Positions 1 to 64,000 of a stretch of DNA of 64,000 nucleotides are shown here, piece after piece. The notes beneath the pieces were generated by a model. That model saw only the letters and a program-made list of their open reading frames with translations. It had not been told where the DNA came from and did not search any database. Every line of letters begins with the position of its first letter. Position 1 is the first letter of the stretch. The position numbers and the translations under genes are program-made. This DNA comes from Pelagihabitans pacificus (lineage in GTDB: Bacteria; Bacteroidota; Bacteroidia; Flavobacteriales; Flavobacteriaceae). Location: assembly GCF_009371985.2 (NCBI RefSeq), contig NZ_VIKU02000005.1, positions 1 to 64,000 of the forward strand, read 5' to 3'.

Positions 1-55
1 CTTTTACTAAAAAATGTGGGGAGAGCAGTCCCGACGCTTCGGGAGAACCTGCGAA
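1..55 (-). repeat. Scrambled partial copy of the tRNA-Tyr 3' end
   Basis: Bases 1-28 are identical to bases 92-119, which cover the 3' flank, acceptor 3' strand and part of the T arm of the real tRNA-Tyr. The copy then departs from the tRNA. Where the gene has six T-loop bases, the copy has a 17-base insert containing the perfect hairpin TCCCGA-cgct-TCGGGA, and then resumes with AACCTGCGAA (46-55; the same bases are at 126-135). The copy has no D arm or anticodon, so it is not a tRNA gene. It looks like a duplication scar carrying a REP-like palindrome. The copy may extend past the window edge. Confidence 0.7.
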
Positions 56-107
56 CAATCCCGTGACGAAATAATTCGATCCCAACACTTTCTTTTACTA
101 AAAAATG

Positions 108-189
<82 letters not shown>

Positions 190-373
190 TATTTTTTATC
201 TCAATACATACATGAACGTTAATGAACGTTGGGTTCAGTCCTTTTTTTAAGATTGCACAACCAACATTTTCTGCAATTTGTGTTAAAAAGGAACCCATTC
301 AATTGATGTAAGGACGAATGTTCTTTCCATCAATTTCAACCCTTTTCGAAAAAAGCGGCTTTTACTTACTTTG
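190..373. other. Spacer between the two tRNA genes
   Basis: No gene is visible in this AT-rich stretch. It holds a short direct repeat ATGAACGTT (212-220 and 222-230). It is most likely transcribed as spacer of a tRNA-Thr/tRNA-Tyr precursor. Confidence 0.4.
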
Positions 374-447
374 AGCCGATAGAGGGACTCGAACCCACGA
401 CCTGCTGATTACAAATCAGCTGCTCTAGCCAGCTGAGCTACATCGGC
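374..447 (-). tRNA. tRNA-Thr (anticodon TGT)
   Basis: The minus strand gives a 74-nt cloverleaf. It has an acceptor GCCGATG/TATCGGC (one mismatch-type pair), a D arm beginning TAGCTCAG, an anticodon stem-loop CTGATTTGTAATCAG with anticodon TGT, and the T loop GGTTCGAGTCC. CCA is not encoded. A Bacteroidota-type promoter lies 50 nt upstream (498-526). Confidence 0.96.
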
Positions 448-469
448 CTTTCACCTCTTTTTTATGCAT

Positions 470-496
470 AAAAAAGTCCGCTATTTCTAACGGACT
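470..496 (-). terminator. Intrinsic terminator of the xerC–hpf unit
   Basis: On the minus strand AGTCCG and CGGACT form a stem with a 10-nt loop, followed directly by a run of six T. It sits 53 nt after the hpf stop codon. It abuts the -7 element of the tRNA promoter (498-505), so termination of one unit and initiation of the next are packed together. Confidence 0.75.
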
Positions 497-497
497 G

Positions 498-526
498 CAA
501 ATGTAGATATTTATTTGTTTAATCAA
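498..526 (-). promoter_or_regulatory. Promoter of the tRNA-Thr/tRNA-Tyr unit
   Basis: On the minus strand TTG (526-524) is followed after 18 nt by TACATTTG (505-498), an exact match to the Bacteroidota -7 consensus TAnnTTTG. The predicted start, near 492, lies inside the hpf terminator hairpin and about 45 nt before tRNA-Thr. Confidence 0.6.
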
Positions 527-548
527 AATAATTTTTGCGAATTTTTAA

Positions 549-851
549 TCACACCTGAAGTCGCATTTTCTCTTTCCTTTTCTTAAGCTTTCTTTCCAAT
601 GAACTGCAGGCAGAATCAACTGCTTCTTCGAACGATTTACACTGTTTTTTTACAACGTATCGGTCTTTGGGAACATTTACCTGAATCTCGACAATCTTAT
701 TTTCCTTTCCACTTGTTTTTTGCACCTTCATATATACGTCGGAGCTTATGACTTTGTCATAAAACACTTCTAATTTATTGAGCCGGTTTTGAATAAAATC
801 GATGAGTTGGCCGTCTGCACTAAAATTCACGGATTGCGTGTTTACTTTCAT
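549..851 (-). CDS. hpf: Ribosome hibernation-promoting factor, short HPF/YfiA type
   Basis: This 100-residue protein matches the short HPF/RaiA family. It starts MKVNTQSVNFSADGQLIDFI, has the beta-alpha-beta fold core, and ends in a Lys/Arg-rich helix (ERKLKKRKEKMR) expected to contact 16S rRNA. The family binds the decoding region of idle ribosomes and stabilises them in stationary phase. It lacks the C-terminal dimerisation domain of long HPF. It lies 38 nt downstream of the xerC-type gene on the same strand and is probably cotranscribed with it. A clear terminator follows. No Shine-Dalgarno sequence is visible. Confidence 0.93.
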   Translation of the reverse strand: MKVNTQSVNFSADGQLIDFIQNRLNKLEVFYDKVISSDVYMKVQKTSGKENKIVEIQVNVPKDRYVVKKQCKSFEEAVDSACSSLERKLKKRKEKMRLQV

Positions 852-889
852 AAATTAGGGTTTAAATTCAACTTACGCCTGTGTTCGAA

Positions 890-1780
890 TTACTTCTTAC
901 TCCTAGGATGGGAAGAAGCATGCACTCTTTTAAGTTCGGCTATACTATTATGGGTGTATACCTGCGTAGATGCCAAACTTGAATGACCCAATAATTCCTT
1001 TACCGAATTAAGGTCCGCCCCTTTGTTGAGCAGATGGGTCGCAAACGTGTGTCTAAGGATATGAGGACTCTTTTTTACCTTTGAGGACACCTTACTAAAA
1101 TACCCATTTATAATTCTGTAAACAAGGGTTTCATATATTTTTTTACCTCCTTTTGTCAAAAAAACATACGCTTCGTCGAGTATCGGGGCAAGTCGTTCCC
1201 GTTCTTTAAAATAGTCTTGAAAAAGTTCAATTGTTGAAGGCAATAAGGGAATGAACCGCTCCTTATTTCTTTTCCCCACTACTTTGATGGTTCTTCCCGA
1301 AAGGTTCAGTGCCTCCATTTTTAGATTAATGAGCTCCCCCCTTCTTATACCTGTCGTATACAACAATTCAATTAGTAACTTATCGCGAAGGCCGTCAAAA
1401 TCAGTTTGGAAGTGTATTTGGTTTAAAATTTTCTCCATTTCGCTCTCTGAAAACGGTATCTCGACTTTCTTGGGTGTTTTGAGCGCCTTATGCTTCGCCA
1501 AAGGGTTGGCCTTTAGCTGTTCCGTTCGCAATAAAAATTTATAATACGCCTTTAAGGACGCCACTTTTCGGTTGACAGAACGATTCGTAACCCCAGAATC
1601 GACCAAACCCACTATCCAACTTCGTACAATACTATAACCGATCGTGTCAATGGTATCTAAACCATATTCCTCTAAACAAAAGGAACCAAATGTTTCGATA
1701 TCACTCCTGTAGGCGTTAACGGTGTGATCGGAATATTTTTTCTCTAGCGATAAATACGACAAAAAAGCGGGCAGTGACAT
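890..1780 (-). CDS. xerC: Tyrosine recombinase, XerC/XerD family
   Basis: This 296-residue site-specific recombinase has an N-terminal SAM-like DNA-binding domain (about 1-85) and a C-terminal catalytic domain. The full catalytic set is visible: Arg146 (TGIRRGEL), Lys170, His240 and Arg243 (HILRH), His266 (LLGHSS) and the Tyr275 nucleophile (STQVYTH). The length and housekeeping context (hpf, tRNAs, rpsU) suggest a chromosomal Xer enzyme that resolves chromosome dimers at dif, rather than an element-borne integrase. Whether it is XerC or XerD cannot be settled from this sequence alone. No dif-like site was recognised nearby. Confidence 0.9.
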   Translation of the reverse strand: MSLPAFLSYLSLEKKYSDHTVNAYRSDIETFGSFCLEEYGLDTIDTIGYSIVRSWIVGLVDSGVTNRSVNRKVASLKAYYKFLLRTEQLKANPLAKHKALKTPKKVEIPFSESEMEKILNQIHFQTDFDGLRDKLLIELLYTTGIRRGELINLKMEALNLSGRTIKVVGKRNKERFIPLLPSTIELFQDYFKERERLAPILDEAYVFLTKGGKKIYETLVYRIINGYFSKVSSKVKKSPHILRHTFATHLLNKGADLNSVKELLGHSSLASTQVYTHNSIAELKRVHASSHPRSKK

Positions 1781-1792
1781 ATGGTAAAGTTA

Positions 1793-1800
1793 CAAAAGTA
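1793..1800 (-). promoter_or_regulatory. Probable -7 element for xerC–hpf
   Basis: TACTTTTG on the minus strand matches TAnnTTTG exactly and ends 12 nt before the xerC start codon. No TTG is present at the usual -33 distance, so the call rests on one element. Confidence 0.4.
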
Positions 1801-2000
1801 GTCGGCACAATTAAAAAATTTCCCGAAATCGGCTACCCTTCACGCAGCGTAGACGAATCGGATAGAAAAATATCGCTCTCCAATGGGAGCCCTGATCCTA
1901 GTCAATATGGTATGTACCCTTAAGACTCCTGTGTGAAAACTACTAAATGCTGGTAGTAGCGGATTTAGATAAAATCCCAACCCGACTCTAAATTTAAACA

Positions 2001-2028
2001 AAAAAAACCCATCGTAATGATGGGTTTT
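2001..2028 (-). terminator. Intrinsic terminator after rpsU
   Basis: On the minus strand AAAACCCATC pairs with GATGGGTTTT across a short loop and runs on into T residues. It lies about 30 nt after the rpsU stop codon. The stem is nearly symmetrical, but no plus-strand gene ends here. Confidence 0.8.
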
Positions 2029-2056
2029 ATTATCGTTAAAGGAATTTCAGGAATTC

Positions 2057-2251
2057 TTAGATTTCCTCTCTATCCTTAAGTCCTTGAATATACTGTGCCT
2101 TTTGTATCTGTGCCCTGCGCTCTACAGATGGCTTTGTAAACTGCTGACGTTTGCGCAACTGTCGCATGGTGCCTGTTTTGTCGAACTTTCGCTTAAAACG
2201 CTTCAAAGCTCTATCGATGTTTTCTCCTTCTTTAATAGGTATTATTAACAT
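2057..2251 (-). CDS. rpsU: 30S ribosomal protein bS21
   Basis: This 64-residue basic protein is typical bS21: MLIIPIKEGENIDRALKRFK, then a Lys/Arg/Gln-rich region. In Bacteroidota ribosomes bS21 helps bS6 and bS18 sequester the 3' tail of 16S rRNA, which explains why most mRNAs here lack Shine-Dalgarno sequences. This gene is the exception, with AAAGGAGGTT nine bases before ATG (see the separate entry). It is monocistronic, with its own promoter (2287-2316) and terminator (2001-2028). Confidence 0.96.
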   Translation of the reverse strand: MLIIPIKEGENIDRALKRFKRKFDKTGTMRQLRKRQQFTKPSVERRAQIQKAQYIQGLKDREEI

Positions 2252-2258
2252 TGGCTAC

Positions 2259-2268
2259 AACCTCCTTT
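2259..2268 (-). promoter_or_regulatory. Perfect extended Shine-Dalgarno of rpsU
   Basis: The minus strand reads AAAGGAGGTT, fully complementary to the anti-Shine-Dalgarno tail, with AGGAGG nine bases before the ATG. I saw no comparable ribosome binding site at the other genes in the window. In Flavobacteriia a strong site on rpsU is understood as an autoregulatory signal: ribosomes lacking bS21 have a free anti-SD and translate rpsU preferentially. Confidence 0.85.
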
Positions 2269-2286
2269 CTTTAATGATTAAGGCTG

Positions 2287-2316
2287 CAAAGATAAAAACT
2301 AATTTGCAACTAACAA
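2287..2316 (-). promoter_or_regulatory. rpsU promoter
   Basis: The minus strand has TTG (2316-2314), 19 nt, then TATCTTTG (2294-2287), an exact TAnnTTTG. The rpsU start codon is about 35 nt downstream, leaving room for the Shine-Dalgarno leader. Confidence 0.75.
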
Positions 2317-2383
2317 CTATCATTCAATAAATATCCGTGAAGGCATCGATGAAGATTCTGGTCAAAGCACCATCCGGTGTTGA

Positions 2384-3556
2384 TTACAAATCTTTGGAAG
2401 GTTTGTATTCTTTCTTATCGATGACTATTTTGGCAATTATTTCCCGTAAAATTTCTGAAGTACCGCCTCCGATGGGGCCTAAACGGCTATCTCTCAATAA
2501 CCTTGCCATCGGGTAGTCTTCGATATATCCGTAGCCGCCCAAAAACTGCAGGCATTCATAAGCCACCTCATCGGCCATTTTGGTCGATCTTAATTTTGAG
2601 ATTGTCGCTTCCTTGACCACATACTCCCCCTTTTGCATTTTGTAAGTAACCGCATAGTTGTACTGGCGACATATATCCATATCGGCGTATAGGTCCGCGA
2701 TACGGTGTCTCAACGCTTGATATTGATTGATAGTTTTGCCGAAGGTTTCACGCTCGGACATATACTGAAGGGCATAATCCAACGCATACTCCGCTCTCGC
2801 GTGGGCATTGACACCCATTATCAAACGTTCCAGAGCGAAAGCCTCCATGATATATGAAAACCCTTTGTTCTCAACGCCCATGAGATTGGAAGCAGGGACC
2901 TCGACATTATCAAAAGCCAACTCTGCCGTATCCGATGCCCGCCATCCCAACTTGTTCAGTTTGTTGGCGGTAACACCCTTACTTTTAAGATCTACGATGA
3001 AAACACTGATGCCTTTATTACCTGCGGAAGGATCGGTTTTCGCAGCTAAAATGGTATAATCACCATACACCCCGTTGGTAATAAAGGTCTTGGACCCGTT
3101 TACAATATAACGATCCCCTTTTTTGATCGCTGTGGTTCTCATTCCTGCAACATCACTACCACCAAAAGGCTCACTCACCCCTAGACAACCTATTTTTTCG
3201 CCGTGGACACTTGGGGTCAAATAGGTTTTTTTCTGATAGTCGTTCCCATTTTTGTTCAAATGGGTCATTGCCAAATAGGCGTGCGCCCACATGGCTGCGG
3301 CAAATCCCCCTGAATTTATCTTTTGAAGTTCCTCTAATAGAATGACCGTATAAAAGAGGTCTAGGCCCAATCCGCCATATGCTTCAGGGGTGGCCAGACC
3401 GAAATATCCCATATCGGCAAACTTCTTCCAGATGAACCTATCGATGGTTCCGGTCTCTTCCCATTTCTCGAGATGTGGGACTACTTCTTTCTTTAAAAAA
3501 TCTTTGAGGCTTTCCCTAAAAAGGCGATGTTCTTCAGTGAAGTACATACTGTGCAT
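2384..3556 (-). CDS. Acyl-CoA dehydrogenase family protein
   Basis: This is a 390-residue flavoprotein of the acyl-CoA dehydrogenase family, which catalyses FAD-dependent alpha,beta-desaturation of acyl-CoA in beta-oxidation or branched-chain amino-acid breakdown. Visible signatures are the GCLGVSEPFGGSDVAGMRT segment at about 130-150, the FITNGVYGDY segment at about 165-175, and the C-terminal LQFLGGYGYIEDYPMARLLRD motif region followed by GGTSEILREIIA. Substrate chain length cannot be read from the sequence. A second ATG three codons in (3547) is an alternative start. A possible -7 element lies at 3576-3583, inside the end of the next gene upstream. Confidence 0.92.
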   Translation of the reverse strand: MHSMYFTEEHRLFRESLKDFLKKEVVPHLEKWEETGTIDRFIWKKFADMGYFGLATPEAYGGLGLDLFYTVILLEELQKINSGGFAAAMWAHAYLAMTHLNKNGNDYQKKTYLTPSVHGEKIGCLGVSEPFGGSDVAGMRTTAIKKGDRYIVNGSKTFITNGVYGDYTILAAKTDPSAGNKGISVFIVDLKSKGVTANKLNKLGWRASDTAELAFDNVEVPASNLMGVENKGFSYIMEAFALERLIMGVNAHARAEYALDYALQYMSERETFGKTINQYQALRHRIADLYADMDICRQYNYAVTYKMQKGEYVVKEATISKLRSTKMADEVAYECLQFLGGYGYIEDYPMARLLRDSRLGPIGGGTSEILREIIAKIVIDKKEYKPSKDL

Positions 3557-3566
3557 AGCAATAATT

Positions 3567-4484
3567 TTATAGGGACAAATATAAAGCTATTCTATCAATC
3601 TTCTCGACCGGAAAATCGGGAATATTTCTCAATTCATCCAAGCTTGAAAAGCTGCCGTTCATGTTGCGATAGTTAACCATTTCATTTGCAACGGCATACT
3701 TAATATAGATCAAGGAACTAATCTCGGAGGCCGACGAAGTATTGATATTTATTTTCCGAACAAGGGGTCTGTTCAATACTTTATATTTTCTCAAAACCCG
3801 GTCTGCCACCCCAGGGTCGAGACCGTAGACATCATAGAGTTGTTCATCCACTAGAAAACCTCCCAGTCTATCCCGAAATTTTAGGATCCTGGTGGAGAGT
3901 GTTTCCCCTATGCCATTGATGGCTCTCAATTGTTCGACCGTAACGGAATTCAAATCGGCTATCACTTCGTCGGTCGATGAATCTTTGGCCAGGGAATCAA
4001 ATGAGTCGCTATCACCGCGAACTGTTTGGGACGTTTCGTAGGTGCCGGAAATCGACCGCCTATTTTTTTTAGTCCATTCCGGAAACTTGAATTGAGGGGA
4101 CATCGCTCTTAACAGGGAATCGGACACCATAGTCACTTGCTGGAATTCTTCCGGCGAATTCACAAAGTTATTGCCCGCACGAAAGGCATGTAACCTATCG
4201 ATTTCCGCTACCGACATGCCCAAGATGTAGCCCTTATAGTCGGTAATAAAATTTGGATTGAACGGATACGTCTTATTGGACTCCTTGCGAAGGGCCCTTC
4301 CCTTTAGTGTATCTATTTGCGCTTGTAGGGCCGAATCGACCAAGAGGGTGTCGCCATCTGCGTTTCTTGGAAACGATTTGAAAACAAAATACCCGATTTG
4401 AAGCAGTACGATGATCAGCAACAAATAGAAAATCCCACTCCGTTCCTGCTTATTGAACCTGAAGTGGGATTGGTAATTCTTCAA
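3567..4484 (-). CDS. Helix-hairpin-helix (ComEA-like) membrane-anchored protein
   Basis: This 305-residue protein has one N-terminal membrane segment (about 18-36, FYLLLIIVLLQIGYFVF). Several helix-hairpin-helix repeats follow, including the typical LNSVTVEQLRAINGIGETLS with ILKFRDRLGGF, and a C-terminal ININTSSASEISSL repeat. ComEA-family proteins bind double-stranded DNA during uptake, and an HhH-only relative is common in Bacteroidota. A role in DNA uptake is an inference, since no other competence genes lie nearby. It is separated by 10 nt from the symporter gene upstream and may be cotranscribed with it. Confidence 0.8.
   Translation of the reverse strand: MKNYQSHFRFNKQERSGIFYLLLIIVLLQIGYFVFKSFPRNADGDTLLVDSALQAQIDTLKGRALRKESNKTYPFNPNFITDYKGYILGMSVAEIDRLHAFRAGNNFVNSPEEFQQVTMVSDSLLRAMSPQFKFPEWTKKNRRSISGTYETSQTVRGDSDSFDSLAKDSSTDEVIADLNSVTVEQLRAINGIGETLSTRILKFRDRLGGFLVDEQLYDVYGLDPGVADRVLRKYKVLNRPLVRKININTSSASEISSLIYIKYAVANEMVNYRNMNGSFSSLDELRNIPDFPVEKIDRIALYLSL
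3576..3583 (-). promoter_or_regulatory. Possible -7 element for the acyl-CoA dehydrogenase
   Basis: TATATTTG on the minus strand is an exact TAnnTTTG, 19 nt before the first ATG and inside the 3' end of the upstream gene. No -33 TTG is found at standard spacing. Confidence 0.35.
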
Positions 4485-4494
4485 AAGATTGTTA

Positions 4495-6111
4495 TTATTT
4501 TCCCAATCCTTTGATAGCTTCCAAGTATTTGCCGAGTTCGTCCTTGACCCTCGGGAAGAGAATCAGTAATCCTATCATGTTCGGAAATACCAAAGCGAGT
4601 ATCATTGCGTCGGAAAAAGCAAATACCGCTCCCATGGAGGCAGAGGCTCCAATAATGATAAAGGCGATAAACAAAATTTTATAGCACAAATCGGCCATTT
4701 TGCCTCTTCCGAACAAATATTTCCAAGATTGAAGGCCATAATACGACCAAGATATCATTGTCGATATTGCGAAAAGCACCACCGCTAATGTCAGCACATA
4801 TGGGAACCAAGGGATAACGGATTGAAAGGCCATCGAGGTAAGGGTAACACCGCCGACCGTTACTCCGTCTACAATCACATTTCCCACTCCATCCCCACCA
4901 TAATCAAAGGCACCTCCGCTGTTAAAGAAAATAATCACCAAAGCGGTCATTGTACAGATAACCACGGTGTCGATGAAAGGTTCCAAGAGCGCTACGATAC
5001 CCTCACTTGCAGGATATTTTGTCTTCACTGCGGAGTGTGCGATTGCCGCCGAGCCAGCACCTGCTTCATTGGAGAAAACCGCCCTTCTAAATCCGACTAT
5101 AAGCACTCCAAAAAGTCCACCCAACCCAGCTTCAGGGGTGAATGCGCCTTTAAATATTAATCCAAATGCATCATCGATATAAGAGAAATTGGCAAAGATA
5201 ACTATCAAACAGGCCAGTGCATAGATGACGGCCATAAAAGGAACTATCTTCTCAGTAACGGAAGCGATTCGTTTAATGCCACCTATGATTACGACTCCCA
5301 CCAATATGGCCAAAACCACACCAATAATGAAACCTGAGGAACCTCCTTCCAAACCGACCATCGCAATTAGTTGTTCAGCTGCCTGGTTCGACTGAACAGC
5401 GTTACCGCCACCGAACGATGCGCCTACACAAAGAATTGCGAAAATTACTGCCAATGCCTTTCCCAGCCCCGTATAACCTCGAGCCTTAAGCCCTCTTGAA
5501 AGATAGTACATCGGGCCTCCATAGACAGTACCATTTTCATCGACGTCCCTATATTTTACCCCCAAGGTACACTCTACGAATTTGGTCGACATACTCAACA
5601 GACCGCAAATAATCATCCAAAAAGTAGCCCCTGGACCTCCGATAGCAATTGCCAAGGCAACACCGGCGATATTCCCTAAACCTACTGTTCCAGAGACCGC
5701 GGTTGCCAATGCTTGAAAATGGCTAACCTCTCCCTCTTCGCTTTCATCGCGAATAGTATCCGGTAGATCGCCATCCACTATATTTACTTCCGCCTTTTCG
5801 ACCCCATGCCCTTCCGGGGCCTCTACTTCGTCATATTTTCCTCGAACCACATTGATTGCCAAAGGAAATCTCCTGATATTTACAAAACCAAAGTACAAGG
5901 TGAAAAAGGTAGCGCCTAACACCAACACAAAAACTACAAGGGGCACTCCGGTGCCGGGAACTTGCCAAAAAACGATACTCTCCCAAACTGCAGTAATCGG
6001 TTCGAACCATGCGTTGATACGTTCATCCAACCCCATTTCAGTAGTTTCCTGTGCAAACGAAATAAAAGGCAAAAGGAAGGTAATCAACGAAAGTATCCTG
6101 TACTTCATCAT
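4495..6111 (-). CDS. Alanine/glycine:cation symporter (AGCS) family protein
   Basis: This is a 538-residue multi-spanning sodium-coupled amino-acid transporter. The AGCS signature VSGTVGLGNIAGVALAIAIG lies near residue 140, followed by STKFVECTLGVKYRD and GGPMYYLSRGL. The N-terminus looks like a signal peptide ending FAQ, an extension often seen in Bacteroidota members. An acidic insert (EVEAPEGHGVEKAEVN...DESEEGE) precedes the core. The likely substrates are alanine or glycine with Na+, by family only. The adjacent ATG at 6108 is an equal start candidate. Confidence 0.92.
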   Translation of the reverse strand: MMKYRILSLITFLLPFISFAQETTEMGLDERINAWFEPITAVWESIVFWQVPGTGVPLVVFVLVLGATFFTLYFGFVNIRRFPLAINVVRGKYDEVEAPEGHGVEKAEVNIVDGDLPDTIRDESEEGEVSHFQALATAVSGTVGLGNIAGVALAIAIGGPGATFWMIICGLLSMSTKFVECTLGVKYRDVDENGTVYGGPMYYLSRGLKARGYTGLGKALAVIFAILCVGASFGGGNAVQSNQAAEQLIAMVGLEGGSSGFIIGVVLAILVGVVIIGGIKRIASVTEKIVPFMAVIYALACLIVIFANFSYIDDAFGLIFKGAFTPEAGLGGLFGVLIVGFRRAVFSNEAGAGSAAIAHSAVKTKYPASEGIVALLEPFIDTVVICTMTALVIIFFNSGGAFDYGGDGVGNVIVDGVTVGGVTLTSMAFQSVIPWFPYVLTLAVVLFAISTMISWSYYGLQSWKYLFGRGKMADLCYKILFIAFIIIGASASMGAVFAFSDAMILALVFPNMIGLLILFPRVKDELGKYLEAIKGLGK

Positions 6112-6175
6112 ATGGTTTTCGGTTTTAAAATTTGAATTGATTCGGCGGCAATATCCTAAAAATATTCAATGCAAT

Positions 6176-6183
6176 CAAATATA
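6176..6183 (-). promoter_or_regulatory. Possible -7 element for the AGCS symporter
   Basis: TATATTTG on the minus strand matches TAnnTTTG and lies 65 nt before the symporter start, in the short gap after the ion-channel gene. No TTG occurs at the -33 distance. Confidence 0.35.
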
Positions 6184-6197
6184 ATAGTTGAATTAAC

Positions 6198-7217
6198 TCA
6201 TTCGATATGGAACATTTCGTTCAATTTCCGAATCTGCTCCGGTCGACCCAAAACGATCACCTTACTTTTTGGCTGTAGTTGCATATCGGCTTCGGGATTA
6301 ATAATGTATTCACCGTCGGGAGCAATATACCCAATAATCGTGCAGCCTGTTTTTCTGCGGAGATCTAAATCACGGAGGGAGTTACACTCGACCTGGTCGG
6401 CAAAATCCTCTATAGGTACTTCTTCCAAGTTGGTAGTGTGCTCACCTTCCATACCCAGCTTGTCCATGAATGTAATAAGGTCAGGCATCACCACTAGCGA
6501 GGCCATGTGGTCTCCTCCTATTTTATCGGGCATAATCACCTTATTTGCACCAGCCAAGAATAATTTTTTCTGAGAGGTGGCAAAGGAGGCCCTGCTAATA
6601 ATGAAAAGGTCTCTATTTAATTGTCTTGCAGAGAGTACGACAAACAAATTGGCCGCGTCATCAGGAAGGGTAGTAATCAGGTATTGGGCATTTTCGATAC
6701 CCGCCTCGCGAAGCACTTCATCCTCATTGGCGTCGCCTTCGACAAACAAAATATCCGCCTCGTATTTTTCGATGACTTCCCGATCTTTTTCAATGACTAC
6801 GAAAGGCCGTTTATAAGCTTTTAGCCGTTCAGCCGCCTGCATGCCATTGCGACCATGACCACACACAACCACATGGTTGGATAGACTTTTGATTTTGTTT
6901 CTCACCTTTTTCTTTTTTAAAAGTTGCAACGAATTTCTACCCAATACGTACTCAGTAATAACCGATATGGCGTATCCTAGGATAAAAACACTTGCCATAA
7001 TTAAAAGTACAGTAAAAATCTTAGCGGTGTCATCTAATGGTTGTACCTCTTTAAACCCTACCGTGGCCATGGTGATGATTGTCATATACAAGGCATCGAT
7101 CCATGTGTAATCCGCTAGAAATCGATATCCCATGACCCCGAACAGCACCACTGTGAACATCAGCGATAGCGCAAGGTAAATTTTGGAACGGAACAGTTTA
7201 ATCATTTTAGAGGTCAA
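6198..7217 (-). CDS. Ion-channel/TrkA-N (RCK) domain protein
   Basis: The 339 residues comprise two membrane helices (about 13-32 and 66-90) flanking a pore loop, then an RCK N-domain with a Rossmann start VVVCGHGRNGMQAAERL (about 115) and EGDANEDEVLREAGIE, and a C-terminal RCK-C domain. The layout is that of MthK-type K+ channels gated by a cytosolic ligand. The selectivity filter is TVGFKE (52-57) rather than TVGYGD, so ion preference is uncertain. The start overlaps the PspC gene by 11 nt, indicating translational coupling. Confidence 0.85.
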   Translation of the reverse strand: MTSKMIKLFRSKIYLALSLMFTVVLFGVMGYRFLADYTWIDALYMTIITMATVGFKEVQPLDDTAKIFTVLLIMASVFILGYAISVITEYVLGRNSLQLLKKKKVRNKIKSLSNHVVVCGHGRNGMQAAERLKAYKRPFVVIEKDREVIEKYEADILFVEGDANEDEVLREAGIENAQYLITTLPDDAANLFVVLSARQLNRDLFIISRASFATSQKKLFLAGANKVIMPDKIGGDHMASLVVMPDLITFMDKLGMEGEHTTNLEEVPIEDFADQVECNSLRDLDLRRKTGCTIIGYIAPDGEYIINPEADMQLQPKSKVIVLGRPEQIRKLNEMFHIE

Positions 7218-7434
7218 AAACGGAAGTTCTTTTGGTATGAATCAAATCCTTTATACGAAGCCAGAATGCCAAAAACAGATACAACGCGAAACCAAAGCCT
7301 AGGGTAACGAAAGTAAGATAAATAAAGGAAGTGCGCACCACCCTGGCCCGGATGCCCAACCGTTCCGCAATACGTCGGCACACTTCGAATCCACGTTTCT
7401 GAAAATAGTAGAGAATTGTGTAAAATAAATTCAT
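7207..7434 (-). CDS. PspC domain membrane protein
   Basis: This 75-residue single-domain PspC protein has an N-terminal GFEVCRRIAERLGIRARVVRTSFIYL and one long hydrophobic stretch (about 36-58). PspC-domain proteins sit in the inner membrane and act in envelope stress responses. The standalone form here lacks a DNA-binding domain. It overlaps the downstream channel gene by 11 nt and follows DUF2851 on the same strand. Confidence 0.8.
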   Translation of the reverse strand: MNLFYTILYYFQKRGFEVCRRIAERLGIRARVVRTSFIYLTFVTLGFGFALYLFLAFWLRIKDLIHTKRTSVFDL

Positions 7435-7545
7435 AGAGCTAAAATTACTAAAAAGGCGAGATATTCCAGTACAATACGGTGAGACAAAAACAATGGGACA
7501 ACACTTCGGTCAATGTCGGACGTACCGGTCCGGAACTTTTTGGAC

Positions 7546-8823
7546 TTAAGCTTGGAGTAAACTAGCCCCGATAGCGCATTGCAGACATTTGTTCTTTGTA
7601 CAATACTCATTGTATAACTGTATCAGTGCCTGACTCTCTTTGGCATTATCGATTTCCAAACCATGTTTCCCAAAATTGGAAATAATACTGTTCTTCTCTT
7701 CTTTTATATTCGAGATGATGCGCAGTATCTCGTCTCCGGCATTTTTACCTTTGTAATTGCTATAGCTGAATTTCAATGGAAGTATCGAGTTAATGATCAA
7801 CAGATCGATAAACTTCTTCGAAAGCTTTTTGCTGCTTTTTTTGGAAGACTTGCCAAAAGTAAAGTGATCGTTCCAGTAGAGGCTGGCCCCTAAATCAAAA
7901 AAGGTATAAATGGTATCCAGGTCTTGGGAATTCATTAGTTTGCTGAACAAATTTTCATGGCTACCGTACACGTTGGCCAACTGCGAAAGCCGAATTGTGG
8001 GAAAGTTTGGCGGCCGAAGTTTAAAGAACCCTGGTTTTGGTATCGCTTCGTTATCCAATCCGAACTTTCTCTTTTGATACCGATACTCTTTTTGTATTTG
8101 CAAATAATAATCGTCGAAAACGGATGGATCATCCAACAAATGCGACATACCCAAAAGTACGGCTTCCATCGTTTGCGTGTTCGACCGTAACTTTCGAACT
8201 ACGGAGAAATTCAAAGTTTTGCCTAATTCCAAAAAAGCCTCCCCATTGATCTTAAGTCCAAAACTTTTTAACAAAAGAATAAAAAGAACCTGTTCCCAGT
8301 CGTTTTTCGACTGCTTGAGGAGTTGATCAATAAGCAATGATTTCTGTTCCAAACGTTCCAAAAACAAACGGTCTAGCCAATTTTGAACTAGAAAAGTCTC
8401 GATTTGGGAAACACTCTTTTCACAGTTGATAAAAGACTTGTGCCTAGCATCAAAAAGGTTTTGATAAGCTTGTAGTATTTCGCTTGAAATAAAATCCTTT
8501 AACTGCAATGTCGGAATTTTGGTATTGTCGCTTCGAAACACGTCGCCATCATCCTGCCAGACAACATGTAGAATCACATTATTGTAATTGGGATCCCGTT
8601 CATGATGATGTGCAAACCAGTCGGATGAATTCAAATGGAGCTCCACGTTCCCTGCCCATAATTGCCCGTCGATTTCAATTTTTGAGTTGAAAAAATCAGG
8701 ACCGGCTAAATGATTATGTGTTCCAACATCAACAATGAAAATGGTTTCACCGGCAGTGGTAACGAGATTTGAAAGCTGCAGTTTTTTGTATTTCCAGATA
8801 AAATGAAGGAGATCTTCTTTCAC
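7546..8823 (-). CDS. DUF2851 family protein
   Basis: This belongs to the DUF2851 family, a conserved Bacteroidota protein of unknown function. Recognisable parts are KEDLLHFIWKYKKL at the N-terminus, AGPDFFNSKIEIDGQLWAGNVELHL with SSDWFAHHHERDPNYNNVILHVVW, and a C-terminal CTKNKCLQCAIG cysteine cluster. The reading frame extends upstream to an ATG at 8883, but the first 20 residues look non-homologous. A GTG at 8823 immediately before KEDLLHF fits relatives better, giving 425 residues. The start remains uncertain. Confidence 0.8.
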   Translation of the reverse strand: MKEDLLHFIWKYKKLQLSNLVTTAGETIFIVDVGTHNHLAGPDFFNSKIEIDGQLWAGNVELHLNSSDWFAHHHERDPNYNNVILHVVWQDDGDVFRSDNTKIPTLQLKDFISSEILQAYQNLFDARHKSFINCEKSVSQIETFLVQNWLDRLFLERLEQKSLLIDQLLKQSKNDWEQVLFILLLKSFGLKINGEAFLELGKTLNFSVVRKLRSNTQTMEAVLLGMSHLLDDPSVFDDYYLQIQKEYRYQKRKFGLDNEAIPKPGFFKLRPPNFPTIRLSQLANVYGSHENLFSKLMNSQDLDTIYTFFDLGASLYWNDHFTFGKSSKKSSKKLSKKFIDLLIINSILPLKFSYSNYKGKNAGDEILRIISNIKEEKNSIISNFGKHGLEIDNAKESQALIQLYNEYCTKNKCLQCAIGASLLQA

Positions 8824-9041
8824 AAAGTTTGCAGTTAAGGTGTGCCCACCTCGGGCAAAGGGAGCAAAATAAGCTAAAAACACAAAACCAAAAAATACTC
8901 GATAGTCGAACGAGTCCTTGAAATTGGTTTGAGCTACTCATCTAGCACCAAATAGCGAGCGGATCTACCATTTTACCGATTCGTCAAGTGTTAATGGAGG
9001 GAACGAAGGTTAACCTGGCTTGTTCTTCGTTGACTCATAGA

Positions 9042-9356
9042 CTATCCTGTGGTGATCTCTCCTTGCCACTCCATGAACCCACCTTCCAAATTATAGGCGT
9101 TTGGAAACCCAAGACTGTTCATAATGGCACATGCCTGTCCACTGCGGTTTCCACTGCGACAATAAACATAGTAGTTCTTACTCTTATCCAGTTTTTGAAG
9201 CTCGTCGATAAATCCCTGCCCCAAATAAATGTCGATATGCCGTGCATCGGGAATATAGCCCTCCGCTATTTCATCATCGGTTCTAACGTCCAAAATGACG
9301 GCATCGCCGTCTTGTGCCAGTTGTTGGGACCATTCTTCTTGGGATAAATCTGCCAT
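9042..9356 (-). CDS. Rhodanese-like domain protein
   Basis: This 104-residue single rhodanese domain has the catalytic cysteine in YVYCRSGNRSGQA (loop CRSGNRS), a typical active-site loop of small sulfurtransferases. It also has the N-terminal VILDVRTDDEIAEGYIPDARHID signature. The length fits GlpE/PspE-like single-domain enzymes. The physiological sulfur acceptor cannot be inferred. Its own strong promoter lies at 9380-9409. Confidence 0.9.
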   Translation of the reverse strand: MADLSQEEWSQQLAQDGDAVILDVRTDDEIAEGYIPDARHIDIYLGQGFIDELQKLDKSKNYYVYCRSGNRSGQACAIMNSLGFPNAYNLEGGFMEWQGEITTG

Positions 9357-9379
9357 ACTTTACGTCGTTAAGGATGTGC

Positions 9380-9409
9380 CAAAAATACGTTTTTTGTCGT
9401 ATATGCCAA
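9380..9409 (-). promoter_or_regulatory. Promoter of the rhodanese gene
   Basis: On the minus strand TTG (9409-9407), 19 nt, then TATTTTTG (9387-9380) gives an exact TTG-N19-TAnnTTTG. The start codon lies 23 nt downstream. Confidence 0.7.
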
Positions 9410-9445
9410 GAAAAGAAGTTTAACAAAACTTTAAGGCCGGAGTAG

Positions 9446-9475
9446 TTGTGCGTATCCAAATGCATCATACATTTG
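9446..9475 (+). promoter_or_regulatory. marR promoter
   Basis: TTG (9446-9448), 19 nt, TACATTTG (9468-9475) is an exact Bacteroidota promoter. The predicted start near 9480 precedes marR by about 18 nt. The -7 element runs into the palindrome at 9471-9486. Confidence 0.75.
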
Positions 9476-9486
9476 TATATACAAAT
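9471..9486. promoter_or_regulatory. Palindromic operator, probable MarR autoregulation site
   Basis: ATTTGTATATACAAAT is a perfect 16-bp inverted repeat, of the size and AT-rich type bound by MarR-family dimers. It covers the last five bases of the -7 element and the transcription start, so binding would block marR expression. Autoregulation is inferred from position and family habit. Confidence 0.7.
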
Positions 9487-9497
9487 ATTGTAACTAC

Positions 9498-9944
9498 ATG
9501 AATGTAGAGCAGGTCATAAAAACCAAGCGGGAAATTCCTCTTAAAAGCAGAACCGTTATTCATTTTATGCTGGTGAACAACAAAATCAACGAACGTATTA
9601 CCGCCGTATTAAAACCTTTCGAGGTATCGCTACAACAATTCAATGTACTTCGGATTCTACGGGGACAAGAAGGAAAACCGGCCAACTTATCCACCTTGAA
9701 CGAACGTATGGTGACCAAAATGAGTAATACTACCCGATTGGTCTACAAGTTATTGCTAAAAGGCTATGTGGACAGGGCTACATGTCCGTCCAACAGAAGA
9801 AAAGTAGAAATAACCATCACCGAACACGGGAAAAATGCACTAAAAAAAATGGATGTGGCAATGCAGAATGCCGAGGATGATATCCTAAAAAATTTCTCGG
9901 ATGAGGAACTCAAAGAGTTGAATAACTTGTTTAATAAGTTTTAA
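9498..9944 (+). CDS. MarR family transcriptional regulator
   Basis: This is a 148-residue winged-helix protein. Helical dimerisation segments flank a DNA-binding core (about 45-110) containing NVLRILRGQEGKPANLSTL, a recognition-helix region MVTKMSNTTRLVYKLLLKGY, and the wing SNRRKVEITITEHGK. MarR proteins are usually repressors released by small ligands or oxidation. It precedes a yceI gene by 52 nt, a pairing typical of Flavobacteriia, which makes yceI a likely target. A perfect palindrome on its own promoter supports autoregulation. Confidence 0.9.
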   Translation: MNVEQVIKTKREIPLKSRTVIHFMLVNNKINERITAVLKPFEVSLQQFNVLRILRGQEGKPANLSTLNERMVTKMSNTTRLVYKLLLKGYVDRATCPSNRRKVEITITEHGKNALKKMDVAMQNAEDDILKNFSDEELKELNNLFNKF

Positions 9945-9996
9945 TACATCGTAAAACAGAAACACTAATTATTAATTAAATTTAAATTTTAAAACA

Positions 9997-10575
9997 ATGA
10001 AAAAAGGAGTAGTAAGTTTAGCATTCGCACTGGTATTTGGTTTTGCAGCCACTGCAACCGAGCCCTTAGCCGATGAAAAAAAGGAAGTAAAAACGGATGC
10101 CAGCAAGGTCACCTGGAAAGCTTATAAGGTAACCGGGTCCCATTACGGAAGTATTGCACTAGAAGAAGGAGCTTTGGTATTCGATGGGGACAAACTGACC
10201 GGGGGAGAGTTCGTAGTAGACATGACTACCATCAATACAGAGGATTTGGAAGGCGAGTACAAGCAAAAATTGGACGGACACTTAAACTCCGCCGATTTTT
10301 TTGATACCGCAAATCACAAAACATCCTCCCTAAAGTTTACGGAAGTTAAATCTACCGGCAAGAATTCCTACGAGGTCACAGGCGATTTAACCATCAAAGG
10401 CATTACAAAGCCAATCACTTTTGACGTATCGATCTACGGGAGCAAAGCAACCGCTACTATGAAAGTAGACCGTACCAATTACGATGTCAAATACGGTTCT
10501 GGAAGCTTTTTCGACAACCTGGGGGACAAAACCATTTACGATGAATTCGACCTTGTAGTAGATTTGGAATTCTAG
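9997..10575 (+). CDS. YceI family periplasmic protein
   Basis: This 192-residue YceI-family lipocalin-like beta-barrel protein is exported by an N-terminal signal peptide (MKKGVVSLAFALVFGFAATA). Family features include VTWKAYKVTGSHYGSI at the start of the mature part, the LNSADFFDTANHKTSSLKF segment and the LTIKGITKPITFDV segment. YceI barrels bind isoprenoid-like lipids in some structures; the ligand here is unknown. It follows marR and is closed by a strong terminator, so the two probably form a bicistronic unit. Confidence 0.9.
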   Translation: MKKGVVSLAFALVFGFAATATEPLADEKKEVKTDASKVTWKAYKVTGSHYGSIALEEGALVFDGDKLTGGEFVVDMTTINTEDLEGEYKQKLDGHLNSADFFDTANHKTSSLKFTEVKSTGKNSYEVTGDLTIKGITKPITFDVSIYGSKATATMKVDRTNYDVKYGSGSFFDNLGDKTIYDEFDLVVDLEF

Positions 10576-10613
10576 AACACCATATGATTTAAATAGGCTT
10601 AACCTCACAGCCT

Positions 10614-10655
10614 GGAGCCTTGAAACTATCATAGTTTCGAGGCTCCATAATTTTT
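10614..10655 (+). terminator. Terminator of marR–yceI
   Basis: A long hairpin pairs GGAGCCT-t-GAAACTAT with ATAGTTTC-g-AGGCTCC and is followed by ATAATTTTT. It insulates the trp promoter that begins 15 nt later. Confidence 0.85.
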
Positions 10656-10669
10656 ATGCCCCAAGCGAT

Positions 10670-10699
10670 TTGTATTTATTAAAATCATTTCTATATTTG
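10670..10699 (+). promoter_or_regulatory. trp operon promoter
   Basis: TTG (10670-10672), 19 nt, TATATTTG (10692-10699) is an exact Bacteroidota promoter. The -7 element ends only five bases before the ATG of the leader peptide, so transcription should start at or within a base or two of that ATG. Confidence 0.8.
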
Positions 10700-10704
10700 A
10701 ACCA

Positions 10705-10761
10705 ATGAAAAGTAATGGAACAAATACTTGGTGGTGGTTTGACTCCCGACGAACATCGTGA
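10705..10761 (+). CDS. trpL: trp operon leader peptide with three tandem Trp codons
   Basis: This 18-codon frame encodes MKSNGTNTWWWFDSRRTS. The three consecutive Trp codons (10729-10737) are the hallmark of a Trp-sensing attenuator. It is followed by a terminator hairpin and then trpE. No ribosome binding site precedes it and the promoter places the transcript 5' end at the ATG, so it is probably translated from a leaderless mRNA. The stop codon lies inside the segment that can pair with the terminator (10756-10761). Confidence 0.85.
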   Translation: MKSNGTNTWWWFDSRRTS

Positions 10762-10820
10762 GCTGAACTTCATTATAGTACAACTATAGAGGGCCTGTCA
10801 TCACGACAGGCCTTCCTTTT
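10756..10820 (+). promoter_or_regulatory. trp attenuator: switch segment, pause hairpin and terminator
   Basis: The terminator pairs GGCCTGTC (10792-10799) with GACAGGCC (10805-10812) and is followed by a T-rich run. Upstream, TCGTGA (10756-10761, containing the leader stop codon) is exactly complementary to TCACGA (10801-10806) in the terminator loop and 3' arm, and a small hairpin TATAGT-aca-ACTATA (10774-10788) lies between. Stalling at the Trp codons would leave TCGTGA free to break the terminator. A ribosome at the stop codon would cover it and allow termination. The pairing model is inference from complementarity. Confidence 0.75.
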
Positions 10821-10837
10821 TTATCAACAATCGTACA

Positions 10838-12235
10838 ATGCGTTACCAACTCGAAACACATTCCAAAAAAATCCTGGCCGATACTATTACTCCGGTCAGT
10901 GTGTATCTAAAAATTAGGGATCGATTCCCGAACAGTATCCTTTTGGAAAGCAGCGACTACCATGCGAACGATAATAGTTTCTCTTACATCTGTTGCAATC
11001 CGATTGCTTCCATCAAAGTTGAAAATGAGATGGTTTCGCAGCAATTTCCCGATGGCACATCCCACGAGATGGGTATCTCGTCGGATTCCGATGTAGTGGA
11101 AATCATTCACGATTTCAGCAAAAAGTTTAAGGCGGGGGAAAATAGTTTCAAATTTATCGATAACGGGTTGTTCGGCTATATGGCCTACGATGCGGTTCGT
11201 TATTTTGAGGCGGTCGAAATAAATAAGAAAAAAGGGTCGGTGGCAATACCTGACATCTATTACGCCGTATACCAAAATATCATCGCCATCAATCACTTCA
11301 AAAACGAGGCCTATCTGTTTGCCCACTGTTTCGAGTCTGACAACAATATCCCTGAACTAGAGCGACTTTTGAATGTCAAAAATTTTGCTTCCTATAATTT
11401 TTCAACCGAAGGAGAGCCCGTTTCCAACTTGGAGGATGAAGAATATAAGGAACATGTACGGTTGGCCAAAAAACATTGTCAACGCGGTGATGTCTTTCAG
11501 TTGGTTCTGTCCCGAAGATTTTCCCAAGGGTTTAAAGGCGACGAGTTTAACGTTTATAGGGCGCTACGGTCCGTCAACCCATCACCCTACCTTTTTTATT
11601 TTGACTACGGGGACTTTAAAATTTTCGGAAGTTCCCCGGAAGCACAGTTGATCGTCAAGGATGGAAAAGCCGAAATACACCCGATTGCAGGTACTTTTAA
11701 AAGAACGGGAAATGACGAGGAAGACGCCAAATTGGCCAAAGCGCTTACCGAAGACGATAAGGAAAACAGTGAGCACGTAATGTTGGTTGATCTCGCAAGG
11801 AACGACCTTAGTCGAAATGGCAATATGGTTAAAGTGGCCAACTACCGGGAAGTGCAGTTTTTTTCCCATGTAATCCATTTGGTCTCCAAGGTAACCGGGC
11901 AAAAGAAGACCGACATTCCCACTATGAAGGTCGTAGCGGACACCTTCCCGGCAGGAACCCTGAGCGGTGCGCCCAAGCATAGGGCCATGCAACTCATTGA
12001 GCAATACGAAAAGACAAGCAGGGGCTACTATGGCGGTGCTATTGGATTCATGGATTTCAACGGGAATTTTAACCACGCCATCATGATCCGTACCTTTTTA
12101 AGCAAAAACCACCATTTGCACTATCAGGCCGGTGCCGGATTGGTTGCTGCCTCCGATCCGGAGGATGAACTGCAAGAGACCTATAATAAGCTAGGCGCCC
12201 TGACAAAGGCGTTGGAAATCGCTAAAACCATATGA
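10838..12235 (+). CDS. trpE: Anthranilate synthase component I
   Basis: This 465-residue chorismate-binding enzyme converts chorismate and ammonia (from TrpG) to anthranilate, the first step of tryptophan synthesis. The N-terminus has the LLES element of the tryptophan feedback site (ILLESSDYH, about 33-41). The catalytic domain carries PSPYLFYFDYGDFKIFGSSPE, IAGTFKRTG, LVDLARNDLSRNG and FPAGTLSGAPKHRAMQLIE. It is the first gene of a complete operon. Its stop overlaps the trpG start (ATGA), typical of partners made in equal amounts. It is under attenuator control. Confidence 0.97.
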   Translation: MRYQLETHSKKILADTITPVSVYLKIRDRFPNSILLESSDYHANDNSFSYICCNPIASIKVENEMVSQQFPDGTSHEMGISSDSDVVEIIHDFSKKFKAGENSFKFIDNGLFGYMAYDAVRYFEAVEINKKKGSVAIPDIYYAVYQNIIAINHFKNEAYLFAHCFESDNNIPELERLLNVKNFASYNFSTEGEPVSNLEDEEYKEHVRLAKKHCQRGDVFQLVLSRRFSQGFKGDEFNVYRALRSVNPSPYLFYFDYGDFKIFGSSPEAQLIVKDGKAEIHPIAGTFKRTGNDEEDAKLAKALTEDDKENSEHVMLVDLARNDLSRNGNMVKVANYREVQFFSHVIHLVSKVTGQKKTDIPTMKVVADTFPAGTLSGAPKHRAMQLIEQYEKTSRGYYGGAIGFMDFNGNFNHAIMIRTFLSKNHHLHYQAGAGLVAASDPEDELQETYNKLGALTKALEIAKTI

Positions 12236-12801
12236 AGATGAAGAAGATTTTAGTGATCGATAATTACGACAGTTTTACCTATAATCTTGTACATTATTTA
12301 GAAGACTTAGGTTGTGAAGTGGTCGTAAAACGCAACGACCAACTCACCTTGGAAGAAGTCGATGCCTACGAAAAAATAGTATTGTCCCCGGGACCTGGGA
12401 TCCCGGATGAGGCCGGCCTCTTAAAGGCAATTATTTCGGCCTATGCCCCGACAAAAAGTATCTTTGGTGTGTGCTTGGGTCAACAGGCAATCGGGGAAGT
12501 CTTTGGAGGCTCACTCATCAATCTCGACGAAGTATACCATGGGATCGCTACCAAGATAAACATTGCCGAGGACGATGTTCTTTTTGAAGGGATGCCCAAA
12601 GAAATCGAGGTCGGACGATACCATTCATGGGTCGTTTCCCCTGAGCTTCCAGCGGTTTTGGAAGCGACTTCCTTTGATGAAAACGGACAGGTCATGTCGT
12701 TGCGCCACAAAGAATATGATGTGCGCGCGGTACAGTTTCATCCCGAGTCGGTCTTAACACCTCAAGGGAAGAAAATATTGGAAAATTGGTTGGAAAACTA
12801 A
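12232..12801 (+). CDS. trpG: Anthranilate synthase component II (glutamine amidotransferase)
   Basis: This 189-residue class I glutamine amidotransferase supplies ammonia to TrpE. The nucleophile is Cys81 (FGVCLGQQAIG), and His170 and Glu172 are in VQFHPES, completing the triad. The N-terminus ILVIDNYDSFTYNLVHYL is diagnostic. It starts inside the trpE stop codon. A second ATG two codons in (12238) is possible. The same subunit could in principle also serve folate synthesis, but the operon points to tryptophan. Confidence 0.96.
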   Translation: MKMKKILVIDNYDSFTYNLVHYLEDLGCEVVVKRNDQLTLEEVDAYEKIVLSPGPGIPDEAGLLKAIISAYAPTKSIFGVCLGQQAIGEVFGGSLINLDEVYHGIATKINIAEDDVLFEGMPKEIEVGRYHSWVVSPELPAVLEATSFDENGQVMSLRHKEYDVRAVQFHPESVLTPQGKKILENWLEN

Positions 12802-12886
12802 CCTTAATTTACTTCGACTTATGAACGGATATTGAAGCAAAAATGGGATTCTCCTTTTGCACGAATGGAAACTAAAAGCCCTCTTA

Positions 12887-13879
12887 ATGAAAGAAACACT
12901 CAACAAACTCATTAACCACGAACTCCTCTCCAAGGAAGAGGCGAAACAAATCTTGGTGAATATCGCCATCGGGGAGTACAATACCAGCCAAATAGCTGCT
13001 TTCTTGACAGTATATATGATGAGAAGTGTCACCATCGAAGAACTGGAAGGCTTTCGGGATGCCCTGCTGGAATTATGCTTGGCGGTCGATTTGTCCGACT
13101 ACAATCCTATTGATCTATGCGGAACGGGCGGGGATGGTAAGGATACCTTCAATATATCGACCTTGGCCTCTTTCGTGACCGCCGGGGCGGATGTTAAGGT
13201 AACCAAGCATGGCAACTATGGCGTATCTTCGAAATGTGGCAGCAGCAATGTCATGGAGTTTTTGGGTATCAAATTCAGCAACGAGGCGGACTTTTTGAAA
13301 AAATCGATCGATGAGGCGGGAATCTGTGTACTGCATGCGCCGCTCTTTCATCCTGCAATGAAAAATGTAGCTCCTATTCGAAGGGAGCTTGGTGTCAAGA
13401 CCTTTTTTAACATGTTGGGGCCTATGGTAAACCCTGCTTTCCCAAAAAATCAGATGGTCGGGGTCTTTAATCTGGAGCTGGCCCGTATGTATGGCTATCT
13501 CTATCAGAATACCGATAAAAAATTTACGGTATTGCATGCACTGGATGGCTATGATGAAATATCTTTGACCGGAAGCACCAAGACGATTTCCAACGAGTCG
13601 GAGGGCATGCTACGTCCCGAGGATTTTGGGGTATCGGCCATAGCACAAGCCGATATCGTTGGTGGCGACAACATTGAAGAATCAGCTCAAATTTTCATGA
13701 AAGTACTTGAAGGCAATGGTACAGAGCCACAGAACAATGTAGTATGTGCCAATGCAGGAATAGCCATTGCCACGGTCAAGAACCTCGGTCCGAAAGAAGG
13801 TTTTGAAAAGGCCAAGGAATCGTTGTTGAGCGGAAAGGGCCTGGATGCGTTGAAGAAATTGCAGCAATTGAGTCGATAG
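12887..13879 (+). CDS. trpD: Anthranilate phosphoribosyltransferase
   Basis: This enzyme transfers the phosphoribosyl group of PRPP to anthranilate. The PRPP-binding glycine loop reads DLCGTGGDGKDTFNISTL, followed by KHGNYGVSSKCGSSNVMEFLG and the NMLGPMVNP region. The frame opens earlier at a TTG (12857), but MKETLNKLINHELLSKEEA matches the normal family N-terminus, so I use the ATG at 12887 (330 residues). It is a monofunctional TrpD, not fused to TrpG. Confidence 0.95.
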   Translation: MKETLNKLINHELLSKEEAKQILVNIAIGEYNTSQIAAFLTVYMMRSVTIEELEGFRDALLELCLAVDLSDYNPIDLCGTGGDGKDTFNISTLASFVTAGADVKVTKHGNYGVSSKCGSSNVMEFLGIKFSNEADFLKKSIDEAGICVLHAPLFHPAMKNVAPIRRELGVKTFFNMLGPMVNPAFPKNQMVGVFNLELARMYGYLYQNTDKKFTVLHALDGYDEISLTGSTKTISNESEGMLRPEDFGVSAIAQADIVGGDNIEESAQIFMKVLEGNGTEPQNNVVCANAGIAIATVKNLGPKEGFEKAKESLLSGKGLDALKKLQQLSR

Positions 13880-13882
13880 TTT

Positions 13883-13908
13883 CCCTGTGAGAAAGGGGCA
13901 TCACAGGG
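13883..13908 (+). other. Hairpin between trpD and trpC
   Basis: CCCTGTGA (13883-13890) pairs perfectly with TCACAGGG (13901-13908) around a 10-nt loop, four bases after the trpD stop. No T run follows, so it is not a standard terminator. It may be an mRNA processing or stability element. A weak promoter-like TACTTTG follows before trpC. Confidence 0.5.
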
Positions 13909-13961
13909 TTGTTTGTATACCCTTCCGGCCCTACTTTGTATGAGGAAGTTAAAAATAAAAA

Positions 13962-14744
13962 ATGAGCATTCTAGATAAAATAGTAGCGGACAAACGGAAG
14001 GAGGTCGATTTGAAAAAATCGCTCATCCCGATATCCTATTTGGAAAACTCCGTGTTATTCAATCGGGAAACGGTTTCCCTGTCGGATGCACTTCGCAGAA
14101 GTGACACGGGTATCATTGCCGAACACAAAAGGAGGTCCCCCTCGAAATCGGAAATTAATCAGGGACTTAATGTGCAGCAAGTCGTGCAAGGCTATCAAAA
14201 TGCAGGGGTATGCGGTATATCGGTCTTGACCGATGGTAAATATTTTGGTGGGTCGTTGGATGATCTTTTATTGGCCCGTGCCTCGGTTCGGATACCCTTG
14301 TTACGCAAGGAATTCATTATCGATGAATACCAACTTTTGGAAGCCAAGGCCCATGGTGCCGATGTCGTTCTTTTGATTGCGGCCATACTCACTAGAGATG
14401 AAATCAAGACCTTTTCGGAATTGGCCAAAAGTTTAGGGTTGGAGGTACTTCTGGAAGTGCATAACCAGGAGGAGCTGCAGAAATCAAGGTTGTACAGCCT
14501 TGACATGCTTGGTGTGAACAATCGAAATCTGAAGACTTTTGAAGTGAGTCTGGAGACCAGTAAATCGCTCTCCAAACTGATTCCTGAGGAGTTTGTAAAA
14601 GTGTCGGAAAGTGGTATCAGCAACATTACGGCCATCCGGGATTTACAGGTCTATGGATACCAAGGGTTTTTAATCGGAGAGAACTTTATGAAGACCGATA
14701 ATCCCGGACAATATGCGATGGACTTCATAAAACAACTCAAATAA
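13962..14744 (+). CDS. trpC: Indole-3-glycerol-phosphate synthase
   Basis: This 260-residue TIM-barrel enzyme closes the indole ring from CdRP. Family residues are visible in IIAEHKRRSPSKSEI (about 50), VCGISVLTDGKYFGGS, PLLRKEFIIDEYQL, LLEVHNQEEL, GVNNRNLKTFEV and VSESGI. It is a separate protein rather than the TrpC–TrpF fusion of enterobacteria. trpF follows after six bases. Confidence 0.96.
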   Translation: MSILDKIVADKRKEVDLKKSLIPISYLENSVLFNRETVSLSDALRRSDTGIIAEHKRRSPSKSEINQGLNVQQVVQGYQNAGVCGISVLTDGKYFGGSLDDLLLARASVRIPLLRKEFIIDEYQLLEAKAHGADVVLLIAAILTRDEIKTFSELAKSLGLEVLLEVHNQEELQKSRLYSLDMLGVNNRNLKTFEVSLETSKSLSKLIPEEFVKVSESGISNITAIRDLQVYGYQGFLIGENFMKTDNPGQYAMDFIKQLK

Positions 14745-14750
14745 CGATTC

Positions 14751-15431
14751 ATGGAGTACTACTATACCAATAAAAAAGATACTGTCAGCAACGGTGGCAC
14801 AGCTGCATTGAAGCTAAAGGTATGTGGTATGAACAAAAACACTTCGGAAGTCGCGAGCTTGAACCCGGATTATTTAGGTTTCATATTCTGGGAACCCTCC
14901 AAGCGTTCCTTTGAAGGGGATATGCCATCGATACCCCATCGTATCAAGAAGGTGGGGGTTTTTGTAGATGCGACTATGGAAATCATCGCTGAAAAAGTCG
15001 ATACCTACGGATTGCTAATGGTGCAATTACACGGAAATGAAAGTCCGGGGTTTTGCGATACACTAAAAGCACGTCTTCCACAGATAAAAATTATCAAGGT
15101 GTTCTCGATCAAAGACAACTTTGATTTCACCATCTTACGACATTTTGAGGATGTTTGCGATTTTTATTTATTCGATGCCAAGGGTGAACTTCCCGGAGGC
15201 AATGGGTATGGTTTCGATTGGAAGGCAATGGCCAGTTATCCCTCGATCAAACCCTACTTTTTGAGTGGGGGTATTGGATTGGAACAATTGGAATCACTTC
15301 AAGAATTTTTAAAACGGCCCGAATCAAAGTACTGTCACGCTATTGATATCAACAGTCGATTTGAAATCGAGCCCGGATTGAAAGATGTAAAAAGATTAGG
15401 GCAGTTCAAGAAATTACTAAGTATCGATTAA
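14751..15431 (+). CDS. trpF: Phosphoribosylanthranilate isomerase
   Basis: This TIM-barrel enzyme isomerises PRA to CdRP. The catalytic Cys is in LKVCGMN, and the general-acid Asp is in the [14 protein letters not shown] region. The C-terminal SGGIGLEQ and [16 protein letters not shown] are standard. The frame from the only upstream ATG gives 226 residues with about 20 extra N-terminal residues. A TTG at 14808, just before KLKVCGM, would give a family-length protein, so the start is open. Confidence 0.94.
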
Positions 15432-15436
15432 GTGCT

Positions 15437-16666
15437 ATGAAACGAAAAAAAAGGACCACTACCATTTCGGGGGAGACCGAAAGGAAATCTTATCACGCAG
15501 ACGAAAAGGGTAATTATGGAGAGTTCGGGGGGGCCTACATCCCTGAAATGCTGTACCCTAATACCGAGGAACTACGGCAAAACTATCTTCGAATCATGGC
15601 CGACCCTTCCTTTCAAAGGGAGTTCGACCACTTGCTCAAAGACTATGTAGGTCGCCCTACACCGCTGTACTTCGCAGAACGACTCTCCCAAAAATATGGA
15701 ACAAAAATCTACCTCAAACGGGAAGACCTATGTCACACAGGTGCACATAAAGTAAACAACACCATCGGGCAAATCTTGATGGCGAAAAAATTGGGCAAAA
15801 ACCGCATCATCGCAGAAACCGGGGCAGGGCAACACGGGGTCGCCACGGCAACGGTCTGTGCCCTAATGGGCATTGAATGCGTGGTGTATATGGGAGAAAT
15901 AGACATCGCCCGTCAAGCTCCGAACGTCGCCCGTATGAAAATGTTGGGTGCTAAAGTGCGCCCGGCACTTTCCGGTAGTCGTACCCTTAAGGATGCCACT
16001 AACGAAGCCATTCGCGATTGGATCAACAACCCGGTCGATACCCATTATATTATCGGATCGGTGGTGGGGCCGCACCCCTACCCCGATATGGTAGCCCGTT
16101 TTCAGTCGGTCATCTCCGAGGAAATCAAATGGCAGCTCAAAGAAAAGGAAGGACGTGAAAATCCCGATTACGTGGTCGCCTGCGTTGGAGGTGGCAGCAA
16201 TGCGGCCGGTGCCTATTTCCATTATCTAGATGTTCCCGAAGTAGGAATCATTGCCGTGGAAGCAGCTGGAAAAGGTATAGATACCGGGGAAAGTGCCGCG
16301 ACTTCGGCCTTGGGAAAAGTAGGCATCATCCACGGGAGCAAGACCCTCTTGATGCAGACCCAAGACGGCCAGATTACCGAACCCTATTCCATTTCAGCCG
16401 GACTCGATTACCCAGGAGTAGGGCCTATGCACGCGCATCTGTTCAAATCGGGTCGAGGGGAATTTATCTCGATTACCGACGATGAAGCCATGACGGCCGG
16501 ATTAGAAGTTTCGCAATTGGAGGGCATCATTCCCGCCATCGAAACCTCCCACGCCTTTGCCATTTTCGATTATAAACAATTCAAGGAAGACGATGTGGTC
16601 GTAATTAATTTATCTGGGCGAGGAGACAAGGATTTACAGACGTATATAGACTATTTCAAACTATAA
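15437..16666 (+). CDS. trpB: Tryptophan synthase beta chain
   Basis: This 409-residue PLP enzyme condenses indole with serine. The PLP lysine lies in the [13 protein letters not shown] motif (about residue 109), the phosphate-binding loop is [11 protein letters not shown], and the catalytic glutamate region is [14 protein letters not shown]. An N-terminal extension of about 20 basic residues precedes the conserved [15 protein letters not shown]. It belongs to the TrpB1 class that pairs with TrpA. Confidence 0.97.
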
Positions 16667-16726
16667 AATGAGTAAAGAGTATGCTGTAAAAAGTAATCAG
16701 TAGACTTTGTTACTCGTATTTTTAAT

Positions 16727-17491
16727 ATGAACCGAATCAATCAAAAACTCCAGGAAGATAAAAAACTCCTCTCAATCTATTTCACAGCGGGTTATCCAGC
16801 GCTCAACGATACCGTACCCATTATTCGGGAGTTGGAAAAAAACGGGGTGGACATGATCGAGATCGGGCTGCCCTTTAGTGATCCTTTGGCGGATGGCCCC
16901 ACCATACAGGCCAGCTCTACCGCCGCCTTGCAGAATGGTATGCGTACCGAGCTTCTTTTCGAACAATTAAAGGATATTCGTAAGACCGTTTCGATACCCC
17001 TGATTGTAATGGGCTATTTTAATCCCATGCTCCAATACGGGGTGGAGGCTTTTTGCAGAAAGTGCCATGAAATCGGAATCGATGGAATCATCATGCCCGA
17101 TCTCCCCTTGGATGTTTACCAAGAGCAATACGAGGCTATTTTCACAAAATACGGACTCATCAATGTTTTCTTGATTACTCCCCAAACCAGTGAAGAACGT
17201 ATTCGTCAAATCGATGGAGCCTCGGCAGGCTTCATTTACATGGTGAGCTCCGCCAGTGTGACCGGCTCGAAAGATGGTTTTGGGAATGCCCAGACCGATT
17301 ATTTCGAACGAATCGCCAGGATGGGTTTGAAAAATCCCCAAATCGTAGGTTTTGGCATCAGCAATGCCGAAACCTTTCAAGCAGCTACAGAAACGGCTAA
17401 GGGAGCCATTATCGGCTCGGCCTTCATTAAGCATTTAACGGACTACGGTATCGCGACTATCGGTGATTTCGTTGAAAAAATAAAATCGTGA
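16727..17491 (+). CDS. trpA: Tryptophan synthase alpha chain
   Basis: This 254-residue TIM barrel cleaves indole-3-glycerol phosphate to indole and G3P. Catalytic Glu and Asp are in DMIEIGLPFSDPLADGPTIQ (about 44-63) and DGIIMPDLPLD. FIYMVSSASVTGSK and VGFGISNAET form the phosphate-binding part. Its stop codon overlaps the GTG of the following small membrane protein gene (GTGA), tying that gene to the operon. Confidence 0.97.
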   Translation: MNRINQKLQEDKKLLSIYFTAGYPALNDTVPIIRELEKNGVDMIEIGLPFSDPLADGPTIQASSTAALQNGMRTELLFEQLKDIRKTVSIPLIVMGYFNPMLQYGVEAFCRKCHEIGIDGIIMPDLPLDVYQEQYEAIFTKYGLINVFLITPQTSEERIRQIDGASAGFIYMVSSASVTGSKDGFGNAQTDYFERIARMGLKNPQIVGFGISNAETFQAATETAKGAIIGSAFIKHLTDYGIATIGDFVEKIKS

Positions 17492-17721
17492 AAGAACTCA
17501 TCAACAATTGGAAAATAATACTGCTGCTATGCCTTACATTAGGGTTGGCCCCTTTTTTTCCAGAACCCCACCTCTGGGGCAAGCTGAAATGGATTGCCGG
17601 AGGCGCCGTGGGCATGAAACCCTTGGATTGGTTCGACCTGCTCCTTCACGGATTTCCTTTTTTGCTTTTGCTACGATTAATCGTGCTCCTGGCCTTTTCC
17701 AAGTCGAAGAAAGCTCCCTAG
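17488..17721 (+). CDS. Small two-helix membrane protein coupled to trpA
   Basis: This 77-residue protein begins with GTG overlapping the trpA stop codon. Two hydrophobic segments are visible (about 9-24 and 50-70), separated by EPHLWGKLKWIAGGAVGMKPLDWFD. Similar short proteins are widespread in Flavobacteriia and are often labelled RND transporter, which the size does not support. The function is unknown. The four-base overlap makes cotranslation with trpA likely, but this alone does not show a role in tryptophan metabolism. Confidence 0.75.
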   Translation: MKELINNWKIILLLCLTLGLAPFFPEPHLWGKLKWIAGGAVGMKPLDWFDLLLHGFPFLLLLRLIVLLAFSKSKKAP

Positions 17722-17818
17722 AACAATTCATGCGGAGCTAAAATCCTGAATTCCAGTGCACCCCTTATTTCCCTTAAATATCCTTACATTTAGAACTTAC
17801 AATCCAACTGCGATCCGT

Positions 17819-19318
17819 ATGAAAAAAATACTGTTTTTACTCCTCATTTTCACCTGTTGCCCCAGTTCGGCACAAGAACCCGGCCAGCTTAAATCACAGG
17901 TACGCCATAGTATCGATGAGCTACGGGAATTTGTGGCAATTCCGAACGATGCCTTGGAACATGCCGACATCAATTTGAACCTCAACTGGTTGACCAAAAA
18001 ATTCAACGATAGGGGCTTCAATTCCTCTGTACTTCCGACCGACGGGGAATCATTGTTCTTCGCAGCGCTTCCAATGGATGACAGTAAACCCACCATTCTT
18101 TTCTATATGCATTTTGACGGGCAATCGGTCGATCCCACCAAATGGAATCAACCCAACCCTTATCAAGTCGTTCTCAAATCCAAGGAAGGTGAAAACTGGA
18201 AAACCCACGACTTCGAAGAACTCGCCGACGATATCGATTATGATTGGCGTTTGTTCGGGCGATCAACCTCCGACGACAAGGGACCTATTGTAATGTTTTT
18301 GAATACTATTGACCTATTGAAAAAAACCGGGGTAGACCTCCCCTTTAATGTCAAGGTAATTTTGGACAGTGAGGAAGAAAAAAGCAGCAAACCCTTACCA
18401 AAGGCGGTCAAGGAATACCGCGAACTTTTGGAGGCGGACTTTCTGGTTATCAATGACGGACCGGTACATATCTCCGAAAAACCTACCGTAATCTACGGAT
18501 GTAGGGGCATTACCACGTTATCCCTTACCGTCCACGGCCCTATTCGGCCACAACATAGTGGGCATTATGGGAACTATGCCCCAAACCCCGGTTTTCGACT
18601 GTCACAACTGCTGGCCGGCATGAAAGACACCGAGGGGCGTGTATTAATTCCAGGCTACTACGACGGTATCGATCTCGACGAAGCCACGATGACCATCCTA
18701 AAAAGCGTTCCTGATGACCTTGGTGGCATTAATGACAACCTAGCAATAAAAACCCCTGAAAAAGTAGGTGGTTTTTATCAGGAAGCCCTACAATATCCCT
18801 CCCTGAACATACGCGGGTTGGGCTCAGGCTGGATTGGAGAAAAAGCTAGGACGATCATCCCGGAAAGTGCCACTGCCGAAATCGATTTACGTCTGGTCCC
18901 GGAATCAGACGGTTCAAAACTCAAGGGACTGGTTAAAAAATATATCACTGATAAGGGATTCCACATTGTCGAAGGTACGCCTAGCAGGGAAGAGCGTATG
19001 TCACACGAAAAGATCGTCACCGTAAAGGAAGGAAGCGTTACCGATGCCTTCCGTACCGACTTGAATAACCCCTACGGAAATTTTTTGGTAAACAGTTTGA
19101 AATCAACTTTTGACGATGAAGTGGTACAAATACGTATCATGGGTGGGACGGTGCCTATAGCTCCATTTATCAACGAGCTACAGATTCCCGCGTTCATTGT
19201 ACCGATGGTGAATCCGGACAACAACCAGCATAGTCCCGACGAAAATCTGAGAATCGGACAAATCGCATATGGCATTCGTGCATTCTACGGAATTCTAAGT
19301 ACAAAGATGACTCCATAG
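17819..19318 (+). CDS. Secreted M20/M25/M40 family metallopeptidase
   Basis: This 499-residue exported peptidase has the signal peptide MKKILFLLLIFTCCPSSAQ. M20 metal-site motifs are present: YMHFDGQSVD, the GRSTSDDKGPI loop, DSEEEKSS, and the C-terminal IMGGTVPIAPFI and NNQHSPDENLR. M20 enzymes are dinuclear zinc carboxy- or dipeptidases. Export suggests a periplasmic nutrient role. The frame opens at 17756, but the signal peptide fixes the start at 17819. A weak -7 match (TACATTTA, 17785-17792) lies upstream. Confidence 0.88.
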   Translation: MKKILFLLLIFTCCPSSAQEPGQLKSQVRHSIDELREFVAIPNDALEHADINLNLNWLTKKFNDRGFNSSVLPTDGESLFFAALPMDDSKPTILFYMHFDGQSVDPTKWNQPNPYQVVLKSKEGENWKTHDFEELADDIDYDWRLFGRSTSDDKGPIVMFLNTIDLLKKTGVDLPFNVKVILDSEEEKSSKPLPKAVKEYRELLEADFLVINDGPVHISEKPTVIYGCRGITTLSLTVHGPIRPQHSGHYGNYAPNPGFRLSQLLAGMKDTEGRVLIPGYYDGIDLDEATMTILKSVPDDLGGINDNLAIKTPEKVGGFYQEALQYPSLNIRGLGSGWIGEKARTIIPESATAEIDLRLVPESDGSKLKGLVKKYITDKGFHIVEGTPSREERMSHEKIVTVKEGSVTDAFRTDLNNPYGNFLVNSLKSTFDDEVVQIRIMGGTVPIAPFINELQIPAFIVPMVNPDNNQHSPDENLRIGQIAYGIRAFYGILSTKMTP

Positions 19319-19391
19319 TACTATATGGTATTTCCGTTCGTTTGATTAATACAGCCCATTACCTTTTCTGAAAATCAGGGCTTCCGTGCCT

Positions 19392-20354
19392 ATGAGAGTA
19401 GTACTGACCATATTTCTTTTTTTGCTGACGTGTTATGGACTATATGGTCAGCGAATTGCCATAGTGGACAGCCTAAATCAAGAGCCTATACCCTTTGCGA
19501 CTATCTCTTTTGGCGACGGATTGGGAACCTTCGCCGACGATGAAGGTATTTTTCTATTTTCCACGAAAAGATATAGTGATGTAGATACCCTTTACATTTC
19601 GGCCATGGGCTATGCGGAAAAGGCAGTAGTGGCAGCATTAATTCCATCGACCATTCGGTTACGGCCGGAGGTATCGCAACTGAGCGAGGTGGTCGTGTCG
19701 GCGCCAAAAGAGGGGAAGTTCAAAATGCGAAGGAAAAAAGCCATTACGCACGACGACCTGTTTGCCTGTTGGTTGCCAACAGTCGAAAGTGAAGTCGCCG
19801 TTTTCTTCGAACGAATCGATGATAAGCCTACAAGGATTAGCAAACTACTACTTCCTATCAATGCCGAATCACAATACAAATCAAAAGGAAAAGGGGACTA
19901 CCCTACTGTTTTCCGAATTCAATTCTACGAAAATGACAACGGATTGCCCGGAAATCAAATAGGGTATGAGGAAATCGTTTTTGCCATCAATTACAAAGAA
20001 GACAAAGTATACGAACTAGAAGTAGCCTCTAAGTCTATTTTCATTCCGGAAACCGGAATCTATGCTTCCTTACAGGTACTCGGATATGCGAATAAAGAAG
20101 GTCGCCTGGCACAAACCAAAAAGTATCGGGAAGTACGTACCCCACGGGGAACCCAAAAGATTTCCACCTCTTTTAGACCTTTGCTTCCTTTTACAAAAGG
20201 GCTCCCCAACGAGAACACCTATGTGCGAAGGGTATTCCTCAACAATAAGAAATGGCAGGTTTTTGATAAGACCTATAACAAAAACTCTAAATTGATCCAG
20301 ACTGGAAATCGGAATTATGGGATGGGCGCAGCGTTTGAGGTCTATGAAAATTGA
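19392..20354 (+). CDS. Secreted protein with CarboxypepD_reg-like domain
   Basis: The 320 residues begin with a signal peptide (MRVVLTIFLFLLTCYGLYGQ). A carboxypeptidase-regulatory-like beta-sandwich follows (IAIVDSLNQEPIPFATISF, DEGIFLF, LYISAMGY, LSEVVVSAPKEG), then an unclassified C-terminal half. In Bacteroidota this fold is an N-terminal module of TonB-dependent transporters and of stand-alone envelope proteins. No beta-barrel follows, so this is the stand-alone kind. A GTG two codons upstream (19386) also fits the frame; ATG at 19392 is preferred. Confidence 0.75.
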   Translation: MRVVLTIFLFLLTCYGLYGQRIAIVDSLNQEPIPFATISFGDGLGTFADDEGIFLFSTKRYSDVDTLYISAMGYAEKAVVAALIPSTIRLRPEVSQLSEVVVSAPKEGKFKMRRKKAITHDDLFACWLPTVESEVAVFFERIDDKPTRISKLLLPINAESQYKSKGKGDYPTVFRIQFYENDNGLPGNQIGYEEIVFAINYKEDKVYELEVASKSIFIPETGIYASLQVLGYANKEGRLAQTKKYREVRTPRGTQKISTSFRPLLPFTKGLPNENTYVRRVFLNNKKWQVFDKTYNKNSKLIQTGNRNYGMGAAFEVYEN

Positions 20355-20430
20355 TTACAAAAAATTTCAAGGTATCGAGGTGCCGTTAGGCTTCCTTTCT
20401 TAATCAACTGAATTAAAAAACTAGTATCTA

Positions 20431-22977
20431 TCAAGCTGAATTTCGGCTTGCATTTATATTTCCATAAAGCGACCTGGTAACAATTTTCTCATAGAGTTCA
20501 TGATATTCAGACTTTTGCCCGATTTTTTGTAAGGCGTATTGCTGAATCACCAACAGAGGCAGTACGATGTTTTCACGAATCTTTATCGATTCCCTCGAAA
20601 TGGTCTCATTCTCCATCAACACCTTCGACCCGGAGATCAACAACAACATTTTTTTGGACAACTGGAATTCTTCGTACAGTATATTCCAAAAAGCGCCGTA
20701 TTCCTCGCTGTCTTTCATATAACTGGTAAGTTCAAAATAGCATTTCGAAAGCGACATCATACTGTTGTTCATCAATGCCTTGAACAGGGGCACTTCCCTG
20801 TAGAGTTTTTTGAGCTCCCTTAATTTTCCTTTGTCTTTCAAGGTCTTGATGGCGGTTCCTATCCCAAAATATCCTGGCACGTTCTGCTTTAACTGACTCC
20901 ATGAACCTACGAAGGAAATCGCTCGCAAATCACTTAGTTCCAATTTCTTTTTATTGCCCCGCTTGCCCGGTCTACTACCAATATTTGCTTTGGTATAATA
21001 CTTCAAGGTACTCATGTGTTCCAGATAGGGCATGAACTTCTCGTGGTTCTTTAAGGCATCGTATTTGGCAAAACTCAACTCCGACAATTGCTCAAGTAGT
21101 TGCCTTGACGCTCCCGATATCACGTTTTCCTTTCCGAAGAGATTGTTTGATAGTCCGGCAGTCAATAATTGTTCGCTATTGTACATAAATTGCTCCTTGG
21201 TACCATAAGTACTGGTAATCGTCTGACCTTGAATCGTTAGCTGTATTTCATGGTTTGCGATGTCTTTGGTCTGAGCCGCGTAAAAGCGATGGGTCTTGCC
21301 TCCACCTCGGGCCGGAGGTCCTCCCCTACCATCGAAGAAAATGGCCATTATATCGTTCTTTCGGCATACCTTCGAGAGGTTTTCCTTAGTCTTAAAAATG
21401 GACCAGTTGGCCTTAACGTAGCCCCCATCCTTGGTACCATCCGAAAAACCAAGCATAATCGTATGTTTGTTCTCCCTATTTGCCACATGCGCCCGGTATT
21501 CCGGTAGGTCGAAAAGTGCCTGCATGGTGGCCTCGGAACTATCCATACCTTTCATCGTCTCGAACAAGGGTACAATATCAAAAGTAATCTCTTCGGTTTT
21601 CCATCCGCACCATCGAAACAGGCCGAATACGAACAGTACCGAAAATACATCTTCGGAATTGCTGATGATGTATCGGTTGCAGCCCTCTTGCCCATTCTTG
21701 GATTGAATGGATTTTAGCTGCAGGATATTTTGGATAGTATCTTTTACTATGGGTTCTGTGAAATCCTCCGCCTTCAGTTTCAAATTTTTGTGCAAGAGTA
21801 CATCGATCAAAGTATCTTCATCCAGCTCGTCGATGCTTTCCTTAACGATCTTACGGTCCTTCAAGATGGTTTCTACCACGTTCTTATGAACCCGATGGTC
21901 TTGTCGGATATCCAAAATCGCAAAATGCGTCTTGAAAATCTTCACCTTATCGATTAAGTGGTCGAGCTCTTGAAGTCTCAGACCATGATAGTGCTCTATC
22001 AAGAGGTCCCTGATGGTCAATAAAGGTTCGATGATATCGGCATAGCCTACGTTTCGAGACGTATCGAACATGGCTATATAGAGATTGTTTCTGAGTTGGT
22101 TTAAAGGTTCTTGCAACCTCTTGAAAGATAATTTTTTCTGAAGTACTTTTAAATCATTGTAGTAGCACTTCATCAAGTTTATTCTTAGTTCGTCGGCAAC
22201 ATCTTTAGTGATGTCCGCTGTTACGAACGGGTTGCCGTCGCGGTCGCCTCCAGGCCAAAACCCGAGTTTTATGATGTCGTGGTTTTCAAAATTGCCATTG
22301 TTGATATTTTCTTTGATGTACGCGTACAAATCACCTACTGCATCGTAATAGACATGCCTTAGAATATAAATAATGTTTCTGGCCTCGTCTAAAGGAGTGG
22401 GTTTTTTCGCATTGATCAAGGATGTGAGCCCTAGTTGCTGTAGCGTCACATCTATTTCATCGATTTTATCCTCGAGAATCAATGATCGTAGTTCACTGAT
22501 GATATCGAGGATAGCCGGTGTATAAAATTGGGTCGGATGTGCGGTCAAAACAATACGGGCACTGAAGGTAGAGAGTTTTTTCGCTACTTTGTCCCAACTC
22601 TTTGTCTTGTGAACCAATTGAAAATAGTCTTTGATAGAAAGTGAAGTGCTATGTTGATTCAATTTGGGGAAAGCCGCATCCTCAACACTGTCGTACAGTA
22701 CAACCTGTCGTTCTACATATTGTATGATTCGGAACATAAAATCGATCTTATCCTTCTCCGAACCTAGATCCACATAGTTCTGGAAAAATGCATCGAGTAT
22801 CTCACGTGGATTTTGCCCTGATTGAAGCCCCTGTTGGCATTGATGTAATAGCAATGGAATCAATATACCTACATTGTCCATGTCACTATAGGGTAAATTC
22901 AAAAACAAGCTGTTATACACATTGAACTTGTTGTTGACCGATTTTCTGAACTCTTTTAGTCTTTCCGATTGCTGCAT
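20431..22977 (-). CDS. ppc: Phosphoenolpyruvate carboxylase
   Basis: This 848-residue enzyme carboxylates PEP to oxaloacetate and refills the TCA cycle. Conserved sites are present in variant form: the catalytic-His motif is VLTAHPTQF (usually TAHPTE), followed by GFWPGGDRDGNPFV, MLGFSDGTKDGGYVKANW and the mobile loop FFDGRGGPPARGGGKTH. The C-terminus ends NSA where most enzymes end NTG. The protein is somewhat shorter than the E. coli enzyme. These look like lineage features rather than damage, since the frame is intact. Confidence 0.93.
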   Translation of the reverse strand: MQQSERLKEFRKSVNNKFNVYNSLFLNLPYSDMDNVGILIPLLLHQCQQGLQSGQNPREILDAFFQNYVDLGSEKDKIDFMFRIIQYVERQVVLYDSVEDAAFPKLNQHSTSLSIKDYFQLVHKTKSWDKVAKKLSTFSARIVLTAHPTQFYTPAILDIISELRSLILEDKIDEIDVTLQQLGLTSLINAKKPTPLDEARNIIYILRHVYYDAVGDLYAYIKENINNGNFENHDIIKLGFWPGGDRDGNPFVTADITKDVADELRINLMKCYYNDLKVLQKKLSFKRLQEPLNQLRNNLYIAMFDTSRNVGYADIIEPLLTIRDLLIEHYHGLRLQELDHLIDKVKIFKTHFAILDIRQDHRVHKNVVETILKDRKIVKESIDELDEDTLIDVLLHKNLKLKAEDFTEPIVKDTIQNILQLKSIQSKNGQEGCNRYIISNSEDVFSVLFVFGLFRWCGWKTEEITFDIVPLFETMKGMDSSEATMQALFDLPEYRAHVANRENKHTIMLGFSDGTKDGGYVKANWSIFKTKENLSKVCRKNDIMAIFFDGRGGPPARGGGKTHRFYAAQTKDIANHEIQLTIQGQTITSTYGTKEQFMYNSEQLLTAGLSNNLFGKENVISGASRQLLEQLSELSFAKYDALKNHEKFMPYLEHMSTLKYYTKANIGSRPGKRGNKKKLELSDLRAISFVGSWSQLKQNVPGYFGIGTAIKTLKDKGKLRELKKLYREVPLFKALMNNSMMSLSKCYFELTSYMKDSEEYGAFWNILYEEFQLSKKMLLLISGSKVLMENETISRESIKIRENIVLPLLVIQQYALQKIGQKSEYHELYEKIVTRSLYGNINASRNSA

Positions 22978-23222
22978 AAAATGGTACCTCTGTTTATTCT
23001 AAACCCTAAACTCTTTTTACTTGCGATGAAATAGAACCTTAAATATCGCCAATAATCCAGTATACGACCCATCAAATTTGAACTAAATAACAAAATTTAC
23101 TGTAGACACCACAAAATCAACAGGGTTCACAACAATTGTTTCCGCCCTTGATATTACTGCACTACTTTTATTCTGTAATCAACCAATAAGTAATTTTTTT
23201 CATTTTCATATAGTGTTCTCGT
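22978..23222. other. Intergenic region upstream of ppc
   Basis: With the terminator at 23223-23256, about 300 bases separate ppc from the UDG-family gene. I see no ORF of note, no tRNA and no exact TAnnTTTG facing ppc. It presumably holds the ppc promoter and leader. Confidence 0.4.
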
Positions 23223-23256
23223 AAAAGAGTCTTGGCGATACCGCCAGGGCTCTTTT
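23223..23256 (-). terminator. Terminator of the UDG-family gene
   Basis: The hairpin has an outer AAAAGAG/CTCTTTTT stem and an inner TGGCG/CGCCA stem, 27 nt after the stop codon on the minus strand, followed by TTTTAC. Confidence 0.75.
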
Positions 23257-23282
23257 TAGTTTTGAACCTTTTCTTGGAGCCC

Positions 23283-23975
23283 TTAGAAAAATTGGGCGTA
23301 CTGCAGTACCCTGAAATCGACCGTACTAAAGAAAGGATTTTGGTCTTTCAACTTTTTAAAGGCCGGTAAACTGCCTACGGCCCTATTGGCAGCCCCGGAG
23401 GGCGCGGTAAGTGATACGGTTTTGATGGTTCGCGTCGTTAAGTTGGCAGGACCTTCCTCCTTACCGGGAATGACCGGTAATCCAAATTCATGGATACGGG
23501 GAACCTCTGCAGAAATCACTTTGAATTCCAGTTGGTACCGTTTAAGCTGTTTTCGAAAGAAATATTCGGGTCCGTTCTTGCTATTTCCTCCTGTGAAAAG
23601 TAGCGTCTTCACCTTCGGGTATTGTTGCAGGTAGCCGACAATATCCCTGAGTTGGGTTTGCTGCATACCCAAATCGGAAGCATCGACCTTTGAACGCTTG
23701 GCACTTTCAACAATATCACAGATCCCAATCCTTCTTTTTTTTAGAAAATCGATTCGTTGTTGAACTGCCTCCTCCGTTGTTTCAAATTTTAGATTCAAAT
23801 TAAAAATGCGGTCTAAAATTGGCCAAAGCTGTCCATCCCTACTCCCATAGCAAAAATCTACATCGCCTTGTTTTAGCTCCCCCGTAGTAAATCTCGGCGG
23901 AGGCAAGGTGCCGACTATCAGTTTGGTCGCCTCGTTGAATAGAAACGGTTTATACGGATGGGTGTGAAGGAACAA
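23283..23975 (-). CDS. Uracil-DNA glycosylase superfamily protein
   Basis: This 230-residue protein has a UDG-superfamily layout: N-terminal KLIVGTLPPPRF, then DFCYGSRDGQLWPILDRIF, RIGICDIVESAKR, LLFTGGNSKNG and a C-terminal LTAPSGAANRA. The G-T-L-P-P-P loop and the SxAANR-type segment are like those of family members that cut mismatched bases. It could be a repair glycosylase, but substrate preference cannot be told. It is monocistronic with its own terminator. Confidence 0.75.
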   Translation of the reverse strand: MFLHTHPYKPFLFNEATKLIVGTLPPPRFTTGELKQGDVDFCYGSRDGQLWPILDRIFNLNLKFETTEEAVQQRIDFLKKRRIGICDIVESAKRSKVDASDLGMQQTQLRDIVGYLQQYPKVKTLLFTGGNSKNGPEYFFRKQLKRYQLEFKVISAEVPRIHEFGLPVIPGKEEGPANLTTRTIKTVSLTAPSGAANRAVGSLPAFKKLKDQNPFFSTVDFRVLQYAQFF

Positions 23976-24052
23976 CGATATATGTTTGATTAAAAAGAAA
24001 TGCCGGTTTCAATAACACTAAATTAAGAATTTCGGAGTCTTTGCCATTTCAG

Positions 24053-24083
24053 TTGACCTGTAACCTAGCATTTTGTATTTTAG
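24053..24083 (+). promoter_or_regulatory. Probable promoter of the bTHX gene
   Basis: TTG (24053-24055), 20 nt, TATTTTAG (24076-24083) matches seven of the eight positions of interest allowing for one change in TAnnTTTG. The start codon is 21 nt downstream. Confidence 0.5.
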
Positions 24084-24104
24084 GAACACAATAAAATCAA
24101 AAAT

Positions 24105-24233
24105 ATGGGAAAAGGAGATAAAAAAACCAGAAGAGGTAAAATCATCAATGGTACCTACGGAGTAAGAAGGAGAAGAAAAATCAAAAAAAAACCAACTGTT
24201 GAGGAAAAAATAAGCGTTAGCTCAAAAAAATAA
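24105..24233 (+). CDS. 30S ribosomal protein bTHX
   Basis: This 42-residue, extremely basic protein begins MGKGDKKTRRGKIINGTYG and continues RRRRKIKKKP. MGKGDKKTRRGKI is the signature of bTHX, first known from the Thermus 30S subunit and common in Bacteroidota, where it sits at the top of the 30S head. It has its own promoter and ends three bases before the stop codon of the lipoprotein gene on the other strand, so the two converge tightly. Confidence 0.92.
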   Translation: MGKGDKKTRRGKIINGTYGVRRRRKIKKKPTVEEKISVSSKK

Positions 24234-24236
24234 TCT

Positions 24237-24602
24237 TTATTCGATTATGAAGTCCAAATCTACCGTACCCGACTCGTTCGCGGTCAGTTCATAGGTATAA
24301 AAGCCGATACCCAAAGGCGTCTCACCTACAAAATCAATGGGCTGCAGCGTATAGGTCTGTCCATTGCCCTCAATATTGATACTGGCATACCTATAGGCCT
24401 GGTCATATATCAAATACTCCGAATAGTCCCCGGGACCAATATTTTCATAAACGTTCTCCGCACCGCCTACCGTTACCCTTTGATACACAAAATCATTATT
24501 ATTTTTGACACGAATTTGAATGGTATCCAATTCGTCGTCCCGGTCGGTGCACCCTAGGGATAATAGTATTATCATCAATAAGGCAAGGATTGGTCTCTTC
24601 AT
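24237..24602 (-). CDS. Small lipoprotein of unknown function
   Basis: The 121 residues begin with a lipoprotein signal peptide (MKRPILALLMIILLSLGC), with the acylated Cys at 18 followed by TDRDDE, so it is probably surface or periplasmic. The mature part is beta-rich with Asn/Tyr-rich strands (RVKNNNDFVYQRVTV). I recognise no family. It ends against bTHX on the opposite strand. Confidence 0.7.
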   Translation of the reverse strand: MKRPILALLMIILLSLGCTDRDDELDTIQIRVKNNNDFVYQRVTVGGAENVYENIGPGDYSEYLIYDQAYRYASINIEGNGQTYTLQPIDFVGETPLGIGFYTYELTANESGTVDLDFIIE

Positions 24603-24658
24603 CGTTTTTCTTTTATTACAGATGTCTATAAAAGTAAAACGGTTGCGCGCCCAAGATA

Positions 24659-25420
24659 TTATCTAACGAACACGGGTTCGCTTTCCTTTACGGTATGCGC
24701 CGCACTGAATTCGTACTCGTCCAGATTAAAGCCCTTCACATCGTCCAGTGTCTTTGCACCGGAATCGACGATATAACGAACCATGGACCCGCGGGCCTTT
24801 TTAGCAAAAAAACTGATTACTTTAAGGTTATCACCTTTCCAATCCTTAAAAATAGGGGTGATGATCGGTACTTTCAGCGCTTTCGTATCAATAGCGCCAA
24901 AATACTCGTTACTAGCTAAATTAATAAAAAGCTCCCCGTCTTCCAGTTCGGTGTTCAAATACGCCGTCAATTGCTTTTTCCAGAATTCGTACAGGTTCTT
25001 TTTACGGCCCATTTTCAAAGAGGTGCCCATTTCCAATCTATACGGTTGTATTAAATCCAAGGGCTTTAATATCCCATAAAGTCCCGAAAGAATACGGAGG
25101 GTATCTTGTAACTTCTCTATTTTTTTGGTCGGCAGGGTATAAGCATCCAATCCTTGATAGACATCCCCGTTGAATGCGTAGATCGCAGGTCTGGCATTTT
25201 CGGCAGTAAACGGAAGCGAGAAATTCTGATTTCTTTCCCAGTTCAATTGCGCCAGATTATTGGAAATCCCCATCAAATCCGAAAGTGCTTTCGGCTTCTT
25301 TCTGGCCAATACTTTATTGAGTCTCTCCGCCTGCTCCAAAAAAGCGGGCTGGGTGTGGGCAAATTTGGGATACTCTCTTTCAAAATCCAACGATTTCGCT
25401 GGGGAAACCACTATCTTCAT
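24659..25420 (-). CDS. yaaA: Peroxide stress protein YaaA (UPF0246)
   Basis: This 253-residue protein of the YaaA/DUF328 family starts [15 protein letters not shown], diagnostic of the family. It has the expected [48 protein letters not shown] and [14 protein letters not shown] blocks. In E. coli YaaA lowers free iron and DNA damage during peroxide stress, and related structures bind DNA. No OxyR-like site was seen. Confidence 0.93.
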
Positions 25421-25511
25421 AAACTGACTTTTGTACCATAAAAATAGTAAGGATTTTTGTGATTGTACCTCCCATCGACAAAAGTGTTATTGATAGGGGA
25501 ATCGAGATAAT

Positions 25512-26543
25512 TTATAATTCCTTGCCGTGTTTCGAATAATCACGCCATTTGGCGATGCAGTTCACCATATCTTCGGGCAGTTCCGAATCGAACTTCATTT
25601 TTTCCCCTGTTACCGGATGTTCAAAACCAAGGGTTTTGGCATGTAGGGCCTGACGGGGAAGTACCTTGAAGGCATTCTCTACAAATTGCTTGTATTTGGT
25701 GAAGGTGGTACCTTTTAAGATTTTATCGCCTCCATATCGCTCGTCGTTAAATAGCGTATGCCCAATGTGCTTCATATGCACCCGAATTTGATGTGTTCGG
25801 CCTGTTTCAAGCCTACAGGAAACCAGGGTCACGTAGCCAAAACGTTCCAGCACCTCGTAATGGGTAATCGCTTCTTTACCTTCGTCCGCATCCGGAAAAA
25901 CCTGCATTTGAAGTCTGTTTTTTGGATTTCGGGCGATATGGCCTTCGATAGTGCCACTTTCGCTTTCCACATTGCCCCATACCAGTGCTATATATTCACG
26001 TTCACTCGTTTTGTCAAAAAATTGTTTGGCAAGATGGGTCATTGCCTCCTCGGTCTTGGCAACTACCAATAGCCCTGAGGTATCCTTGTCTATCCGGTGT
26101 ACCAGACCTGGACGTTCGTTGCTGTTTAGTGGGAGGTCTTTTATATGGTGCAATAGGGCGTTGATCAATGTCCCGGAATAGTTTCCATGACCTGGATGCA
26201 CCACCATACCTGCCGGTTTGTTCACGACCAAAAGGGTATCATCTTCATAAACGATGTTCAGGGGAATCGCTTCTGGCACCAATAAAAACTCATGGGGCGG
26301 ATGCTCGAACATCACTTTCACTTCATCTCCGGCCTTCACCTTATAGTTTTGTTTTACCGCTATCCCATTGACCCAAATATTTCCACTTTTGGCGGCCTGC
26401 TGGATTTTGCTTCGAGTGGCATATTCAATGAAGTTCATAAGAAACTTATCGACCCGAAGTGGGTCTTGGCCCTTGGCCGCAACGAACTTATGATGTTCAA
26501 AGAATTTATCCGCTTTGGCATCTAAGCCGTTTTGAGGTGCCAT
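25512..26543 (-). CDS. rluD: RluA family pseudouridine synthase
   Basis: The 343 residues consist of an N-terminal S4 RNA-binding domain (about 25-90) and a catalytic RluA domain with the aspartate motif GLVHRIDKDTSGLLVVAKT (about 145). LETGRTHQIRVHMKHIGHTL is also canonical. The domain order and length match RluD, which modifies the helix 69 loop of 23S rRNA, but RluC-type specificity cannot be excluded. The PASTA protein gene lies eight bases upstream on the same strand, so the two are likely cotranscribed. Confidence 0.9.
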   Translation of the reverse strand: MAPQNGLDAKADKFFEHHKFVAAKGQDPLRVDKFLMNFIEYATRSKIQQAAKSGNIWVNGIAVKQNYKVKAGDEVKVMFEHPPHEFLLVPEAIPLNIVYEDDTLLVVNKPAGMVVHPGHGNYSGTLINALLHHIKDLPLNSNERPGLVHRIDKDTSGLLVVAKTEEAMTHLAKQFFDKTSEREYIALVWGNVESESGTIEGHIARNPKNRLQMQVFPDADEGKEAITHYEVLERFGYVTLVSCRLETGRTHQIRVHMKHIGHTLFNDERYGGDKILKGTTFTKYKQFVENAFKVLPRQALHAKTLGFEHPVTGEKMKFDSELPEDMVNCIAKWRDYSKHGKEL

Positions 26544-26550
26544 AATTTAT

Positions 26551-27138
26551 TTATTCCGAATCGGCCTTAATTTGTGATCGTTGGGTTCGATTTCCATTAC
26601 CACAGACCAATTCTACCTTGGAGGTTTTCGGAATTTTGTCCCCTGGCTTGATACGTTTTCCCTTGAATTTAATGTAGTAGACCATATCTTTCCCCAATTC
26701 ATCGATATAGGTGGTTCGCTGTACATCGAGACCCACGGCCCTCAACATAGATGTGGCATTTCGCTTAGTGACTTGCTCGATATTAGGTACCGTTACTTTT
26801 TTGTAGCCGGATGGATTGACCGTGAGATATATTTTTCGGTTCCGCTTTACCTTATTGCCCGCGGGCGGATTTTGATCGATAATCGAAAAACGGGGGTAAT
26901 CAGGATTGAAGTTGGCAGAATCCAACACCTCATATCTCAATCCTGCGGCTTCTACGGCAGTACGCATATCCGGAACCGACAATTTGGAGAAATCCGGCAC
27001 CTCGACAAATTCCCCATGGTTCGTAGAGCTCTTTAGCCATTGAAGCGATAGGAACACGAGCACTATCAAAACCACGACCGCCAATGCCAATTGAATTAGA
27101 AAAGTTTTGCTTTTCAAAAAGTTTAAAAAATTTCGCAT
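26551..27138 (-). CDS. PASTA domain membrane protein
   Basis: The 195 residues contain one membrane helix (about 13-32) and at least two periplasmic PASTA domains (about 40-110 VPDFSKLSVPDMRTAVEAAG and 113-180 VPNIEQVTKRNATSMLRAVG). PASTA domains bind peptidoglycan fragments. There is no kinase or transpeptidase domain attached. It is upstream of rluD and divergent from ddl, a peptidoglycan precursor gene, which suits a cell-wall link (inference). Confidence 0.88.
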   Translation of the reverse strand: MRNFLNFLKSKTFLIQLALAVVVLIVLVFLSLQWLKSSTNHGEFVEVPDFSKLSVPDMRTAVEAAGLRYEVLDSANFNPDYPRFSIIDQNPPAGNKVKRNRKIYLTVNPSGYKKVTVPNIEQVTKRNATSMLRAVGLDVQRTTYIDELGKDMVYYIKFKGKRIKPGDKIPKTSKVELVCGNGNRTQRSQIKADSE

Positions 27139-27157
27139 CGATTGTTATTCTTCGGTG

Positions 27158-27165
27158 CAAATATA
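27158..27165 (-). promoter_or_regulatory. Probable -7 element for the PASTA–rluD unit
   Basis: TATATTTG on the minus strand matches TAnnTTTG exactly, 19 nt before the PASTA start codon. No -33 TTG is seen at the standard distance. Confidence 0.45.
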
Positions 27166-27356
27166 GGAAATGAGGTATAACTAACTGGGGCCGTTTATCC
27201 GAAATATGTTCCCAAGATTTAAACGAAAACAGTTGGTACTACTAAAACCAGTCGAAAGTATCGAGCGACCATTTAAAAAAATAAACATCCAAAGATACAT
27301 ACCGCTCACTTTTTTCTTTACTTTGAAATGGAATAAATCAATGAATAAGGCTAGTC

Positions 27357-28331
27357 ATGAGAAAAAATATTGCCATTATCATGGGCGGATACTCCAGTGA
27401 GTTTGATATCTCTATTAAGAGTGGCAATGTGGTTTACCAATATTTGGATAAGGACTTCTTTAATCCCCATCGTATTCATATTCTTAGGGACAGATGGGTG
27501 TATATAGATGACCGGGAAAAGGAGTATGTTGTGGATCGAAACGACTTTTCGGTAACACATAACGGAAAAAAGCTGATATTCGACTGTGTGTTTAATGCTA
27601 TTCATGGCACCCCGGGAGAAGATGGTTTGATGCAAGCCTATTTTGAACTATTGGGCATTCCACAGACTTCCTGCGATTATTATCAATCTGCCCTAACCTT
27701 CAATAAACGGGACTTGTTAAGCGTTTTAAAACCCTACGGTATCAAATCGGCGCCGTCCTACTATTTAAATCTCGGTGATACAATCGATGAAGACGGTATT
27801 GTGGCCAAGGTTGGGCTACCTTGTTTTGTAAAGGCCAACAAAGCAGGAAGCAGTTTCGGAATAACAAAGGTGTATCGAAAAGGAGACTTGGCATCGGCCA
27901 TAGAAACAGCCTTCAAAGAAGATGACGAAATTATAATCGAGAAATTTCTGGATGGTATCGAGGTCTCGGTCGGAGTCATGAAGTACAAGGGCGAGACCAA
28001 AGTGTTGCCCATCACGGAAATTATCAGTGAAAACGACTTCTTCGATTACGAAGCGAAATACAAAGGAAAATCCAAGGAAATTACTCCCGCTAGAATATCG
28101 GAGACGCAGGAGAAAAGAGTCACTATGGCCGCAAAACGAGCATACGACGTACTAAAAATGAAGGGATATTCAAGGAGTGAATTTATTTTTATCGAGGATG
28201 AACCTTATATGCTCGAAATGAATACGACACCGGGACTAACGACCGAAAGTATTCTTCCGCAGCAAGCAAAAACTGCAGGAATAGGGCTTTCCGAACTTTT
28301 TAAAAGCTCCATTGAGGAAGCCCTAAGATAG
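27357..28331 (+). CDS. ddl: D-alanine–D-alanine ligase
   Basis: This 324-residue ATP-grasp ligase makes the D-Ala-D-Ala dipeptide for peptidoglycan. Landmarks are AIIMGGYSSEFDISIKSG at the N-terminus, NAIHGTPGEDGLMQAYFELLGIP, PCFVKANKAGSSFGITKV, EVSVGVMK and the metal-binding C-terminal LEMNTTPGLTTESILPQQA. Length is normal. coaD follows after 40 nt. Confidence 0.95.
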   Translation: MRKNIAIIMGGYSSEFDISIKSGNVVYQYLDKDFFNPHRIHILRDRWVYIDDREKEYVVDRNDFSVTHNGKKLIFDCVFNAIHGTPGEDGLMQAYFELLGIPQTSCDYYQSALTFNKRDLLSVLKPYGIKSAPSYYLNLGDTIDEDGIVAKVGLPCFVKANKAGSSFGITKVYRKGDLASAIETAFKEDDEIIIEKFLDGIEVSVGVMKYKGETKVLPITEIISENDFFDYEAKYKGKSKEITPARISETQEKRVTMAAKRAYDVLKMKGYSRSEFIFIEDEPYMLEMNTTPGLTTESILPQQAKTAGIGLSELFKSSIEEALR

Positions 28332-28371
28332 AAATGGCTACATTTAACCTACAATCATATTTCATCCGCCA

Positions 28372-28830
28372 ATGAAACGCGCAATATTCCCAGGGTCTTT
28401 CGACCCATTGACATTAGGGCATTTCGACATTATACAAAGAGGTATCACGCTTTTCGACGAATTGGTCATTGCCATTGGCATAAACGCAGAAAAGAAGTAC
28501 ATGTTCCCATTGGAAGAGCGTCAAAGATTCATTACCGAGGCTTTTAAGGAAGAACCTAAAATAAAGGTAATGACCTACGAAGGACTAACGGTTGATTTTT
28601 GCCAAAAAATCAATGCCGGTTTCATTCTTCGAGGGTTACGTAACCCCGGTGATTTCGAGTTCGAAAAGGCTATTGCGCACACCAATAGGAAGCTTTCCGA
28701 AATTGAAACGGTCTTTTTACTCACCTCTTCCGGTAAATCGTATATCAGTTCCTCCATTGTACGTGATGTAATCAGGAATGGGGGGGACTATACCGGTCTG
28801 GTGCCCGATACCGTACGGGTACAACCATAG
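28372..28830 (+). CDS. coaD: Pantetheine-phosphate adenylyltransferase
   Basis: This 152-residue nucleotidyltransferase adenylylates 4'-phosphopantetheine in coenzyme A synthesis. It has the N-terminal FPGSFDPLTLGHFDII with the T-x-G-H motif, RGLRNPGDFEFE, and the C-terminal ISSSIVRDV. Length is typical. It probably shares a transcript with ddl, 40 nt upstream. Confidence 0.96.
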   Translation: MKRAIFPGSFDPLTLGHFDIIQRGITLFDELVIAIGINAEKKYMFPLEERQRFITEAFKEEPKIKVMTYEGLTVDFCQKINAGFILRGLRNPGDFEFEKAIAHTNRKLSEIETVFLLTSSGKSYISSSIVRDVIRNGGDYTGLVPDTVRVQP

Positions 28831-29037
28831 GGTTGGATTTGTAGGAATTTCTGATGGTATATTCTTTACCTTTTTCCGCATATCCCGATTCAAAAGGCAA
28901 AAATCCTGAGAAATACAACGATTTCTGCCCCCAATTATTCCCCGTTTTATCCATAACACAACGTAATTCGTACAATTCACAACAAATTTGACAAATAGTC
29001 AAACAATACCATTATTTTAGTAAGAAATTTCATATAA

Positions 29038-30888
29038 ATGATAAAGAGTCCCCTAACTGAGGTCAATAATTATCTAATCAAACAATTACCAACGGCCACC
29101 GCTTTTCTCAATACCAAGTTGGAAGTCGTGTACGCCTCGGATACTTGGATCGATTATTTCAATTTTGGAAACCGAAATGTTTTTGGCAAAAAAATTCTCG
29201 ACCTTTTCGAAAAAACGACGAGAAACTGGGAAAAGACGTTAAAAGACTGTCTTAAAGGTAAAAATCGTGGTCCCGGAATGGAACACTATGTCGATTCCGA
29301 GAAGAAAGATCGATGGTTCGAATGGACCAATATACCATGGTACGACGAAAACGAAAATGTCATCGGGGTCATTATACAGACCAAGGATATCACGAGGAAG
29401 GTATCGAATGAACTGGAGTTTGAAAAACTTCAAATACTGCACGACAAAAAATCGGAAATCGCCAAAATTGGAAGCTGGAACTTTGATTTGGCCAGCCAAA
29501 AATTAAGCTGGTGCAAAATGACCAAAAAAATTCATGAAGTGCCCCTCGATTTTGTCCCGGATATAGAAACAGGCATAAATTTCTACAAACAAGGCCATAG
29601 CAGAAATACGATATCACTCGCAGTGGAAAGGGCTATGAGCCAAGGGGCTCCATGGAATGAAAAACTTCAGATAGTAACTGCCAAAGGAAATGAAAAATGG
29701 GTCATAGCGGCTGGAAAGCCTTTGTTCAAGAACAATGAACTTGTAGGAATTCTTGGAACTTTTCAAGATATCGATGATCAAGTGCAAGCCGAAATGAAGA
29801 TAAGGGAAAGTGAACGTCTCCTAAGAACATTAATAGACAACTTGCCCCTTAACGTTTTCATCAAAGATCGGGATTCCAAGAAAATCTTGGTTAACAAGGC
29901 AGAATGTGATTTTCTTGGTGTAAAACATCCCAAACAGGTGTTGGGAAAGGATGATTTTGACCTTTATCCCAAAAAAACCGCCCAAGAATCAAGGAATGAG
30001 GATATAAAGGTAATGAACTCCTTGAAACCCGTCTTGGGTAAAGAAACGATTTGTGAGAAGAAAGACGGTCAAATTACCACGTTTTTGACCTCGAAGATAC
30101 CTCTGGTAGGAAATGATGGGATAGCAAATGGCTTAATCGGAATAAGCCTCGACATTTCGAACATCAAACAAAAGGAAGAGGAGCTTCGAGACCTCATCGA
30201 TGTCACCGCCCTGCAAAACAAAAAGCTAGTCAATTTTGCCCATATTGTCTCTCACAACCTTCGCTCCCATTCGGCCAATTTTTCGATGTTGCTCGACTTC
30301 CTGGTCAATGAAAAATGTGGAAAGGAAAAAGAGAATCTCATCAATATGTTGGTAGAGGCTTCGGACAATTTATTGGATACATTGGAAAATTTGAATGAGG
30401 TCGTGGCCATCAATACCAATACCAACTTGAATAAAAAACCAGTTGTACTGAACGATATGGTGAAAAAAGTCACCAAAAACTTAAATGCCTTTCTTCTTAA
30501 TAATAACGCGAAAATTGTCAATACAATATCCGATGATATGCGCATAAACGTAGTTCCGGCATACCTAGAAAGCATTCTTATGAACTTCATCACCAATTCG
30601 GTCAAGTACAAAGAGCCGACCAGAAATCCTATCATACGTTTACATGCCACCAAAAATGAAGGCCAAACACTTCTGGAAATAAGCGACAACGGCTTGGGGA
30701 TCGACATGAAGAAATATGGTGACAAACTGTTCGGTATGTACAAGACCTTTCATGAACATAAGGATGCCAGGGGAATTGGCCTGTATATTACCAAAAATCA
30801 AATAGAGGCCATGAACGGTAAGGTGATGGTCTGTAGCGAGGTCGGCAAGGGCTCTATCTTCAAAATTTATTTTAATGAGAGAAATTAA
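29038..30888 (+). CDS. PAS-domain sensor histidine kinase
   Basis: This 616-residue cytosolic kinase has no membrane helix. Domains in order are a PAS domain (about 10-125), a second PAS-like domain (about 130-255), a third PAS (about 262-388, LIDNLPLNVFIKDRDSKK), a dimerisation segment with phospho-His in NFAHIVSHNLRSHSANF (about 400), and a HATPase domain with ISDNGLGIDMKKYG and DARGIGLYI. PAS domains sense small ligands, redox state or light; the signal here is unknown. The response regulator gene overlaps its 3' end by 14 bases, marking a cognate pair. Confidence 0.92.
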   Translation: MIKSPLTEVNNYLIKQLPTATAFLNTKLEVVYASDTWIDYFNFGNRNVFGKKILDLFEKTTRNWEKTLKDCLKGKNRGPGMEHYVDSEKKDRWFEWTNIPWYDENENVIGVIIQTKDITRKVSNELEFEKLQILHDKKSEIAKIGSWNFDLASQKLSWCKMTKKIHEVPLDFVPDIETGINFYKQGHSRNTISLAVERAMSQGAPWNEKLQIVTAKGNEKWVIAAGKPLFKNNELVGILGTFQDIDDQVQAEMKIRESERLLRTLIDNLPLNVFIKDRDSKKILVNKAECDFLGVKHPKQVLGKDDFDLYPKKTAQESRNEDIKVMNSLKPVLGKETICEKKDGQITTFLTSKIPLVGNDGIANGLIGISLDISNIKQKEEELRDLIDVTALQNKKLVNFAHIVSHNLRSHSANFSMLLDFLVNEKCGKEKENLINMLVEASDNLLDTLENLNEVVAINTNTNLNKKPVVLNDMVKKVTKNLNAFLLNNNAKIVNTISDDMRINVVPAYLESILMNFITNSVKYKEPTRNPIIRLHATKNEGQTLLEISDNGLGIDMKKYGDKLFGMYKTFHEHKDARGIGLYITKNQIEAMNGKVMVCSEVGKGSIFKIYFNERN

Positions 30889-31279
30889 CTCGATCTACAT
30901 CATAGATGATGACCCTATCACTGTATTCGGCATTAAAAAAATGCTGGGTAGTGTGGTTCACGGTGGTGTTGTTCATAGTTTTGCCAATGGAAAGCTGGCA
31001 ATCGATGCCATTCGCGATACCACTTCAAAAAATGCGGAAATTCCAGAAGTAATCTTCTTGGATATTAATATGCCCATAATGGACGGTTGGCAGTTTCTTG
31101 AAGAGTTTATTCAGCTTTCCTTGCCTCAAAAAGTGCGCATCAACATCATTACTTCTTCCATAGATTCCGCGGATATTGAGAAATGGGAGCACTACCGGCT
31201 TAGATCGAAGCATGTGATTACCTTCAATAACAAACCGATTAAAAAGGAGAAAATAGATAGGATTACAAAAGTAGCTTAA
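30875..31279 (+). CDS. Single-domain response regulator (CheY-like)
   Basis: The 134 residues form a receiver domain only. Acidic residues are in IYIIDDDPI, the phospho-acceptor Asp is in VIFLDINMPIMDGWQFL, the Thr/Ser is in NIITSSI, and the conserved Lys is in NNKPIKKEK. There is no output domain, so it acts by protein contact or passes phosphate on. It overlaps the kinase gene and so is cotranslated with it. Confidence 0.92.
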   Translation: MREINSIYIIDDDPITVFGIKKMLGSVVHGGVVHSFANGKLAIDAIRDTTSKNAEIPEVIFLDINMPIMDGWQFLEEFIQLSLPQKVRINIITSSIDSADIEKWEHYRLRSKHVITFNNKPIKKEKIDRITKVA

Positions 31280-31301
31280 GTACCAAAGCTGTTTTTTTGC
31301 T

Positions 31302-31309
31302 TAATTTTG
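31302..31309 (+). promoter_or_regulatory. Probable -7 element for the M14 peptidase
   Basis: TAATTTTG is an exact TAnnTTTG, 25 nt before the start codon. No -33 TTG is present at N19. Confidence 0.4.
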
Positions 31310-31334
31310 CCGAAGCGAATAAAACCAGGTACCA

Positions 31335-33080
31335 ATGAGATTTTTAATTTGGGTAGTGTTTTTTCTTTTCTTAGCTGGCTGCGAGACAAAGACCGAGGAT
31401 AAGGTCGCGGATTTTCCGACTCATTTTGAAAATTCAAACGGTACTGAAACCGCTACCTATCTGCAGGTGGTGGATTTTTACATTCGACTTGCAAAGGAGT
31501 TTCCCGAAATTAATTTTCAAACCATTGGTGAAACCGATAGTGGCCATCCATTGCACATTGTCACCTACAACCCGGCAGGGGATTTCAATTTCAAAAAAAT
31601 CGGGGCCGAAAAGACCGTTATTTTAATCAATAATGGCATACATCCCGGAGAAAGCGACGGCATCGATGCTACAATGATGTTATACCGCGATTTCGCCACG
31701 GGCAAACTTGCCCCTCCGGAAAATACGGTATTGGTCTCCATTCCAGTCTACAATATCGGAGGCGCCCTCAATCGAAATTCCGTAACAAGGGCCAACCAAA
31801 ATGGTCCCCTCGCCTATGGATTCAGGGGAAATGCAAAAAACTTTGACCTTAACAGGGACTTTATCAAGGCAGATACCAAAAATGCCGAGACTTTTGCCGA
31901 TATCTACCATTTGGTTAATCCCGATATCTTTATCGATACCCATGTGAGCAATGGTGCCGACTACCAATACATCCTCACCCATTTATTTACGCAACACAAC
32001 AAATTGGGGGGCGACCTTGGCGCTTACTTACACCAGGAACTGATGCCCAAATTGGAAGATTCCCTAGCCGCTGTGGATTGGGACATTACCCCATACGTAA
32101 ATGTGTACAACCGGGTTCCAGAGAGTGGTTTTTCCCAGTTTATAGACCACCCAAGATATTCAACTGGTTATACAGCCTTATGGAACACCCTGGGAATGAT
32201 GGTGGAAACGCACATGCTGAAACCGTACGAACAACGAGTGAGGGGTACTTATGAACTTCTACTGCAAATGATCCGTATCGCGGAAGGCGATGGGGAAAAA
32301 ATAAGACGACTTCGAGAAGAAGCACTGACACGTCACCAAAAATGGACCTTTTATCCCGTTCAATGGGCCATTGATACGACGCGTAGCAGTACCCTGGATT
32401 TTAAAGGCTATGAAGCAGATACCCTAACGAGTGAAGTAACGGGGTTCCCCCGCCTACAATACGATAGAAATCGGCCTTTCACGAAACCTATTGTGTACCA
32501 AAATTTTATGAAACCTTCCGATTCGGTGCTCATACCTAAAGCCTATATCATCAAAAAAGGGTATGAGCAGATCGTAGAACTCATGGAACGTAACAAAATT
32601 CAGTATAAAACGCTTCAAAAAGATACGATACTCCTGGTAGAATCCTATAGAATTAAGGACTACCAAACTATGGCCAACGCCTACGAAGGGCATTATCCAC
32701 ACTATGGCACCAAGGTCTCTAAACAAATGAAAAAGATGTCATTTTCAGAGGGAGACTATCTCGTCCATACCGACCAGCCCGGTATCCGTTACATTTTGGA
32801 AACCCTGGAACCCTCTGCCGTCGATTCGTTCTTCAACTGGAATTTTTTTGACCCCATTCTACAGCAAAAAGAGGGTTTTTCTCCCTACGTATTTGAAGAT
32901 GTAGCGGCAAAAATGCTTTCGAACGACCCCGGGTTGAGAGATTCCTTTCTTCAAAAGAAAGCCGACGACCCGGTTTTCGCGGCAAACTGGTATGCGCAGT
33001 TGGAATGGTTTTTTAAACAATCACCACATTATGAGTCTGCGCATTTGCAATATCCCATATATCGATTGCCCAAGGATTAG
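31335..33080 (+). CDS. M14 family zinc carboxypeptidase, lipoprotein
   Basis: This 581-residue exported carboxypeptidase has the lipoprotein signal MRFLIWVVFFLFLAGC. Zinc ligands are in NNGIHPGESDGID (HxxE) and the third in DTHVSNGADYQYIL. A Glu in MVETHML fits the catalytic position. A long C-terminal extension (about 330-581) lacks a recognised fold. It is predicted to cleave C-terminal residues of peptides at the cell envelope. It ends 12 bases from the convergent nudix gene. Confidence 0.88.
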   Translation: MRFLIWVVFFLFLAGCETKTEDKVADFPTHFENSNGTETATYLQVVDFYIRLAKEFPEINFQTIGETDSGHPLHIVTYNPAGDFNFKKIGAEKTVILINNGIHPGESDGIDATMMLYRDFATGKLAPPENTVLVSIPVYNIGGALNRNSVTRANQNGPLAYGFRGNAKNFDLNRDFIKADTKNAETFADIYHLVNPDIFIDTHVSNGADYQYILTHLFTQHNKLGGDLGAYLHQELMPKLEDSLAAVDWDITPYVNVYNRVPESGFSQFIDHPRYSTGYTALWNTLGMMVETHMLKPYEQRVRGTYELLLQMIRIAEGDGEKIRRLREEALTRHQKWTFYPVQWAIDTTRSSTLDFKGYEADTLTSEVTGFPRLQYDRNRPFTKPIVYQNFMKPSDSVLIPKAYIIKKGYEQIVELMERNKIQYKTLQKDTILLVESYRIKDYQTMANAYEGHYPHYGTKVSKQMKKMSFSEGDYLVHTDQPGIRYILETLEPSAVDSFFNWNFFDPILQQKEGFSPYVFEDVAAKMLSNDPGLRDSFLQKKADDPVFAANWYAQLEWFFKQSPHYESAHLQYPIYRLPKD

Positions 33081-33092
33081 GTACTTGGTATT

Positions 33093-33680
33093 TTAATCCT
33101 CAAAAAGGATTTTAATATTGATATAGGAGTTCTCCAGCGCCTTTTTAATTTTATTGGGGCCTTTCCATTTTACCTTTACAATGCCCTCGCTCTTTTGGCC
33201 TTTCAATTTGCCGGTATAGGAAGTCCGCATGGCGAACCAATGAACCTCTTTTAACTTATAAGTCCCATTTCTTTTAAAAATGTGATAGGTAGTCCTTAAA
33301 AAATTCTCAATTTTTAGACCACGTACCCCCGTCTCCTCCTCCACCTCACGAAGGGCACATTCCTCGATACTTTCCCCTTTATCTATCTTACCTTTAGGTA
33401 GGTCCCATTTGTTGTTCCTGTAGATAAAGAGCACTTTTCCCTCTTTGTTGGTGACCACACCGCCCCCTGCGGTTACCAATGGGATTTTCTTACTGAATTT
33501 CTTTAAGATTTCTTCATGGTTTGGATGGTATATATAGGCCGCTTGCAGCTTGTTTTTCATCAACGCTTTGATAGCCTCTTGAATCGAATCGGGGTTTAGG
33601 GGAAAGTATTCGCTGTTCTCGATTTCCGAAAGCTTATTTGTTAAGATCAGCGGCCTTTCGTTCACAAAAACTTTATACAT
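33093..33680 (-). CDS. NUDIX hydrolase
   Basis: The 195 residues have a complete Nudix box, GKIDKGESIEECALREVEEETGV (about 95-117), behind an N-terminal part of about 65 residues (MYKVFVNERPLILTNKLSE). Nudix enzymes hydrolyse nucleoside diphosphates linked to another moiety; the substrate is not predictable. The frame opens at 33803, antisense to pyrE, but MYKVFVNERPL is the natural start. Its ATG lies seven bases from the pyrE ATG on the other strand. Confidence 0.88.
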   Translation of the reverse strand: MYKVFVNERPLILTNKLSEIENSEYFPLNPDSIQEAIKALMKNKLQAAYIYHPNHEEILKKFSKKIPLVTAGGGVVTNKEGKVLFIYRNNKWDLPKGKIDKGESIEECALREVEEETGVRGLKIENFLRTTYHIFKRNGTYKLKEVHWFAMRTSYTGKLKGQKSEGIVKVKWKGPNKIKKALENSYINIKILFED

Positions 33681-33683
33681 TTG
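33676..33683 (+). promoter_or_regulatory. Probable pyrE -7 element overlapping the nudix start codon
   Basis: TACATTTG is an exact TAnnTTTG. It ends four bases before the pyrE ATG, so pyrE mRNA would start at or next to its initiation codon. The bases CAT at 33678-33680 are also the reverse complement of the nudix start codon. No standard -33 TTG is visible. Confidence 0.5.
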
Positions 33684-33687
33684 CGCT

Positions 33688-34329
33688 ATGGTTTTAGACA
33701 AGGATACCGCCAAGAAAACAGCAGAGCTTTTGCTGCAAATTAATGCAATAAAATTGAAACCTGGAAATCCGTTTTTATGGGCTTCCGGCTGGAAATCCCC
33801 CATCTATTGCGACAATCGGATCATCCTATCCTACCCTGCTATCAGAAACTATGTAAGGGAAGAGCTGGCCAAGCAGTTGGAGCATCTCTACGGCAAACCT
33901 GATATCATCGCAGGAGTAGCCACAGGGGCTATCGGTATCGGCGCTTTGGTGGCCGATTATTTAGGGCTCCCGTTTATCTATGTAAGGCCCGAACCCAAAT
34001 CGCATGGGAGACAGAACCAGATTGAGGGGATATTGGAAAAAAACCAGACCGTAGTGGTCATTGAAGATTTAATAAGTACGGGAAAAAGCAGTCTCAATGC
34101 GGTCAAGGCCCTACAAGAGGCAGGTGCAAAAGTAAAAGGTATGCTGGCTATTTTTTCCTATGGTTTCGATATTGCCGAGGACAATTTCGAACAACATGGG
34201 CTCGAGTTGCATACATTGGGCGATTATGACCACTTGATACAGCACGCCTTGCAAACCGATTATATCAATGACGCACAGTTACATACTTTAATGGATTGGC
34301 GCAAGAACCCATCGCAATGGAAAAAATAA
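33688..34329 (+). CDS. pyrE: Orotate phosphoribosyltransferase
   Basis: This 213-residue enzyme joins orotate to PRPP in pyrimidine synthesis. The PRPP-binding motif is VVVIEDLISTGKSSLNAV (about 118-135). PFLWASGWKSPIYCDNR holds the orotate site, and the YVRPEPKSHGRQNQIEG loop is the flexible catalytic loop. Length is standard. The SRPBCC gene starts four bases after its stop. Confidence 0.96.
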   Translation: MVLDKDTAKKTAELLLQINAIKLKPGNPFLWASGWKSPIYCDNRIILSYPAIRNYVREELAKQLEHLYGKPDIIAGVATGAIGIGALVADYLGLPFIYVRPEPKSHGRQNQIEGILEKNQTVVVIEDLISTGKSSLNAVKALQEAGAKVKGMLAIFSYGFDIAEDNFEQHGLELHTLGDYDHLIQHALQTDYINDAQLHTLMDWRKNPSQWKK

Positions 34330-34333
34330 TACG

Positions 34334-34726
34334 ATGCATATAGAAACGTCCAAAAGAACAATTGCCAAAAGCCAGAAAGAAGTATACGAGTTTCTTTGCG
34401 ACTTGAAGAACTTCGAACAGCTCATGCCCGACTCGATTTCGAAATTCGAGCTGATCGATTCCAATCGGTTCCTTTTTCAGCTTTCCGGTATGCCCGAAAT
34501 CGTTTTGGAACGGAAACAGCAATCCCCAAATCATCAAATCGTACTGGGTGCCGCAAGTGGAAAGCTGCCCTTCACACTTACTGCCGATATTAATGCCTTG
34601 GGTGACGATCAAAGTGAGGTGGCCATGAATTTTAACGGGGAATTCAATGCTATGATGGCAATGATGATCAAAACCCCTATCACCAATTTCATGAACACCC
34701 TTGCCGACAATTTGCGGCGAGTGTAA
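34334..34726 (+). CDS. SRPBCC superfamily (START-like) protein
   Basis: This 130-residue helix-grip protein starts MHIETSKRTIAKSQKEVYEFLCDLKNF, like Bacteroidota polyketide-cyclase/START-like proteins. The alternating hydrophobic strands and the C-terminal helix (MIKTPITNFMNTLADNLRRV) form a ligand cavity in this fold; the ligand is unknown. It sits four bases after pyrE and is probably cotranscribed. It converges on birA. Confidence 0.82.
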   Translation: MHIETSKRTIAKSQKEVYEFLCDLKNFEQLMPDSISKFELIDSNRFLFQLSGMPEIVLERKQQSPNHQIVLGAASGKLPFTLTADINALGDDQSEVAMNFNGEFNAMMAMMIKTPITNFMNTLADNLRRV

Positions 34727-34756
34727 AGCTTGCAGTCATTTAAATTCCGGTGGTAT

Positions 34757-35488
34757 TTAATATAGCAGCTTTACTTCCTTAAAACCATACTCTTTCAAAA
34801 GAGCCTTTTCATGCTCTACAATGAGCTTTCCTCCTGCCGACACACCCCGAATGGACCCCGACAGCCTGTTTCCATCTGGCAGCTCAAAGGCCGAAGGTTT
34901 ATCTTTCCTGAACATCCGAGCTTCATATTTCATTTGCAAGCCTTCGTCGTTCATGGTCTCAAACCCCAAAAACAAGCGTCTTAGCTCTTCAATCAAATTC
35001 ATCAGCAATTCGTCCAAATCCACTTCTCGACCCAACAACAATTTCAAGGAAGAAGCGTTTGGTAAAGCAGGGAAAGCAGTTTGGTTAACATTGAGTCCGA
35101 TACCGATAATGGTAGATTTGATGGTGTCGCCTGAAATCATGTTTTCAATAAGAATACCACATATTTTGAAATTCCCTGACAGAATGTCGTTAGGCCATTT
35201 AATGGATAAATTCGGAGTTCCAAGTTTCTCCAAGGTCTTGAATACAGCCAAGGAGACGACCATGTTTAAATAAAACCGACGAGTTATTGGCAGATGGGTA
35301 AATTTTTTTAATATACTGGCAGTGAGGTTTTTACCGGGTTCTGAATTCCATTTAGTCCCCATTTGACCCCTGCCCGATAGCTGTTTTTTGGCCGTAACCA
35401 CAAAAAAGTCATCGAGGAGGTTCGAAAGCATTAATTGCTTTAGATAGGAGCTCGTGGAATCTATGGCATCAAGTTTGACTATTTTCAT
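34757..35488 (-). CDS. birA: Biotin–[acetyl-CoA-carboxylase] ligase, monofunctional
   Basis: This enzyme attaches biotin to carboxylase carrier domains. The 243-residue protein contains ISDTSSYL-like DAIDSTSSYLKQL, the adenylate loop GRGQMGTKWNSEPGKNL (usually GRGRxGR), IKWPNDI and GIGLNVNQ. The N-terminal helix-turn-helix of enterobacterial BirA is absent, so it cannot act as a repressor. The frame opens at 35518, but MKIVKLDAIDSTSS marks the family start. It is divergent from rsfS. Confidence 0.92.
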   Translation of the reverse strand: MKIVKLDAIDSTSSYLKQLMLSNLLDDFFVVTAKKQLSGRGQMGTKWNSEPGKNLTASILKKFTHLPITRRFYLNMVVSLAVFKTLEKLGTPNLSIKWPNDILSGNFKICGILIENMISGDTIKSTIIGIGLNVNQTAFPALPNASSLKLLLGREVDLDELLMNLIEELRRLFLGFETMNDEGLQMKYEARMFRKDKPSAFELPDGNRLSGSIRGVSAGGKLIVEHEKALLKEYGFKEVKLLY

Positions 35489-35554
35489 GGTAAGGCGGCT
35501 TTGCCAATGTTTAATCAAATATTAAAAAGGTAGGGCTAAAAGAACAAAAAATAA

Positions 35555-35562
35555 TAACTTTG
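35555..35562 (+). promoter_or_regulatory. Probable -7 element for rsfS–ftsH
   Basis: TAACTTTG is an exact TAnnTTTG, 19 nt before the rsfS ATG. No TTG is found at the usual -33 distance. Confidence 0.45.
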
Positions 35563-35581
35563 TAAAAACTAAAATTTTTGA

Positions 35582-35968
35582 ATGCAAAAAAAGAAAGCGA
35601 GCGCAGATGAGCTAATTGCATTGATCTTAGAGGGCATAGAAGAAGTAAAGGGGCAAGATATAAACTTACTTGACCTTAGGGAGATAGAAAATACGGTATG
35701 TGACTACTTTATAATTTGTAATGGAACTTCCAACACGCATGTGAACGCAATAGTCGGGTCCATCCAAAAAACAGTTAGCAAAACTATAAAAGATAAACCT
35801 TGGCACGTGGAAGGTGAAGACAACGCCGAGTGGGTTCTTATGGACTACGTAAATGTAGTAGTACACGTCTTCCAAAAACACATTAGGGAATTCTATGATA
35901 TTGAGGGACTTTGGGGAGATGCCAAAGTGACGCTCGTGGAAAGTAGTATGAATCAAACCCTAAAATAA
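35582..35968 (+). CDS. rsfS: Ribosomal silencing factor RsfS
   Basis: This 128-residue DUF143/Iojap protein binds uL14 and blocks subunit joining during starvation. The family core is visible in DINLLDLREIENTVCDYFIICNGTSNTHVNAIVGSI, with WHVEGEDNAEWVLMDYVNVVVHVF and REFYDIEGLWGDA. It heads the unit rsfS–ftsH–LUD–cdsA–psd–ACBP, an arrangement typical of Flavobacteriia. Confidence 0.95.
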   Translation: MQKKKASADELIALILEGIEEVKGQDINLLDLREIENTVCDYFIICNGTSNTHVNAIVGSIQKTVSKTIKDKPWHVEGEDNAEWVLMDYVNVVVHVFQKHIREFYDIEGLWGDAKVTLVESSMNQTLK

Positions 35969-35989
35969 ACATTGGGTAAAAAAAATAGA

Positions 35990-37978
35990 ATGGCAAAAGA
36001 AAATAATACAAATCCTAAAAAACCGAAATTCAGCTCTTGGTGGATCTACGGATTGATCATTGTGGGGATTCTTGGTTTTCAACTGTTGAACAGTGGTAAT
36101 TTCGCTAGTACGAAAACCACCACTACCTCAGAGTTACAGGAATTTTTAAGAAATGGTGATATCAGTAAGATATTGATAATTACTAATACGAACCAGGCAA
36201 AAGTCTTTTTAACAGATGAAGCCCTGGCAAAAGATGTTCACAAAGACGTCGCCGAGAAGTCGCTCTTACCCTCCACAGGTACCATACCGCAGTACATTCT
36301 GGATTTTGGGGATTTGCAGAACTTCGAGAAACAAATTACCGATAGTAAAAAAGAAAACAATCTGGACACGGTTGTCGAATTTGATAAGGAGTCCAACTAC
36401 CTTGGGGATTTCCTGATTGGAATCCTTCCATTCGTTCTAATCTTTGGCATCTGGATTTATCTCATGCGCAGAATGTCGGGTGGCGGTGGCGGTGGCGCAG
36501 GCGGCCAGATTTTCAATATAGGAAAATCAAAGGCCAAACTGTTCGATGAAAAAACCGACACCCGCACATCGTTTAAGGATGTAGCCGGTTTGGAGGGTGC
36601 CAAGGAAGAAGTTGAGGAAATCGTTGAATTTTTGAAACATCCGGATAAATACACCTCCCTTGGGGGTAAAATCCCAAAAGGTGCCTTATTGGTAGGACCC
36701 CCGGGCACCGGTAAAACCCTACTGGCCAAAGCCGTTGCGGGGGAAGCCAAAGTGCCTTTCTTTTCACTTTCAGGTTCCGATTTTGTTGAAATGTTCGTAG
36801 GGGTCGGTGCCTCAAGGGTGCGCGATCTTTTCAAACAGGCAAAAGATAAGTCACCCGCGATTATATTCATCGATGAAATCGATGCCATTGGTAGGGCAAG
36901 AGGTAAGAATAACTTCACCGGATCAAACGACGAGCGCGAAAATACATTGAACCAATTGTTGACCGAAATGGACGGTTTTGGCACCAATACCAACGTAATT
37001 GTGTTGGCGGCGACAAACCGTGCAGACGTGCTCGATAAAGCTCTGATGCGTGCTGGAAGATTTGACAGGCAGATTTATGTAGACCTACCCGATATTAGGG
37101 AAAGAAAAGAGATTTTCGAAGTGCATCTGCGACCAATCAAAACTGCCGAAACCTTGGATTTGGACTTTCTCGCGAGACAGACCCCGGGATTCTCCGGTGC
37201 GGATATTGCCAACGTTTGCAACGAGGCAGCTTTGATCGCCGCTCGTAAGGAGAAGAAAGCCGTAAACAAACAAGATTTCCTGGATGCTGTAGACCGTATT
37301 GTAGGAGGCTTGGAGAAAAAGAATAAGATTATTACTCCCGGGGAGAAGAAAACCATAGCCTATCATGAAGCTGGCCATGCGACCGTAAGCTGGATGTTGG
37401 AACACGCCGCACCTCTCGTAAAGGTAACCATAGTGCCAAGGGGACAGTCGTTAGGGGCCGCTTGGTACCTCCCGGAAGAACGCCTAATCGTACGTCCCGA
37501 GCAAATGAAAGACGAGATGTGTGCTACCTTGGGCGGAAGGGCGGCCGAAAAGGTCATATTCGACAAAATATCAACAGGTGCACTCAGCGATCTCGAAAAA
37601 GTGACGAAACAGGCTAGGGCAATGGTAACCGTATACGGACTGAACGAAGAAATCGGAAACCTCACCTATTATGACTCTTCGGGCCAAAGCGACTACGGTT
37701 TCTCGAAACCCTACAGCGAAGATACCGCACAAAGAATCGATGAGGAAATATCGAAACTTATCGAAGAACAGTATGCGCGGGCCATCGACGTTTTGCAAGC
37801 CAATAAGGACAAGTTAATCACCTTGGCCGAAAGACTTTTGGAAAAAGAGGTCATCTTCAAGGAAGACTTGGAAAAAATCTTCGGAAAAAGACCATTTGAT
37901 AGCCAATTTGAGGCCAATGGGGAAGAAATTATCGATGTCGCGGATACGACCGAGGAAATTAGCGAAGAAAATAAATGA
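35990..37978 (+). CDS. ftsH: ATP-dependent zinc metalloprotease FtsH
   Basis: This 662-residue membrane-bound AAA+ protease has two membrane helices (about 16-34 and 142-160) bracketing a periplasmic domain. A GGGGGGAGGQ linker follows, then Walker A GPPGTGKT (about 235), Walker B IIFIDEIDAIG, SRH residues NRADVLDKALMRAGRFDRQ, and the zinc motif HEAGH (about 458). It degrades damaged and regulatory membrane proteins. A TTG at 35972 could add six residues; the ATG at 35990 (MAKENN) is preferred. Confidence 0.96.
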   Translation: MAKENNTNPKKPKFSSWWIYGLIIVGILGFQLLNSGNFASTKTTTTSELQEFLRNGDISKILIITNTNQAKVFLTDEALAKDVHKDVAEKSLLPSTGTIPQYILDFGDLQNFEKQITDSKKENNLDTVVEFDKESNYLGDFLIGILPFVLIFGIWIYLMRRMSGGGGGGAGGQIFNIGKSKAKLFDEKTDTRTSFKDVAGLEGAKEEVEEIVEFLKHPDKYTSLGGKIPKGALLVGPPGTGKTLLAKAVAGEAKVPFFSLSGSDFVEMFVGVGASRVRDLFKQAKDKSPAIIFIDEIDAIGRARGKNNFTGSNDERENTLNQLLTEMDGFGTNTNVIVLAATNRADVLDKALMRAGRFDRQIYVDLPDIRERKEIFEVHLRPIKTAETLDLDFLARQTPGFSGADIANVCNEAALIAARKEKKAVNKQDFLDAVDRIVGGLEKKNKIITPGEKKTIAYHEAGHATVSWMLEHAAPLVKVTIVPRGQSLGAAWYLPEERLIVRPEQMKDEMCATLGGRAAEKVIFDKISTGALSDLEKVTKQARAMVTVYGLNEEIGNLTYYDSSGQSDYGFSKPYSEDTAQRIDEEISKLIEEQYARAIDVLQANKDKLITLAERLLEKEVIFKEDLEKIFGKRPFDSQFEANGEEIIDVADTTEEISEENK

Positions 37979-38034
37979 CCGTATTTCCCGTTGTTCTTAG
38001 GTAACAGACAGCGCTTACTTTTACATCACAATAC

Positions 38035-38643
38035 ATGGGGCTATTGGATAAATTATTTGGAGGTGGCAAAAAGGTTTCCAAGGAAACTGTGGAAACCAGG
38101 GGACAACACATGCCCGACCTCAACATCCCCGTAGATGAAAAGTTCACCATCCATTTTAAAAAAAATGGTGGTAAATTTCTTTACTGTGATTCGTTCCAAG
38201 AAATAACCCAAGCACTTAAAAACATTATCATCGAAAATGGCTGGGAATCGCATCCGTTCTTTGTATTGAATCCGCAGCTAGAGGAAAAATTTTCAAAGGA
38301 AAACGTACAATTCACCGATAAGATTAAAAATAGCGAGGTATTTTTTACAACCTGTGAGTACCTCATTGCACAAAACGGCTCTATCTTGGTATGCTCCAAC
38401 CAATTGATGGAAAAAAAACTCAACGAGCTGCCGGACAATGTAATCGTCTTTGCCACTACCAGCCAACTCGTAGAATCTATCGGGGAAGGACTTAAGAAAA
38501 TAAAGAAAAAATACGGTCATAGCATTCCGGCCAACATCACCACTATTAAACATTTTCAGGCAAACGAAGAAAATTCCGATGATTTCCTGACCTACGGGAG
38601 CAGTTCCAAAAATTTGTATCTTTTACTTTTGGAAGATCTGTAA
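38035..38643 (+). CDS. LUD domain (lactate utilisation, DUF162) protein
   Basis: This 202-residue protein begins MGLLDKLFGGGKKVSKE and then shows an LUD-type alpha/beta core with EVFFTTCEYLIAQNGSILVCSN and the end VIVFATTSQLVESIGEGLKKIK. The LutB/LutC partners needed for lactate oxidation are not nearby, and its fixed place between ftsH and cdsA in Flavobacteriia suggests another role. The function is unknown. A weak promoter (TTC-N19-TACTTTTA) may lie just upstream. Confidence 0.78.
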   Translation: MGLLDKLFGGGKKVSKETVETRGQHMPDLNIPVDEKFTIHFKKNGGKFLYCDSFQEITQALKNIIIENGWESHPFFVLNPQLEEKFSKENVQFTDKIKNSEVFFTTCEYLIAQNGSILVCSNQLMEKKLNELPDNVIVFATTSQLVESIGEGLKKIKKKYGHSIPANITTIKHFQANEENSDDFLTYGSSSKNLYLLLLEDL

Positions 38644-38644
38644 T

Positions 38645-39454
38645 ATGAAGGAAATCTTAAGGCGTGCGCTTACTGGGGCTGTTTTTATTATTTTTTTACT
38701 TTCCGCGATCTTCCTCAGTTCCGACGCCTTTGACTTTTTATTGATGACTTTTGGTCTGGCCTGCATCTACGAATACAAACGTATGGTCGGCCTTCGTGGC
38801 TACTATATCTTTTTGGCGTATCTATCGCTTTGGTGGATTTTCATTTATCTGATCGACGAATACGATCGAATTCCTATCAATATCTTAATGTTCATAACAA
38901 TTGGGGTCGATATCGCATTGCTCTATTTTCTGTTTTCCAAAAATGGAAAAGCGTTTAATACCGCCCAAAAATTCATTGTCGGCCTTTTTTATATCGGCGG
39001 GGGATGTATTTTTCTGACGATGATTCCCTACAAGGACAATGAGTTTGCCAAGTTTTTGATTATGGGTATTTTTATATTGATTTGGGTAAACGATTCGTTT
39101 GCGTATTTGGTTGGTCGAAGCTTGGGACGCACCAAACTCTATCCTAGGGTCTCCCCTAAGAAAACTGTTGAAGGTAGCTTGGGTGGACTCCTATTTGCGT
39201 TGGTTGCGGGTTATATATTGGCTCGGTATGAAGCCTCCATTAACCTTGCGCAATGGCTTATTCTAGCGACGGTCATTGTTTTTGCCGGCGATTTAGGCGA
39301 TTTGGTGGAATCGAAACTCAAACGGGTAGCCGGTGTAAAAGACAGTGGTGCCATATTGCCGGGACATGGCGGTATGTTGGATAGACTGGACAGTTTAGTG
39401 TTTGCGGCCCCATTTGCCTATTTAACCTTAAAAATATTCACCTATGTTTCATAG
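38645..39454 (+). CDS. cdsA: Phosphatidate cytidylyltransferase
   Basis: This 269-residue polytopic membrane enzyme makes CDP-diacylglycerol from phosphatidate and CTP, the branch point of phospholipid synthesis. The family signature is VIVFAGDLGDLVESKLKR with the following GVKDSGAILPGHGGMLDRLDSL. About seven or eight membrane helices are visible. It starts two bases after the LUD gene stop and overlaps psd by 11 bases. Confidence 0.95.
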   Translation: MKEILRRALTGAVFIIFLLSAIFLSSDAFDFLLMTFGLACIYEYKRMVGLRGYYIFLAYLSLWWIFIYLIDEYDRIPINILMFITIGVDIALLYFLFSKNGKAFNTAQKFIVGLFYIGGGCIFLTMIPYKDNEFAKFLIMGIFILIWVNDSFAYLVGRSLGRTKLYPRVSPKKTVEGSLGGLLFALVAGYILARYEASINLAQWLILATVIVFAGDLGDLVESKLKRVAGVKDSGAILPGHGGMLDRLDSLVFAAPFAYLTLKIFTYVS

Positions 39455-40124
39455 AGAAGGTCAAAAGATTATCCTGAGCACTTTTTTCTTGGCGATAGCC
39501 CTCGTTTTGATAGCCCAATTTTATGTTTCAATACCATGGCTGCGCCTCTCCCTTCAAGTAATGGCGTTAGTGGTTTTGATCCTTATTCTTCAGTTTTTCC
39601 GTAATCCGAAAAGAAAGGTGGAAAGAAATTTTGATGAGATACTGGCTCCTGTAGACGGAAAGGTAGTCGCTATTGAAGAAATTGAGGAAACCGAATACTT
39701 CAATGACAAACGCAAGCAAGTATCTATCTTTATGTCCCCTACCAATGTGCATGTTACCAGATACGCTGCAAGTGGAGAAATAAAATACTCCAAATACCAC
39801 CCAGGTAAATATCTGGTAGCTTGGCATCCAAAGTCAAGCACGGAAAACGAGCGAACTACAGTGGTCATCCGCACTCCGAAATTTGGGGACATCCTATACC
39901 GTCAGATTGCAGGTGCCATGGCCCGGAGAATCGTGAACTATGCCGAAGTGGGCGATAGCGTGCAACAAGGAGATGATGCAGGCTTCATAAAATTTGGTTC
40001 AAGGGTAGATTTGTTCTTACCTTTAGATTGTGCAATTACGGTAACGTTGAACCAAAAAGTAACGGGAGCCAAAACCTGTATCGCAGTAGTGGTTCAAAAA
40101 GATGAAGAACGAGAAATTACATAA
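39444..40124 (+). CDS. psd: Phosphatidylserine decarboxylase (short form)
   Basis: This 226-residue proenzyme makes phosphatidylethanolamine. Two N-terminal membrane segments precede ILAPVDGKVVAIEE, SIFMSPTNVHVTRYAASGEI and the self-cleavage site FIKFGSRVDLFLP, where the Gly-Ser bond yields the pyruvoyl cofactor. The length matches the short class found in Bacteroidota. It is coupled to cdsA upstream (11-base overlap) and to the ACBP gene downstream (23-base overlap). Confidence 0.95.
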   Translation: MFHREGQKIILSTFFLAIALVLIAQFYVSIPWLRLSLQVMALVVLILILQFFRNPKRKVERNFDEILAPVDGKVVAIEEIEETEYFNDKRKQVSIFMSPTNVHVTRYAASGEIKYSKYHPGKYLVAWHPKSSTENERTTVVIRTPKFGDILYRQIAGAMARRIVNYAEVGDSVQQGDDAGFIKFGSRVDLFLPLDCAITVTLNQKVTGAKTCIAVVVQKDEEREIT

Positions 40125-40356
40125 GCGATTTAATGAGGCGGTGGAGTTCATCAACAATTATACAGAGCCGCTTCCTGCCGACGTTTTGCTAAAACTATAC
40201 GCCTATTACAAAATTGCCAACGAAAATAAAAACCATCCCGGCAGCAAGACCCCGCTAATTAATGCCTTTAAGGCAAATGCGCTAATCCAAGCACAAAATC
40301 TGGAGCCCAAGGCAGCAATGACCCAATACATTAAACTGGTAAAGACACTTCGATAA
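40102..40356 (+). CDS. Acyl-CoA-binding protein
   Basis: This 84-residue four-helix ACBP has the core PLPADVLLKLYAYYKIANENK, with Tyr residues that contact the CoA adenine, and the third and fourth helices PLINAFKANALIQAQNLEPKAAMTQYIKLV. The family binds medium and long acyl-CoA esters. The gene starts inside psd (23-base overlap), so it is translated with the phospholipid enzymes. This suggests it buffers acyl-CoA for lipid metabolism (inference). Confidence 0.88.
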   Translation: MKNEKLHKRFNEAVEFINNYTEPLPADVLLKLYAYYKIANENKNHPGSKTPLINAFKANALIQAQNLEPKAAMTQYIKLVKTLR

Positions 40357-40499
40357 AGCACCCCGGGGAAGATACGGGCAATCAAATCGTTAGCCTTCTA
40401 TCACAATTCATTTTTAAGGCCCAATAGAAGGAAATACACCTCTTACCCGCTACTTTCGTATGATGTCACGGCCAGTTGACATAGGTGCCACAACGGAAC

Positions 40500-41261
40500 C
40501 TACTCGTATAGATCTTCCAAATCGGACTGGCATAAGTCGAGAAACAAATCCCCGATTTTATCGGTTATATCCTCAAAAAAACGCGCTCCCTTTTCCTTGG
40601 TAGCCTTGTGGGGATTCCCCACCCCGGTATCCTTACTTATTTTAGACCATTGTCTTTCGGCCCATGCCCATCCCTCGGAAAAAGCCTCAATACGAAACTT
40701 TTTTGCGTCTCCGGTACCCCAATTGTCCTTCGGCAAAACCAGTTCCGGTCGTAAATACAGCATAAGACTTGTTTCCATCTCATCGGCATGGTCGCCCTCT
40801 TCCTCAAAATAGTTACTTTTATCCAATGCCTGGGGGAAAAAACAGAAACTGATGAAGACCTTTGGGAACCTGAGGCCAAGTTCCCGGACCAACGGTTTAA
40901 AATTATTGCCTCCATGACCATTGAAGATCAATAATTTTTGAATCCCTTGCCGGTCAAGTACTTCGACAATATCGGATAGAATGGCCATTTGAGTCGAAGG
41001 GTTGAGATTAATATCCAAATAAATATCGGATTGTCCAGTGTTCACCCCGAACGGAATCGTAGGCAACACAATGACCTTTCCCCCTTTTTTCCAAGCTTTT
41101 TCCGCAGCCACTGCAGTGATATTGTCTGCCTGAATGTTGTCGGTGGCATAGGGCAAATGGTAGTTATGGGCTTCGGTAGCGCCCCAAGGCAATACAGCCA
41201 GCTCAAATTGGGCGTTCTTTACGGCGGCCCAGTTGGTTTCGGCCAAAATATAGGGTCTCAT
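40500..41261 (-). CDS. Creatininase family amidohydrolase
   Basis: This 253-residue metal-dependent hydrolase has metal-site motifs in LPWGATEAHNYHLPYATD, LLIFNGHGGNNFKPLV and EEEGDHADEMETSLML. The family includes creatinine amidohydrolase and enzymes of modified-purine and cofactor pathways, so the true substrate is open. An ATG at 41282 would add seven residues; MRPYILAETNW is preferred. A -7 element (TATGTTTG, 41280-41287) fits this start. Confidence 0.87.
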   Translation of the reverse strand: MRPYILAETNWAAVKNAQFELAVLPWGATEAHNYHLPYATDNIQADNITAVAAEKAWKKGGKVIVLPTIPFGVNTGQSDIYLDINLNPSTQMAILSDIVEVLDRQGIQKLLIFNGHGGNNFKPLVRELGLRFPKVFISFCFFPQALDKSNYFEEEGDHADEMETSLMLYLRPELVLPKDNWGTGDAKKFRIEAFSEGWAWAERQWSKISKDTGVGNPHKATKEKGARFFEDITDKIGDLFLDLCQSDLEDLYE

Positions 41262-41279
41262 AGGACAATTTTTGAAATA

Positions 41280-41287
41280 CAAACATA
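41280..41287 (-). promoter_or_regulatory. Probable -7 element for the creatininase-family gene
   Basis: TATGTTTG on the minus strand matches TAnnTTTG, 18 nt before the preferred ATG at 41261. It also argues against the ATG at 41282, which would overlap it. Confidence 0.45.
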
Positions 41288-41314
41288 GTAAGACCCTAGA
41301 TAATAAGTTTTGTA

Positions 41315-41737
41315 TTATTCAAAAATGTCCAAGTAATAGGCACAGGTATAAGGACTACAGAGGTCTTCACGCTCTTTGAGGCGCCAGTATTTTCGATTCC
41401 CCGCTTTTCTGAAGGTATAGTTCACGGTTCTGTCCAATAAGCCACAACAGCCTTTGGTAAAAAGCTTAAGGGAACCATTGATGGTAAAATTTCGTGAATC
41501 AATAACAGTTATAACCCCATCTAACAATACATACTCCTCCCGGTCGTCGGAATACTGTTCCCCCCTGATGTGTAGTACGCCGTCCAGCTTGCTCACAACC
41601 GCCGTTCCATAGCCGTCCCATATAAACTGCACGCCAAATTGATGGGAACCTAGTAGCGATTTTTCCTCGTCGGTCAACTGGGCAACGGCGCTTATCGATA
41701 AAAACAAAAGACAAAAAAATATCAGAAACGATTTCAT
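41315..41737 (-). CDS. Secreted protein of unknown function
   Basis: The 140 residues begin with a signal peptide (MKSFLIFFCLLFLSISAVAQ). The mature part is beta-rich and contains two cysteine pairs (KGCCGLLDR and EDLCSPYTCAYYL) that could form disulfides in the periplasm. I recognise no family. An ATG three codons upstream (41746) is less likely. It follows the RDD gene on the same strand. Confidence 0.7.
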   Translation of the reverse strand: MKSFLIFFCLLFLSISAVAQLTDEEKSLLGSHQFGVQFIWDGYGTAVVSKLDGVLHIRGEQYSDDREEYVLLDGVITVIDSRNFTINGSLKLFTKGCCGLLDRTVNYTFRKAGNRKYWRLKEREDLCSPYTCAYYLDIFE

Positions 41738-41757
41738 AGGCCCCATTTGAAAATATC

Positions 41758-42354
41758 TTAATCAATATCGACCACTCTCGTACCCGAGAATTTATCGTGC
41801 CAACCGACCGCTTCCGAACCTAAAAAAGAAAATGCATTGAACGGAATATTGCGGCACAAAGAGCGAACTAGAATCGTTTTGAAGTTTGGCTTGTCCCCTA
41901 CTTCGGTCACCACTTTGGTCTTTGTAAAAAACTTGCCAAGCGACCTGCCCGTGAACCCCTCGAAAAAACTGTAGTAAATCATGGCCACGATGAAACCGAG
42001 AAGGTACTCTAAGATTCTATTGTCCTCATCAAGCATATATAGGTAATCGGGAAACAGATAAAGTAAGATCAACCCCAATGCCACTCCTACGAGCATGCCG
42101 CAACCCACCAAAAACACTTGATCGATAAGATAATTCGCAAACCTTTTGCCTTGACTTGCGGTTTTCGAACCCAACGCATACTCCGCTACCTTGGCAGCAA
42201 CCTTTGCCGTGAGTTCCGCATCTTCCTCAAACAAATCACATGTTTCCTCAAAATCGGCAGTACGGTTGGTAAGGCCACAAACAATTCCCAAATTGAAATC
42301 TTTTTTATGATTTGTACAAATTTTACAGAATTGCAGATGGGCTTCGCGGGTCAT
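41758..42354 (-). CDS. RDD family membrane protein
   Basis: The 198 residues begin with a cytosolic MTREAHLQFCKICTNHKKDFNLGIVCGLT segment (two CxxC-like cysteines plus one), seen in Bacteroidota RDD proteins. The RDD core follows, with RFANYLIDQVFLVG and GRSLGKFFTKTKVV and about three membrane helices. The frame opens at 42468, but the added 38 residues look spurious. The family role is poorly defined; transport has been suggested. Confidence 0.82.
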   Translation of the reverse strand: MTREAHLQFCKICTNHKKDFNLGIVCGLTNRTADFEETCDLFEEDAELTAKVAAKVAEYALGSKTASQGKRFANYLIDQVFLVGCGMLVGVALGLILLYLFPDYLYMLDEDNRILEYLLGFIVAMIYYSFFEGFTGRSLGKFFTKTKVVTEVGDKPNFKTILVRSLCRNIPFNAFSFLGSEAVGWHDKFSGTRVVDID

Positions 42355-42492
42355 AGCGTGACGGATTTTTAAATCAACACAGCTACAACGGGGTATTTTT
42401 ACCGGGGCGCAGAATTTTTCGACCAACGGAGAGAAATTCGATGAATAGCATTTAAGCAAGTATTTCATCGATTTTTTAAAAGGATTTTTACG

Positions 42493-43761
42493 CTAGAAAG
42501 CCCGCTCCGGACCAATGAAATCTTTCTCGAGAAAGGTGAAATATACGCCACCGGAAATGGTTATTAGAAAATAAATCGCTACCAGCACACTTCCAAAAGG
42601 AATGTAGGAATCGAGCCCGAACCAATCCTCGGTGAACCCGATCAAAAACAAGCCTAGGAGTCCTCGGAGTATCTCGATCCAAACGGCAAACGAACTTCGG
42701 TCCATTAAACTGGTATACCCATATATACCAACGAATATGAACCCTCCGAAAAGTAGTAATCCGCTAAATCCGATATTCGCATAATTGTAGAACATAAACA
42801 GCAATAGCGCGAGACTGAAAACCATTTGAAAGATAGCGTATCCTTTTAGCGCATCGCTTGCAGGGGTTTTATAGCGCTTAAAATTATAAACATCCTCGAT
42901 TATAGGTACCGGGTATTTTTCCTTTACATCTGCCGGCCGCCATCCCGTAGGCATAAACCAAATGCGTATCTTATCCCAATAATTATTGGTTCTCCAGGCG
43001 TCTAACACCAGGCGCCACAAATGTTGAAAATTAATCAAGATTGGATTCCAGGTGGCCGCAGGCTTCAGAACTCCATACTGGGGAGGCACCTCGGGCAATT
43101 CTTCCTGAAAGGTTCCGAACCACCGATCCCAGACGCACAGTATTTGCCCCAGATTCTTATCGATATATTCCGGATTGATGGCGTGATGTACCCGATGTTG
43201 TGAAGGGGTCACTATCACATACTCTAACCATCCCATTTTGCCGATGTGTTGGGTATGGTACCAAAACTGCCCGAAAAGATGTATGGGACCTAAAATGGCA
43301 ATGACCTCAAAAGGCACCCCAACTAATGCAGCCGGGATAAGAAACAAGGGGAAATAGCCAAGAAGGTTCGAAATCGATTGTCGCAGTGCACAGGCCAAAT
43401 TAAATTCCTCGCTACTGTGGTGAATCACATGTTGGTTCCAAAAGAAATTGACCTTGTGGCTTAAGCGATGGTTCCAATAACCGGCAAAATCGATTACTAG
43501 AAAGGCCACTATCCAGACCAGCCAAGTCGCCTTTATTTCTGTAAGGGCCAAATGTTCCAAGAGATACGGATAAGAGACCAAAACGACTCCCAAGCCCAAT
43601 GAGTCCTTGACGATATTAGTGAATCCCGAGCTAATGCTAGAGACCGTATCCATCACTTTGTGTTTCTGGTTCTTTACAAAATACCCATAGGCAATCTCTA
43701 CCACGAGGAGAAAAATGAAGAAAGGAATAGCGTACAATAATGCGGTAGCGTAGGTCTCCAT
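42493..43761 (-). CDS. Sterol desaturase/fatty acid hydroxylase family protein
   Basis: This 422-residue polytopic membrane di-iron enzyme has histidine boxes HRLSH (about 118), HVIHHSSE (about 136), and HRVHH (about 212). Eight or more membrane helices are visible, with extra helices in the C-terminal third (about 310-415). Family members hydroxylate or desaturate lipids. The substrate is unknown; ornithine lipids, carotenoids or ether lipids are possible. It is six bases downstream of the DUF1684 gene. Confidence 0.87.
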   Translation of the reverse strand: METYATALLYAIPFFIFLLVVEIAYGYFVKNQKHKVMDTVSSISSGFTNIVKDSLGLGVVLVSYPYLLEHLALTEIKATWLVWIVAFLVIDFAGYWNHRLSHKVNFFWNQHVIHHSSEEFNLACALRQSISNLLGYFPLFLIPAALVGVPFEVIAILGPIHLFGQFWYHTQHIGKMGWLEYVIVTPSQHRVHHAINPEYIDKNLGQILCVWDRWFGTFQEELPEVPPQYGVLKPAATWNPILINFQHLWRLVLDAWRTNNYWDKIRIWFMPTGWRPADVKEKYPVPIIEDVYNFKRYKTPASDALKGYAIFQMVFSLALLLFMFYNYANIGFSGLLLFGGFIFVGIYGYTSLMDRSSFAVWIEILRGLLGLFLIGFTEDWFGLDSYIPFGSVLVAIYFLITISGGVYFTFLEKDFIGPERAF

Positions 43762-43766
43762 AACGG

Positions 43767-44375
43767 TTACTTTTTTGGCTCTTTAACCCCGGCCACGACC
43801 GCTATCCCTAAATGGTTCTCATTAGGAGGAATCTCGCAGGAATAGTTTTTATTGTAGGCGCAATAGGGATTGTAGGCTTTATTTAAGTCGATCATGATGG
43901 TATCCCCTATCGGAATTTCCAAATCGATATACCGACCCACCTCATAGGTTTCTTTCCCCGTGGTCAAGTCGGTAATGGGATGAAAAAGAAGGTTTTTATA
44001 TTCCTCGGTTTTACTCGATCTGGGGCTTCGGTAGCGATGTAGGCCGTATTCCCTTCCTTCGACATCGAACTGGGCCTCACCGTAGTTCTTATAGGTATTA
44101 TCCCCATTCGAATTCCCGGTGGTCTCCATTTTAAAGGGAAGCGGATCAAAGGCCTTTATGAATTGGGCCTCGATACGGAAAGCATTGGTAATCGGATAGA
44201 AATCGTGCCCTGTGAAAATTTTGCCCCTATCTTCCAACGGGGAAGACCCGTAACCGCTATACCGCCTATTTAGTTCTTGCTGAAAATCAACGGCCGACTG
44301 CTCATCTTGCCGCGCATTTAGCCCAAAGGCAACAAGAAAAAGGGTCGTCAACAAAACACGTTTTTTGGCCATCAT
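43767..44375 (-). CDS. DUF1684 domain protein, secreted
   Basis: The 202 residues begin with a signal peptide (MMAKKRVLLTTLFLVAFGLNA). The DUF1684 core is recognisable in EYGLHRYRSPR, LLFHPITDLTTGKETYEVGRYIDLEI and the conserved LNKAYNPYCAYNKNYSCEIPPNENHLGIAVVAGVK, where Asn-Pro-x-Cys is invariant. The function is unknown. The gene reads directly into the desaturase gene. A -7 element lies at 44396-44403. Confidence 0.87.
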   Translation of the reverse strand: MMAKKRVLLTTLFLVAFGLNARQDEQSAVDFQQELNRRYSGYGSSPLEDRGKIFTGHDFYPITNAFRIEAQFIKAFDPLPFKMETTGNSNGDNTYKNYGEAQFDVEGREYGLHRYRSPRSSKTEEYKNLLFHPITDLTTGKETYEVGRYIDLEIPIGDTIMIDLNKAYNPYCAYNKNYSCEIPPNENHLGIAVVAGVKEPKK

Positions 44376-44395
44376 CCTCTAAAAATCTATACAAT

Positions 44396-44403
44396 CAAAA
44401 GTA
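44396..44403 (-). promoter_or_regulatory. Probable -7 element for DUF1684–desaturase
   Basis: TACTTTTG on the minus strand matches TAnnTTTG, 20 nt before the start codon. No standard -33 TTG is visible. Confidence 0.45.
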
Positions 44404-44496
44404 GAAAAATGAAATGATTCTATACAGTCAAATCGTTCAATTCAAAAAATAAGGGACCTATGGCATCATCCGATATCCCCTTTGGATAACGGTCTG

Positions 44497-45012
44497 TTAA
44501 AGTGCAATTTCGAAGCGACAAACATCCGCATCGTGATAATGGGCCGGAAGCGCCTCCGAATAAGGTAATTTTTCTATTCCCAAAAATTTGAAACCATTGG
44601 TAGTGTAATGCTTTATAAGCCTCTTGTTGTTTCCGCAGGTATCGAGCCGGATAAACTTCCGATTTTTTGATACCGCATAATTCTTGGCCCAACGGACAAT
44701 TACTCGTACGAAGTTGTGTCCCCGAAAATCGGGATGAACGGCAATTCGATGAATGTATACCGATGGATCACGGTCGTGAGCGCCCCATATTTCGGGGTCA
44801 TTAAAAGTAACGGCCCACACACAGGCAATGGTTTCCCCAACAACAATTTTAAATTGTCGAAGTTCCCGAATTTCGGTTTCGACCATTTTACGATCGAATT
44901 CCGGCCAAATATGTTTAAGAAATTTGCTCCTTTGAAAATCTGCGGCAACACGGTAACGTTCGAAAATTACGTCGATATCCTTCGGCTTGCTGTTCTCGAT
45001 TTTTATCACCAT
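44497..45012 (-). CDS. GNAT family N-acetyltransferase
   Basis: This 171-residue acetyl-CoA-dependent acyltransferase has the motif A region VYIHRIAVHPDFRGHNFVRVIV, with a somewhat weakened R/Q-x-x-G-x-G/A loop, and the C-terminal NNKRLIKHYTTNGFKFLG. The substrate is unknown. It starts four bases after the short-chain dehydrogenase stop on the same strand and is likely cotranscribed. Confidence 0.88.
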   Translation of the reverse strand: MVIKIENSKPKDIDVIFERYRVAADFQRSKFLKHIWPEFDRKMVETEIRELRQFKIVVGETIACVWAVTFNDPEIWGAHDRDPSVYIHRIAVHPDFRGHNFVRVIVRWAKNYAVSKNRKFIRLDTCGNNKRLIKHYTTNGFKFLGIEKLPYSEALPAHYHDADVCRFEIAL

Positions 45013-45015
45013 AGC

Positions 45016-45618
45016 TTATTCATACGTTCTGATGATTTCCCCGTTTCCCCTGCCTTGAACACTACGGATATAGGCATTCACCACCTTCGTCATCGGTACC
45101 GGATTATGTCCGGGGAAGTAATCCCGGTACTTTTCATAAGCATCCTCGACCACCCCCAGTGAAACCGCATTCACACGAATACCCCTTTCAATTTCCAAGG
45201 CCACCGCCTGCACAAAACTATGAATGCCCCCGTTTACCATGGCAGCGCTGGTGGTTTTGGGCACCGGATCATCCGCCAAGATACCGGTAGACAATGTTAT
45301 CGAACCATTTGGGTTCACATAGTCTTTTCCAATACGCACCAAATTCACCTGCCCCATAAGTTTACTTTTAAGTCCAATATCGTAATCCTCTTCCGTGAGT
45401 TCAGTGAAATCGGCCCACTTGGATTCTCCGGCAATACAGATGATTGCATCTAACGTTCCCAACTTCTCCAGTGCCTTTTGAATCGAAGCACTCTGGGCAA
45501 TATCCAGTGTGACATCGCCACTATATCGACCGGCCACGATAACCTCGTGGTCTTTAGAGTAATGAGCGACCACCCTTTTTCCTATAGTTCCGTTACCGCC
45601 AATAATCAGTAGTTTCAT
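45016..45618 (-). CDS. Short-chain dehydrogenase/reductase
   Basis: This 200-residue compact SDR has the nucleotide-binding start LLIIGGNGTIGKRVVAHY, the IICIAGE segment in place of NNAG, and GSITLSTGIL with the S of the catalytic set. The usual YxxxK is replaced by a region around AAMVNGGIHSFVQA, as in many short bacterial SDRs. The substrate is unknown. It precedes the GNAT gene. Confidence 0.85.
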   Translation of the reverse strand: MKLLIIGGNGTIGKRVVAHYSKDHEVIVAGRYSGDVTLDIAQSASIQKALEKLGTLDAIICIAGESKWADFTELTEEDYDIGLKSKLMGQVNLVRIGKDYVNPNGSITLSTGILADDPVPKTTSAAMVNGGIHSFVQAVALEIERGIRVNAVSLGVVEDAYEKYRDYFPGHNPVPMTKVVNAYIRSVQGRGNGEIIRTYE

Positions 45619-45660
45619 ATTTAATTTTTCCTATCGGTTTTTTTTAGATTCAAAACCAGT

Positions 45661-46761
45661 TTACGGAGTCAATGTCTGCATCAAGGCGAGACCAAGTTCC
45701 TCTATTTTCCCCATATCCGGACTGAATGCTGAAATATTGGTTAGTAGCACTACCCCATTTTGTTTTTCCAAATCGATCATCATAGCAGCTGTATAGCCCC
45801 CCGTACCACCATTATGAAAGTGAATTGTTCCAGGATACTGCCCTGGCCGATTCATGAACCATCCTAGGCCTACATCCGTTGTCTCGTTCACCGATACGGT
45901 TTTTTCCCGGGTCAATGCAAGCGCTTTCTGGGTCGGGTCGAATTGCGCCAGTACGAATTTGGAAAGGTCGTGCACATTCGACAGTATACCACCCGCCCCA
46001 ACCAAGATAGCCAAATCCCAATTGGGTACCACAGTACCCCCATTTCGACCCTTAACGAGCAACGATTCGACATCGCCCCTATTTGTGGTCGTATGTTCCA
46101 TACCGTACATCGAGAAAATACTATCCCGTACCAGCTTTTGGTACGAGGTTTTTCCCATTTTGCCGAGGGTATACCCCAAGAGACCAGCCCCTAGGTTGGA
46201 ATAACTAACTTCCCTTTTTTCGTCCAGCACCATCATTTCGGTCAGATATTCCGTTAGTTTGGTTTCATCATAGGATGCATACGGATTATTTCTAGATTCG
46301 AAACTCAGTTTTAAGTTGGTGGGCAGTCGGGGCAGTCCCGAGGTATGATTGGCCAGACTTTCAAAGCTAATTTCCGCATTGGCTTTCAGTGGAAATTTTA
46401 AATACGAATTGATAGGGTCTTCCAATTGTACTTGTTGGTTGATGACAAAATCGGCCAGTAAGGTTGCGGTAAAAATCTTGGTGATAGAACCAATCTCAAA
46501 AACGCGCTGTTGGTTGTTGATCGTTATTACGGAATCCCCTTGTCTTTTAATTCCGTAGAATCTAGCTTTCCCATTTTCAACCAAGGCAATGGCCACTTCG
46601 GTCTCCGGTGGAAATTGCTTGATTTTCTGGAAGATGGAATCTGCCTGGGCTCTGGTAACGAGGCCCCTCGAAACATCCTGATAGTTGGCTGCCACCGTTG
46701 TTTGCGCACCTAATACAAGGGGATGTACACTCAAAAAAAATAACAAAAAATACTTGTTCAC
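45661..46761 (-). CDS. Serine hydrolase, beta-lactamase/class C-like family
   Basis: This 366-residue exported enzyme has a signal peptide ending LGAQ. It has the penicillin-binding-protein-like active site: SxxK in FEIGSITKIFTATL (Ser about 93), YxN in VSYSNLGAGLLGY, and HNGGTGGYTAA in the KTG position. Family members include DD-peptidases, esterases and beta-lactamases; here a peptidase or esterase role is as likely as antibiotic resistance. Confidence 0.87.
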   Translation of the reverse strand: MNKYFLLFFLSVHPLVLGAQTTVAANYQDVSRGLVTRAQADSIFQKIKQFPPETEVAIALVENGKARFYGIKRQGDSVITINNQQRVFEIGSITKIFTATLLADFVINQQVQLEDPINSYLKFPLKANAEISFESLANHTSGLPRLPTNLKLSFESRNNPYASYDETKLTEYLTEMMVLDEKREVSYSNLGAGLLGYTLGKMGKTSYQKLVRDSIFSMYGMEHTTTNRGDVESLLVKGRNGGTVVPNWDLAILVGAGGILSNVHDLSKFVLAQFDPTQKALALTREKTVSVNETTDVGLGWFMNRPGQYPGTIHFHNGGTGGYTAAMMIDLEKQNGVVLLTNISAFSPDMGKIEELGLALMQTLTP

Positions 46762-46879
46762 AGTTATTTCAGGTTAGAGGGGTTTATGCCCGAATGGATA
46801 GCTTCCGTTCCGTAATGAAGATACTAATTAAATCGTAGCATCGGTATGCCGTATGAACAACATCCGCCAATGAAAGACC

Positions 46880-47812
46880 CTATTTAATTCCGAAATCCTC
46901 TAAAATGGTTGCAATTCCGTCCGAATAGGAAGTGACTTTAAATTCCGGGAATCGTTTTTTGAATTTGGAAGAATCAAATAGGTTATCAATGGCATACCTA
47001 GGCAATAGCTCCAAGGTCTCCTTGGCGTTGTTATTAAATAGCGATGCCGACCTCAAAAGAAAAGGACTCAGCACCGTGTATTTGATTTCCCTCCCCAACT
47101 GTTTTGAAATCTCCCCTATGAATCCCTTGTAGGTCAGTCGCCCATCATCACAGGGCAAATGCCAGGTTTGTCCGTATGCAGTAGTGGTATTCCCAATCAG
47201 GGCCATGGCCTTGCTGGCATCGGGGGTATATATCAAGGTCCGTAACACATCATCTTTCAGCAAGATTTTTGGTTTTTTACCCTTTTTCAGATTCTCAAAA
47301 ACCAACATATTGGTGATTCCTTTGGTCTTTCCCGGACCATAAAACTCGGGTGCCCTGCAGATCGCACCTTCAATTTCCTCTGTGTCGATCGCCCTTAACA
47401 ACAATTCAGCGGCCTCTTTCTTGGCTCTTCCCTTTTTTCCCTTTGAAATCAGAGGGGTCTCCTCCGTTTGTATCTCGCTATCTTGTGGATAGGCATAGGT
47501 ATTGTCAAAATACACCAATTTACAGCCTTGCTGCTTACACCCTGCGATTACATTGCCCAAGATAATCGGCCAATCGCGAAGCCAGATATCCGACCTGTAG
47601 GGTAGGCCCACGGTGAGATAAGCGATTTCAGTGTCTACCAAAGCCTTTACCACACTATCGGCATCTAACAGGTCTCCTTTAACCAATTGATCTTTTGGAT
47701 GCACCCTCTCCGGATGGCGGCCGACCAGTCGTATGGTTTCCGTATGGTTGGCGCGCAGTTCCTTTGCCAATTCTTCGCCGATTACCCCGTTAGCTCCCAA
47801 GATGGTTTGCAT
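46880..47812 (-). CDS. NAD-dependent epimerase/dehydratase family protein
   Basis: This 310-residue extended-SDR-like protein has the Rossmann start TILGANGVIGEELAKEL, YFDNTYAYPQD in the catalytic region, and IEGAICRAPEFYGPGK. The usual YxxxK is modified. The closest visual resemblance is to NAD(P)-binding nucleoside-diphosphate-sugar epimerase-like proteins, but without a sugar pathway nearby the substrate cannot be named. The gene stands apart from its neighbours. Confidence 0.85.
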   Translation of the reverse strand: MQTILGANGVIGEELAKELRANHTETIRLVGRHPERVHPKDQLVKGDLLDADSVVKALVDTEIAYLTVGLPYRSDIWLRDWPIILGNVIAGCKQQGCKLVYFDNTYAYPQDSEIQTEETPLISKGKKGRAKKEAAELLLRAIDTEEIEGAICRAPEFYGPGKTKGITNMLVFENLKKGKKPKILLKDDVLRTLIYTPDASKAMALIGNTTTAYGQTWHLPCDDGRLTYKGFIGEISKQLGREIKYTVLSPFLLRSASLFNNNAKETLELLPRYAIDNLFDSSKFKKRFPEFKVTSYSDGIATILEDFGIK

Positions 47813-47858
47813 ACCTATTTGTTTTATAAGGAAAGATAAAGGAAAAACCCTCTGAAAA

Positions 47859-48323
47859 CTATTTTTCCCACCGTACCCTTATCCCTTGAATGCCTTGGTA
47901 ATTAAATTTTTGGTCGGTAAGAATTTCAAATTCGTTTTTTCGATAGAATTCGATGGGTGATCGGTAGTATTCCCCATTCTTTCTAAGTTCGGTATCCCTA
48001 TCGACCACCCAACCGTTCAATCGGGCATTGTTCTCTTTGGCAAGGTCCAATAATTTCGAACCGTAGCCTTTTCCCTGCGCCGATGCATCAAGCAGCATGG
48101 CGAACCATCGTTCCCGGTCTCGAACGAAATAAAGCAACCAACCTTTGATAGTGTTGTTTTCATCGTAGAGGATAATATGGTGTCTGTCGGAGAGTGCTTC
48201 GAGGTATTTTTCAAAATCATTTAAGGACGACTGTGCTATTTTTTCAGGGAATTCGGTATTCCACAGTTCAATAACTTGAAGCTTTTCGGTTTTGGTCAAA
48301 GAAGATGTTTGTCTAAGGCGCAT
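47859..48323 (-). CDS. GNAT family N-acetyltransferase
   Basis: The 154 residues have a GNAT core: HIILYDENNTIKGWLLYF, then RERWFAMLLDASAQGKGYGSKLL with the acetyl-CoA loop QGKGYG, and a late PIEFYRKNEFEIL. The substrate is unknown. An ATG at 48344 would add seven residues. It lies 150 nt downstream of valS on the same strand. Confidence 0.88.
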   Translation of the reverse strand: MRLRQTSSLTKTEKLQVIELWNTEFPEKIAQSSLNDFEKYLEALSDRHHIILYDENNTIKGWLLYFVRDRERWFAMLLDASAQGKGYGSKLLDLAKENNARLNGWVVDRDTELRKNGEYYRSPIEFYRKNEFEILTDQKFNYQGIQGIRVRWEK

Positions 48324-48472
48324 CGTTAGATAATTTAAAAGCACGCCCTATCCCCACATTCTTGAAATAAAAGTGGCTATACCCGGTATACTTGGAAAAA
48401 GACAAACTCAAGTTATCGTTTCTTTCCCATCCTTTAAAGTCAAAATGCCCTTTCCGCAAGCTTTTTGCTTTT

Positions 48473-51103
48473 TCATGAGAGGCTGGCCAAACTCTTCTCC
48501 AAAGTCTCTATTTTTGCCTCTGCATCGGCCTGTTTCTTTTTTTCCAAGGCGATGACCTTTTCAGGGGCGTTTTGGACAAAGCGTTCATTGCCCAATTTCT
48601 TTTGAACAGATTGCAAAAAGCCCTTGGTGTAATCCAGTTCAGCCTTTATCTTCTCTATTTGGGCGGCTATATCAATCGATCCACTAATAGGAATAAAATA
48701 TTCATTGCTCTTTACTCGAAAGCTCAAGGCTCCTTCCAGGGGCGCATCGACATACGTAATTTCGGATATATTGGTAAGTTTGCTTATGACCGTATCCCAA
48801 GTGGTGCCGCATTTTTCTTCGTTTAATACGGAAAGGCCGATCGCCTCTTTCATCGCAATCTGTTTTTCTTTACGAATGGTGCGTATTCCCGTAATCACCC
48901 CATCGGCAAAGTCAAAACCTTTTATCAGCTCATGATCGATCGCACCGACTTCGGGCCACTGGGAAACAATCAAGGCTTCCTCAGGCGTCCGTTCGGCCAT
49001 GTGCTGCCAAACTTCCTCGCTCAGGAAGGGCATAAATGGATGTAAAAGCGTTAAATTTTGTTCGAACAGATAAATGACAGCATCCAAGGTCTTTTGGTCA
49101 ATGGGCTGCTGGTAGGCCGGTTTGACGATTTCCAAGAGCCAAGAACAAAAGTCGTCCCAGACCAACTTATAAATGGCCATTAAGGCATCCGAAATACGGT
49201 ACTTGCCAAAATGATCCTCGATTTCGGCGAGGGTCTGGTTGAATTTGGCGGTATACCAATCAATGCCCAATTTGGCAGCCTCCGGTTGTTCCAAATCGGC
49301 TACTTCCCAGCCTTTAACCAACCGGAAGGCATTCCATATCTTATTGGCAAAGTTTTTTCCTTGTTGACAAAGATCTTCGTCGAACATTAAATCGTTTCCG
49401 GCAGCGGAACTCAACAATAATCCTACACGTACCCCATCGGCGCCGTACTCCTCGATCAATTTTAGTGCATCCGGGGAGTTGCCAAGTTGCTTGGACATCT
49501 TTCGGCGCTGTTTATCACGCACCAGCCCGGTAAAGTATACATTCTTGAACGGACGCTCATTGCGGAATTCGTATCCGGAAATTATCATTCGTGCCACCCA
49601 GAAAAAAATGATGTCCGGTGCCGTGACCAAGTCATTGGTCGGATAGTAGTACTCGACTTCTTTATTATCCGGTTCCAGAATACCGCCAAACACACTTATT
49701 GGCCACAACCAAGAAGAAAACCAGGTGTCCAATACGTCGCCATCCTGTCGCATATCGGTCATCGCAAGGTCAGCGTTTTTCGACTTTTTCCGGGCCAGTC
49801 GCAGTGCTTCCCCCTTCGTTTCGGCCACTACAAAATCATCCTGACCTTCACCATAATAGAATGCCGGAATTTGCTGCCCCCACCATAGCTGACGGGAAAT
49901 ATTCCAGTCGCGAATGTTCTCCATCCAATGCCGGTAAGTATTTTCGAACTTTTTCGGGAAAAACTTTACCTCTCCCGTTTCCAAAACCGCCTTGATAGCC
50001 GGTTTTACCAACTCCTCCATCCGAAGAAACCATTGAACGCTTAGCCTAGGTTCAATGACCGCCTTGGTGCGCTCAGAGGTCCCCACTTTGTTCATATACT
50101 GCTCTGTCTTGACCAAAAAGCCTTTTTCTTCCAACTCTTTCGCAATGGCATTTCGGACCACGAAACGGTCCTGACCCTCATAGTGTAGGCCATGAGAGTT
50201 CAAGGTAGCGTTCGCATTGAAGATATCAATGGCCTCCAGCCCGTGTTTTTCTCCAAGGGCCTTGTCGTTCGCGTCGTGGGCCGGGGTTACCTTTAAACAA
50301 CCGGTTCCAAACTCCATATCGACGTATTCATCCGTGATAATCGGGATGGCCCGACCACAAATGGGAACAATCGCTTTTTTACCTTTTAAATGGAGATATC
50401 GCTCATCGTGGGGATTTATACAAATTGCCGTATCGCCCAAGATAGTTTCAGGTCGGGTGGTAGCGATGGTCACCGTTTCGTCCGAGCCTTCTATCGGATA
50501 GGCCAAATAGTACAAAAGACCTTGTTTTTCTTCATAAACAACCTCTTCATCCGATAGGGTTGTCAACGCCTCCGGGTCCCAATTTACCATTCGATACCCC
50601 CTATAGATGTGTCCCTTGTTGTACAAATCAACAAACACCTTGATGACAGAGGCATACATGTCATCGTCCATGGTGAACTTGGTACGGTCCCAGTCACAGG
50701 AACAACCCAGTTTCTTGAGTTGTTCCAAAATAATCCCACCGTATTCATCGGTCCAAGCCCAAGCGTGTTTTAAGAACTCTTCCCGTGACAATTCTGCCTT
50801 TTCGATGCCTTCGGACTTTAACTTGGCAACTACTTTTGCCTCGGTAGCGATAGAGGCATGATCCATTCCCGGTACCCAACAGGCATTTTTGCCCATTAAT
50901 CGGGCCCTACGTGTCAACACATCTTGAAGGGTATTGTTCAACATATGCCCCATATGCAACACCCCTGTTACATTGGGAGGGGGAATAACGATCGTGTAAG
51001 GCTCCCTTTCATCGGGCGTGGAATGAAAGTATCGATGCTGCATCCAGTACTCGTACCAGCGTTGCTCAACGTTTTTTGGCTCATATTTTGAAGGAATCTG
51101 CAT
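48473..51103 (-). CDS. valS: Valine–tRNA ligase
   Basis: This 876-residue class Ia synthetase charges tRNA-Val. Landmarks are the HIGH-type motif PPPNVTGVLHMGHML (His50–His53), the CP1 editing domain with ATTRPETILGDTAICI, the KMSKS-type KMSKQLGNSP (about 540), a helical anticodon-binding domain and a C-terminal coiled-coil (about 810-870, IEKIKAELDYTKGFLQSVQKKL) that contacts the tRNA. Length is typical of bacterial ValRS. Confidence 0.97.
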   Translation of the reverse strand: MQIPSKYEPKNVEQRWYEYWMQHRYFHSTPDEREPYTIVIPPPNVTGVLHMGHMLNNTLQDVLTRRARLMGKNACWVPGMDHASIATEAKVVAKLKSEGIEKAELSREEFLKHAWAWTDEYGGIILEQLKKLGCSCDWDRTKFTMDDDMYASVIKVFVDLYNKGHIYRGYRMVNWDPEALTTLSDEEVVYEEKQGLLYYLAYPIEGSDETVTIATTRPETILGDTAICINPHDERYLHLKGKKAIVPICGRAIPIITDEYVDMEFGTGCLKVTPAHDANDKALGEKHGLEAIDIFNANATLNSHGLHYEGQDRFVVRNAIAKELEEKGFLVKTEQYMNKVGTSERTKAVIEPRLSVQWFLRMEELVKPAIKAVLETGEVKFFPKKFENTYRHWMENIRDWNISRQLWWGQQIPAFYYGEGQDDFVVAETKGEALRLARKKSKNADLAMTDMRQDGDVLDTWFSSWLWPISVFGGILEPDNKEVEYYYPTNDLVTAPDIIFFWVARMIISGYEFRNERPFKNVYFTGLVRDKQRRKMSKQLGNSPDALKLIEEYGADGVRVGLLLSSAAGNDLMFDEDLCQQGKNFANKIWNAFRLVKGWEVADLEQPEAAKLGIDWYTAKFNQTLAEIEDHFGKYRISDALMAIYKLVWDDFCSWLLEIVKPAYQQPIDQKTLDAVIYLFEQNLTLLHPFMPFLSEEVWQHMAERTPEEALIVSQWPEVGAIDHELIKGFDFADGVITGIRTIRKEKQIAMKEAIGLSVLNEEKCGTTWDTVISKLTNISEITYVDAPLEGALSFRVKSNEYFIPISGSIDIAAQIEKIKAELDYTKGFLQSVQKKLGNERFVQNAPEKVIALEKKKQADAEAKIETLEKSLASLS

Positions 51104-51247
51104 ATTTTGGTACGGTATTTGTCAAAGTAAGGGCGGTCGCATGAAAGGCGATGCAAAAAGATGTTAAATGTTAATAAGTAGTAATTTTTTCGCACAATTT
51201 TAAATACGAAACAAAAATAAGTAACGTTAATAGATAACAAAAGAATT

Positions 51248-51277
51248 TTGGAGGTTCATCGCAAAAGATTACATTTG
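51248..51277 (+). promoter_or_regulatory. Promoter of the DUF1573 gene
   Basis: TTG (51248-51250), 19 nt, TACATTTG (51270-51277) is an exact consensus promoter, 25 nt before the start codon. Confidence 0.75.
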
Positions 51278-51302
51278 AAATTCACCCAAAACTAAAATTA
51301 TC

Positions 51303-51689
51303 ATGAAAAAAATAGTACTTGTATTATTTGTAGGATTGCTAGGACTTAGCCTTACTGCCCAAGATAAGGCGGCAAAAATAGAGTTCAAGACCGAAACCGT
51401 GGATTACGGAACCATTGAGAAAGGCGCCGATGGCATACGGGTATTCGAATTTACCAATACAGGAGATGCTCCGTTGATCATCAGCAAGGTAAGTTCAAGT
51501 TGTGGATGTACTATCCCTAAAAAACCGGAAGAACCTATTCTACCAGGTAAAACCGGGGAAATCCAAGTGAAGTACGATACGAATAGGGTAGGTCCGATTA
51601 GAAAGGCAATTACGGTCATCTCAAATGCGGATACCCCTACTAAAGTCCTGAAAATCAAAGGTGAGATAAAAGCACCGGAAGGAAAATAA
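51303..51689 (+). CDS. DUF1573 domain secreted protein
   Basis: The 128 residues begin with a signal peptide (MKKIVLVLFVGLLGLSLTAQ). A DUF1573 immunoglobulin-like domain follows: ETVDYGTIEKGADGIRVFEFTNTGDAPLII, VSSSCGCTIP and LPGKTGEIQVKYDT. The SSCGCTxP motif is characteristic. These abundant Bacteroidota exported proteins have no firmly established role. A bidirectional terminator separates it from the PDZ gene. Confidence 0.92.
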   Translation: MKKIVLVLFVGLLGLSLTAQDKAAKIEFKTETVDYGTIEKGADGIRVFEFTNTGDAPLIISKVSSSCGCTIPKKPEEPILPGKTGEIQVKYDTNRVGPIRKAITVISNADTPTKVLKIKGEIKAPEGK

Positions 51690-51711
51690 AGAGTAGTAAT
51701 CAAGAGAAAAT

Positions 51712-51742
51712 AAAACCCTGAGGTCGTTGGTCTCAGGGTTTT
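51712..51742. terminator. Bidirectional terminator between the DUF1573 and PDZ genes
   Basis: AAAACCCTGAG pairs with CTCAGGGTTTT around a nine-base loop. The plus strand runs into TTTTTC, the minus strand into TTTTATTTTC. Its right arm covers the last codons and stop of the PDZ gene, so it serves both convergent genes. Confidence 0.85.
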
Positions 51743-53076
51743 TCTTTGAACATATTTTTGAGCACAAAACTAAAAAGCAGGTCGGAATTGGAACGTTCTA
51801 TCAACACCTTGATCCGCTTACCTTCTTTCTCGTTGAGCATGTGTAGGATCTCCTGCAATTTATACGTATGTACCTTCTTCCCGTTTACTGCCAAAATGAC
51901 ATCGCCCTCGCGGAGTCCCGCTTCCGCCGCAGGGCTTCCTGCACGAATTCCCGAGACGATAATTTCGGGAACAAGACTCAATCTTGTCTGATTTTGGAAA
52001 AGTAGTTGTACGTTGCCAAACCCGCCTTTATTTTTATCATTTCGTAGAATACCACGTTGATCCGTGATTCTCTCGGAGATATAGCGTAAACCATCGTGCT
52101 GTAAATCGAGGCCGCTCATATTGTATTGAAACGGGTCGTTAAAGCTGTGATTCTTTCGAAGGGTGATTTGACCCTTGGGATAATCAAATATGATATTGAA
52201 TCGTTTCAGGACCTCTCCCCCCAAGCTTCCATTGCGGTCGCCCAAGTTCTTGATCTCATTGAACGAAGCCGCATCGGGAAATGCCGCTTTCGCATCCTCC
52301 AAAACAAAGCTTCCAATTTTAAAACCTTTTACCATGGTTCGTTTTCCAAAAATATCGCCATTCAATCCCTTCCCGAGAAAATCCTCGTAATTCTTATCGG
52401 GTATATCGATTTCTTCATTTTCAAAAAGCCAAATGGCATCACTACTTCCAGAATCTACCAACAGTCTCACAGGAATATTTTCCTCGTCTTTTAGAAACAC
52501 CTCGCCAGTGACATAGGCCTTCTTTCTGATAATCGATAAGGGCAGGGTTTCATATTTCTTACCGGTCTTGTATTTGTAAGAAATAGGATCATGGAACTTA
52601 ATGGTCTTACTCGCGTAATTAATATCGACCACAAAATCCCGAAAAAGGTCATACCCGATGATTCCGTGGATAGGAATGCCTAAATTCGGGGAAAAATTCA
52701 TATTCTTATCCAACACCACGTACAATTGTTGATCCCTATTTTCGATACCGCCCAGCTTAAAATGGTTTTCCTTTGAACTCAAGGCCTCAATGGGCTCACC
52801 ATCGCCCAACCCCCGAATCGTAATTTCCGAGACCTTGTTGATCTGTAACGAGTCTTGGTCGAACAGATTAAAGAGAATGGGTTTGCCCACCCCGGAATCC
52901 AAAATAAAGGAAAGCTCACTCCCGTTGACCTCCATCGGAATCACGATGAGGTTATTGATCAGCTCAAATTTCACCCGTTGCGACTGTTTACCTACCGGCA
53001 ATTGAAAGCCCTGCGCCGATCCAAAAAATGGAGCACAAACGAATAGGAATGAAAAAAAGATTAAAAAACGCTTCAA
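51733..53076 (-). CDS. Retropepsin-like aspartyl protease with PDZ domain
   Basis: This 447-residue exported protein has a signal peptide ending GSAQG. It has two retropepsin-like half-sites, FILDSGVGKPILF (about 60) and LLVDSGSSDAIWLF (about 210), each with DSG in place of the commoner DTG. A C-terminal PDZ domain follows (IVSGIRAGSPAAEAGLREGDVILAVNGKKV, about 370-430). The likely role is periplasmic proteolysis or protein binding. It converges on DUF1573. Confidence 0.88.
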   Translation of the reverse strand: MKRFLIFFSFLFVCAPFFGSAQGFQLPVGKQSQRVKFELINNLIVIPMEVNGSELSFILDSGVGKPILFNLFDQDSLQINKVSEITIRGLGDGEPIEALSSKENHFKLGGIENRDQQLYVVLDKNMNFSPNLGIPIHGIIGYDLFRDFVVDINYASKTIKFHDPISYKYKTGKKYETLPLSIIRKKAYVTGEVFLKDEENIPVRLLVDSGSSDAIWLFENEEIDIPDKNYEDFLGKGLNGDIFGKRTMVKGFKIGSFVLEDAKAAFPDAASFNEIKNLGDRNGSLGGEVLKRFNIIFDYPKGQITLRKNHSFNDPFQYNMSGLDLQHDGLRYISERITDQRGILRNDKNKGGFGNVQLLFQNQTRLSLVPEIIVSGIRAGSPAAEAGLREGDVILAVNGKKVHTYKLQEILHMLNEKEGKRIKVLIERSNSDLLFSFVLKNMFKEKP

Positions 53077-53228
53077 TTCTTCTATATGATGGGGTTACTT
53101 CTCTTAAAGTTAGTCATTTTGTCCCATAAGTATTTGTTAATTAACACTATGGGGCAACAAGAAATAAAACCGACTGTTGTTGCTTTGTCCGTAATGATTT
53201 CCCATTTTTGCGCTAAATCTGCTTGCAC

Positions 53229-54419
53229 ATGCCTAATGTTTCCCAAAAAGGGCTATCGATGCCCGAATCGCCCATCAGAAAATTGGTACCCTTTGCAGAG
53301 GCCGCCAAGAAAAAAGGAGCGACCGTAATACATCTCAACATCGGCCAGCCCGATATTAAAACGCCCCAAGTCGCCTTGGATGCCGTAAGGAATAACACTA
53401 TCGAAGTCCTGGAGTATAGCAGAACGGAAGGCTCGGAAGGCTATCGCGAGAAGCTGGTCGCCTATTACGCCAAAAATGACATTCACGTAACGGCAGGCGA
53501 TATCATCGTTACTACCGGGGGGTCTGAGGCTCTTTCATTCGTAATGGGCAGTATTGCCGATTCGGGGGACGAAATCATTATTCCAGAACCTTTTTATGCC
53601 AATTATAACGGATTTGCCACAGCGGCGAATGTAAAGGTAGTACCCGTTGTATCGCATATCGATAACAATTTTGCCTTACCTCCCATTGAAGCGTTCGAAA
53701 GGCTGATTACCCCGAGAACCAAGGCTATCTTGATTTGTAATCCCGGCAATCCGACAGGCTATCTGTACAGTAAGGAAGAAATCAAAAAACTTGCCCACAT
53801 TGTCAAGGAGCACGATATATTTTTAGTGGCGGACGAAGTGTACCGCGAGTTTACCTATGATGACCGAAAGCACTACTCCGTATTACAGGAAGAAGGCCTT
53901 GGCAATCATGCCATTATCGTAGATTCCGTTTCAAAGCGGTACAGTATGTGTGGCGCCCGTATAGGTTGTCTGGTTACCCAGAACAAAGAAGTAATCAAAA
54001 CGGCATTGAAGTTCGCCCAGGCAAGGCTTTCCCCACCCACCTATGCCCAGCTGGCCAGCGAAGCTGCCTTGGATACCCCGCAGAGCTATTTTGACGATGT
54101 AAAGACCGAATACGTTGCCAGAAGGGACCTGCTCTTGCAAGAGCTCGAGAAAATAGAGGGAGTAAAGATAGGGCGTCCTCAAGGTGCTTTTTATTGCATA
54201 GCGGAACTTCCCATTGAGGATGCCGATGATTTTGCACAGTGGCTTTTGGAAGATTTCAGGGTGAACAATGAAACGGTAATGGTAGCTCCGGCAGCAGGAT
54301 TTTATGCTACTCCCGGGTTGGGAAAAAACCAAATTCGCATTGCCTATGTGCTCGACCAAGAACGGTTAAAACGTGCAGTAAATATATTAAAGGAGGCCTT
54401 GAAAAGTTATATAGGCTAA
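53229..54419 (+). CDS. Pyridoxal-phosphate-dependent aminotransferase, class I/II
   Basis: This 396-residue fold-type I enzyme has LNIGQPDIKTP, TTGGSEALSFVMG (phosphate), NPGNPTGYLYS, VADEVYREFTYD and the PLP lysine in DSVSKRYSMCGARIGC (about 235). It is close to aspartate/tyrosine aminotransferases; the amino-acid substrate is unresolved. The frame could open at TTG 53223; the ATG is preferred. Its stop codon overlaps the murB start by one base (TAATG). Confidence 0.92.
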   Translation: MPNVSQKGLSMPESPIRKLVPFAEAAKKKGATVIHLNIGQPDIKTPQVALDAVRNNTIEVLEYSRTEGSEGYREKLVAYYAKNDIHVTAGDIIVTTGGSEALSFVMGSIADSGDEIIIPEPFYANYNGFATAANVKVVPVVSHIDNNFALPPIEAFERLITPRTKAILICNPGNPTGYLYSKEEIKKLAHIVKEHDIFLVADEVYREFTYDDRKHYSVLQEEGLGNHAIIVDSVSKRYSMCGARIGCLVTQNKEVIKTALKFAQARLSPPTYAQLASEAALDTPQSYFDDVKTEYVARRDLLLQELEKIEGVKIGRPQGAFYCIAELPIEDADDFAQWLLEDFRVNNETVMVAPAAGFYATPGLGKNQIRIAYVLDQERLKRAVNILKEALKSYIG

Positions 54420-55435
54420 TGCAGATACAGGAAAACAAATCCCTTACTCGCTATAATACTTTTGGCATCAAGGCCAAAGCGCGATTTTTCTGTGAAGTAC
54501 ATTCGATAAAAGACTTACGCGAAGTACTTCGGATGGAGCAGTACCCAAAAAAATTCATACTCGGAGGCGGTAGCAATATGCTCCTCACCAAAGATATTGA
54601 CGCCTTGGTGCTATATATCAACATGAAAGGGAAGGAAGTCGTTTCCCAAAATGAAACGCATGTCTTCTTGAAGGTGATGGCCGGCGAAAATTGGCACGAA
54701 TTGGTACTTTGGACGATGGAGCAGGACTACGGCGGACTTGAAAATATGTCCTTGATTCCCGGTAACACCGGAACCGCACCGATACAAAATATCGGGGCTT
54801 ACGGGGTGGAGCTCAAGGATTCCTTCGTGGGTTGTGACGCCATGAAACTAGATACCCGGGAAATATATACCTTTACAAAGGAAGATTGCCAATTCGGTTA
54901 TCGTGATTCTTTTTTCAAAAACGAGGGTAAAGGAAAATATATCGTTACCTCGGTTACCTTTAAACTGACCAAAAAAAATCACCAACTGAACACTTCCTAC
55001 GGTGACATCGAAACACAGTTGCAAAAAAATGCAGTTAAAGAAGCTACCATTCAAGAGGTTTCCAAGGCGGTGATAGCCATACGACAGAGCAAACTACCAG
55101 ACCCTTCGGTTTTGGGCAATAGCGGCAGTTTTTTCAAGAATCCAGTGGTTGACAAGGAAGTTTTTAAAAACTTCACCGGCGCGCATCCCGATGCCCCCTA
55201 TTACAAAGTTTCCGACGATTTATATAAAATCCCTGCTGGTTGGCTCATAGAAAAATGCGGTTTTAAAGGCAAACGCTTCGGGGACGCCGGCGTTCACAAG
55301 CACCAGGCCTTAGTGTTGGTCAATTACGGCAACGCTACTGGTACCGAAATTCTGCATCTCGCACAAAGAATAATGAAATCGGTGGAAGAAAAATTCGGCA
55401 TCATTATCACGCCAGAGGTAAACATCATTGATTAA
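54419..55435 (+). CDS. murB: UDP-N-acetylmuramate dehydrogenase
   Basis: This 338-residue flavoenzyme reduces UDP-GlcNAc-enolpyruvate to UDP-MurNAc. FAD-binding motifs are NTFGIKAKARFFCEV, KFILGGGSNMLLTKDID, IPGNTGTAPIQNIGAYGVEL, and the catalytic Ser in VLGNSGSFFKNPVV. The length and the extra C-terminal region match the type I (E. coli-like) enzyme. Translation is coupled to the upstream aminotransferase by the TAATG overlap. Confidence 0.96.
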   Translation: MQIQENKSLTRYNTFGIKAKARFFCEVHSIKDLREVLRMEQYPKKFILGGGSNMLLTKDIDALVLYINMKGKEVVSQNETHVFLKVMAGENWHELVLWTMEQDYGGLENMSLIPGNTGTAPIQNIGAYGVELKDSFVGCDAMKLDTREIYTFTKEDCQFGYRDSFFKNEGKGKYIVTSVTFKLTKKNHQLNTSYGDIETQLQKNAVKEATIQEVSKAVIAIRQSKLPDPSVLGNSGSFFKNPVVDKEVFKNFTGAHPDAPYYKVSDDLYKIPAGWLIEKCGFKGKRFGDAGVHKHQALVLVNYGNATGTEILHLAQRIMKSVEEKFGIIITPEVNIID

Positions 55436-55466
55436 ATCATGATGATTGTGATTCCTTTCAAGCAAA

Positions 55467-55497
55467 TCAAGCCCCCTTTACAAGCTTGAATTCTTTT
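55467..55497 (+). terminator. Probable murB terminator
   Basis: TCAAGC pairs with GCTTGA around an 11-nt loop and is followed by ATTCTTTTTC, 32 nt after the stop codon. The stem is only six pairs. Confidence 0.5.
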
Positions 55498-55517
55498 TCA
55501 CGAAAGCGAGAATAAAA

Positions 55518-55549
55518 ATAACCCTCGAAGAATGTACTACGAGGGTTAT
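55518..55549. other. Perfect 10-bp hairpin in the murB–sigma gap
   Basis: ATAACCCTCG (55518-55527) pairs exactly with CGAGGGTTAT (55540-55549) around a 12-nt loop. The plus strand then reads ACCAAACCAAACTAACC rather than T residues. On the minus strand it is followed by TTTTTATTC, but no minus-strand gene precedes it. It may be the head of a small structured RNA or 5' leader. Confidence 0.5.
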
Positions 55550-55575
55550 ACCAAACCAAACTAACCAAAAACTAA

Positions 55576-55617
55576 ATGCACAGTTACCAGCTGCACATTT
55601 ATCTAATTAAAATTTAG
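55576..55617 (+). other. Mini-ORF after the A/C-rich leader
   Basis: Directly after the A/C-rich leader following the hairpin is ATG with a 13-codon frame (MHSYQLHIYLIKI). Such leaders often precede real genes in this phylum, so the mini-ORF may be a regulatory peptide, or chance. No further gene begins until 55729. Confidence 0.25.
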
Positions 55618-55679
55618 AGATAACGCTGCTTTACAATCAATTTTATAAATTAGCGTTTACCTATATACGGTTCTGATAA

Positions 55680-55687
55680 TACCTTTG
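55680..55687 (+). promoter_or_regulatory. Probable -7 element for the ECF sigma operon
   Basis: TACCTTTG is an exact TAnnTTTG, 41 nt before the sigma gene ATG. No standard -33 TTG is seen. It could be a sigma-specific promoter if the operon is autoregulated. Confidence 0.45.
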
Positions 55688-55728
55688 GATGCCCGAGTCA
55701 CAAAAAAAGTCATAAACCCCATATTTCC

Positions 55729-56295
55729 ATGAGCACACTTCTTGAAAAGCATATCGTAGAATTGCTTCAGGAGCGAAATGAAAAAGCCATTTCCCTTTTG
55801 TACGAACACTATGGGGATACCCTTTTCGGTGTTGCAAACAAGGTAGTCAGGGACGAGGAATTGGCGCAGGATGTATTGCAGGAAAGTTTCGTGAAGATCT
55901 GGAAGAAATCCGATTCCTATGACTCCTCCAAGGCAAAGCTTTTCACATGGCTCTTTCGCATCACCAGAAACACGGCAATCGACAAATTAAGAAGCGCCAA
56001 CACAAAAACCGATAAGGAAATCCAAATAGATGTTTCAGACGTATATACGTTAGGTGTCGATAGCATTCGACCGGAGTTAATGGATGTCCGGGAGAATCTT
56101 GATAAAATTGAGGTAAAGTACCAAATAGTACTCGAAGCCTTATTTTTTCAGGGAATGACCCAACAGGAAGCCAGCGAAGAGTTAGATATTCCTTTGGGAA
56201 CCATAAAATCCCGATTAAAAATCGGACTGAGGGAACTCAAAAAGATATATAATCCGGTTTCGCTACTGATACTAGTTTTAAACCTGATACAATAA
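55729..56295 (+). CDS. ECF RNA polymerase sigma factor (group with RskA-type anti-sigma)
   Basis: The 188 residues contain sigma2 (about 25-95, DEELAQDVLQESFVKIWKKSDSYD and FTWLFRITRNTAIDKLR) and sigma4 (about 120-175, LEALFFQGMTQQEASEELDIPLGTIKSRLKIGLREL). It lies 62 nt upstream of an anti-sigma gene with an RskA-like C-terminal domain. This fits the SigK-RskA layout, in which the membrane anti-sigma holds the factor until released by a signal. Confidence 0.92.
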   Translation: MSTLLEKHIVELLQERNEKAISLLYEHYGDTLFGVANKVVRDEELAQDVLQESFVKIWKKSDSYDSSKAKLFTWLFRITRNTAIDKLRSANTKTDKEIQIDVSDVYTLGVDSIRPELMDVRENLDKIEVKYQIVLEALFFQGMTQQEASEELDIPLGTIKSRLKIGLRELKKIYNPVSLLILVLNLIQ

Positions 56296-56357
56296 TAGCA
56301 GGAGGAAATCGACCAAATCAATTGATGATACCCCCTCCGAACAAATGAACTGAAACG

Positions 56358-57116
56358 ATGAAAGATAAGATTAAAATATTTTTGGATTCGGACCTACTGG
56401 AGAAATATCTGATAGGGTCTACCACAGAGCAGGAAAACCTCCAAGTGGAACGATACATTGCCATGTACCCGGAGGTACGGAAAACCTACGATGAGTTGCA
56501 GGAAAATTTGGAGGCATTTGCCAAAATGCATGCTATCAAGACCCCTGAAGGATTGAAAGAAAGAATTTTAGCACGGATCAAATCTGAAAATGTCGGTAGA
56601 AAACGTTTTCTACGATACGCCATTGCTGCAAGCGTTGCCACGATTCTATTCGCAGGAGCGTCTTACTTCTTCTGGAGCGAAAACCAAATGTTACAGCAAG
56701 AAAATGCCATTGTTAACAGTAAAATCGAGAGTCTGGAAGCCGATATGAGGGAAGGGTTGGAAGATGTTAGGAACCAATTCATCGTATTAAACAATCCCCA
56801 GACCAAAAAAGTCGATATTAAGGGCAACAAAAAAGCCAAGGAGTTGAAAGCGGTGGCCTATGTAAACCCGGTTAAAAAGCTCTCTTATATCAATGTTAGC
56901 AAATTGCCTAATTTGCCCGAAAACCAATGCTTCCAAATGTGGGCCGAGGTAGATGGGAAAATGATCAATCTAGGAGTCATCGAGGAAGCTGCCGAAGCCG
57001 ACAAATTATTGGCCCTGCCCTATGCGGACAAAGCGATGGGATATATTACTATTGAGCCCAAAGGTGGCAACAAGACCCCTACGGTGGAAAATATCGTCGC
57101 AAACATCTCCTATTAG
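56358..57116 (+). CDS. Anti-sigma factor, RskA-like
   Basis: The 252 residues have an N-terminal cytosolic part (about 1-75, LLEKYLIGSTTEQENLQVERY) resembling a zinc-less anti-sigma domain, one membrane helix (about 86-106, YAIAASVATILFAGASYFF), a coiled-coil (about 108-140), and a periplasmic RskA-type domain (about 160-252, QCFQMWAEVDGKMINLGVI). It should bind the sigma factor encoded just upstream. A strong terminator follows. Confidence 0.9.
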   Translation: MKDKIKIFLDSDLLEKYLIGSTTEQENLQVERYIAMYPEVRKTYDELQENLEAFAKMHAIKTPEGLKERILARIKSENVGRKRFLRYAIAASVATILFAGASYFFWSENQMLQQENAIVNSKIESLEADMREGLEDVRNQFIVLNNPQTKKVDIKGNKKAKELKAVAYVNPVKKLSYINVSKLPNLPENQCFQMWAEVDGKMINLGVIEEAAEADKLLALPYADKAMGYITIEPKGGNKTPTVENIVANISY

Positions 57117-57137
57117 CATATGCGCTATACAGTTTTA

Positions 57138-57170
57138 AAAGCCTGACGTTTCCGTCAGGCTTTTTATTTT
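57138..57170 (+). terminator. Terminator of the sigma–anti-sigma operon
   Basis: AAAGCCTGACG pairs with CGTCAGGCTTT around TTTC and is followed by TTATTTTT, 21 nt after the anti-sigma stop codon. Confidence 0.88.
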
Positions 57171-57172
57171 TG

Positions 57173-57180
57173 TACCTTTG
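57173..57180 (+). promoter_or_regulatory. Probable -7 element of the small cysteine-rich protein gene
   Basis: TACCTTTG is an exact TAnnTTTG three bases after the upstream terminator and 15 nt before the ATG at 57196. The -33 region lies within the terminator stem and has no TTG. Confidence 0.4.
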
Positions 57181-57195
57181 TCAAAACATTCAGGC

Positions 57196-57399
57196 ATGAA
57201 GCTTCTTTTACTAACCATAGGCCTTTTGGCGCTCGCGTTCGCTGGAATCGCCATTAAGATATGGTCTAAGAAAGATGGTAAATTTGCGGGCACTTGTGCC
57301 AGTCAAAGTCCATTTTTAAACAAAGACGGTGAGGCTTGTGGTATGTGTGGAAAATTGCCCAGCGAGCAAGACTGCCGCAAAGATACCATCTCCGTATAG
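57196..57399 (+). CDS. Small membrane-anchored protein with four cysteines
   Basis: The 67 residues contain one membrane helix (about 2-22, KLLLLTIGLLALAFAGIAIK) and a tail with four cysteines (GTCASQSPFLNKDGEACGMCGKLPSEQDC), suited to metal binding or disulfides. Similar proteins in Flavobacteriia are annotated only as membrane or secreted protein. The helix-basic-Cys4 layout is reminiscent of NqrM, which delivers iron to Na+-NQR, but no nqr genes are nearby, so this is a weak comparison. ATG at 57196 is preferred to TTG 57178. Confidence 0.7.
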   Translation: MKLLLLTIGLLALAFAGIAIKIWSKKDGKFAGTCASQSPFLNKDGEACGMCGKLPSEQDCRKDTISV

Positions 57400-57440
57400 T
57401 CTAAGCCCCCAACCTGACGTACTTATCATAAATCTTTTTT

Positions 57441-58004
57441 TTGGAAAAATCCGAAAACACACTCCAAGCCATCATCAAAAAGGCAAAAATGGGTAACCAA
57501 ATTGCGTTTAGCATGCTTTTGGATCGTTTTTGGAACGACGTATACGGGTTTCAACTGAAACGCACTCAAAATGAAAATGATGCCGAAGATATTAGTATAC
57601 AGACTTTTTCAAAGGCGTTCGATAAGATAGACACCTACGATGAATCGTATGGGTTTAAAACATGGCTTATTACTATTTCCAAAAACATCCACATCGATTT
57701 GGTGCGAAAGCGAAAGCGAGACATTCTCGGAACGGATGGTGGTAGCAATGAAGCCGTTAAAAAGGTCTTGGACGATGCTCCGACGGCCGAAGATCGTTTA
57801 ATTACCGAACAAAATCTAGCGACATTGTTGCAGTACGTCAAAAAGTTAAAACCACACTACCAAGAGGTTATTAACCTTCGGTATTTTCAGGAGCTCAGCT
57901 ATGCCGATATCGCCGAACAACTCAATGAGCCCATCAACAATGTAAAGGTCAAGTTACTGCGGGCGAAAAAGTTGTTGGCCGAGGTTATCAAAAACAGATC
58001 ATAA
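57441..58004 (+). CDS. ECF RNA polymerase sigma factor
   Basis: The 187 residues contain sigma2 (about 20-95, FWNDVYGFQLKRTQNENDAEDISIQTFSKAFDKID and FKTWLITISKNIHIDLVRKRKR) and sigma4 (about 125-182, LKPHYQEVINLRYFQELSYADIAEQL and NNVKVKLLRAKKLL). No anti-sigma gene is adjacent. The start is taken at TTG 57441 because EKSENTLQAIIKKAKMGNQ aligns with the usual N-terminus; the first ATG (57489) would lose 16 residues. Confidence 0.88.
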   Translation: MEKSENTLQAIIKKAKMGNQIAFSMLLDRFWNDVYGFQLKRTQNENDAEDISIQTFSKAFDKIDTYDESYGFKTWLITISKNIHIDLVRKRKRDILGTDGGSNEAVKKVLDDAPTAEDRLITEQNLATLLQYVKKLKPHYQEVINLRYFQELSYADIAEQLNEPINNVKVKLLRAKKLLAEVIKNRS

Positions 58005-58164
58005 GCCGAGAGGAGCCGTTCGCGGAGCAATAGGTTTCAAAAATCGATGACCATAAGGCATTCGTCCAAAGAATCCAGGATTTTACCAAATCGAACAATT
58101 CTATACCTAAATTAGGACTGTCGATAGTAACAGGATGCAAGCCAACCGAACGCTAAATAGTTCG

Positions 58165-58172
58165 TATATTTG
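58165..58172 (+). promoter_or_regulatory. Probable -7 element for lipA
   Basis: TATATTTG is an exact TAnnTTTG, 18 nt before the preferred lipA ATG. There is no -33 TTG at standard spacing. Confidence 0.45.
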
Positions 58173-58190
58173 CTTCTCAAAAAAAATGAC

Positions 58191-59066
58191 ATGAGCACAG
58201 ATACTTTCGCTAATGTAGCCCCACCAAAGGGAAAGCCAAAATGGCTCAGGGTAAAGCTTCCGACGGGGAAGAAATACACCCAATTACGAGGTCTGGTCGA
58301 AAAATATGACCTTCATACTATTTGTACCTCGGGTAGTTGTCCTAATATGGGCGAATGCTGGGGTGAGGGTACCGCGACCTTTATGATTTTGGGGAATGTT
58401 TGTACCCGTTCCTGCGGTTTCTGCGGCGTGAAAACAGGGAGACCCGAACAAGTGGACTGGGCAGAACCTGAGAAGGTAGCAAGATCCATCAAGATCATGG
58501 GCATCAAACATGCGGTAATTACTTCGGTAGATAGAGACGATTTAAAGGATATGGGTTCCATTATGTGGGCGGAAACCGTTAAGGCCATCCGGCGTATGAA
58601 CCCTGAGACCACGTTGGAAACCCTCATACCCGATTTTCAAGGCGTTGAAAGACATTTGGACCGCATTATCGAGGTGGCGCCCGAGGTAGTCTCGCACAAT
58701 ATGGAAACGGTAAAAAGACTTACCCGTGAGGTACGTATTCAAGCTAAATATGAAAGGAGCATCGAAGTACTGCGCTATTTGCATGTAAATGGTGTGAACC
58801 GTACCAAATCGGGTATCATGTTGGGCTTGGGCGAGTTGGAGGAAGAAGTGATCGAGACCATGGAAGACCTTCGAAATGCGAACGTAGATGTGGTTACCAT
58901 AGGCCAATATCTTCAGCCCTCGAAAAAACACCTTCCGGTTAAGGAGTTTATTCTACCGGAGCAATTCAAGAAATATGAGGAAATAGGACTTAAAATGGGC
59001 TTCCGTCATGTTGAAAGTGGCGCTCTGGTACGATCTTCATATAAAGCTCACAAACATATCGACTAG
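58191..59066 (+). CDS. lipA: Lipoyl synthase
   Basis: This 291-residue radical SAM enzyme inserts two sulfurs into protein-bound octanoyl groups. The auxiliary cluster cysteines are Cys45, Cys50 and Cys56 ([12 protein letters not shown]). The SAM cluster is Cys71, Cys75 and Cys78 (CTRSCGFC). The C-terminal RSSYKA holds the conserved Ser ligand. The frame opens at 58170; MSTDTFANV is the likelier start and fits the -7 element at 58165. Confidence 0.96.
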
Positions 59067-59176
59067 GTCCCAGCACAATGAGGGCTTTTTTAACCCCAAT
59101 ATGACAATCGTGTTATTCCGAACCGGCCTTTTCATTCATTATAACCCCCGTAAATTCTGGAGCTCCCACTATTTTC

Positions 59177-60190
59177 ATGAGACAAATTAACGTAGGTATC
59201 AACGGTTTTGGAAGAATTGGTCGCACCCTATGCAGGCTATTGACCAATCATCCAGAAATAAGGGTGGGCGCCATCAATGACCTTGCAGACAGTCGAACCT
59301 TGTCGCACTTATTAAAGTACGATAGTATACATGGGGTATTCGATGGCGATATTACACACGATGACCTTCATATAATCGTCGAAGGCCGGAAAATACCCTT
59401 GAGCAATGCCGATCATCCCAAAAAAATTGATTGGCGGGCCCACGATATAGATATCGTTGTTGAAGCAAGCGGGAAGTTCAAGGACAGGGACACTTTACAC
59501 TACCACCTCCGCAATGGTTCGAAAAAGGTAGTCTTATCCGCGCCCCCGACAGACGACAACATAAAAATGGTGGTGTTCGGGATCAACGAACAGATTTTGA
59601 CCGCTGAGGATGATATGGTTTCAAATGCGTCCTGTACGACCAATAACGCCGCTCCAATGATCAAAGTCATTAACGATCTCTGCGGAATCGAACAGGCTTA
59701 CATCACCACCGTGCACTCCTATACCTCTGATCAAAGCCTTCATGACCAGCCCCATCAAGACCTACGACGGGCCAGGGCAGCCTCGCAATCGATCGTGCCT
59801 ACCACTACAGGTGCAGCAAAGGCATTGACCAAGATTTTTCCCGCCCTCTCGGAGGTAATTGGCGGCTGTGGAATACGTGTACCCGTACCAAACTGTTCCC
59901 TGACCGATATTACCTTGAATGTTAAAAGAACGACCTCTATCAAGGAAATAAACAGTACTTTTAAAAGAATTTCACATAACAAACTGAAAAACATACTTTT
60001 ATATACTGAAGACCCAATAGTTTCCGTTGACATAAACAATAGTTGTTATTCTTGTACGTTTGATTCACAGATGACATCGGTCATAGGCGGTACCATGGTG
60101 AAGATTATAGGATGGTACGATAACGAAACAGGATACAGTAGTCGGATAATCGATTTGGTCCAATTGCTTATCGATAAAAGGTTTATTTGA
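59177..60190 (+). CDS. gap: Glyceraldehyde-3-phosphate dehydrogenase, type I
   Basis: The 337-residue enzyme oxidises G3P to 1,3-bisphosphoglycerate with NAD+. It has a Rossmann start VGINGFGRIGRTLCRLL, NAD-type Asp in INDLAD, catalytic Cys153 in SNASCTTNNAAP (usually SCTTNCLAP) and His180 in TTVHSYT. The QDLRRARAASQSIVPTTTGAAKAL block is standard. The replaced residues after the active-site motif suggest a divergent paralogue. Its stop overlaps the TTG start of a hybrid kinase gene. Confidence 0.93.
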   Translation: MRQINVGINGFGRIGRTLCRLLTNHPEIRVGAINDLADSRTLSHLLKYDSIHGVFDGDITHDDLHIIVEGRKIPLSNADHPKKIDWRAHDIDIVVEASGKFKDRDTLHYHLRNGSKKVVLSAPPTDDNIKMVVFGINEQILTAEDDMVSNASCTTNNAAPMIKVINDLCGIEQAYITTVHSYTSDQSLHDQPHQDLRRARAASQSIVPTTTGAAKALTKIFPALSEVIGGCGIRVPVPNCSLTDITLNVKRTTSIKEINSTFKRISHNKLKNILLYTEDPIVSVDINNSCYSCTFDSQMTSVIGGTMVKIIGWYDNETGYSSRIIDLVQLLIDKRFI

Positions 60191-62406
60191 GGATAAAGCA
60201 CCTACATATAGAGCAGTTCCTATGTTGCCTAGTGTTTACACTATTGACGATTGGGGGAACGTATGCCCAAGACTCTATCCCAAATAAATCGTACGAGGCC
60301 TATTCTCAGGAGGCTATGACCTACAGACATCAGAATAAATTAGACCTTGCGTTGGTTGCATTGGAAAACGCCGCCAAAGTGGCCGAGCAAAACGATGATA
60401 TAAAAGCGGTCATTGATGCATTGCACAAATTCTCAATAGTTTATCTGGAACTGGATAAAAAAAGTAATTCCGAAGTTTATTGGGACCGTGCCAACGCTCA
60501 ATTGAAAAAGATGGAGTACCCCTTCGGTAACGCGGTGCAAAAGTTCATCGGTGCCCTATACAAATATGGGGAAGGAAATAATTTTCAGGCGATCGCGGAA
60601 CTGAACGAGGCAAAACAGCTAAGCAATGATCGAAATCTCGTTAATAACATATTGCTTGCCGAGGGAAATATCTATATGGCGTTGGAAAAGTATGATGTCG
60701 CCTCCAAGAATTTCAATTCGCTGATTATCAATACAGATCCTTATGAGCAGGAATATCTATCGACCAAAGCCAGTTTGGGTCTGGCACAATTGCATCTAGC
60801 GACGAACAACTTGGAAGAAGCTGCCCTAAATGCTGAAAACGCTCTGGGCCTGGCCCGCCAGCATCATTTTTTTGTGGAGGTCGTGGCCTCGAACGAACTG
60901 TTATCACAGATTTACGAAAAAATGGGTCGCTTTGACCTAGCGGTACGGAATGTACGAAACCTATTGGGCATCAAAGATTCACTCTTCACTTTGGACAAAC
61001 TCAAGACCGAGGCCAAGGCAGCGGAGAAAATTCAATTTGATTTTTTCACGGGTGAAATAGGGAGATTGGAGGAAAAAAACGAAGAGTTGAGCCAAGAGGC
61101 ACGAAGCTCTGAATTGACCGCCATCCTGACTTCCGCTTTTTTGACCATTATCTCGCTTTTGGCCGTATCGCTTTATCGTAACAATCAAATAAAGCTAAAG
61201 ACCAACGACCTATTGCAAACAAAGAATAACGAGCTACAATTGGCAAGGGATGCCGCCGTACAGGCCATGGAAGCCAAGACCAATTTCCTTTCTACCGTAA
61301 GCCATGAGTTAAGAACCCCGTTATATGCCGTGACAGGACTTACCCATCTTTTGCTGGAGGAAAACCCTAGCGAGAACCAAAAGGAACACCTAAAGGCCCT
61401 CAAATTTTCGGGAGATTACCTGTTGAATTTTATCAATGATATCTTACATATCAATAAAATCGATGCAGATAAGCTCGAGCCATTATCCATAGAATTCAAT
61501 CTAAAAAAGGTCCTGAAAGAAGTAATCGACTCGCTACAGCAAAGTGCCAAGGAAAACAAGACCCAAATCGTTTTGGAATATGACGAAGACATTCCATCCC
61601 ATTTGATGAGCGACCCCCTGAAGCTATCCCAAATATTTATGAACTTGGTGGGTAATGCTTTGAAATTTACCAAAAATGGTGAAGTAAGGGTCATCGCCAA
61701 GTTGATGAAAAAATTCGAGGAAGATGTGACACTTTATTTTGAAGTAGCGGACAACGGCATCGGCATTTCCAAAGACCAACAGGAAAACATCTTCGATGGC
61801 TTTGAACAAGGTTCTATTCAAATCAACCGGGAGTATGGCGGTACGGGGCTCGGACTCACCATTGTAAAGAGTCTTTTGGGCCTTTTTGGAAGCAAAATCC
61901 AACTAGAAAGCGAATTGGGCAAGGGTAGTTCGTTCTTTTTTGAATTAAAGTTGAAAAGCAAGGATAGTCTGGTCGATGATATTCCCTTTGAAATCAGTGA
62001 AAACAATTATGAGTTCAAGGGATTGCACCTTTTAATTGTCGAGGATAACAAAATCAATCAGGTCATCACGAAAAAAATGCTTTCCAAGAAAGAGATAACC
62101 AGCGATATCGCTAATAATGGTACCGAAGCCGTAGAAATGGCAAAAGCCAATATATACGATGCCATCCTAATGGATATTCACATGCCCGGTATTAGTGGTG
62201 AGGAAGCGACCATCGAAATTAGAAAATTTGACAAAGAAACCCCCATTATCGCGCTCACCGCAATCTCCTTGGACGATAGCTTGGAAAGTTTCTACGCGGC
62301 GGGATGCGATGATGTGGTTACCAAACCCTTCAAACCGGAAGTATTCTATCAAAAGATCGGTGAGAATATCTTTGACAAAAAAAGGGTTAAGAACCCTGCT
62401 TCATAA
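60187..62406 (+). CDS. Hybrid sensor histidine kinase with TPR sensor region
   Basis: The 739 residues have a signal-like N-terminus ending TYAQ, TPR repeats (about 35-285), one membrane helix (about 315-335), a HisKA domain with phospho-His in FLSTVSHELRTPLYAVTGL (about 373), a HATPase (about 480-595, ADNGIGISKDQQENIFDGFEQG, GGTGLGLTIVKSLLG), and a receiver domain with Asp in AILMDIHMPGISGEEA. The TPR part is probably periplasmic. It starts with TTG overlapping the gap stop; no in-frame ATG is near. Its 3' end overlaps lpxK. Confidence 0.92.
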   Translation: MRIKHLHIEQFLCCLVFTLLTIGGTYAQDSIPNKSYEAYSQEAMTYRHQNKLDLALVALENAAKVAEQNDDIKAVIDALHKFSIVYLELDKKSNSEVYWDRANAQLKKMEYPFGNAVQKFIGALYKYGEGNNFQAIAELNEAKQLSNDRNLVNNILLAEGNIYMALEKYDVASKNFNSLIINTDPYEQEYLSTKASLGLAQLHLATNNLEEAALNAENALGLARQHHFFVEVVASNELLSQIYEKMGRFDLAVRNVRNLLGIKDSLFTLDKLKTEAKAAEKIQFDFFTGEIGRLEEKNEELSQEARSSELTAILTSAFLTIISLLAVSLYRNNQIKLKTNDLLQTKNNELQLARDAAVQAMEAKTNFLSTVSHELRTPLYAVTGLTHLLLEENPSENQKEHLKALKFSGDYLLNFINDILHINKIDADKLEPLSIEFNLKKVLKEVIDSLQQSAKENKTQIVLEYDEDIPSHLMSDPLKLSQIFMNLVGNALKFTKNGEVRVIAKLMKKFEEDVTLYFEVADNGIGISKDQQENIFDGFEQGSIQINREYGGTGLGLTIVKSLLGLFGSKIQLESELGKGSSFFFELKLKSKDSLVDDIPFEISENNYEFKGLHLLIVEDNKINQVITKKMLSKKEITSDIANNGTEAVEMAKANIYDAILMDIHMPGISGEEATIEIRKFDKETPIIALTAISLDDSLESFYAAGCDDVVTKPFKPEVFYQKIGENIFDKKRVKNPAS
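62377..62397 (-). terminator. lpxK terminator inside the kinase 3' end
   Basis: On the minus strand AGGGTT-ctt-AACCCT is followed by a run of seven T. It includes the lpxK stop region and lies within the coding sequence of the hybrid kinase on the plus strand. Confidence 0.7.
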
Positions 62407-63391
62407 AATCCAGGATATCATTTTCAAATTCTTGGACATCTCCGGCAAAAAATCGGTGCTTAATGGGGATGTAGTACAAATTCTTTACCCGGTCTTTCAA
62501 GCGTACATAGTCTTTTTCCGTGGTTAGCAGTTTATTCTTGGAATTAAAAAGTTGCAGCTCGTTATCGGTAAAGAAGTGATGGTCCTTGAAACGTAAATGT
62601 TCACAGCGAATTCCCTGCTGTTGCAGGTAGTCGAGAAGTGGCCCTGGATCGGCTATTCCTGTCACTAGAGTTGCGCCATCTTTAAAGAAATCAAGCGGCC
62701 TCTTTGTACCATCACCAATGATCGCCTCCCCATAATCAAGATAGCTGAAGAGCACCTTTTGATGTTCTTTGGGTTGCAAATTGGTTATTATCTGTTTTCT
62801 TTCCGATTCCGAAAGCCCTGTCGGACATTTTGTAACTACGATGATATTGGCCCTTTGCGCCTGACTTTTGCTGTCGCGGAGATTCCCCGTAGGTAGGTAC
62901 CAGTCGTCGTTATAGAGCTTTCCGTAAGCTGTCAATAAGATGTACAGACCAGCCTGTACCTTTCGGTGCTGAAAGGCATCGTCCAATAGAATAACCTCCG
63001 GATTGACCGTTGCCTCGAGGGTTTCGATACCTCGTTGCCGGTTAGCATCGACAGCCACCGTGATTTTTGGAAACTTTTGATACATTTGAAAGGGTTCATC
63101 GCCCAAATCGGTAACCTTACTCCCGGAATCGCCCAAAACAAAGCCGACAGATTTACGCTTATAACCACGACTTAACACCGCAATACGGTATGGGTCTTTC
63201 AATATCCGGATCAGATACTCTGTCATAGGGGTCTTACCGGTGCCCCCAACACTGAGATTACCGATACAGATGATGGGGGTTTTAAAAGACGTGGATTGAA
63301 ACAAGCCTTTGTCATATCCATAATTTCGAAGGCGTACGACAAGCGCATAAATCAGTGAAATCGGGAACGCTATTTTTCTAAGCAGCTGCAC
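62387..63391 (-). CDS. lpxK: Tetraacyldisaccharide 4'-kinase
   Basis: This 334-residue inner-membrane-associated kinase adds the 4'-phosphate of lipid A. The P-loop is NLSVGGTGKTPMTEYLI (about 45-60), followed by VLSRGYKRKSVGF, the VILLDDAFQHRKVQ segment and the DHHFFTDNEL block. One N-terminal membrane segment is visible. Its presence shows that the organism makes lipopolysaccharide. The last 20 bases overlap the kinase gene on the opposite strand. Confidence 0.95.
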   Translation of the reverse strand: MQLLRKIAFPISLIYALVVRLRNYGYDKGLFQSTSFKTPIICIGNLSVGGTGKTPMTEYLIRILKDPYRIAVLSRGYKRKSVGFVLGDSGSKVTDLGDEPFQMYQKFPKITVAVDANRQRGIETLEATVNPEVILLDDAFQHRKVQAGLYILLTAYGKLYNDDWYLPTGNLRDSKSQAQRANIIVVTKCPTGLSESERKQIITNLQPKEHQKVLFSYLDYGEAIIGDGTKRPLDFFKDGATLVTGIADPGPLLDYLQQQGIRCEHLRFKDHHFFTDNELQLFNSKNKLLTTEKDYVRLKDRVKNLYYIPIKHRFFAGDVQEFENDILDFMKQGS

Positions 63392-63412
63392 GGCAACGAA
63401 AATATAATATTT

Positions 63413-63420
63413 TATCTTTG
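63413..63420 (+). promoter_or_regulatory. Probable -7 element for the NIF3 gene
   Basis: TATCTTTG is an exact TAnnTTTG, 19 nt before the ATG at 63440, in the 48-nt gap between divergent lpxK and NIF3. There is no -33 TTG at standard spacing. Confidence 0.45.
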
Positions 63421-63439
63421 AATACCTTATCCAAATGAT

Positions 63440-64000
63440 ATGACCGTTAAAGAAGTGACCCTTCTAGTGGAAGAATTGGCTCCATTGGGCCATGCCGAGG
63501 ATTTTGACAATGTCGGACTTTTAGTAGGCGACTACGATACCGTAGTTTCTGGTATTTTGGTAACCTTGGATACTTTGGAAAATGTGGTCGACGAGGCAAT
63601 CGCCAACGACTGTAACCTCATCATTAGCTTTCATCCAATCATCTTCGGGGGTTTAGAAAGGCTCAATGGCAACACCTACGTGGAACGGGTGGTCATCAAA
63701 GCGATTCAGCATAATATCTGTATCTACAGTATGCACACGGCATTGGATAATGCACCGCGGGGTGTGAATGCCAGAATCTGTGAGGTTCTGGGAATTCAAA
63801 ACCCTCAAATACTGATTCCCAAAAAGCGAACCCTAAAAAAACTGACCACTTACGTACCCAATACGGAAGCGGAAAAGCTAAGAGGGGCGCTCTTTGAAGC
63901 TGGTGCCGGCCATATCGGAAATTACAGCCATTGTAGTTTCAGCATGGAGGGTATTGGAAGTTACCGTGCAGGTGCCGGTGCCCAACCGACGAAGGGGGAA
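63440..64000 (+). CDS. NIF3-like dinuclear metal centre protein (5' part)
   Basis: The first 187 codons of a NIF3/YbgI family gene are present; the window ends inside it. Metal-site residues are visible in LLVGD, ILVTLDTL, NLIISFHPIIFGGLERL and YSMHTALDNAPRGVNARICEVLGI. The reading frame continues into SFSMEGIGSYRAGAGAQPTKGE, which in Bacteroidota leads into a middle domain. The family forms hexamers with two metals per site; the reaction is not settled. Confidence 0.92.
   Translation, partial: MTVKEVTLLVEELAPLGHAEDFDNVGLLVGDYDTVVSGILVTLDTLENVVDEAIANDCNLIISFHPIIFGGLERLNGNTYVERVVIKAIQHNICIYSMHTALDNAPRGVNARICEVLGIQNPQILIPKKRTLKKLTTYVPNTEAEKLRGALFEAGAGHIGNYSHCSFSMEGIGSYRAGAGAQPTKGE

Follow-up and report, generated by a model that had tools for sequence, protein, structure and literature searches.

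The seven-gene tryptophan operon of Pelagihabitans pacificus, trpEGDCFBA, is quite probably controlled by a ribosome-mediated transcription attenuator in which the antiterminator is a pairing between a strand at the 3' end of the leader ORF (A) and the apex of the terminator hairpin (A'). The leader ORF, the terminator, the conservation and covariation of A:A' and the support for a protector segment (P) that pairs with A are computational observations. The window, that is, the whole stretch of 64,000 nucleotides that was analysed, comes from a genome of 4.56 Mb; its leader sits in the gap between a YceI-family gene and trpE, with the trp genes on its 3' side (Table 1). The YceI-family gene and a gene for a MarR-family regulator (together 9498-10575, same strand) lie directly 5' of the trp operon, and a hairpin of 16 bp with a T-rich tail (10613-10647) follows the YceI-family gene: it is probably a terminator that insulates the trp promoter.

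Table 1. The trp leader and operon: features in window coordinates
Feature	Position	Strand	Basis
Promoter-like pair: TTTG (10669-10672), 19 nt, TATATTTG (10692-10699)	10669..10699	+	sequence
Leader peptide ORF, 18 codons, MKSNGTNTWWWFDSRRTS*	10705..10761	+	sequence
P, putative protector CTCCCGA; pairs with A (CTC.CGA with TCG.GAG)	10743..10749	+	lowest-energy fold, swap test
A, candidate antiterminator strand TCGTGA(G); overlaps stop TGA (10759-10761)	10756..10762	+	sequence, covariation, swaps
Small spacer hairpin between A and terminator	10774..10788	+	lowest-energy fold
Intrinsic terminator hairpin GAGGGCCTGTC-ATCAC-GACAGGCCTTC, loop ATCAC 10800-10804	10789..10815	+	fold, terminator scan
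A', TCACGA, partner of A: terminator loop and first two bases of 3' arm	10801..10806	+	covariation, swaps
trpE	10838..12235	+	Pfam PF04715 and PF00425
trpG-trpA, rest of operon after trpE	12232..17491	+	
trpG	start 12232	+	Pfam GATase
trpD	start 12857 (TTG) or 12881 (ATG)	+	Pfam Glycos_transf_3
trpC	start 13962	+	Pfam IGPS
trpF	start 14751	+	Pfam PRAI
trpB	start 15437	+	Pfam PALP
trpA	start 16727	+	Pfam Trp_syntA

A reading of the sequence alone had proposed a promoter, an 18-codon frame with three tandem Trp codons, a small hairpin and a terminator with a T run before trpE, and sequence and fold show each of these in its place, the promoter as a promoter-like pair. The frame runs from ATG (10705-10707) through TGG TGG TGG (10729-10737) to TGA (10759-10761). 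The terminator hairpin is followed by CTTTTTT (T-rich tail 10814-10822); terminator-like sites number two in 501 bases as against 0.3 expected, the second being the hairpin after the upstream gene, and leader and terminator exceed chance in the window sequence. The small spacer hairpin differs in sequence from clade to clade.

The TTTG box is taken by us to be the upstream promoter element. TATATTTG, which is separated from the leader ATG by 5 nt, is of the TAnnTTTG type and hence absent from the sigma-70 scan list; TAnnTTTG is the main flavobacterial promoter motif according to PMC9723704. Of 235 leaders, 229 carry it in the 60 nt that precede the leader start, as against 6.4% of shuffles; the commonest gap to the leader start is 5 nt (53 leaders). 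The 5' UTR may possibly be very short or absent in the window and its kin, although the range of the gap (4-42 nt) argues against a strict need for this. At 74 of the best 80 named trpE loci a tandem-Trp leader lies within 350 nt of trpE; at the other six the Trp codons are found, by eye, 467-554 nt upstream, behind an inserted ORF. The six named relatives with this small ORF between attenuator and trpE are L043, L084, L101, L107, L109 and L110; in L107 (1677-1961) it encodes a GIY-YIG domain protein, the other five appear similar by eye, and it might be under Trp control.

The central claim of the sequence-only reading, that TCGTGA (10756-10761) is exactly complementary to TCACGA (10801-10806), is correct to the base. 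Taken by itself, the 6-nt match falls short of significance (P about 0.07). When the 51 bases from Trp codons to terminator were dinucleotide-shuffled 5000 times, 7.0% of the shuffles contained six or more consecutive bases complementary to loop and 3' apex, and 13% reached an equal or better duplex energy. On its own it is not worth reporting; significance comes only with the relatives. A scan of TrpE relatives, from which the best 80 of 581 loci were kept (the 80 nearest named trpE loci; the nearest named relatives are Flavobacteriaceae), finds TGGTGG..CGTGA..C[AG]CGAC upstream of trpE in every one of these 80. The lack of conserved complementarity in close relatives had been set in advance as a ground for rejection; the complementarity is retained in all 80 of these best 80 of 581, and it covaries over 135 chosen leaders.

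Those 135 leaders (alignment A1, made with MAFFT) are mostly one per genus, with almost none from the 80 named loci. Over the eight A:A' pairs, 87.2% of cells are standard (84.6%, sd 0.3, in shuffles), and double-change cells number 33 where shuffles give 7.9; sliding the partners by 1-3 columns leaves 20-49% paired and at most 12 double-change cells. The terminator stem served as the positive control: its ten pairs are 99.6% paired over the same leaders, with 74 double-change cells against 9.9 in shuffles. The two outermost A:A' pairs are loose (unpaired in 71 and 40 of the 135), while each of the inner six is unpaired in only 1-12. G-U pairs are tolerated, with as many as 12 UG or GU cells in a column pair, which points to RNA.

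Exchanging A' between leaders provides a second line of evidence. Over 236 unique leaders the duplex energy with the leader's own A' averages -9.65 kcal/mol, as against -9.08 (sd 0.07) with swapped partners, and none of 200 swaps does as well; the means are -10.18 and -8.97 for 60 distinct A' windows, and -10.25 and -8.22 for the 28 of these without TCACGA (0 of 500 swaps in either case). (This version supersedes a looser-parsed test of 237 leaders, L204 excluded, which gave -9.19 against -8.78 with sd 0.06 over 20 swaps.) Compensated examples include a TAA stop codon with loop CTTACG (L183, L185), TGTCGCAA with TTGCGACA (L238), and TCGCGA with TCGCGA (L031). Of the 236 leaders, 231 have their best duplex between -9 and +12 nt relative to the stop codon. 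Five leaders are exceptions: L032 and L265, in which the duplex-energy test finds A:A' absent; the misparsed L037; and L170 and L182, in which TCGTRA is paired, the strand lies well 5' of the stop codon and the ORF continues far past it. L166 scores weakly by energy (-4.8), though inspection by eye shows a single register in which 11 of the 12 positions about its stop codon could pair, a number of them as G-U.

A technical note on the sample: 256 of 264 loci (L004-L266 and the window) yielded a parsed leader, and the eight that did not comprise six with the leader further upstream (found later) together with L171 and L177. L007 was excluded as a misparse; L037, from the window's own genome, is a misparse that remains within the sets of 236, 60 and 28 and was left out of the P:A swap test, the terminator-side test and the within-group swaps. 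Rows with a weak or missing A were left out of the P:A swap test (233 used) and the folding snapshots (234 used). Many loci represent the same genomes reached through two collections, only identical leaders having been merged, and the evidence base amounts to two families plus single leaders from others.

The covariation and swap tests of A:A' ignore kinship, and inside single families the swap signal is weaker: 20 of 1000 swaps are as good within family f25 (17 leaders), and 45 of 1000 within the window's family when each distinct A' is represented once (44 leaders), falling to 3 of 1000 for the 16 of those 44 that lack TCACGAC; for the window's family and others together (216 leaders) the count is 0 of 300. 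On a TrpE tree of 65 of the 81 rows (the others having fewer than 200 TrpE residues or none), the compensated rows L237 and L238 stand beside unlike neighbours. With nine of the 65 excluded from pair counts for a shifted register, the outermost A:A' pair is standard in 32 of 56 rows, in an independent-pairs test with few independent changes. Taken together, the comparative evidence supports the proposed A:A' pairing well.

How closely is A bound to the stop codon? The sequence-only reading took the stop-codon segment itself to be the antiterminator strand. Comparison supports the strand; the stop codon turns out not to be essential to it. Of 234 leaders, 161 have the stop codon wholly inside A and 7 have it overlapping A; in the remaining 66 it falls to one side of A, 5' or 3', by 0-3 nt in 58 cases, and L056, L061 and L078 keep CGTGAGC even though their stop codon is 5' of the strand. 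The distance from the third Trp codon to A has a median of 18 nt (5-95%: 16-19), which fits a stalled ribosome covering P and not A.

The same reading held that the four competing arms of the enterobacterial design were dispensed with. That view is not supported: P is predicted to pair with A, making four segments as in enterobacteria. In the lowest-energy fold 10743-10749 is paired with 10756-10762. Over 233 leaders the mean energy of P:A is -6.81. Swapping A raises it to -5.87 (sd 0.10), the best of 100 swaps reaching -6.14, and shuffling P raises it to -3.36. Fixed columns show P:A poorly, partly because the pairing includes a bulge in some leaders: 56.6% is paired there, and a slide of -3, at 54.1%, exceeds it in covariation score and in double-change cells. 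It is thus the swap test that argues for P:A; the fixed-column count alone does not show it.

Which side of the terminator does A address? For 235 trp leaders, separate parts of the terminator were compared as partners of the RNA between Trp codons and terminator. The pairing energy is -9.69 with loop plus 3' apex (shuffles -4.08, swapped -9.14) and -6.77 with 5' apex plus loop (shuffles -4.74). Pairing of this RNA with the 5' arm was rejected, two tests having yielded no signal: the 5' arm alone is below chance, at -4.49 against -5.24 in shuffles, with a similar outcome in the second test. The 3' arm alone gives -3.88 against -4.38. That the antiterminator strand is predicted to pair with loop and 3' apex, and not with the 5' arm, is the unusual point of this leader.

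The terminator loops bearing TCAC differ in length on the 5' side (ATCAC, TATCAC, AATCAC, AAATCAC). Pairing aimed at the tip would explain both the strong conservation of TCAC and the variable length of the other side of the loop, and it yields base-exact predictions for compensatory mutants. One clade (L234, L219, L242, L167, L168) has an altered terminator stem (GGCTTATC/GATAAGCC); its strand, GTGAGA or GTGAGG, can pair with TCTCAC or TCTCAT, and the register there would therefore be shifted toward the 5' side of the tip.

The window genome also has a His leader peptide, MINKKVHHHFYCCAQAR, with the residues HHH, preceding a terminator 5' of hisG (L267), and the last part of this ORF is complementary to the tip of the terminator on the 5' side. 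The his set comprises all 21 hisG loci found in 31 genomes, some of them closely related. In that set, pairing with the 5' arm alone stands at -8.33 (shuffles -4.53, swapped -7.23), better than any of 60 swaps, the best of which reached -8.06. For 5' apex plus loop the value is -9.06 (shuffles -5.41), which the best of 60 swaps surpasses at -9.20, so that this pairing does not hold up in the swap test; and for the 3' apex no pairing signal was found in these 21 leaders. In both systems the terminator apex is a potential partner for the end of the leader ORF; the his leader, in mirror image of trp, pairs with the 5' arm and the apex's 5' side. The genome appears to hold two attenuators aimed at opposite sides of the terminator tip, which is offered as a lead.

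Could the trp loop match be incidental, with the true antiterminator pairing an upstream segment with the terminator 5' arm in the classical enterobacterial manner? This is the textbook design, and the his leaders of the window genome and its relatives resemble it; for trp it is improbable, the RNA between Trp codons and terminator pairing worse than shuffles with the 5' arm and far better than shuffles with loop and 3' apex. Nor is it at all likely that A and the loop form a pseudoknot that stabilises the terminator, with A promoting termination. A' is mostly loop, and A:A' need not in principle disrupt the lower stem; but A' also includes the first bases of the 3' arm, so that the top of the stem must open, the 0-1 nt left to bridge a helix of 6-7 bp are too few for known H-type pseudoknots, and P:A would be left without a role.

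More improbable still is a role of the two segments in DNA and not in RNA. TCGTGA and TCACGA do form a spaced inverted repeat close to the promoter, as the halves of an operator for a repressor might; yet one half changes where a G-U pair remains, and the spacing from A to the terminator is variable (23 to 39 nt, 5-95%). Operator halves were accordingly set aside as unlikely.

How, then, might attenuation through A:A' work? Ribosome stalling, masking, their timing and the effect on expression are what we infer. When charged tRNA-Trp is low, the ribosome would stall at TGG TGG TGG and cover P, leaving A free; once RNA polymerase clears the terminator loop, A would pair with A' and keep the hairpin from zipping at the apex until polymerase leaves the T tract, and trpE would be transcribed. 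(Since they share bases, A:A' and a closed apex are presumed to be mutually exclusive.) With enough Trp, a ribosome at the stop codon, in or beside A, would mask A and allow the terminator to form; with no translation, P would pair with A, to the same end.

Folding snapshots, in a model without pseudoknots, bear on the timing. With the 3' arm exposed to its fourth base, mean A:A' is 0.96 when P is covered (above 0.5 in 230 of 234 leaders) and 0.46 when P is free (above 0.5 in 104). Once the terminator is exposed in full, it stands at 0.92-0.95 and A:A' at no more than 0.04 (0.92 and 0.04 with P covered). Because the complete terminator wins thermodynamically even with P covered, the switch must be kinetic: A would need to hold the apex only while polymerase crosses the T tract. 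The discrimination calculated for the window itself is modest, with A:A' at 0.74 when P is covered as against 0.52 when it is free, and P:A at 0.17 in the latter case.

One can generalize from trp and his to apex-blocking attenuation in the leader-peptide attenuators of this group, a proposal to which we lean by a small measure: a strand of 5-9 nt at the end of the leader ORF would pair with the terminator tip, on the loop and 3' side in trp and the 5' side in his, and prevent nucleation with no arm sequestered. If true, it would afford fast kinetic control with very little sequence, and tip-aimed pairing would mean that antitermination is possible without contact with the terminator 5' arm.

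How much of this is already known? The Bacteroid-trp motif is listed in Table 1 of Weinberg et al. 2010 (PMC2864571) and has been noted 5' of trp in F. psychrophilum (PMC6414381). Of two transcriptome studies, the F. psychrophilum work offers strong clues of leader-peptide attenuation at amino-acid operons (PMC9723704) and the B. thetaiotaomicron map records short ORFs reminiscent of leader peptides (PMC7366714); the portions covered of PMC2965389, PMC1262725 and PMC4833913 hold nothing on this trp leader. The literature covered yielded no mechanism for the Bacteroidota trp leader; the supplement of Weinberg 2010 and the survey of Lopatovskaya et al. 2010 lay outside its scope, and an earlier description is possible.

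The corresponding Rfam model, RF01692, matches the leader over its full length at 41.1 bits (E 7.6e-4, permissive search of 201 bases), under the curated cut-off of 49; a whole-genome search of the window genome with strict filters gave no match to it. The other ten permissive Rfam matches at the leader have E of at least 1.8, and the window's hits at gathering scores are limited to two tRNAs. A T-box leader was considered and rejected, the T-box covariance model matching neither the window at gathering scores nor the leader at permissive settings. Among nine relatives' loci searched with RF01692, six pass the cut-off (including L116 at 75.4 and L107 at 59.1), while L033, L031 and L183 fail. 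In the window's family, Flavobacteriaceae, 140 of 199 genomes match at E <= 0.001, 122 of them over the cut-off, and these 140 do not include the window genome. Of 296 genomes drawn from the phylum, 29 match, 27 in the window's family, one in its order and one in its class; in f25, the family of the class-level match, 19 of 61 match.

Like RF01692, the window's leader lies 5' of trp biosynthesis genes in a member of the Bacteroidota and has its tandem-Trp ORF inside a conserved hairpin around the Trp codons. It is homologous to Bacteroid-trp, without being a formal hit. The model ends at GGCUUGUC, which is the terminator 5' arm, and so holds neither the loop nor A:A'. With the enterobacterial trp attenuator (trpL) the leader shares a tandem-Trp leader peptide (regulatory codons before an intrinsic terminator), an antiterminator, a protector that, by the swap test, competes for the antiterminator strand, and the ribosome as putative sensor. 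The enterobacterial antiterminator pairs with the terminator 5' arm, a pairing that is no better than shuffled here, where loop and 3' apex take its place. The C. glutamicum ilvBNC attenuator, as described in PMC11857589, likewise has an anti-antiterminator and an antiterminator that overlaps a short part of the terminator, from which the trp leader differs in that the overlapped part is the apex. Given its homology to RF01692, the attenuator is of a known Bacteroidota kind and not a new one, its predicted pairing with the terminator tip being a testable variant.
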